DNA of 24,400 bases, taken from contig JACRGO010000036.1 of assembly GCA_016212295.1 (NCBI GenBank), forward strand, positions 1 to 24,400, read 5' to 3'. A program made the translations under genes and the position numbers. Shown here piece by piece: positions 1 to 24,400 of the stretch; positions within the stretch are counted from its first letter, which is position 1, and each line of letters starts with the position of its first letter. The stretch is from Nitrospinota bacterium. GTDB taxonomy: Bacteria > Nitrospinota > Nitrospinia > JACRGO01. Below the pieces are notes generated by a model. The model searched no databases and was not told the origin of the DNA. It saw only the letters and a program-made list of their open reading frames with translations.

Positions 1-121
1 CCTGCGGGGGAGAATAAAGGGATATATTTTAAAATTCAAGTCGGTAACACCCATAAAACGACTATTTTGTTTTAAAAAACAGTATGTTAGAGCATGCTAT
101 GACAATTTTAACCGGACAGCA

Positions 122-748
122 GTGAATCATTACAATTCTTTTATAATCGACCAAAATTACAACCTGTTCAATGAAAGCTCTCTTATCGAGACTTCAAAAG
201 ATGTGTTTTCGGTCTTTTCCCGCACAACTCCCAATGAACAGGTTTTTTTATATAAAACAGCGAGAGATTCCTCTCTTTCGGGGAATATCGTGGAAATAGG
301 AAGGTTCACGGGTGGATCAACGTGCATTATGGCTTTGGGAATAAAAGACGCGAATAAAAAAGAAAAGGTACATTCTTATGATCTAAATCTGATTGACATT
401 ACTTTAGAGAATATTAAACGGCTGGGGCTTGAAAGTTATATTGAGATCAATACTCAATCATCGGAGGAAGGAGCAAAGCAATGGAAAAATAATGGCTGTC
501 CCCCTTGCCGCTTTTTATTGATTGATGGAGACCATGAATATCAAGCCACTGTTGACGATATTGCCATGTGGGTCCCTCACTTAATGCCTGGAGGAATTAT
601 CGCCATCCATGATTACGGAAACACCGATTCCAGGCATTTCGATGTAGAGAGGGCCGTTCATGATGAAATAATACAAAAAAATAAGTTCGAGAATTATCAA
701 GTGTTGGATTTCATGTTTACCGCTACGAAACGGTTTAATCGTGGTTAA
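122..748 (+). CDS. Class I SAM-dependent methyltransferase (Methyltransf_24-like)
   Basis: Predicted soluble methyltransferase of about 208 residues. A motif-I-like stretch (IVEIGRFTGGST, about residues 56-67) fits the SAM-binding loop of this family. The later FLLIDGDHEY...DD segment and LMPGGIIAIHDY are the usual post-strand-4 and strand-5 signatures of Methyltransf_24 proteins, which are often found in glycan or antibiotic clusters. The substrate cannot be read from sequence. The listed start is GTG at 122 with no clear Shine-Dalgarno. The same frame stays open to the left edge of the window, so the true start may lie upstream and the N-terminus is uncertain. It faces the minus-strand radical SAM gene convergently, separated by a half copy of the interlocked repeat. 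The gene is AT-rich like the next three genes. Confidence 0.8.
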   Translation: MNHYNSFIIDQNYNLFNESSLIETSKDVFSVFSRTTPNEQVFLYKTARDSSLSGNIVEIGRFTGGSTCIMALGIKDANKKEKVHSYDLNLIDITLENIKRLGLESYIEINTQSSEEGAKQWKNNGCPPCRFLLIDGDHEYQATVDDIAMWVPHLMPGGIIAIHDYGNTDSRHFDVERAVHDEIIQKNKFENYQVLDFMFTATKRFNRG

Positions 749-849
749 TATATTTTACGCTCAGAAATTTGTATTTTCCGCTTGAAATAAAATCGCTATT
801 GAATGCTTCAAGAGAAATTTGTTTTGGTTGAGGCCATGTCATGCTATGG
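749..849 (+). repeat. Half copy of the interlocked inverted-repeat family (B-A' part)
   Basis: This stretch aligns over about 95 bases with the left part of the full copy at 20339-20436. Shared pieces are TCAGAAATTTG, then TTTTCCGCTTGAAATAAAAT, then AAATTTGTTTTGG and GGCCATG...GCTATGG. The matching right arm is absent, so this copy cannot form the long palindrome. It lies between two convergent genes and overlaps the last codons of the minus-strand radical SAM gene, whose TGA stop is at 839-841. Confidence 0.8.
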
Positions 850-2473
850 AGTTAAGCGCAATCAAATATTTCTCGGCTTCCTTGTGGATAGGGGTCAATT
901 CCTTGCAAATTTCAAACTCTCTTTTAGCCAAGTTTTTTTCTCCAATATTAAAATATATTTCACCCATGTGAAAATGAGTGGATATTAAAAAATCCTTATT
1001 CTTGCTTTTTTGAATAATTGGCATGGCTTTTTGGAAATACTGAACCGCAAGGTCTAATTCCCCTTTTTTCTTATAAACCTTAGCGCAATAATAATATCCG
1101 TCAAAATTTGCCGGATATTCTTCAATTAATATAAAATACTGGTCGAGTGCCTTGGCGAACTCTCCTTTAATTTCAAACTTCCTGGCTTTTTCAATAATAA
1201 GATTTTTTTTAGGAATTTCGCCTTTCCAAAAAACTATTTTTTTCTCCCAGTCCCTTACAACACCATAATCAACGGTTGAAATAATTCCGCGCTCCTTGAT
1301 TCGATTCATCTCATACCCGTCCCATCGTATATCCTTATTTAAAAGGTTATTTTTTTGGCAATAATAAAAGGTGTCAGTCCCTGGATAAGGGACAAGCCAG
1401 TTATAGGAGATGGTGGTTGCTTTGATTGTTTTAACGAACTCCAGGTTTTTTTTGTAATCCTCTTCTGTTTCACCAGGTACACCGGCTATAATGTTCGTTG
1501 TAAACCCGATATTGTACTTGTAACATAATTCGGCTGCCTTGTATCCCTGTTCCACAGTGGTCCCTTTTTTAGTTAGATCCAGTATCCTTTGGGACCCACT
1601 TTCAAATCCAATACAAATCCAATTACAACGGCTCTCTGCCATTAATCTGATCATTTCCTCTTCAAATTCATTGACCCTGGCATTGCACTGCCAAGTCAAT
1701 GGGACTTTAAAATCCATTAACTTCCGGCAAAAATCCTTGACCAAATTCTTTTTAACCAAAAAGGTGTCATCGAGAACCATGAAATGAGTAATTCCATACC
1801 TTTTTTGCCAATCGAGGAGTTCATTGATTATATTGTCCGCTGATCTGAATTTTACTTTTTTCCCAAAAAGTTTGTTCGCCACAGGCTGGCAAAACTCGCA
1901 CCGTCCAGGACAGCCCCTCGAAGTAAAGATCATTGCAAGTTTATGCTCTTTAATAATGGTGTCCACATAAAGATCAAAATAATGCGGGAAGGGAATTTCA
2001 TCAAGGTTGTCAACATACTTCCCGGTAATTAAAGGCTCAATAATCGCGCCTTTTTCCAAATTATTAACCAACTCGGGGAAACTGATTGCGCCTTCTCCAA
2101 CAATAACGTGATCAATCAACCCCGAAGACAGTACTTCATCAGGCATGATAGTGGGATGTATCCCACCGGCAACAGTTATCTTATTATGTTTTTTCGCTAT
2201 TTTTGCAACTTCCATGGCATATTCCGCGCCTGGAGTCTGATAGGAAAGGGCAACGACATCACAGCCGGAAGAAATAATTTTTTCTTCAACTTCCTCATAT
2301 CCTGACAAATACCTCAAATCCATTAAATCCACATCATGGCCTTCTCTCTTTGCCACTGCCGCCAAGTAACATAAACCTACTGGTATATACCATGAATCAA
2401 CGGAATCCTTTCTATTAAAAAAAGAGTTGAATCCTATATTAGCTACGCCAGGATAAGTAAACAGTATCTTCAT
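839..2473 (-). CDS. B12-binding-type radical SAM protein with C-terminal TPR repeats
   Basis: Predicted 544-residue radical SAM enzyme. Residues 1-145 resemble the Rossmann-like B12-binding fold of class B radical SAM proteins (PVGLCYLAAVAKREGHDV, VAGGIHPTIMPDE, VIVGEGAISFPEL). The radical SAM core follows, with CxxxCxxC at Cys188, Cys192 and Cys195. Residues from about 425 onward form two to three TPR-like helical repeats (AKALDQYFILIEEYPANFDGYYY and similar). Enzymes of this class often methylate or rearrange unactivated carbons; the substrate here is unknown. ATG at 2473 is preceded by AAAGGA, which lies at the end of the upstream gene 13 bases away, so the two are probably co-transcribed. 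The last residues (Ser-Ile-Ala-stop) are encoded by a repeat element, suggesting the original C-terminus was altered. Confidence 0.85.
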   Translation of the reverse strand: MKILFTYPGVANIGFNSFFNRKDSVDSWYIPVGLCYLAAVAKREGHDVDLMDLRYLSGYEEVEEKIISSGCDVVALSYQTPGAEYAMEVAKIAKKHNKITVAGGIHPTIMPDEVLSSGLIDHVIVGEGAISFPELVNNLEKGAIIEPLITGKYVDNLDEIPFPHYFDLYVDTIIKEHKLAMIFTSRGCPGRCEFCQPVANKLFGKKVKFRSADNIINELLDWQKRYGITHFMVLDDTFLVKKNLVKDFCRKLMDFKVPLTWQCNARVNEFEEEMIRLMAESRCNWICIGFESGSQRILDLTKKGTTVEQGYKAAELCYKYNIGFTTNIIAGVPGETEEDYKKNLEFVKTIKATTISYNWLVPYPGTDTFYYCQKNNLLNKDIRWDGYEMNRIKERGIISTVDYGVVRDWEKKIVFWKGEIPKKNLIIEKARKFEIKGEFAKALDQYFILIEEYPANFDGYYYCAKVYKKKGELDLAVQYFQKAMPIIQKSKNKDFLISTHFHMGEIYFNIGEKNLAKREFEICKELTPIHKEAEKYLIALNSIA

Positions 2474-2486
2474 TAATCATGTCCTT

Positions 2487-3509
2487 TCAAAATCGTTTTC
2501 CTTTATAGACGTTACAGATTTTACACCAATCATTAGGAGTCCCAGTTTCCAGATCACTCCTGAATTTTTTGAATTTTTCATTATCCCATATTTGTTCAAA
2601 AGTACTATCGTTTAGATTGCCGACCGCTATTCTTTTTGAAATCTGACAGCAAGGAAAAATGCTCCCATCGGAACCAATCTGAATCCACTTGTACGGTATT
2701 TCACATTTAGTATTCATGGTTTTCGATAAATCACCGTTATTCCCTTTAGACAGGTAATTTTCAGGTGGCAGATAAGTTATATTGTACTGTAAGGACTTTT
2801 CATGAATCTGCCTGAAAATATTTTTGACTAATTCAGAATCACACGTGTCCAGATGCTGGCCAGAAATGCAAAGCTTGTCTTGAAAACCCGGTAAATTCAT
2901 ATTTAAATTGAACATGTCGAGACTAATGGAATTTAGATGAACAAAATCCACAAAATCTATTCTTAATTCATGGGCCAAATCCATGATTTTGGGTAATTCC
3001 AAAAGATTTGTTTTCATGCAAACCGTACTTAAAAATATGTCCGGATATTTTGACTTAAATTTTTCCTTATAGCCCCTCAGCAGTATAATATTGGATATAA
3101 ATTCGTTAAAATTTGTGCCCCTAATATCTTCAAATCTTTCTTTTGTGGCTGCTTCCAAAGATATGCTGATTTTCCTTAATAGCCTTTCCTTTACGATGGC
3201 CTTTATATCATGATTTTGGAATAATGTTCCATTAGAAACAACGTCTACTCTTTCAAACCCTTCGGATTTAACATACCGCAGGATATCAACAAGGTCTTTT
3301 CTCAGGAAGGGTTCACCGAAATCGCTCAAGAGAAGGCAATAACACATTTCTGGATGAAAATTGGAAAGATATTTCTTGAATATTTCAAAAGAAATGTCTT
3401 TTTGGATAAATTTATTCGTTCGCATACAGTGCTTACAAAGCAGGTTACAATTTTGTGTAAGCGATATTTGTAAACAATCCCATTTAATATTTATATCTTG
3501 AAATTTCAT
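2487..3509 (-). CDS. Radical SAM/SPASM-domain protein (tandem paralogue 1)
   Basis: Predicted 340-residue radical SAM enzyme with CxxxCxxC at Cys21, Cys25 and Cys28 (CNLLCKHC). The C-terminal SPASM-like cluster region contains FPCCQIS and WCKICN, expected to hold an auxiliary Fe-S cluster. The middle carries the expected core elements (LLLSDFGEPFLRKDL, VVSNGTLF, ISLEAATKERFEDIRG). SPASM proteins modify peptides, sugars or cofactors; the substrate here is not evident. It is very similar to the next gene upstream (3588-4613) along its whole length, indicating tandem duplication. It is AT-rich and lies in a minus-strand run with glycosyltransferases. No small precursor peptide gene is visible next to it, which argues mildly against a RiPP role. 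Confidence 0.85.
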   Translation of the reverse strand: MKFQDINIKWDCLQISLTQNCNLLCKHCMRTNKFIQKDISFEIFKKYLSNFHPEMCYCLLLSDFGEPFLRKDLVDILRYVKSEGFERVDVVSNGTLFQNHDIKAIVKERLLRKISISLEAATKERFEDIRGTNFNEFISNIILLRGYKEKFKSKYPDIFLSTVCMKTNLLELPKIMDLAHELRIDFVDFVHLNSISLDMFNLNMNLPGFQDKLCISGQHLDTCDSELVKNIFRQIHEKSLQYNITYLPPENYLSKGNNGDLSKTMNTKCEIPYKWIQIGSDGSIFPCCQISKRIAVGNLNDSTFEQIWDNEKFKKFRSDLETGTPNDWCKICNVYKGKRF

Positions 3510-3587
3510 TTACATAATTCAAAAAAGAGCCTGTTTTTGCCCCAAAAATAATTTCTTGAAATAGTTACTTTTTGAAAAAGGTTTTAT

Positions 3588-4613
3588 CTAAAACCGCTTG
3601 CCTTTAAAAATATTACAAATTTTACACCAATCATTGGCAACCCCTTCTTCCAGATCTTTCCTAAATCTTTCAAATTTTTTACCACTCCAAATCTGCTCAA
3701 AACTATTATCGTTTAGATTGCCGACCATAACCTTTTTTGAAATTTGGCAACAAGGAAAAACGCTCCCATCCAAGCCGATCTGAATCCACTGGTACGGCAT
3801 ATTACATTTTGATTTGCCGCTTTTCAGCGAGTCATTTGTTTTTTCCTCCGTGGCGGAATAATTCTCTGGAGGCAGATAATTCAAATTATATTTTTTTGAT
3901 TTCTCGTCTATGATCTGAAAAATGCGTTTTTTAAATTCCTTATCACAATTGTCTAAATGCTGACCGGAAACGCAAAGTTTTTTCAAAAAATCGTTTTGGG
4001 GCTTATTTAAGATATCCATCGTAATGGAATTCAAATGAACGAAACAAACAAAATCAATTTTATAATCATGGGCAAGGTCCATTATCTCAGGCAATTCATG
4101 GAGATTTTCCCTTAAACAGACCACATTAAAAATAAGGCTGGGGTATTGTTTATTTAATTCTGTTTTATATTTAACAACCAGTTTTATATTAGATAAAAAC
4201 AGATCATGGCTGCCGCCCCTGATTTTTTCATACATTTCTTTTGACGCGGCCTCGGTTGATATCCTTATTCTTCTCAGTAGCCCTTCTTTTATAATGGCCT
4301 GAAAATCATGCTTGTCGAAAAGCGTTCCGTTTGATACCACTTCCACTTTATCAAACCCTTGGGATTTCACATATTTGAGTATATCCAAAAGGTCCCGTCT
4401 GAGAAATGGCTCACCAAAGTCACTCAAAAGAAGAGTGTCGCACATTCCGGGGTGAAAATTGGAAAGATATTTTTTAAATACATCAAAAGAAATGTCCTTT
4501 TCAGAAAACTTTTCCGTCCTCATGCAGTGTTTACAAAGCAAGTTGCATTTCTCCGTAAGAGGTATCTGGAGATAATGCCATTTTATGCCGTAATCATAGA
4601 GTTTCTTTTCCAT
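3588..4613 (-). CDS. Radical SAM/SPASM-domain protein (tandem paralogue 2)
   Basis: Predicted 341-residue radical SAM enzyme, colinear with the 2487-3509 product. CxxxCxxC is at Cys23, Cys27 and Cys30, the core has LLLSDFGEPFLRRDL, and the C-terminus has FPCCQIS and WCKICN for an auxiliary cluster. By eye well over half of the residues match the paralogue, including the unusual VSGQHLD-type segment (CVSGQHLDNCD here, CISGQHLDTCD there) and YLPPENY. Retention of both copies with intact cysteines suggests two related substrates or a heteromeric pair. The 78-base gap to the next gene is non-coding. No strong Shine-Dalgarno is seen before ATG at 4613. Confidence 0.85.
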   Translation of the reverse strand: MEKKLYDYGIKWHYLQIPLTEKCNLLCKHCMRTEKFSEKDISFDVFKKYLSNFHPGMCDTLLLSDFGEPFLRRDLLDILKYVKSQGFDKVEVVSNGTLFDKHDFQAIIKEGLLRRIRISTEAASKEMYEKIRGGSHDLFLSNIKLVVKYKTELNKQYPSLIFNVVCLRENLHELPEIMDLAHDYKIDFVCFVHLNSITMDILNKPQNDFLKKLCVSGQHLDNCDKEFKKRIFQIIDEKSKKYNLNYLPPENYSATEEKTNDSLKSGKSKCNMPYQWIQIGLDGSVFPCCQISKKVMVGNLNDNSFEQIWSGKKFERFRKDLEEGVANDWCKICNIFKGKRF

Positions 4614-4674
4614 ATTTTTTTTTAAGGGGCCTTTTAAAGCAAAGAAAAATACGTTGTGGTTGCGAATTAAAAAT

Positions 4675-6327
4675 TTAAATTGCTAATTGAGATTTTACCA
4701 GAGTAAAAAGTTCTTTAGCTATTTTTTCCTGACAAAACGCCTCTTCAATGCTCCTCCGCGCCGCGTTTCCCATCCTCTTCCTCATCTCTTCGTCCCTTGC
4801 CAGTTGGAGGATTTTTTCCTTGAATTCCTCTTTCCCCTCAGCTAACAGCCCGTTGACTCCGTCCTGTATTATCCATTCTTTGGCCTCTCCCATGCGGCTG
4901 CTGATGGTCGGCTTTCCGCAGGCCATGTATTCAAAAAGTTTCGTCGGACTCTTGGAAAGATTGTATTTCGATTCCGTGATCAGAGGCAGCAGCCCCGCGT
5001 CCACCCGGTTCAGGTAGGCTGGGAGTTCCGAGGGATGAATCCAGTCCACTACCTTGATGGGGACGTCCTTGCTGTTCGCCAGGGCAAGCCTTTTCACATG
5101 GGGGATGAACTCTCCTCCTCCTGTTATCTCCAACTGTATTTCCTCCCCTTCCAGTTCAGAGAAGCACTCCATGAGAAAAACCACATTCTCAAGGATAGGC
5201 GGCCCCCAAATCATCCCGACCCAGGAAAAGACCACGCGGTCATTTTTCCCAAAGCCTCCGTTGCTGGGAAAGAATTTTTTATGGTCAACCACCGTGGGCA
5301 GAAAATGTATGTTCCTGGAGTATTTGGCGTATTCCTTTTTAAGAAAGGAACTGGCCACGATGCACATATCGCTCTTTTGGACCATGTATTTCTTGATCCA
5401 CCCGCATTTTATGAAGTGAAAGGAGTGGACGTCATATTCCCAGTCGTCGATATCGAAAATAATCCTGTTGCCGTTGAGCCATTGCAGCATAAGCGGCGTC
5501 AAGAAATGATAATCCCCTTTCTGGACATAGAGAACAGCCTTCTTTTCCCCGCACAATTTGTAAAAGGCCCGGATGTTGGCGATGACCCGCCTTGTGTCGC
5601 CCGGGACCCTGAAATCAATGCCCTGCTTGTCGTAAAAGGAATATACCTCCGCGTCAATGCCAAGCCTCTTTAGTTCATCCGCGAAGTTGTAGCATCGGAC
5701 CCTGGCCGATGGCAAGTCGTATCCGAAATGGCAGATAAAGAGGACCTTCTCGGAGCCCGCGCGGGCATCAGGTACGGGCGACCGGCCGGTCGCCCCAACT
5801 TCCACTTTCTCCGCGTCTAAAGGGACTCTCTTCGCTTTTCCGGATACAGCTTTTTGAAGCGAGGCCAGCAAAAACCAGAAAACGCAAAGCGCCAAGGCCA
5901 GCAAGGCGTCCATTACCTTATAGGACTCCACTGCTAACCCCCGCTTTTTCAACCACGGCCAAAACGCCAGCTTTTCTTTTTTCAACGTGGTGGTGAGGGC
6001 GCTGATTTTCCTTGCGCCGCTTATGAAACCTATTAATTCCAGATGGGAGTATCCTTCGCCTGTGGGATTGTTGTAAAAAATCACCATTTCGTCAAACCGG
6101 TTGCGGCGCGTCTTCCACAGTCCGCCAAGAAAGGCAAAGGAGAAGAAGTTAAAGAAACGGCCCCTGAAGGTTATCACCCCGTCAATGCCTGGGATTTCGC
6201 CAAGCCTGTCAATAGTTTTTTGCGACGCCAAGGCATGGATGGAACAGTCCTTGTGCGCTTTTCTTAGTTCCACCAAAGCCTCCTTGATATAGACGGCTGG
6301 AGCGGTAAATGTCAAAAGTATTTTCAC
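4675..6327 (-). CDS. Two-domain glycosyltransferase: GT9-like N-terminus fused to GT4-type C-terminus
   Basis: Predicted 550-residue protein. Residues 1-137 look like an isolated N-terminal Rossmann half of a GT9 (heptosyltransferase-like) enzyme. A hydrophobic segment follows at about 139-157, and the GT4/GT-B glycosyltransferase occupies about 194-550. In that part KVLFICHFGYDLPSARVR opens the domain and KLFEYMACGKPTIS is the usual C-terminal nucleotide-sugar binding region. Between the two halves, residues around 178-190 (GATGRSPVPDARA) are encoded by a palindromic repeat, so the linker may come from a repeat insertion. ATG at 6327 overlaps the stop of the upstream membrane glycosyltransferase by 4 bases (ATGA), implying translational coupling. 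The role is probably surface glycan assembly; donor and acceptor are unknown. Confidence 0.8.
   Translation of the reverse strand: MKILLTFTAPAVYIKEALVELRKAHKDCSIHALASQKTIDRLGEIPGIDGVITFRGRFFNFFSFAFLGGLWKTRRNRFDEMVIFYNNPTGEGYSHLELIGFISGARKISALTTTLKKEKLAFWPWLKKRGLAVESYKVMDALLALALCVFWFLLASLQKAVSGKAKRVPLDAEKVEVGATGRSPVPDARAGSEKVLFICHFGYDLPSARVRCYNFADELKRLGIDAEVYSFYDKQGIDFRVPGDTRRVIANIRAFYKLCGEKKAVLYVQKGDYHFLTPLMLQWLNGNRIIFDIDDWEYDVHSFHFIKCGWIKKYMVQKSDMCIVASSFLKKEYAKYSRNIHFLPTVVDHKKFFPSNGGFGKNDRVVFSWVGMIWGPPILENVVFLMECFSELEGEEIQLEITGGGEFIPHVKRLALANSKDVPIKVVDWIHPSELPAYLNRVDAGLLPLITESKYNLSKSPTKLFEYMACGKPTISSRMGEAKEWIIQDGVNGLLAEGKEEFKEKILQLARDEEMRKRMGNAARRSIEEAFCQEKIAKELFTLVKSQLAI
5776..5795. repeat. 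20-bp perfect palindrome inside a coding sequence
   Basis: GGGCGACCGGCCGGTCGCCC is its own reverse complement. It lies in frame in the linker of the 4675-6327 glycosyltransferase and encodes part of GATGRSP. Its GC-richness stands out from the flanks. Confidence 0.85.
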
Positions 6328-9056
6328 GGCTCTACTCCTATAAGGTCCAACTGCTTGGCGGCCATCTTATGGTCCGGCAGCAGTTGGAGACATTTTCTGA
6401 ATTCCGCCGCCGCTTCCCGGTTTTTGTTTTTCGCCATCAGGATGGAGCCTATATGGTAATGTCCGCCGGCCTTGTCCCTGACCTCGGAAGCGTCGCTCCT
6501 GACGACCACTTCAAAATGCTTGCGCGCCTTTTCCAGGTCGCCTTTGGTTTTCAATAGTGAAGCCGCCAGGTAGTGGACATAAGGCTTGCCTGGGAAAGAT
6601 TCCAATTCCTTTTCAAAGCAGGAAATTGCGTCATCCAGTCTTTCCATTTTTTGGTAAAGCAATCCCAATTCATATTGCTTCCATTCCCCGGCGGGATACC
6701 TTTTAATCTCGCTTAGAAGCCATTCCCTGGCCTGCTCCAACATGCCTGCCTCTTTATGTGCCATGCCGAGATGAAAATGCTTCCATTCCCCATTTGGATA
6801 CAGGGCCAATTCTTTTTCTATATGCTCAATCGCCTCAAGCGGCCTTCCAGCCTCCCTGCAAACCAGTCCAAGATGAAAATGCTTCCATTCCCCCCTTGGA
6901 TACATGGCAAGCTCTTTTTCTATGTATTCTATTGCCTCTTGCGGCCTCCCAGCCTCCCTGCAAGCCAGTCCGAGATTAAAATACTTCCATTCCCCGTTTG
7001 GATAAAGCGCCAGTTCTTTCTCTATGTATTCTATTGCCTCTTGCGGCCTCCCAGCCTCCCTGCATGAAACCCCCAGCTCGAAATAGAGGCTTTCCACAGT
7101 GTTTGAAATTTTCGGCAGAAATTTTAAAATTTTAATGGATTTTTCAAAATTTCCCAGAAGGCGATGGATAATGCCCCACCTTATCCATGAAGAGGCATTG
7201 AAAGGCACGATGCGTCTTTTGGCCTTTTTTAACTCCTCTTCGTATAGAACGTCTTTTTCCATGGCTTTATAAAGGTGGGCCATTTCAAGACGAATCCCTG
7301 AGACGTCCTTATTCACAACCAAGGCCATCTTCAAATAATCAAGGGATTTTTCGAAATTCAGCAAACTCCTGTGATAGATACCTATATGAACTAGAGCGGC
7401 AACATCATAGGGGTTAACCTGTAGGGCCTCCTCGAATTCCTTTAAGTACCTCTCCTCGTTATTCCCGTCGAGGTAAAACGAATAGACCTTATGTCCCCTG
7501 GCGCCTTCCGTCAATTTTTCCAGACGCCCTTTTTTCGCGTCCCAATCCTCGTCTTCCTTATAAAGCCTCTCGGCGCCCTTTTTTTCCGCAAGCCTGTATA
7601 CAGGATATCTGTTAAAAATAACGCGGTCCAGTTCATAGGCCAATCCGGTGAGGTCGTTCAGCTTTTCCATGTGAAAGTTGGAATAAATCTGGACAATAAA
7701 CCGTGGCTTTTTTTCAATTATTCCCTTAATGGTTTCATCGTACTGGATTTCATGAATTTCCTGAAAGGGCGGTATGAAATGAAAGGCGCTCTTTTCGCAG
7801 CTCGGCCTGTCGGCGAGAAGATAAAGCTGGGTCCACGGTCCCCATACATATATATAGTCCGACTCCGAGGAGTTGTTCCTGATATATTTACCGATCTCCG
7901 GCACGTGGAGATATTGGTCCATTTTCCTGAACCGGTTCAATAATTTTTTCCAATCCCTTCCTGGAAGGTAGTATGGGAAAAGGTTTTTCATGGAATAGAG
8001 CAAGGAAGACAGCAAAAACAAAAAAACAATTCCAGGCCCTATTGGATCAAATGGGTTTTCTTTTCCAAGCCGTCCGATAAGGCCGGGCGCCGCTGCCGCC
8101 GAAGCCATGCAGAAAACATGGACCAGGGGAATATATTGGTAATTCCAAAAGGCCCTCTGGCCGATAAGGATTATAATCGAGGCTGCGACCCACAGGAGCA
8201 GCAGGGCCTGGGCCTGGTTTTTTTCATGGACGGCGAAATATAAAAAAATCGGGAAGGAGACCCATATAAATAACGTTTCCCTGAAAAGGGGAAAAAAATC
8301 CGTAACCATCCGTTCCAGGATATCCAATGGTTTTCCTATATGGTTCAACGCCGCCATGATCCTCAATTTATTTTGTATCCATAACGGTCGAATTTCCTTG
8401 CGAAACACGGTTATAATAACTCCAAAGTTGATCAAGACCGCGAAAAAAAAACCGGAGACATAGGAAGCGGCCTCCTCCCCTCCGCCATATAACCATAAGT
8501 AGAGTGAAAAAAGCGGGAGATGGACAAAGTTGACCGGTTTCAGGGCAAAGGCGGTGCCAAGCAACATCCCTGAAAAAATAATCCATCCAAGGCCAAGCCC
8601 TCTGTCCATGCCGTGAAGAAAACAAAGGACCGACAAAGTAACGGGCAGGAGATAATATTTCTCGGCATGAGTGGAGCAGCTTCCAAGGCTTGGAGCGGCG
8701 GAGAATACGGAATAAAGAACAGCGGCAAGGACTCCCGGCCCCTTCCCGAAGAGGCGCGAAGCCAGAAAAAAAACGGATATCGCGGTCAGCGCATTGTATA
8801 GCGAAAAAAGGAGGCGACTGCACTTGATGTTTCCCCGGCATATTTTATACATTCCGGTTTTTAAAAATATCACCCATGGGAAAAACACACCCCAAAAGTC
8901 TTTAACAAGTCTTAAGCCCCTTTTTCTGAAATGGCCCACATAAGCGTAAAACCCGAAATCCTCATCCATTGGAAAGGCCAGGAACGGGACCCGCGCCAGT
9001 ATCGCGACAAGTGAAATAAGGGAAAGGACAAAGAGGTCAGAGGAAAGATATGCCAT
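6324..9056 (-). CDS. GT-C-like integral membrane glycosyltransferase with C-terminal TPR array
   Basis: Predicted 910-residue inner-membrane protein. The first roughly 370 residues contain around ten hydrophobic helices. An acidic motif (PMDEDFGFYAY) after the first helix resembles the catalytic loop of GT-C/PMT-ArnT-family transferases, which use lipid-linked sugars. Residues about 385-500 form a soluble, probably periplasmic, domain (YIYVWGPWTQLYLLADRP is typical of such proteins). From about 540 to the end there are TPR repeats. Three adjacent TPR units are nearly identical at DNA level with a 102-base period. It is the first gene of the minus-strand run and overlaps the next by 4 bases. 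A copy of the interlocked repeat lies immediately upstream, so its promoter may be within or beyond that element. The exact substrate is unknown. Confidence 0.8.
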   Translation of the reverse strand: MAYLSSDLFVLSLISLVAILARVPFLAFPMDEDFGFYAYVGHFRKRGLRLVKDFWGVFFPWVIFLKTGMYKICRGNIKCSRLLFSLYNALTAISVFFLASRLFGKGPGVLAAVLYSVFSAAPSLGSCSTHAEKYYLLPVTLSVLCFLHGMDRGLGLGWIIFSGMLLGTAFALKPVNFVHLPLFSLYLWLYGGGEEAASYVSGFFFAVLINFGVIITVFRKEIRPLWIQNKLRIMAALNHIGKPLDILERMVTDFFPLFRETLFIWVSFPIFLYFAVHEKNQAQALLLLWVAASIIILIGQRAFWNYQYIPLVHVFCMASAAAAPGLIGRLGKENPFDPIGPGIVFLFLLSSLLYSMKNLFPYYLPGRDWKKLLNRFRKMDQYLHVPEIGKYIRNNSSESDYIYVWGPWTQLYLLADRPSCEKSAFHFIPPFQEIHEIQYDETIKGIIEKKPRFIVQIYSNFHMEKLNDLTGLAYELDRVIFNRYPVYRLAEKKGAERLYKEDEDWDAKKGRLEKLTEGARGHKVYSFYLDGNNEERYLKEFEEALQVNPYDVAALVHIGIYHRSLLNFEKSLDYLKMALVVNKDVSGIRLEMAHLYKAMEKDVLYEEELKKAKRRIVPFNASSWIRWGIIHRLLGNFEKSIKILKFLPKISNTVESLYFELGVSCREAGRPQEAIEYIEKELALYPNGEWKYFNLGLACREAGRPQEAIEYIEKELAMYPRGEWKHFHLGLVCREAGRPLEAIEHIEKELALYPNGEWKHFHLGMAHKEAGMLEQAREWLLSEIKRYPAGEWKQYELGLLYQKMERLDDAISCFEKELESFPGKPYVHYLAASLLKTKGDLEKARKHFEVVVRSDASEVRDKAGGHYHIGSILMAKNKNREAAAEFRKCLQLLPDHKMAAKQLDLIGVEP
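6758..7064 (-). repeat. Tandem 102-bp TPR-coding repeats (three near-identical units)
   Basis: The Cys codon opening each CREAGRP unit recurs at 7062-7064, 6960-6962 and 6858-6860, exactly 102 bases apart. Each unit encodes one 34-residue TPR (EAGRPxEAIExIEKELAxYP and GEWKxFxLGxxC). The near identity at nucleotide level indicates recent expansion or gene conversion within the gene. Confidence 0.9.
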
Positions 9057-9090
9057 AGGTTAAATAACGGAAAGAAAGTAGAGGGACTTT

Positions 9091-9300
9091 ATATTATTAC
9101 GTTCAGAAATTTGCGTTTTCCGCGCAAATTTTTCAGCCGCTTCTTGCGAGCGCACATGGCTGCAACCAAAATAAATTTCTCTTAAAGCATTCAACGTTGA
9201 TTTTATTACAAGCGGAAAACTTAAATTTCTGAACGTAATAATATCGCCGAACGTTTGAATACGTCGAAATTTATTTTAGTTACGTCCATGCCGCGCTATG
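9091..9300 (-). repeat. Full copy of the interlocked inverted-repeat family (A-B-A'-B')
   Basis: The terminal arms at 9091-9123 and 9212-9244 (ATATTATTACGTTCAGAAAT and its complement) form one inverted repeat with two mismatches in about 33 bases. A second inverted repeat joins an internal segment around 9145-9180 (CATGGCTGCAACCAAAATAA) to the outer tail at about 9265-9300 (TTATTTTAGTTACGTCCATG, ending CGCGCTATG). In the orientation of the 20280-20490 copy, this one is on the minus strand. It lies upstream of the membrane glycosyltransferase gene. No target duplication is evident by eye. Confidence 0.85.
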
Positions 9301-9365
9301 TGGTTGGATTCGTTTAATTGGTTAAATTCGTTGGAGCCAATTAAACCAATGGAACCAATTAAACG
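9298..9365. repeat. AACCAAT-family repeat, copy 1
   Basis: A short-period AT-rich tract: TTTAATTGGTTAAATTCG, then CCAATTAAACCAATGGAACC after an inversion point near 9335. It belongs to the same family as 9920-10029 and 17145-17245. It is non-coding. Confidence 0.75.
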
Positions 9366-9407
9366 AATTTATCCTGAATTGATGAAATTAGAAGATATGC
9401 GGGAGAT

Positions 9408-9677
9408 TTACTTTACAAAAAATGCCTTCAAAATGAGCGACAAAACCCCTGCAAGCATGAAGCCGGTCATCCATTTGAGGACCAGTATCTCCTTTTCAAG
9501 GCGGCCGATGTCGCCCTTTACCGAGGCAATATCGCCTTTTGTGGCTAGGCTGGAGTCCAATATTTCCGCCAGCATGTCCTTTTGGGCCTCGGCCTGGACT
9601 TCCGCCTGTTCCTGCGTAAAACCGGCGCTTTTCAATTTTCTGGCGTATGCCAGGGTGTCAAAGGTTACAGTGGACAT
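9408..9677 (-). CDS. Small coiled-coil membrane protein, CCDC90/DUF1640-like
   Basis: Predicted 89-residue protein starting at ATG 9677 (MSTVTFDTLAYARKLKSAG); a TTG at 9686 would add three residues. The N-terminal FDTLAYARKLKSAGFTQEQAE segment is the typical opening of the DUF1640/CCDC90 family. The middle is a heptad-rich coiled coil (DIASVKGDIGRLEKEI), and the C-terminus is one membrane helix (MTGFMLAGVLSLILKAFF). Bacterial members often occur as small orphan genes near repeats or toxin-antitoxin genes. Their function is not established; the mitochondrial relatives include the MCU regulator MCUR1. No clear Shine-Dalgarno is seen. It stands alone between repeat tracts. Confidence 0.75.
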   Translation of the reverse strand: MSTVTFDTLAYARKLKSAGFTQEQAEVQAEAQKDMLAEILDSSLATKGDIASVKGDIGRLEKEILVLKWMTGFMLAGVLSLILKAFFVK

Positions 9678-9754
9678 TTTATTCAAACGGTTAAAGATTA
9701 TCGTTAATAGTCATTATATCTTTGGTGGAAAAATGTTGTCAATGAAATATTTTC

Positions 9755-9904
9755 GTAACACTTTAGCCTTTTGAAAAAGTCTGTTTTAGAAAAGGAGGAA
9801 CCACGAATGGACACTAATGAACACTAATTATTTTTAGTAGTTTTATAAAATTCGTGTCAATTCGTGGTTCAGGTTGCCTTTTTTTCAAACAGCTAAAATG
9901 TTAC
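9755..9904. repeat. Nested inverted-repeat element of about 150 bp
   Basis: The outer arms are 9755-9779 (GTAACACTTTAGCCTTTTGA...) and 9880-9904 (TTTTTTCAAACAGCTAAAAT...), complementary with a few mismatches. An inner pair, GAACCACGAATGGACAC (9798-9814) and GTGTCAATTCGTGGTTC (9854-9870), matches except at one position. The CCACGAATGGACACTAATGA type of motif is a recurring intergenic repeat in environmental bacterial genomes. No ORF fits. It accounts for most of the gap between 9677 and the next gene. Confidence 0.75.
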
Positions 9905-9919
9905 AAATTTTCGTTGTTT

Positions 9920-10029
9920 AATTGATTCAAATGGTTCAGTTGGTTCAATTTGTTGATTGGTTAAAACCAATGGAACCAATAGAACGAATTAAACCAGCTA
10001 AACGAGTCAAACCAACTAAACCAATTAAA
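9920..10029. repeat. AACCAAT-family repeat, copy 2, abutting a start codon
   Basis: Alternating TTGGTT and AACCAA words with an inversion near 9960 (TTGGTTAAAACCAATGGAAC). The tract runs directly into the ATG at 10030. The upstream in-frame GTG/ATT codons would give a low-complexity N-terminus rich in KP, EP and RIKP, which is repeat-encoded and unlikely to be real protein. Confidence 0.75.
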
Positions 10030-12987
10030 ATGCCCAAGGAAATAACTTTATACATCCCCTGCTGCAACGCGGAAAAGACCCTTGAGAGGTCGATCCGCTC
10101 AGTTTTGTCCCAAACTTACCCGATAGCGGAATTCTTCGTGGTGGATGACGGATCAACCGATAGTTCCCCCTCCCTCGCCGCAAGGCACGGAGTGAAGCTG
10201 ATCCGCCACGAAAAAAACCTCGGCTTGGCCCAAGCCAGGAACACGGCGCTCCGGCGCTGCAAGACCCCCTTCATCGCGGCCATTGACTCCGACGTGGAAA
10301 TAGACCCGTCATGGCTGGAGAAGATCATGAAAAATTTTTCCAATGCCTCCATCGCGGGGGCGGGCGGAAGGCTGATGGAAAAATTCACGCTTACAGCGGT
10401 TGACCGCTGGCGCCAGGTCCATCTCCCCCAGGACAAGGGGAAAAAGAAAATTTCCAACATGCCCTATCTGGCCGGCGCCGCCTCCGTGTACAGGGTTTCG
10501 GCCCTGAGGGACGCGGGAGGATTCGACAAGCGCTACCGCACTAATTTCGAGGACTACGACATGGGGGTCCGGCTGAACAAGTCAGGACTCCGATTGGTCC
10601 ATGAGCCGCTCGCAATTGCTCGGCACTTAAGGACTGACGATCTTTTTTCCCTGCTGAGCACCTACAGGAATTGGTCACTACCCTTCCACAACCTGGAAAA
10701 AAGGCTTGATAGCATTGCAGGCATCCAGGCCCAGCTTGGCCTGCATCACATCCGGAACAACAGAAAGCTTTTGAATGAGGACGTCCGCCAAAGAAGGTTT
10801 CACCTCCTTTATCCGTCCTTCCTCCTTATGTTCACGGAAATTTTAAAGGACATAAGGCATTTCGTTGAATCGAACCCAAGCTATTCTCCCTTGTTCCCTT
10901 TCGCGGCGCGGATAGTAAGTGATGAACTCCACCGTACCCGGAACATTGCCCCGCGCCTTTCACAAAGGATTGCGAGAGACTTGGCCGCCCATATCAAGGG
11001 CATGCCGGTTTTTCGCGGTAAAAAAGGCGAATGGAATATTCGCGCCGGATTGAAAAAGGAATATCCTTGCATGGACCCGCTGGCCGCGACCTCCATCGGG
11101 GCGACTCTTGAGATCCTGCAAGCGGCCCTGAGAACCCGCCTGGATGAGATCAACAGGGATGCCTTTCATCAGATCATGGCGTCCGCCGATGAAATTCTGT
11201 TCGAGCAAAAAAATAGTCCTTACAAAAAAACCGGCCTTCCCAGGCCGGAATACCGCGTCCTCTTGGCCAATCCCCCCTGGAGGGACAGGGGCCGTTACGG
11301 AGTCCGCGCCGGTTCCCGCTGGCCGCACACGGAACCTTTCTATCCTGAATCCCAGGCAGTGCCGGATTATGTCCCTTTCCCCTTTTTCCTCGCGTACAGC
11401 GCCTCTGTCTTAAAAGGCGCGAAAGGAATCAACTCCTGGATCATTGACGCCATAGCCGAGGGAATGGACGAAGAGATTTTCCTAGAACGCGCCAGGGGCT
11501 TCGCACCGGGCCTGATAGCCATTGAGACCTCAGCGGCTTCATCCGGGAATGACCTTCGCCTGGCCCGTAAGCTGAAGGAAATATTCGGCCCATCCACGTT
11601 GTTAGCTTTTGCCGGACCCCACGTGACCTCCCTGAAAGAGGAATTCCTTCGGGAAAACAAAAAGGCAGTGGACTATCTCCTCCTAGGTGAATACGAATTG
11701 AGCCTGAAGGAACTGGCTGCTTGCCTTGCCCGCGGCAGGAAACCGTCCGGCGTGCAAGGAATATTGTATTGGGAGGACGGCAGGATAGCCGGAGACGGAA
11801 GGCCCGCGCCATTGGTGGACTTAAACAAGCTTCCCCTGCCGGAGCGCCTCACCCTCCCTATCTATAATTACAGGGACCGCTTCGCGGGGATGCCGGAGTT
11901 GAGCGCGCTGGTGATGTCGAGCCGGGGCTGTCCATTTCAGTGCTCCTTCTGCTGCTGGCCCCAAACCTTATACGCTGAAAGGCTTTACCGGCATATCGAC
12001 CCCGCCAGAGTAGCCCTGGAAATGGAAATGCTCGTCAGGAATTTCGGATTCCGGGCGATTTATTTCGACGACGACACCTTCAACATCGGGGAAAAACGCC
12101 TGCTCAGACTATGCGCCGAGATAATAAAACTTGGAATGAAAATTCCCTGGGCAATAATGGCCAGGGCGGACACAACAAGCGCGGAAATATTCAAGGCCAT
12201 GAAGGAGGCCGGTCTTTGTGCCGTGAAATTCGGAGTTGAGTCAGGCTCACAGGAATTGGTGGACGGCTGCGGCAAGAAGCTTGATTTGAGCAAGGCGCTG
12301 GAAACGGTCGGGATATGCAAAAAGCTTGGGATAAAGACCCACCTGACCTTTGCCGTCGGCCTTCCCGGAGAGACGCGGGAAACGATAAGGCAGACCATTG
12401 ATTTCGCGCTGAAGGCCGATCCGGATTCAGCCCAATTCTCCATCATCACCCCCTATCCAGGCACGAGGATTTTCGACACGTTGAGGGAAAAAGGGATGCT
12501 CGTGACGCGGGATTGGACGAAATACGACGGGACATGCGGCGCGGTTTTCAGGACGGAAAATTTTTCGCCGCAAGAGCTGGAAAAGGCCGCGCTGGAGGCA
12601 AGGGAACTGTTCCTGCGGGAAAAGGCCGGCAAGGTTTTTGATGACAGGTTTTCGGGCCTTGTAAGCCTGGTCAAGCAGGGAAAGAAAAGAATAGGAATCT
12701 TCCCCGCCGGATATTACGCCAGGCTGTTCCTGGAAAAATACGGGCTGCTTTCGAGCAAGGGCGTTTTGCTGTTTGATAATGACGCCGGAAAAATAGGGAA
12801 AAAATTTTGCGGCATTGAAGTCCTTTCCCCTGGCAAGATCGAGAGCGTGTCCCCGGATTATCTTTTAATCCTCCATCCCGCCTTCGAGGATGAAATTTAT
12901 AATCAGGTCCGCCACCTTGAGGCGAAAGGCGTCCAAGCGCTGCGGGTATTTGGAGGAGATGGCGTCAAGCTCATAGATTTGAAATAA
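10030..12987 (+). CDS. GT2 glycosyltransferase fused to B12-binding-type radical SAM enzyme
   Basis: Predicted 985-residue fusion. Residues 1-240 form a GT2/GT-A domain, with ITLYIPCCN at the start, VVDDGSTD, the DSD metal motif and FEDYDMG. After a helical linker, residues about 420-570 resemble the B12-binding fold of class B radical SAM proteins (VLLANPPW, FAGPHVTSLKEEF, DYLLLGEYELSLKEL) without an obvious DxHxxG motif. The radical SAM core has CxxxCxxC at Cys634, Cys638 and Cys641, plus IYFDDDTF and KFGVESGSQ. The last roughly 100 residues look like a Rossmann-type nucleotide or sugar binding unit (KRIGIFPAGYYARLFLEKYG). ATG 10030 is chosen because upstream codons are repeat sequence. It is a single-gene plus-strand unit. 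One protein may both transfer and modify a sugar; the substrate is unknown. Confidence 0.8.
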   Translation: MPKEITLYIPCCNAEKTLERSIRSVLSQTYPIAEFFVVDDGSTDSSPSLAARHGVKLIRHEKNLGLAQARNTALRRCKTPFIAAIDSDVEIDPSWLEKIMKNFSNASIAGAGGRLMEKFTLTAVDRWRQVHLPQDKGKKKISNMPYLAGAASVYRVSALRDAGGFDKRYRTNFEDYDMGVRLNKSGLRLVHEPLAIARHLRTDDLFSLLSTYRNWSLPFHNLEKRLDSIAGIQAQLGLHHIRNNRKLLNEDVRQRRFHLLYPSFLLMFTEILKDIRHFVESNPSYSPLFPFAARIVSDELHRTRNIAPRLSQRIARDLAAHIKGMPVFRGKKGEWNIRAGLKKEYPCMDPLAATSIGATLEILQAALRTRLDEINRDAFHQIMASADEILFEQKNSPYKKTGLPRPEYRVLLANPPWRDRGRYGVRAGSRWPHTEPFYPESQAVPDYVPFPFFLAYSASVLKGAKGINSWIIDAIAEGMDEEIFLERARGFAPGLIAIETSAASSGNDLRLARKLKEIFGPSTLLAFAGPHVTSLKEEFLRENKKAVDYLLLGEYELSLKELAACLARGRKPSGVQGILYWEDGRIAGDGRPAPLVDLNKLPLPERLTLPIYNYRDRFAGMPELSALVMSSRGCPFQCSFCCWPQTLYAERLYRHIDPARVALEMEMLVRNFGFRAIYFDDDTFNIGEKRLLRLCAEIIKLGMKIPWAIMARADTTSAEIFKAMKEAGLCAVKFGVESGSQELVDGCGKKLDLSKALETVGICKKLGIKTHLTFAVGLPGETRETIRQTIDFALKADPDSAQFSIITPYPGTRIFDTLREKGMLVTRDWTKYDGTCGAVFRTENFSPQELEKAALEARELFLREKAGKVFDDRFSGLVSLVKQGKKRIGIFPAGYYARLFLEKYGLLSSKGVLLFDNDAGKIGKKFCGIEVLSPGKIESVSPDYLLILHPAFEDEIYNQVRHLEAKGVQALRVFGGDGVKLIDLK

Positions 12988-12989
12988 TG

Positions 12990-13018
12990 CCTCACGCAAA
13001 GCCGCTAAGCCGCCAAGA
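12990..13018. repeat. Short-period GCAAAGCCGC-type intergenic repeat
   Basis: CTCACGCAAAGCCGCTAAGC followed by CGCCAAG shows an 8-9 base period. It resembles a repeat type common in intergenic DNA of environmental bacteria. It lies right after the GT2-radical SAM stop codon. Confidence 0.5.
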
Positions 13019-13093
13019 TTTTTTATTTGTGTCTTTAAAAAAGAAGCGAATTTAGGAATTTGCAAATTATGGACTCTACTGGAAACGAAAATT

Positions 13094-14950
13094 ATGAAAG
13101 ACATGGAGGGTACGAAAAAGCATGCGCCCGATAAAGTGGTTTTTGTGAGCAACAGAAGGATCATCAACCGGGAAGCAATACAAAACAAAATAAAAAAAAA
13201 GTACGGATGGACGCTTACCATATACGACCAGGAATTTCTTCGGTTACATTTGGAGGCGCCTAAAAACCACCGCTTCAGAAAAAATTATCTCGGCATTGAT
13301 TATAACCAAGACGTTTTTACCCCCATTGACGTTGAAACAAAAGAAAGGCCGCTGACCAGCGCCGAATATGGAGGGGGAGCCTATTACCGGGAAGATTCGC
13401 TCCATGACGAAATTTTTTCCTTGCTGGAGAAAAATGGCAGGGCCTTGGTCCTGGGGGGGCCGGGAAGCGGAAAAACCACCCTGCTTCGCGCCGTGGGTCT
13501 GGAATTTCAGAAAAAAGCGCCACGAAACAGCGCCTTTTACTTCTCCGCAAAGGGGAATAACGCCAATGAATGGCTGAATGCTATACAGCGGTACGATGAC
13601 GAATACAGCCTTTTCATCATTGATAACTGCCATCGGGTGATAGAAACCGTCAACGATTTTATAGCCAAGCTTCCTGTGGTGGAGAAAGCATGGATCCTTC
13701 TTGCCGGAAGGGACATTGATGAGGACACGACCGGGACCGATGAGGAAAGCTTTATTTCTTCACTAAAGTATGTAACGAAGAAACTAACCGTGAACGATGA
13801 ACAGATAAAAGGGATATTGGCATGTATCGTTAAAAGGAAACGCTTGGAAGGTAAAGAGGTTGGCCATATAGAAAAAATCGCGGAAAAATGCCAGGGAGAC
13901 CTCCAGATACTGAACTTTTATGCCAATGCCTGGGCGGACGACTCCACCGGGAAAACGCTGGAGGAAATTGATGAAGAGAAAATGCTGGATAATTATTATA
14001 GACACCACCTCCAAACGGTGGATAGTAAAAATAGTAGAAAATGCTTGCTGGCCCTGTTACGCTTGGCTGCCCTTTACCAGTTTGAGATACCGGCCCAGGA
14101 GAATTGTATTGACAACTCCGGTCTTTTATCGCCTCTTCGTGAAACTGGATTAGTTATCCGTGAAACTAAAAGGATTGGTGACGACAGTAACTACACTTTT
14201 CTTTCCTACCATCACTCCACCCCAGCGAGCTACGCCCTTCGTGCGGCGTCGAGTAAGGGGATTGTATCCTCTACCCAGGCATATACCCTGGAGACCATTG
14301 AAGAATATTTTGGGGAAAAACCCACTAATTTTTTTGAAGTATTTAAACTTCTCTATCGAAACGGGGGAGAAAAAACACAAAAACTCCTCTTTCAGCGAGG
14401 AAGGGTCTTTCCCTTATGCGAAGAAATACTCAATGAATCGCCATCGGACAAACTAAAATATCAATTAGCCGGAATTGCCAATTTTTTGTATGGGGTTTGG
14501 CGCTGGGAGGAAAAGGCGGATAAGGGCAAGGCGCTGGAACTTTCCCAATTGGTTCAAAACAAATTTACGCCGGAAGCTATTGCAGCGTTTGCCAATGACG
14601 TTCCTTTTTCTACTCTGGTCTATTTTATTGTCTTTTTTGGAAAAATAAATCCTGCCTTTGTCAAAAGTTTGTGGCACAAACTCCCATTTAGTGTGCTGGG
14701 AGAGCGTTCACGGGATTCGGGTTTGGCGGTGATAGAAAGGTTTCTCCGGTTAAGCCGCCAAGCTGAGGTGAGCAATGAAAATATCCTGTCTTTTTGCGAT
14801 GGTCTCGATTTCAAGGAATTTGGATCGTTACGCCAATGGAATATGCTGATACACAACGTGGTCAATTATGAGGTTGATTTTCTTAAAGAATGTATCGTTT
14901 CAACCTTTGCAAGCATACCTATAAAAAAATACGAAAAATTCCTCCTTTAA
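13094..14950 (+). CDS. STAND-like P-loop ATPase, N-terminal piece ending at an in-frame stop
   Basis: Predicted 618 residues. A Walker A GGPGSGKTT lies at residues 121-129, a Walker B-like LFIIDN around 172-178, and a sensor-like WILLAGRD about 25 residues later. This layout fits STAND or related NTPases of defence and signalling systems. The first roughly 60 residues (VVFVSNRRI, GWTLTIYDQEFLRLHL, NYLGI) resemble the tail of a restriction-endonuclease-like effector domain. The catalytic part is not encoded upstream, so the gene seems to lack its 5' end. The frame ends at TAA 14948-14950, but the same frame continues open and coding-like to 15625, so the full product would be about 842 residues. 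No clear Shine-Dalgarno precedes ATG 13094. It is probably a decaying gene; a sequencing error at the TAA remains possible. Confidence 0.65.
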   Translation: MKDMEGTKKHAPDKVVFVSNRRIINREAIQNKIKKKYGWTLTIYDQEFLRLHLEAPKNHRFRKNYLGIDYNQDVFTPIDVETKERPLTSAEYGGGAYYREDSLHDEIFSLLEKNGRALVLGGPGSGKTTLLRAVGLEFQKKAPRNSAFYFSAKGNNANEWLNAIQRYDDEYSLFIIDNCHRVIETVNDFIAKLPVVEKAWILLAGRDIDEDTTGTDEESFISSLKYVTKKLTVNDEQIKGILACIVKRKRLEGKEVGHIEKIAEKCQGDLQILNFYANAWADDSTGKTLEEIDEEKMLDNYYRHHLQTVDSKNSRKCLLALLRLAALYQFEIPAQENCIDNSGLLSPLRETGLVIRETKRIGDDSNYTFLSYHHSTPASYALRAASSKGIVSSTQAYTLETIEEYFGEKPTNFFEVFKLLYRNGGEKTQKLLFQRGRVFPLCEEILNESPSDKLKYQLAGIANFLYGVWRWEEKADKGKALELSQLVQNKFTPEAIAAFANDVPFSTLVYFIVFFGKINPAFVKSLWHKLPFSVLGERSRDSGLAVIERFLRLSRQAEVSNENILSFCDGLDFKEFGSLRQWNMLIHNVVNYEVDFLKECIVSTFASIPIKKYEKFLL

Positions 14951-15625
14951 ACGGACTTAAAAAATATCAGTATATTCTTCAGCCATTTTAACGCAAAAAA
15001 AGATAAGCTAAATTTAAAAATTTTATCAGACATCAACTTTCTGCGGAAGGAGTATATCCAAAAAATCAATGAAAGCGACCTGCAAACTATCGCACACTTT
15101 ATCTTTAATTTTTATTTCATCAATCGCCCCGACTGTTTCCACTACTTCGCTAAATACCTTGATTCCAATTTTTCCCTTATACTTTTCCGTCTTAAAGATA
15201 CTGATCCTGCGGCCATTAATTTCTTTTTCTGGAACCTTTTCATGGCCTTGCCGGGTGGGGAGTCTCCTCGATTGCTCCACAACCTGAAAATACAGGCGAC
15301 AATTCTCGAAAAAATGAACCAAGAGGAAAATCACCAAGTCCGCCTCGGCCTTTTGGGAACAAATTATCTTAGCGAAGCGCCTCTCAGTGAAGAGTTGCGG
15401 TCCCTGATACCTGAGAAAAAGGCCCTGGAAATATGTTATGCCGACGCGAAAGAACAAAACATTACTCTTTTTCGCAACGCCGGAGGCTTGGCAGCCTTGA
15501 ATATGGATATCCCTGCCAACGAGCGACAGATTATTTTTAACGCCTTAAACGAGTTTTTCATGAACACCCAAATACCCCCTAACCTGAGAATAATTCACGA
15601 AAAACTCCTGTCCATCTTCGCCTGA
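14951..15625 (+). pseudogene. C-terminal remainder of the STAND-like ATPase after an in-frame TAA
   Basis: From 14951 the frame used by 13094-14950 continues without a stop for 224 codons to TGA 15623-15625. It reads like the ordinary helical repeat tail of such ATPases (FFSHFNAKKDKLNLKIL, AHFIFNFYFINRPDCFHYF, LHNLKIQATILEKMNQEE). The first in-frame ATG is 15242, giving only 127 residues if translated alone, and it has no good ribosome binding site. The simplest reading is one gene broken by a single substitution to TAA. Readthrough or an error in the sequence are alternatives. Confidence 0.7.
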
Positions 15626-15699
15626 CCTACCGTCGGGCATTGTTAGTAAAGTTGGTGGAGTGAAACGAGAAATAGCCACAGCGGCATATTACCCAATTG

Positions 15700-15708
15700 T
15701 GGTATAAT
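15700..15708 (+). promoter_or_regulatory. Extended -10 promoter motif before the DUF433 gene
   Basis: TGGTATAAT matches the TGnTATAAT extended -10 consensus and lies 44 bases before ATG 15752. No convincing -35 is visible, which is common for extended -10 promoters. Confidence 0.5.
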
Positions 15709-15751
15709 TAAAAAGAAAAATTTAACTCTACATTTTCCTGGAGATTGTGGT

Positions 15752-15973
15752 ATGCATGACCGGATCACCGTACATCCTGATATATGCAGTGGAAAACCTT
15801 GCGTGAAAGGGACCAGAATAATGGTAAAGAATTTGCTCGGAATGGTGGCCGGGGGCTATAGCATTGACAAAATACTGGAAGCCTATCCGGAATTGGCCAG
15901 GGAGGACATAGTTGACGCCCTGGATTATGCCTCCCATGTAATTGATGAAGAGAAGGTCATACTCCGTGCATGA
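15752..15973 (+). CDS. DUF433 family antitoxin-like protein
   Basis: Predicted 73-residue DUF433 protein: DRITVHPDICSGKPCVKGTR is the family hallmark, followed by a helix-turn-helix-like C-terminal half (GYSIDKILEAYPELAREDIVDAL). DUF433 proteins are usually paired with PIN-like DUF5615 genes and are regarded as toxin-antitoxin modules, the DUF433 member probably acting as DNA-binding antitoxin. TGGAG lies 8 bases before ATG 15752 and an extended -10 lies upstream. It overlaps the start of a truncated DUF5615-type reading frame by 8 bases. Confidence 0.9.
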   Translation: MHDRITVHPDICSGKPCVKGTRIMVKNLLGMVAGGYSIDKILEAYPELAREDIVDALDYASHVIDEEKVILRA

Positions 15974-16115
15974 GTCGCCAACTATTCTTTTTGACCAAAA
16001 TATTCCACGCCAAGTCGCCTCATGGCTTCGGTCCTTAAAACCTTCCTGGACGGTCCATCACGTTAACGATCGCACCCGTATCAGAATTCGGACTCCGCGA
16101 CCCCCTTTTAAATAA
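15966..16115 (+). pseudogene. Truncated PIN-like (DUF5615-type) toxin partner
   Basis: A GTG at 15966 overlaps the end of the DUF433 gene and opens a 49-codon frame reading SPTILFDQNIPRQVASWLRS then PSWTVHHVND. This matches the opening of DUF5615/PIN-like proteins (LFDQN with the first acidic active-site residue, then a WLR helix and HVND). Such proteins are usually about twice as long or more. After HHVND the sequence becomes RTRIRIRTPRPPFK and stops at TAA 16113-16115, so the remaining acidic residues are missing. The toxin is therefore probably inactive and the DUF433 gene an orphan. Confidence 0.65.
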
Positions 16116-16160
16116 TTTCCCTATTCGATGTTTGATGTTCAACTTTTTTCTGAATAACTC

Positions 16161-17144
16161 ATGAAAAACAGACTCACTGTATATCTCCTCATCATCCTCG
16201 CCGCTGTTGGGACGGCTTATCTCCTGCTGGAGTGGAACACGGAGCGCGAGGCGCGGGTTGTCCTGCAACAGGAAAACGCCAGGAAAGCGGAAGAGGTCCG
16301 GCGCCTGAAGGAAGACGTCGCCAAGCTGGAGAAGACCATACTGGAGGAAAAGGCGGTGGGGACGCCGCCTCCGCCGGAAAGGCTGGCGGAGGTCTTCGGG
16401 ACCGAGGCCTCGCCTCCTGTCCCAGCGGAAAAGCCAGGGCTCCCGGACAGCGTGCAAAAACTAAGGCCTGAGGAAATAGCCGCGCTGACCATGGCAGAGG
16501 TGGAAATGCCAGGCCCGCCGCCGCCACATCCCTTGGATTGCGGCGCGCTGGAGCTTCGGATCAGGAATTTCTTTTCTTATCTGGACAACAAAGGGTTTTC
16601 GTTTGAAAACGGGAGTAACGCCTATTTTAAACTCATAATGGAAAAGCTTGCACGACGCTTGCCGATAGCAGGGGAAACCTTGAATCCAGAGGACGTGCTG
16701 AGCAACGCCTACCACTTCTACCGGACCCTGGGCAAAAACGATATAAGGTCCATAAAGGATATCTTGGACAAGGAAAAAGACACGATGGAGCAGACCATGG
16801 ACTACCTCTACCAGCACCATGACAGATGCCAGGACAGGGAACAATTTCTTCCTTCCCTGGATGTTCTATATGAGTACGGCCACTTCCTTTTAAGCACGAT
16901 GGGAGGCAGGTCGTATCTCTTCCGCATGGGAGGAAACTTGCGGGTGGTGCTGCAGTATTACTCCGCGCTGATAGTTCATGAGGCGGACCTCCGGGAGGTG
17001 AACCGTTACGGATTGGATATCCGGCCCTACCTATCGAAACTGGAAGGGGAGATAAAGAGCACGAGGGGCCTGTACTTTTCGCTGAAATATGTCGGAATGT
17101 TGGGTGAAGTGAAAAGGTCCTACCGTACGGAACCTCAGGGTTGA
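16161..17144 (+). CDS. Membrane-anchored coiled-coil protein of unknown function
   Basis: Predicted 327 residues. A single N-terminal membrane anchor (about residues 5-23, TVYLLIILAAVGTAYLLLEW) is followed by a charged coiled coil (about 25-65, rich in E, K and R). A proline-rich linker (PPPPERL, PPPPHPLDCG) follows, and then a helical domain from about 125 to the end. The layout suggests a bitopic inner-membrane protein with its bulk outside the cytoplasm. I recognise no catalytic motif or family. No Shine-Dalgarno is apparent before ATG 16161; the neighbouring ATGs do not offer a better start. The gene is GC-rich and followed directly by an AACCAAT repeat tract. Confidence 0.7.
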   Translation: MKNRLTVYLLIILAAVGTAYLLLEWNTEREARVVLQQENARKAEEVRRLKEDVAKLEKTILEEKAVGTPPPPERLAEVFGTEASPPVPAEKPGLPDSVQKLRPEEIAALTMAEVEMPGPPPPHPLDCGALELRIRNFFSYLDNKGFSFENGSNAYFKLIMEKLARRLPIAGETLNPEDVLSNAYHFYRTLGKNDIRSIKDILDKEKDTMEQTMDYLYQHHDRCQDREQFLPSLDVLYEYGHFLLSTMGGRSYLFRMGGNLRVVLQYYSALIVHEADLREVNRYGLDIRPYLSKLEGEIKSTRGLYFSLKYVGMLGEVKRSYRTEPQG

Positions 17145-17245
17145 AAAAAATAGTTAAATTGGTTGAATTAGTTAAAACCAATCAAACCAATTCAACCAAT
17201 CAAACCAATTCAACCAACCGAACCAATTCAACCAATCAAACTGTT
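17145..17245. repeat. AACCAAT-family repeat, copy 3
   Basis: About ten 9-base units of the type AACCAATTC / AACCAATCA, preceded by GGTTGAATTAGTT in inverted sense, so the ends can pair. It lies between two convergent genes (16161-17144 and 17260-18228). The reading frame through it encodes only TNQTNSTN-like low complexity and is not a gene. Confidence 0.85.
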
Positions 17246-17259
17246 TTCCTCTCCCCCCT

Positions 17260-18228
17260 CTACTTCGTCCGGTTCAGCTCCAATATCCTCTTGATGGTCA
17301 AGGGATTCTGCGCCTCTCCCCGGCAACTGTACCAGCAGGCCGCGCAAGCCGTGGGCTTAAAGAATCCGGACCTGTAATCTGTCCACTTCCCGGCCACGGG
17401 AAACTCCGAGCATTGTTTCATGCCGCCGTCCGGCGTTATCTGTATCCATTTCCTTCCAGCAAGGCACCCCTCGACGCCCCCCTTTTCAAAGAATTCAGGG
17501 ATCTTGCCCAGGTAGAAATCGGATGAGAGAATGTTTCCAAGCCTCTGCTTGGCCTGAAGGAGTTCCTCAATCACCCGCCGCAGTCTTTCGATTCTTTCGC
17601 CGCTGATCTTGCCCGACTCGTTAAGGTTCTTTTGCGAGCAATAGGTGGAGAAGGAAACCTTGACGCCCCATTCAGCGGCCTTTTCCGCTATGGGTACGAT
17701 CTGGTCCAGATTTTCTTCCATGATTATGGTCTGAAGCGAGAGATTGTCGATCCCGTTTCCGGGTAACCTTGGGATGAGATCGCTCAGGTGCTTGAAGAGT
17801 CCCTTGATCCCGCGGTATTCGTCGTGCCTCTCGTCAAGAAAGTCCAGGGATATCCCCAACTGGTGGAGTCCGGCGTCCCAAATCTCCCGCGCCTTGGCTT
17901 CATCCAGCAGCCTGCCGTTTGTGATGAGGCTAAGATACACGAAGTCCCCTTCCCGGAGCCGCCGGATTACGCTCGCGATGTCCTTCCTCATAAGCGGTTC
18001 CCCGCCGGTTATGGAAACGTGCAGGGGGGAAAGTTTCTTCACCAGGGGTAGGTAGTCATCGAGCCGCTCCTCCTTGCCCGTCTTCCAATAATCGCAAAAG
18101 GAGCACCGGGCGTTGCATTGCTTTGTGACCTCAAGATTGATGAAGAAGGGCGTGCCGAGGAACCTCCTTTTGAGGACCTTTTTCAGGCCGTTGTAACAGT
18201 CCTTGGCTGTAAGTTTGCCGGTAATCAT
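17260..18228 (-). CDS. Radical SAM protein with C-terminal auxiliary-cluster (SPASM/twitch-like) region
   Basis: Predicted 322 residues from ATG 18228; a TTG at 18243 would add five residues. It has CxxxCxxC at Cys38, Cys42 and Cys45 (CNARCSFC), the SITGGEPLMRKD glycine-rich core motif, and YLSLITNGRLL. Late cysteines (GCLAGRKW, KQCSEF, CAACWYSC) probably bind an auxiliary Fe-S cluster. It is distinct from the 2487-4613 pair in sequence. Substrate unknown; related proteins act in cofactor, peptide or lipid modification. It is transcribed alone on the minus strand and ends close to the AACCAAT repeat. Confidence 0.85.
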   Translation of the reverse strand: MITGKLTAKDCYNGLKKVLKRRFLGTPFFINLEVTKQCNARCSFCDYWKTGKEERLDDYLPLVKKLSPLHVSITGGEPLMRKDIASVIRRLREGDFVYLSLITNGRLLDEAKAREIWDAGLHQLGISLDFLDERHDEYRGIKGLFKHLSDLIPRLPGNGIDNLSLQTIIMEENLDQIVPIAEKAAEWGVKVSFSTYCSQKNLNESGKISGERIERLRRVIEELLQAKQRLGNILSSDFYLGKIPEFFEKGGVEGCLAGRKWIQITPDGGMKQCSEFPVAGKWTDYRSGFFKPTACAACWYSCRGEAQNPLTIKRILELNRTK

Positions 18229-18314
18229 AATTCTTATATTCAACTCTTTTAAAGGAAATGCCGTTATAAAAATAAAAGGTAATAGTTAAACACGGAAAGC
18301 CAGGGAGAAAAGCC

Positions 18315-18524
18315 ATGAAAAAAGAGACAAACGGAGTTCCAAGTTTTTGGCAGGCGCAGTCTGAAAAGAAGGAAGGGCCTTTTTCCAAGTATTTGATAAA
18401 AAAACTCGAAAAAAGTGTTGTTTATGTCCTGCCTGTCTTCACCAATAAGGTCCCGGAATTCTTTGACTCAAGGGGGAATTTCAATCCCTCTGTGCTGCAA
18501 ACCTATAAAACTTTCTTTTTTTAG
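18315..18524 (+). CDS. Small hypothetical ORF with a good ribosome binding site
   Basis: A 69-codon frame (MKKETNGVPSFWQAQSEKK...). AGGGAG lies 7 bases before ATG 18315, one of the better Shine-Dalgarno matches in the window. I recognise no family. It ends in a run of Phe codons in an AT-rich tract, so it may be the 5' remnant of a longer gene cut by the repeat-rich segment that follows. Confidence 0.3.
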   Translation: MKKETNGVPSFWQAQSEKKEGPFSKYLIKKLEKSVVYVLPVFTNKVPEFFDSRGNFNPSVLQTYKTFFF

Positions 18525-18529
18525 CAAAG

Positions 18530-18665
18530 TTTTGAAATTTCAAATTTCAATTGTCAAATAACAAATAAATATCAATAACCGAAATTACAAATGACAAACA
18601 AGGAAATGGAATTGTTTTGGACATTCGGTAATTGTAATTTGTAATTTATTTGTAATTTGGGATTT
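18530..18665. repeat. AT-rich imperfect inverted repeat (AAATTACAAAT type)
   Basis: The left side is rich in CAAATAACAAATAAATA and ACCGAAATTACAAATGAC, and the right side in ATTCGGTAATTGTAATTTG and TTATTTGTAATTTGGGATT. The two sides are roughly complementary around a centre near 18610. It is non-coding and fills the gap before the kinase gene's 3' end. Confidence 0.5.
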
Positions 18666-18681
18666 TGTTTTCCTTTTTGGT

Positions 18682-18696
18682 CGCGGCAAAGCCGCG
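18682..18696. other. Short GC hairpin downstream of the kinase gene
   Basis: CGCGGCAAAGCCGCG forms a 6-bp stem with a 3-base loop. On the minus strand it is followed by A-rich, not T-rich, sequence, so it is not a canonical intrinsic terminator. Confidence 0.4.
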
Positions 18697-18709
18697 CCAT
18701 GGTGGATGA

Positions 18710-20209
18710 TTATATAAACCTTCTTACCCTGGAAATCAGTTCTTCAGCGTCGATGGGTTTTGGGACGAAATCATCCGCCTTCAGTTGATACGCCTTTTCC
18801 CAGGTTTTTTGCTTGGCGTCCGAGGTAAGGACTATCACCGGTATATCTTCAGTGGCCGGATTGCTCCTGACTTTTACCAGAAGTTCAAAGCCATCCATGG
18901 CCGGCATATGAAGGTCCGTGATGATAAGGTGTGGGCGTATCCCGGTAAGCTTGGCCCAGGCGTCTTTTCCGTCCTGGGCCTCCATGATCTCGGCGTCAAC
19001 CGGTTTCAGCATTTTACGGACCAGCTTGCGGACGTTCGGATCGTCTTCCACAATTAGAATTAACGGGTTGACCACAGGGAGTTTAGCGTAAAAAACCGAC
19101 CCTTCCCCAAGGGTGGATTCGAATTCAAGTGCGCCTCCGTGGGCCGCCATTATGTCCCGGCTGAGCAGCAGGCCCAGTCCGGTCCCCATCTCCCCCCAGG
19201 TGCCTGGAGTGGCCGTTTTTTCCTCATCACGGAACAATTTTTCCTGCATGGCCCCATCTATCCCGGTCCCCGTGTCCCTGACCGCAATGGTGGTTGGCTG
19301 GTCCTTTGGGACGAACAACGTTATACTGTCCCCTTCCTTGCAGTACTTGACCGCGTTCGACACAAGGTTCTGAATGACCTCCATGAAAAGCTTTGGGTCC
19401 GCGTATAACCTGGTCCCTCCCGGCACCTCGCATTCTATTTGGGCGCCCTTTTTTTCCGCGACGTCCTTGAGTTTCGCTATGGAATACAGGGCGGTGGTAA
19501 GACCGTCTATGAAATAAGGCTTGGGCCTGGTTATGCCTGACCTCAATCCGCCCATTTTCACCAGCTCTGAAATCATTTCTGAGAGCCGTTCCCCCTCCCA
19601 AAGATTTTGGAGAATGACTTCCTTGTGGCGCTGTTGAAGCGGCTGCGCGGCGTCATCCAAGAGCCCCCTCATGGAATCCAGTATCTTTGTAAATGGGGCC
19701 CGGATATCATGGGCTATGACGGAGAGAAATTTATCCTTTTGCCTGCATGCGTTTCTGGCCTCTTCCTCCGCATGCTTGCGCTCGATGATTTCCTTTTCCA
19801 ATAAATGCCTTTGGCTGTGAAGCTTGAGGAGCACTTTGACCTTGCCGACAAGGACTTCCGGGTCCATGGGTTTTATAATGTAATCCACGGCGCCCAATTC
19901 ATAACCATGGAAGACCTGTTTCTGATTTTTCTGCACCGCTGTTATGAAAATGATGGGTATATGTTTTGTCTTTTCATTGGACCTCAACGATCCGGCGACG
20001 CTGAATCCGTCCACTCCCGGCATGTGGACGTCCATGAGAATGAGGGCGAAATTATCGTGAGCGGCCCGTTCCAATGCCTCGCCACCGGAGGCGGCCTTGA
20101 CGATATTCACTTTGAGGCTGGAAAGGATTGATTCCAGGAGCCTCAACGCTTCAGCATCATCATCCACTATAAGGATATTTTGTTTTTCCGCTGGGCTTAT
20201 TTTTCCCAT
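18710..20209 (-). CDS. Hybrid REC-HisKA-HATPase-REC two-component protein
   Basis: Predicted 499-residue cytoplasmic signalling protein. An N-terminal receiver spans residues about 10-125 (acidic DDD at 16-18, phospho-Asp60, Thr90, Lys113). A short coiled coil follows (about 130-160), then a HisKA segment with His167 in FLSVIAHDIRAP and an HATPase (N box around 281-285, DTGTGID at 312-318, GTGLGL at 342-347). A second receiver lies at about 382-499 (phospho-Asp432 in LIITDLHMPAMDG, Thr462, Lys484). There is no membrane segment and no DNA-binding output, so the input probably comes by phosphorelay to the first receiver and the output goes to a separate partner. No partner kinase or regulator gene is adjacent. 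ATG 20209 lacks a strong Shine-Dalgarno. Confidence 0.9.
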   Translation of the reverse strand: MGKISPAEKQNILIVDDDAEALRLLESILSSLKVNIVKAASGGEALERAAHDNFALILMDVHMPGVDGFSVAGSLRSNEKTKHIPIIFITAVQKNQKQVFHGYELGAVDYIIKPMDPEVLVGKVKVLLKLHSQRHLLEKEIIERKHAEEEARNACRQKDKFLSVIAHDIRAPFTKILDSMRGLLDDAAQPLQQRHKEVILQNLWEGERLSEMISELVKMGGLRSGITRPKPYFIDGLTTALYSIAKLKDVAEKKGAQIECEVPGGTRLYADPKLFMEVIQNLVSNAVKYCKEGDSITLFVPKDQPTTIAVRDTGTGIDGAMQEKLFRDEEKTATPGTWGEMGTGLGLLLSRDIMAAHGGALEFESTLGEGSVFYAKLPVVNPLILIVEDDPNVRKLVRKMLKPVDAEIMEAQDGKDAWAKLTGIRPHLIITDLHMPAMDGFELLVKVRSNPATEDIPVIVLTSDAKQKTWEKAYQLKADDFVPKPIDAEELISRVRRFI

Positions 20210-20279
20210 TGATTTTCACCACGAAGTCCACGAAGAAATCGTGAAGCCGGTATATTTTTAAGTATATTCCGTTTACCAT

Positions 20280-20490
20280 CCAATAGCGCGACATGGCCGC
20301 AACCAAAATAAATTTTCCGTGCATCAAGACGTTTGATTATATTATTACGTTCAGAAATTTGCCTTTTCCGCTTGAAATAAAATCGGCGTTGAGCGTTTAA
20401 AAGAAAATTTTTTTGTTGCGGCCATGCCGCGCTATGCTACTGGCTCAAAAAATTTGCGCGGACAGCGCAAATTTCTGAACGTACTAATAT
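20280..20490 (+). repeat. Full copy of the interlocked inverted-repeat family (reference orientation)
   Basis: Order along the plus strand: A at 20280-20315 (CAATAGCGCGACATGGCCGC then AACCAAAATAAATTT); B at 20339-20362 (ATATTATTACGTTCAGAAAT); A' at about 20403-20436 (TTTTTGTTGCGGCCATGCCG, ending GCTATG); B' at 20467-20490 (GCGCAAATTTCTGAACGTAC, ending TAATAT). A pairs with A' and B pairs with B', so the two inverted repeats interlock. The total length of about 211 matches the copy at 9091-9300. It lies just upstream of an ORF6N-type remnant. Confidence 0.85.
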
Positions 20491-20524
20491 AATACAGGTT
20501 AAAGGAAGGAATATCTTTTTTCAA

Positions 20525-20962
20525 GTTCGTGCCTGGCGCATTCAAATCATGCGGGCCTTCGTTCGACTGAGGGAGGTATTGGCTGAACATACGGATTTAA
20601 AAAAGAAGATTGAAGAACATGATCATCAAATCCAGTTCATATTCAAAACCTTAAAGCAGCTTTTTGAGCCGCCACAAAAACCGAAAAATAAGGATCGGAT
20701 TTTAGCGGGGAGCTGGGGGACCGACTCCCTCTTTCTTTGCAAGAAGTGGACGGCCAGGGTACGAATTGGAAAGGGTATGCATGCAGATGGAATAGTATCT
20801 ATATCCACCCCTTCCCCCCGATATTTAGCTCGTCTTTGGAATTACCCTAATATGTTTATTGATGAAATCCGACCAAAGAATAAAAAGTCGTTAAGGCACT
20901 ATTTATATATTTGCATCTTATTCGCGAATCTTTACTTTCAAAAACCAACTATGCTAAATTGA
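20525..20962 (+). pseudogene. Remnant of an ORF6N-domain DNA-binding protein
   Basis: An open frame with ATG at 20549. Its first roughly 50 residues (RIQIMRAFVRLREVLAEHTD then LKKKIEEHDHQIQFIFKTLKQL and PPQKPKNK) closely resemble the C-terminal tail of ORF6N-domain proteins, which are phage- and mobile-element-linked DNA-binding proteins. The preceding N-terminal ORF6N domain is missing; the interlocked repeat copy ends about 35 bases upstream. After PKNKDRI the sequence no longer matches (it should finish near KIGF), and the rest to 20962 looks non-coding. Family assignment is from memory of the tail motif only. Confidence 0.55.
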
Positions 20963-20980
20963 ATTCCAAAATGATTATTT

Positions 20981-20985
20981 AGGAG
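20981..20985 (+). promoter_or_regulatory. Shine-Dalgarno site of yebC
   Basis: AGGAG ends 10 bases before ATG 20996, fixing the yebC start. Confidence 0.75.
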
Positions 20986-20995
20986 AAGAATTTAT

Positions 20996-21736
20996 ATGTC
21001 GGGCCATTCAAAATGGGCTTCCATAAAACATAAAAAGGCGTCCGTGGACGCTAAACGGGGGAAAATTTTCACCAAGATCATAAAGGAAATAACAGTGGCC
21101 GCCCGCGTTGGAGGCGGGGACATAAACGGCAACCCCAGGCTCAGGTCAGCGGTCCTAAGCGCCAAGGCGGTGAACATGCCCCAGGACAATATCCAGCGGG
21201 CCATAAAAAAGGGGACCGGCGAATTGCCGGGGACCACTTATGAAGAGGTGACTTACGAGGGATTCGGGGTCGGGGGCGTCGCCATTATAGTTGACGTCAT
21301 GACGGACAACAAAAACAGGACCATAGCAGAGATAAGGTCAATCTTCGGGAAAAACGGTGGAAACATAGGGGAAACGGGCTGCGTGGGCTGGATGTTCAGC
21401 AAAAAGGGAATCATCGTGGTGGACAAGAAAGAATGCGATGAGGACCAGTTGATGGCCATAGCGCTGGACGCCGGGGCCGATGACCTGAAGACCGAGGAGG
21501 ATAACTTTGAAATTCTGACCTACCTGGAGAGCTTCGAGGCCGTCAAGGAGGCGCTTGAAAAAAACAAAATTCCCACTTTGTCGGCTGAGGTGACCATGCA
21601 TCCGCAAAACACGGTAAAGGTGGAAGGAAAGCAGGCGCAGCAGATTTTGAAGCTGATGGAGGCATTGGACGACCACGATGACGTGCAAAACTGCTACTCC
21701 AACTTCGATATCCCTGACGAAGAAATACAACATTGA
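20996..21736 (+). CDS. yebC: YebC/PmpR family (TACO1-like) protein
   Basis: Predicted 246-residue YebC-family protein, full length for the family. The N-terminal [20 protein letters not shown] and [17 protein letters not shown] are nearly invariant family features, followed by [21 protein letters not shown] and [19 protein letters not shown]. Members were described as transcriptional regulators (PmpR). Later work links the family, including the mitochondrial TACO1, to translation, notably relief of stalling at proline runs. AGGAG precedes the ATG. It sits just upstream of ruvC, a conserved gene order in many bacteria. Confidence 0.97.
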
Positions 21737-21761
21737 TTGCCGGTTATCAGATGCAATTCTT

Positions 21762-21836
21762 AGAAGCTGTTTTGAAAAAGATATTATGGTCTGCAGGCTT
21801 GGTCTTCAGGATAAACATTTTTTCAAAACAGCTTCT
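21762..21836. repeat. Perfect 18-bp inverted repeat between yebC and ruvC
   Basis: AGAAGCTGTTTTGAAAAA (21762-21779) and its exact complement TTTTTCAAAACAGCTTCT (21819-21836) enclose a 39-base loop. There is no T-run after the stem, so it is not a classical terminator. The arm sequence resembles the outer arms of the element at 9755-9904 (CAAACAGCT, TTTGAAAAA), suggesting a shared repeat origin. Confidence 0.8.
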
Positions 21837-21864
21837 TAAATTTTAAATCTTGCCTCCCCTATTC

Positions 21865-22356
21865 ATGCGCATCATGGGAATTGATCCCGGCAGCCGTGTC
21901 ACGGGTTTCGGAGTAATAGAAGACCGGCCCACGCTCCGGTTAATCGCCTTTGGGGCCATTAAACCCCCGGCCGATTTGCCGCTCCCGGACCGGCTTAAAT
22001 ACATCTACCAAGGATTGCTCGAAGAGATCCAACGGCACGGACCGGACGAGGCGGCCATGGAAAACATATTTTTCGCCAAGAACCCGAAATCCGCGTTGGT
22101 ACTCGGACAGGCCCGCGGCGCCGCAGTCCTTTCCGTGATGAACTCAAACCTCAGCCTCGCGGAATATTCAGCGACCGAAATAAAACAATCAATCGTCGGC
22201 TTCGGCAGGGCCGAAAAGACACAGGTCAGCTCCATGGTGAGCGTTCTGCTGAGGACCAAGGAGATACTGAAGCCCTTGGACGCGTCCGACGCCTTGGCCG
22301 TGGCCATTTGCCACGCCAATTCATCAGGCCCACTCAAAAAATTTCTAAGACGATGA
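21865..22356 (+). CDS. ruvC: Holliday junction resolvase RuvC
   Basis: Predicted 163-residue RuvC. It opens with MRIMGIDPGSRVTGFGVIE and has the four acidic catalytic residues Asp7, Glu66, Asp139 and Asp142 at the spacing of the E. coli enzyme. It cleaves Holliday junctions symmetrically, together with RuvAB. ATG 21865 is chosen over a TTG 15 bases upstream because the family starts with this motif. No clear Shine-Dalgarno is visible. The last bases overlap the ruvA start (ATGA), so the two are translationally coupled. Confidence 0.96.
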   Translation: MRIMGIDPGSRVTGFGVIEDRPTLRLIAFGAIKPPADLPLPDRLKYIYQGLLEEIQRHGPDEAAMENIFFAKNPKSALVLGQARGAAVLSVMNSNLSLAEYSATEIKQSIVGFGRAEKTQVSSMVSVLLRTKEILKPLDASDALAVAICHANSSGPLKKFLRR

Positions 22357-22958
22357 TAGCCCTTATAACAGGCGCATTGGCGAAAAAATCACCGGAGTTT
22401 CTCATACTCGACGTCCACGGCGTCGGGTACAAGGTCTACACTCCCCTCTCAACCTATTGCGCCCTGCCGGAATTGGGAAAGGTTGTCACCCTTCATATTC
22501 ACACCCATGTACGGGAGGACGCCTTCAAGCTATACGGCTTTCTCACGTCTCGTGAGCAATTCCTGTTTGAGAAGCTGATTTCCGTGTCAAAGATCGGCCC
22601 CAAGCTTGCCCTCAATATCCTCTCCGGGATGCCGGCCCAGGACCTGGAAGCGGCGGTGATGCAGTCAGATACCCAAAGGCTGGCGTCCATTCCAGGCGTC
22701 GGGAAAAAAACTTCCGAGCGGTTAGTGGTCGAACTAAGGGACAAGATTAAAACATCCTTCCCGTCCATAGGGGCCATGCCGGGCGGCCATTCCAAAGGCG
22801 GTAATACTCTAATGGGCGATGCCCTGTCCGCCCTGACCAATCTGGGGTTCCCAAGGGACAAGGCCGAAAGGGCGGTAGCCGGGGCATGGCAACAAAAAAA
22901 CGAGGACGAGTGGAGCGTTGAGCAGTTGATCAAGGAATGCCTTAAAATACTGGTGTGA
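22353..22958 (+). CDS. ruvA: Holliday junction branch migration protein RuvA
   Basis: Predicted 201 residues. The N-terminal OB fold ([31 protein letters not shown]) is followed by two helix-hairpin-helix motifs ([28 protein letters not shown]). After a glycine-rich linker comes the C-terminal RuvB-contacting domain ([20 protein letters not shown]). ATG 22353 overlaps the ruvC TGA; an upstream in-frame start would add 15 residues not seen in RuvA. The stop at 22956-22958 is followed at once by a repeat element that separates it from ruvB. Confidence 0.96.
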
Positions 22959-22960
22959 TG

Positions 22961-23125
22961 ATATTATTAAGTTCAGAATTTTGCGTTTTCCGCGCGAGTT
23001 TTTCAACCGAAGCATTCAACGCGGATTTTATTTCAAGCGGAAGACGCAAAATTCTGAACTTAATAATATTACAAACGTTTGGATACATCGAAATTTATTT
23101 TGGCTGCGGCCACATCGCGCTATGG
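22961..23125 (-). repeat. Internally deleted copy of the interlocked repeat, inserted between ruvA and ruvB
   Basis: The terminal arms at 22961-22993 and 23037-23069 pair, with a perfect 25-base outer part (ATATTATTAAGTTCAGAATT...). The outer tail at 23070-23125 (AAATTTATTTTGGCTGCGGC, ending CGCGCTATGG) matches that of the other copies. Compared with the full copies it lacks about 45 internal bases, essentially the A' module. The arms carry paired changes relative to the other copies (for example AAGTTCAG with CTGAACTT in place of ACGTTCAG with CTGAACGT), so base pairing is kept. Confidence 0.85.
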
Positions 23126-24147
23126 AAAACAGAATGCTGGATTCAGAAATGCTCTCCGAGGACGCAGACACCGAACTTAAAATCCGGCCCAAGAGGTTCG
23201 ACGAATACACCGGGCAGGAAAAGATCAAGGAGAACCTCAAGATATTTATCGGGGCAGCAAGGAAGCGCGGAGAGTCGCTTGACCATTGCCTCTTTTACGG
23301 GGCGCCGGGGCTGGGCAAGACAACCCTGGCCTTTATCATAGCCGCGGAGATGGACGCGCAACTGAAGATGACGTCAGGCCCTGTGCTTGAAAAGCAAGGG
23401 GACCTTGCAGCTATCCTGACCAGCCTTGAACAAGGGGACGCCCTTTTTATAGATGAAATTCACCGGCTTAACAATTCCGTGGAAGAGGTCCTCTATTCCG
23501 CCATGGAAGACTTCAAGCTGGACCTCATGATAGGGCAAGGCCCCAATGCCCGCTCCATCAAGCTTGATCTCCCAAGGTTCACCCTGATAGGGGCTACCAC
23601 CAGGGCCGGCCTCCTGACCGCTCCGCTTCGCGACAGGTTCGGAGTGGTCCATCGTCTGACTTTCTATTCTCCCTCGGAATTAAAAGAGATACTTATCAGG
23701 TCCTCCAGGATTTTAAAAGTGGAATGCCATGAAGACGGCGCGGAGGAGATCGCCTCCAGGTCAAGGGGGACCCCCAGAATTGCCAACCGGCTCCTGCGGC
23801 GGGTGAGGGATTACGCGCAGATGGAGTCAGACGGAGTTATCACGAAAGACGTGGCGGACAAGGCCCTGAGGATGATGGAAGTCGACCACAAGGGGCTGGA
23901 TGAGATGGATTACCGCCTGCTCCTGTCCATTATAGATAAATTTTCAGGCGGGCCGGTGGGGCTGGATACATTGTCAGCCGCGTTGAGCGAGGATAAAGGG
24001 ACCATTGAAGACGTGGTGGAGCCTTTCCTCATTCAATCCGGTTTCATCCAGAGAACCCCAAGGGGAAGGATCGCCACGTCTCTTGCCTACGAACACTTCA
24101 ATAGAAAGCTCCCCCGGCCCTACCAGGTCCCCATCGGCGATTTTTGA
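23122..24147 (+). CDS. ruvB: Holliday junction branch migration ATPase RuvB
   Basis: Predicted 341-residue RuvB, normal length. Walker [10 protein letters not shown] is at 60-68, Walker B FIDEIH at 109-114, followed by sensor [11 protein letters not shown] and the RDRFG arginine-finger region. The C-terminal winged helix includes [20 protein letters not shown] and [16 protein letters not shown] 23122 is chosen because residues upstream in the same frame are encoded by the repeat element and do not belong to RuvB. The start codon itself lies in the conserved end of the repeat (CGCGCTATGG) and no Shine-Dalgarno is seen, so the insertion has probably replaced the native leader and coupling to ruvA. 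Confidence 0.96.
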
Positions 24148-24251
24148 TTTTCCGGTCAGGAAATTCGAAATCCGAAGCACGAAATACGAAACAAGGACCA
24201 AAACAATAATATCCAATAGTATAGTAAGGACGCCACGGGCATTCGATATTA
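24148..24251. other. Non-coding spacer with AAATTCGAAATCCGAAG-type sequence
   Basis: After the ruvB stop there is a tract of short GAAATNCGAA-like words (AAATTCGAAATCCGAAGCAC, GAAATACGAAAC) of a kind often seen in repeat-rich intergenic DNA. No gene or terminator is recognisable. Confidence 0.4.
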
Positions 24252-24400
24252 GATACTTACTCGCCTATTCTGAGAATTTATCTCGCACATTTCATTTCCC
24301 GGCAATGAGCCAAAAATATTTGAAATTTCAAAAAGGCGGCAAAAAGTAAAACGTTTCATGGCAAAAAGAGATAAATTTTCGGAATAGGCGAGTAAGTATC
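24252..24400. mobile_element. Terminal-inverted-repeat element (MITE-like, or IS end) at the window edge
   Basis: The left arm 24252-24284 (GATACTTACTCGCCTATTCT...) and right arm 24368-24400 (GAATAGGCGAGTAAGTATC at the end) pair over 33 bases with two mismatches. The roughly 83-base centre has no gene; a 14-codon ATG frame at 24305 is not convincing. The element ends exactly at the window edge, so a flanking target duplication cannot be checked, and it could be the 5' end region of a larger insertion sequence. Confidence 0.65.

Follow-up and report, generated by a model that had tools for sequence, protein, structure and literature searches.

The question raised by this locus is whether two inverted repeats that cross each other, instead of lying one inside the other, form a genuine repeat architecture and, if so, what kind of element carries it. 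As a rule, a palindromic repeat of bacteria consists of one hairpin or of a pair of REPs. The window, a 24,400-nt stretch of contig JACRGO010000036.1 from a Nitrospinota bacterium, was proposed in an initial annotation to carry two full copies of a repeat in the order A-B-A'-B', in which A pairs with an internal segment A' and B with the far end B'. This order was considered unusual for a MITE, and a structured RNA, a single-strand transposition substrate and a fusion of two elements were put forward as possible meanings.

Two full copies of a non-coding repeat of ~210 bp, in opposite orientations, were indeed found where the initial annotation had placed them. The first (consensus 2-211, order A-B-A'-B') lies at 20283-20491 on the plus strand, with arm A at 20283-20317, arm B at 20338-20371, arm A', the reverse complement of A, at 20403-20436, and arm B', the reverse complement of B, at 20458-20491. 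The outer tip of A reads (C)ATAG-CGCG.C-AT.-GCCGC-AACC, a REP-like left end, and the right end reads ...GAACGTA(A/C)TAATATA. The second copy, at 9090-9300 on the minus strand, has A at 9266-9300, B at 9212-9244, A' at 9145-9179 (outer limit approximate) and B' at 9090-9123. Pairing in the first copy amounts to 92% over 26 nt for A (20283-20308) with 20410-20435 and 89% over 36 nt for B (20336-20371) with 20458-20493; in the second copy it amounts to 94% over 33 nt for B' with B (9091-9123/9212-9244) and 84% over 25 nt for A with A' (9155-9179/9266-9290). In addition, the window contains an internally deleted copy (22961-23124, minus strand; consensus 1-117 joined to 163-210) that has lost A' and kept B-B', a fragment bounded by the tips of B and A' (749-848, plus strand; consensus ~57-157) and a lone A-type, REP-like tip in A' orientation (18675-18701, plus strand).

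Further copies were sought in the host genome of the window (3.74 Mb, 237 contigs, ~90% complete). A BLASTN-type search, in which 40 of 365 candidates were scored, yielded about 30 full-length copies, and a covariance model built from 29 copies was used for a genome search, giving 31 copies that span model positions 1-210 at E ≤ 5e-46. The module order is A-B-A'-B' in all 31, and the spacing between module cores (21, 43 and 45 nt) is constant to within 1-3 nt in nearly all of them. The interlocked order is thus invariant in full copies, instead of showing the random arrangement of A and B that would have marked a chance juxtaposition. Allowing at most three mismatches, the core pattern of B was found at 189 places and that of A at 177, against 0 and 1, respectively, for the reversed-pattern control, which excludes chance.

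Beyond the host genome, the genus-mate G001 carries one right-end fragment of the element, and nothing convincing of the family was found outside G001 among 25-60 relative genomes. This near-absence in relatives indicates that the family expanded in the host lineage. A covariance-model match in another genome (G009) was rejected as an element copy, as it represents a simple unrelated hairpin. Exact-pattern scans found no match to the element body in the genome_contigs set and none to its right end in viral contigs.

To judge whether the two stems are maintained, changes on both sides of a pair were used rather than the percentage of paired positions, as the arms had been defined as inverted repeats in advance and the shuffles leave relatedness among copies in place. 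Aligned over 29 copies, A-A' comprises 35 pairs, 89.9% of which are formed. Both-sides changes occur in 11 of these pairs and in 32 cells, compared with 5.4 and 9.0 in shuffled alignments, and these values were reached in none of 500 shuffles; slid-register controls gave 1-9 such cells. RNAalifold, moreover, recovers the A-A' stem unaided, with 10 compensated pairs. The B-B' stem comprises 33 pairs (91.8% formed), with both-sides changes in 4 pairs, a number reached by 54 of 500 shuffles, and in 8 cells, reached by 1 of 500. When B-B' was scored on 37 copies, including partial ones, 12 compensated cells were found in 6 pairs (shuffled 4.5 ± 1.5, maximum 10 in 300), two of these changes being contributed by the window copy at 22961-23124, which lacks A'. 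Scored jointly as a crossing structure, a measure that counts pairs and not their coexistence, A-A' and B-B' show both-sides changes in 15 pairs and 40 cells, values that none of 500 shuffles attained. These results show that both stems have been kept paired in evolution, the covariation of B-B' being the weaker. That of A-A', the absence of which would have pointed to a fortuitous architecture, is clearly present. Several copies (L023, L011 and L015) carry private changes of multiple bases that are matched in the opposite arm. This points to one of two processes, correction templated by the hairpin or selection acting on master copies.

The ends of the element are well defined. CATAG-CGCG forms its left end and GAACGTAATAATATA its right; the terminal sequences, CATAGCGCG on the left and GTAATAATATA on the right, are unrelated, and the pairing partner of each is internal. 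The ends are thus not inverted copies of each other, and with its two crossing stems the element is no simple hairpin, as first surmised. Segmentation of ~190 matching stretches revealed that most pieces start at consensus position 1-3 or end at 207-211, and short forms of ~39, 50, 78, 100 and 112 bp retain both outer tips, the shortest consisting of CATAGCGCGG joined to AAAACGC.... Deletion junctions lie in short shared words such as GCGCGG and AAATTTC. Of the 45 left-anchored pieces that extend to position 36 or further, 25 end at 54-66, the tip of B, which is far above uniform expectation; these break-point counts are indicative, being biased by the choice of copies by their A or B core and compared with a simple uniform null. 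A few other copies start at the B tip (L030, L102, L088 and the window fragment at 749) or terminate at that of A'. Breaks therefore occur at all four module tips, in keeping with a former separate existence of A...A' and B...B'.

No target-site duplication was detected in 41 two-ended copies for k = 2-9, there being no excess over shuffled flanks, and no target motif was apparent, with a flank information content of at most 0.32 bit and a weak A/T preference only. Likewise, the information content of the left flank, scored over 25 positions in 96 left ends, does not exceed 0.22 bit at any position, and no conserved target tetranucleotide precedes the left end on its 5' side. As no insertion/empty-site pair was found for the element, we infer its mobility from its dispersal.

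Parts of the element also occur by themselves. Other repeat bodies of the host genome, for example ...AACCAAAGGGAAAACAAAATCCCAAATGACAAATAG... and ...AACCAAAATTCGAATATCG... (own-genome loci L194-L212), are likewise headed by the initial 23-27 bases of A. The same 23-27-nt REP-like hairpin, CATAGCGCGGCATRGCCGCAACC(AAA), is nearly identical across MAGs of many phyla (L213-L249, e.g. L242, L248 and L249). Its 23-mer was found in MAGs labelled Kiritimatiellae, Lentisphaeria, Acidobacteria, Planctomycetota (Pirellulales, Brocadiaceae, Scalindua), Nitrospirae, Magnetococcales, Chloroflexi, Hydrogenedentota and Desulfobacterales, where it is followed by different hairpin repeats with recurring junctions. 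Several of these other-phylum genomes hold 10-57 A-tip copies with a dominant tag of their own, such as CACAG, CCTAG or CTTAG. Among 84 A tips the tag is ATAG in 54, ATGG in 10, GGAG in 5 and GTAG in 1, usually preceded by C, and its last two bases (AG/GG) are mostly kept. Conversely, B occurs without A as a 58-bp B-B' hairpin at L102. The occurrence of A without B, here and in other phyla, and of the B-B' hairpin without A supports the suggestion that two elements have been fused.

We favour, with modest confidence, the reading that the element is a composite non-autonomous mobile palindrome, in which two REPIN/TIR-like elements became fused with overlap and which a Y1 transposase may move in single-stranded form. 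One of these elements would be A...A' (consensus 1-157), with its REP-like hairpin tip, and the other B...B' (57-211), with its TIR-like 33-bp inverted repeat, the two sharing the B-A' middle. The element would spread as single-stranded DNA, its tip hairpins being recognised and cut in trans by a Y1/HUH transposase of the RAYT/TIRYT kind. While exposed, the strand would fold into either the A-A' or the B-B' hairpin, and this would account for the conserved pairing of each stem. Slippage between short repeats within the hairpins, or strand transfer between them, may give rise to shortened forms, and the broken pieces could reflect ordinary decay. The transposase step is the least certain part of this explanation.

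A partner enzyme was sought among the Y1 genes. The host genome contains two Y1 (IS200-like) transposase genes, L042 and L043, both scoring near or above the cut-off of the NCBIfam model for REP-associated tyrosine transposases. Neither of these two genes, in a genome that is ~90% complete, has A or B on each of its two flanks. Downstream of L042, 10 bp past its stop codon, there is a 26-bp B' end, with no second copy upstream. Relatives of L042 are mostly flanked by GGGGTCA-type TIRs, and L042 itself has a GGGGTCA motif upstream; on these grounds L042 was rejected as the dedicated RAYT/TIRYT partner, and the adjoining B' end is probably fortuitous. L043 was also rejected, as it is flanked by its own, different palindromes. 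In 30 Y1 loci from other A-rich genomes no clear A tip was found nearby. One acidobacterial MAG has an A-like site with four mismatches upstream of its sole Y1 gene; in total, two A-like sites, one of them at chance level, were seen near the 30 loci, versus an estimated ~0.7 expected. The proposed single-strand transposition substrate is compatible with the asymmetric hairpin tips and the lack of target-site duplication, and single-strand transposition is plausible from sequence; none of the transposases found could be tied to the element. As a separate observation, long Y1 transposases (~325-340 aa; L042/L173 and L174-L192) occur across the class, mostly with terminal inverted repeats of the GGGGTCA(A/G)GTCTTG type. 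They match the TIRYT description in PMC3733652, where long-TIR transposases with a GGGGWSAS motif are reported.

Several other explanations were weighed. Because the A-A' and B-B' stems cross, a nested fold holds one at a time, and in the best single fold of either strand it is A-A' that forms, B' being confined to a small local hairpin. A structured RNA, or an RNA switch alternating between these mutually exclusive stems, would account for the covariation of both and for a plus-strand fold whose stability greatly exceeds that of shuffled sequences (z -4.8 and -5.5 in two copies). However, the complementary strand folds about equally well, single-stranded DNA parameters give even larger z than RNA folding, and many copies are broken. 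Furthermore, the element has no Rfam family match at gathering score, and full copies are not oriented towards genes, with a gene start beyond the right end in 17 cases and a gene stop in 21 according to crude ORF calls. An RNA reading is consequently highly improbable, and the structured RNA offered in the initial annotation, like RNA function in general, is unsupported. Alternatively, the element could be a MITE of a DDE-type insertion sequence, with B...B' as a true 33-bp-TIR element that captured A and A'. The clean 33-bp inverted repeat formed by B-B' fits such an origin, as do the copies that begin exactly at the B tip and the left-anchored pieces that end there. We nonetheless consider this quite unlikely, since the actual termini, A and B', are not inverted copies of each other and both a target-site duplication (k = 2-9) and a target motif are lacking.

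Copying driven by the hairpins themselves, without a dedicated transposase, is in our view rather unlikely, though the strongest of these rivals. According to this explanation, microhomology and template switching allow long palindromes on the lagging strand to spread and rearrange, with the A tip acting as a mere hotspot or docking sequence for many palindromic repeats. The position of deletion junctions in short repeats, the A tips found beside many unrelated hairpin repeats and the outcome of the search among Y1 genes all agree with it, as do the compensatory changes, which are often private to one copy and several bases long (L023, L011), as templated correction gives. On the other hand, ~100 copies share the same sharp termini and composite junctions are met repeatedly at separate loci, suggesting defined end recognition. 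A further reading, decidedly unlikely, is that the element is a distinct type of mobile palindrome that moves by switching between its mutually exclusive crossing hairpins, A-A' forming in one state of the strand and B-B' in another and the tips of A and B' being exposed in turn, with the cross-phylum A-tip hairpin as the shared end of many unrelated palindromic repeats.

The fused, overlapping palindrome that we prefer can be compared with described systems. REPINs and BIMEs are inverted pairs or mosaics of REPs tied to RAYT/TnpAREP (PMC3116915, PMC3733652, PMC6006769). Like these, the element is short, extragenic, high-copy, inverted palindromic and devoid of target-site duplication. As in REPINs, its A tip consists of a 5-bp stem, a ~3-nt loop and a 5'-foot tetranucleotide ending in AG, and A and A' form an inverted pair in all full copies, with compensatory change. 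In contrast to REPINs, it interleaves two unrelated inverted pairs with arms of 33-35 bp. It also differs from RAYT-associated REPs in its tag, which is ATAG, the canonical GT[AG]G not being kept, and in that no RAYT gene flanked by A or B was found in the ~90% complete host genome. For TnpAREP, the foot of the REP hairpin bears a guide tetranucleotide, and cleavage takes place at CT/CA sites (PMC6006769, PMC8266576). The A-tip tag ending in AG and the C|A left boundary resemble this recognition and cleavage (PMC8266576, PMC6006769), a similarity that does not by itself test membership.

In Pseudomonas putida and P. fluorescens, hundreds of structures have been described in which degenerate REPs adjoin unrelated stem-loops (PMC3733652). 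The element shares with these REPs and with the TIR families of TIRYTs its long TIR-like dispersed repeats and the position of A beside unrelated stem-loops. It departs from the TIRYT families in that the TIRYT-type gene examined here has its own GGGGTCA-type motif and the same TIR is not present on both sides, and crossing of two inverted repeats does not feature in the TIRYT/REP description in the accessible portion of PMC3733652. Asymmetric ends, subterminal hairpins and the lack of target-site duplication recall non-autonomous elements of the IS200/IS605 type, from which the element is distinguished by having no conserved target tetranucleotide at its left flank. Classical MITEs (ERIC, NEMIS, RUP, Bcr1 and others; 70-300 bp) are likewise non-coding, intergenic, palindromic and high in copy number, but the element has actual ends without a terminal inverted repeat, no target-site duplication and two crossing stems versus one hairpin. 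As it fails a defining test of each family considered, the element is not placed in a named family and is counted with the REP/MITE kind. Within the open literature, as distinct from subscription papers, no described equivalent of interlocking or interleaved inverted repeats was found. Crossing stems with compensatory change offer a natural test of hairpins forming as DNA in the cell and of the origin of composite elements, and the A tip, nearly identical across several phyla and joined to repeat bodies of many unrelated kinds, suggests an end sequence in wide use, the enzyme for which could be sought directly.

A number of minor observations concern the surroundings of the copies. On contig C50, a left and a right end lie 2.5 kb apart, and a broken tyrosine recombinase (integron/phage-type by eye) and a methyltransferase fragment are present between family end pieces (L193, 698-1859); this stretch was rejected as an autonomous element, its contents being judged by eye to be no transposon. 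At L208 (133-415), another hairpin repeat (AGTAACCGTTCACGG...CCGTGAACAGTTACT) is inserted into a left-end piece of the family and flanked by repeated AAATTT. The window also contains AT-rich, hairpin-forming arrays with a 9-bp period (AACCAATTA-like) at 9308-9368, 9956-10032 and 17138-17256, the first of which adjoins the left tip of the copy at 9090-9300, and unrelated inverted repeats at 24252-24400 (33-bp arms, 94%) and 21755-21843 (25-bp arms, 88%). Finally, within 22958-23126, the deleted copy at 22961-23124 occupies the whole spacer between a RuvA-like frame (stop 22958) and a RuvB-like frame, and the left tip of the element (CATAG, minus strand) provides an in-frame ATG at 23122 that may serve as the ruvB start codon.
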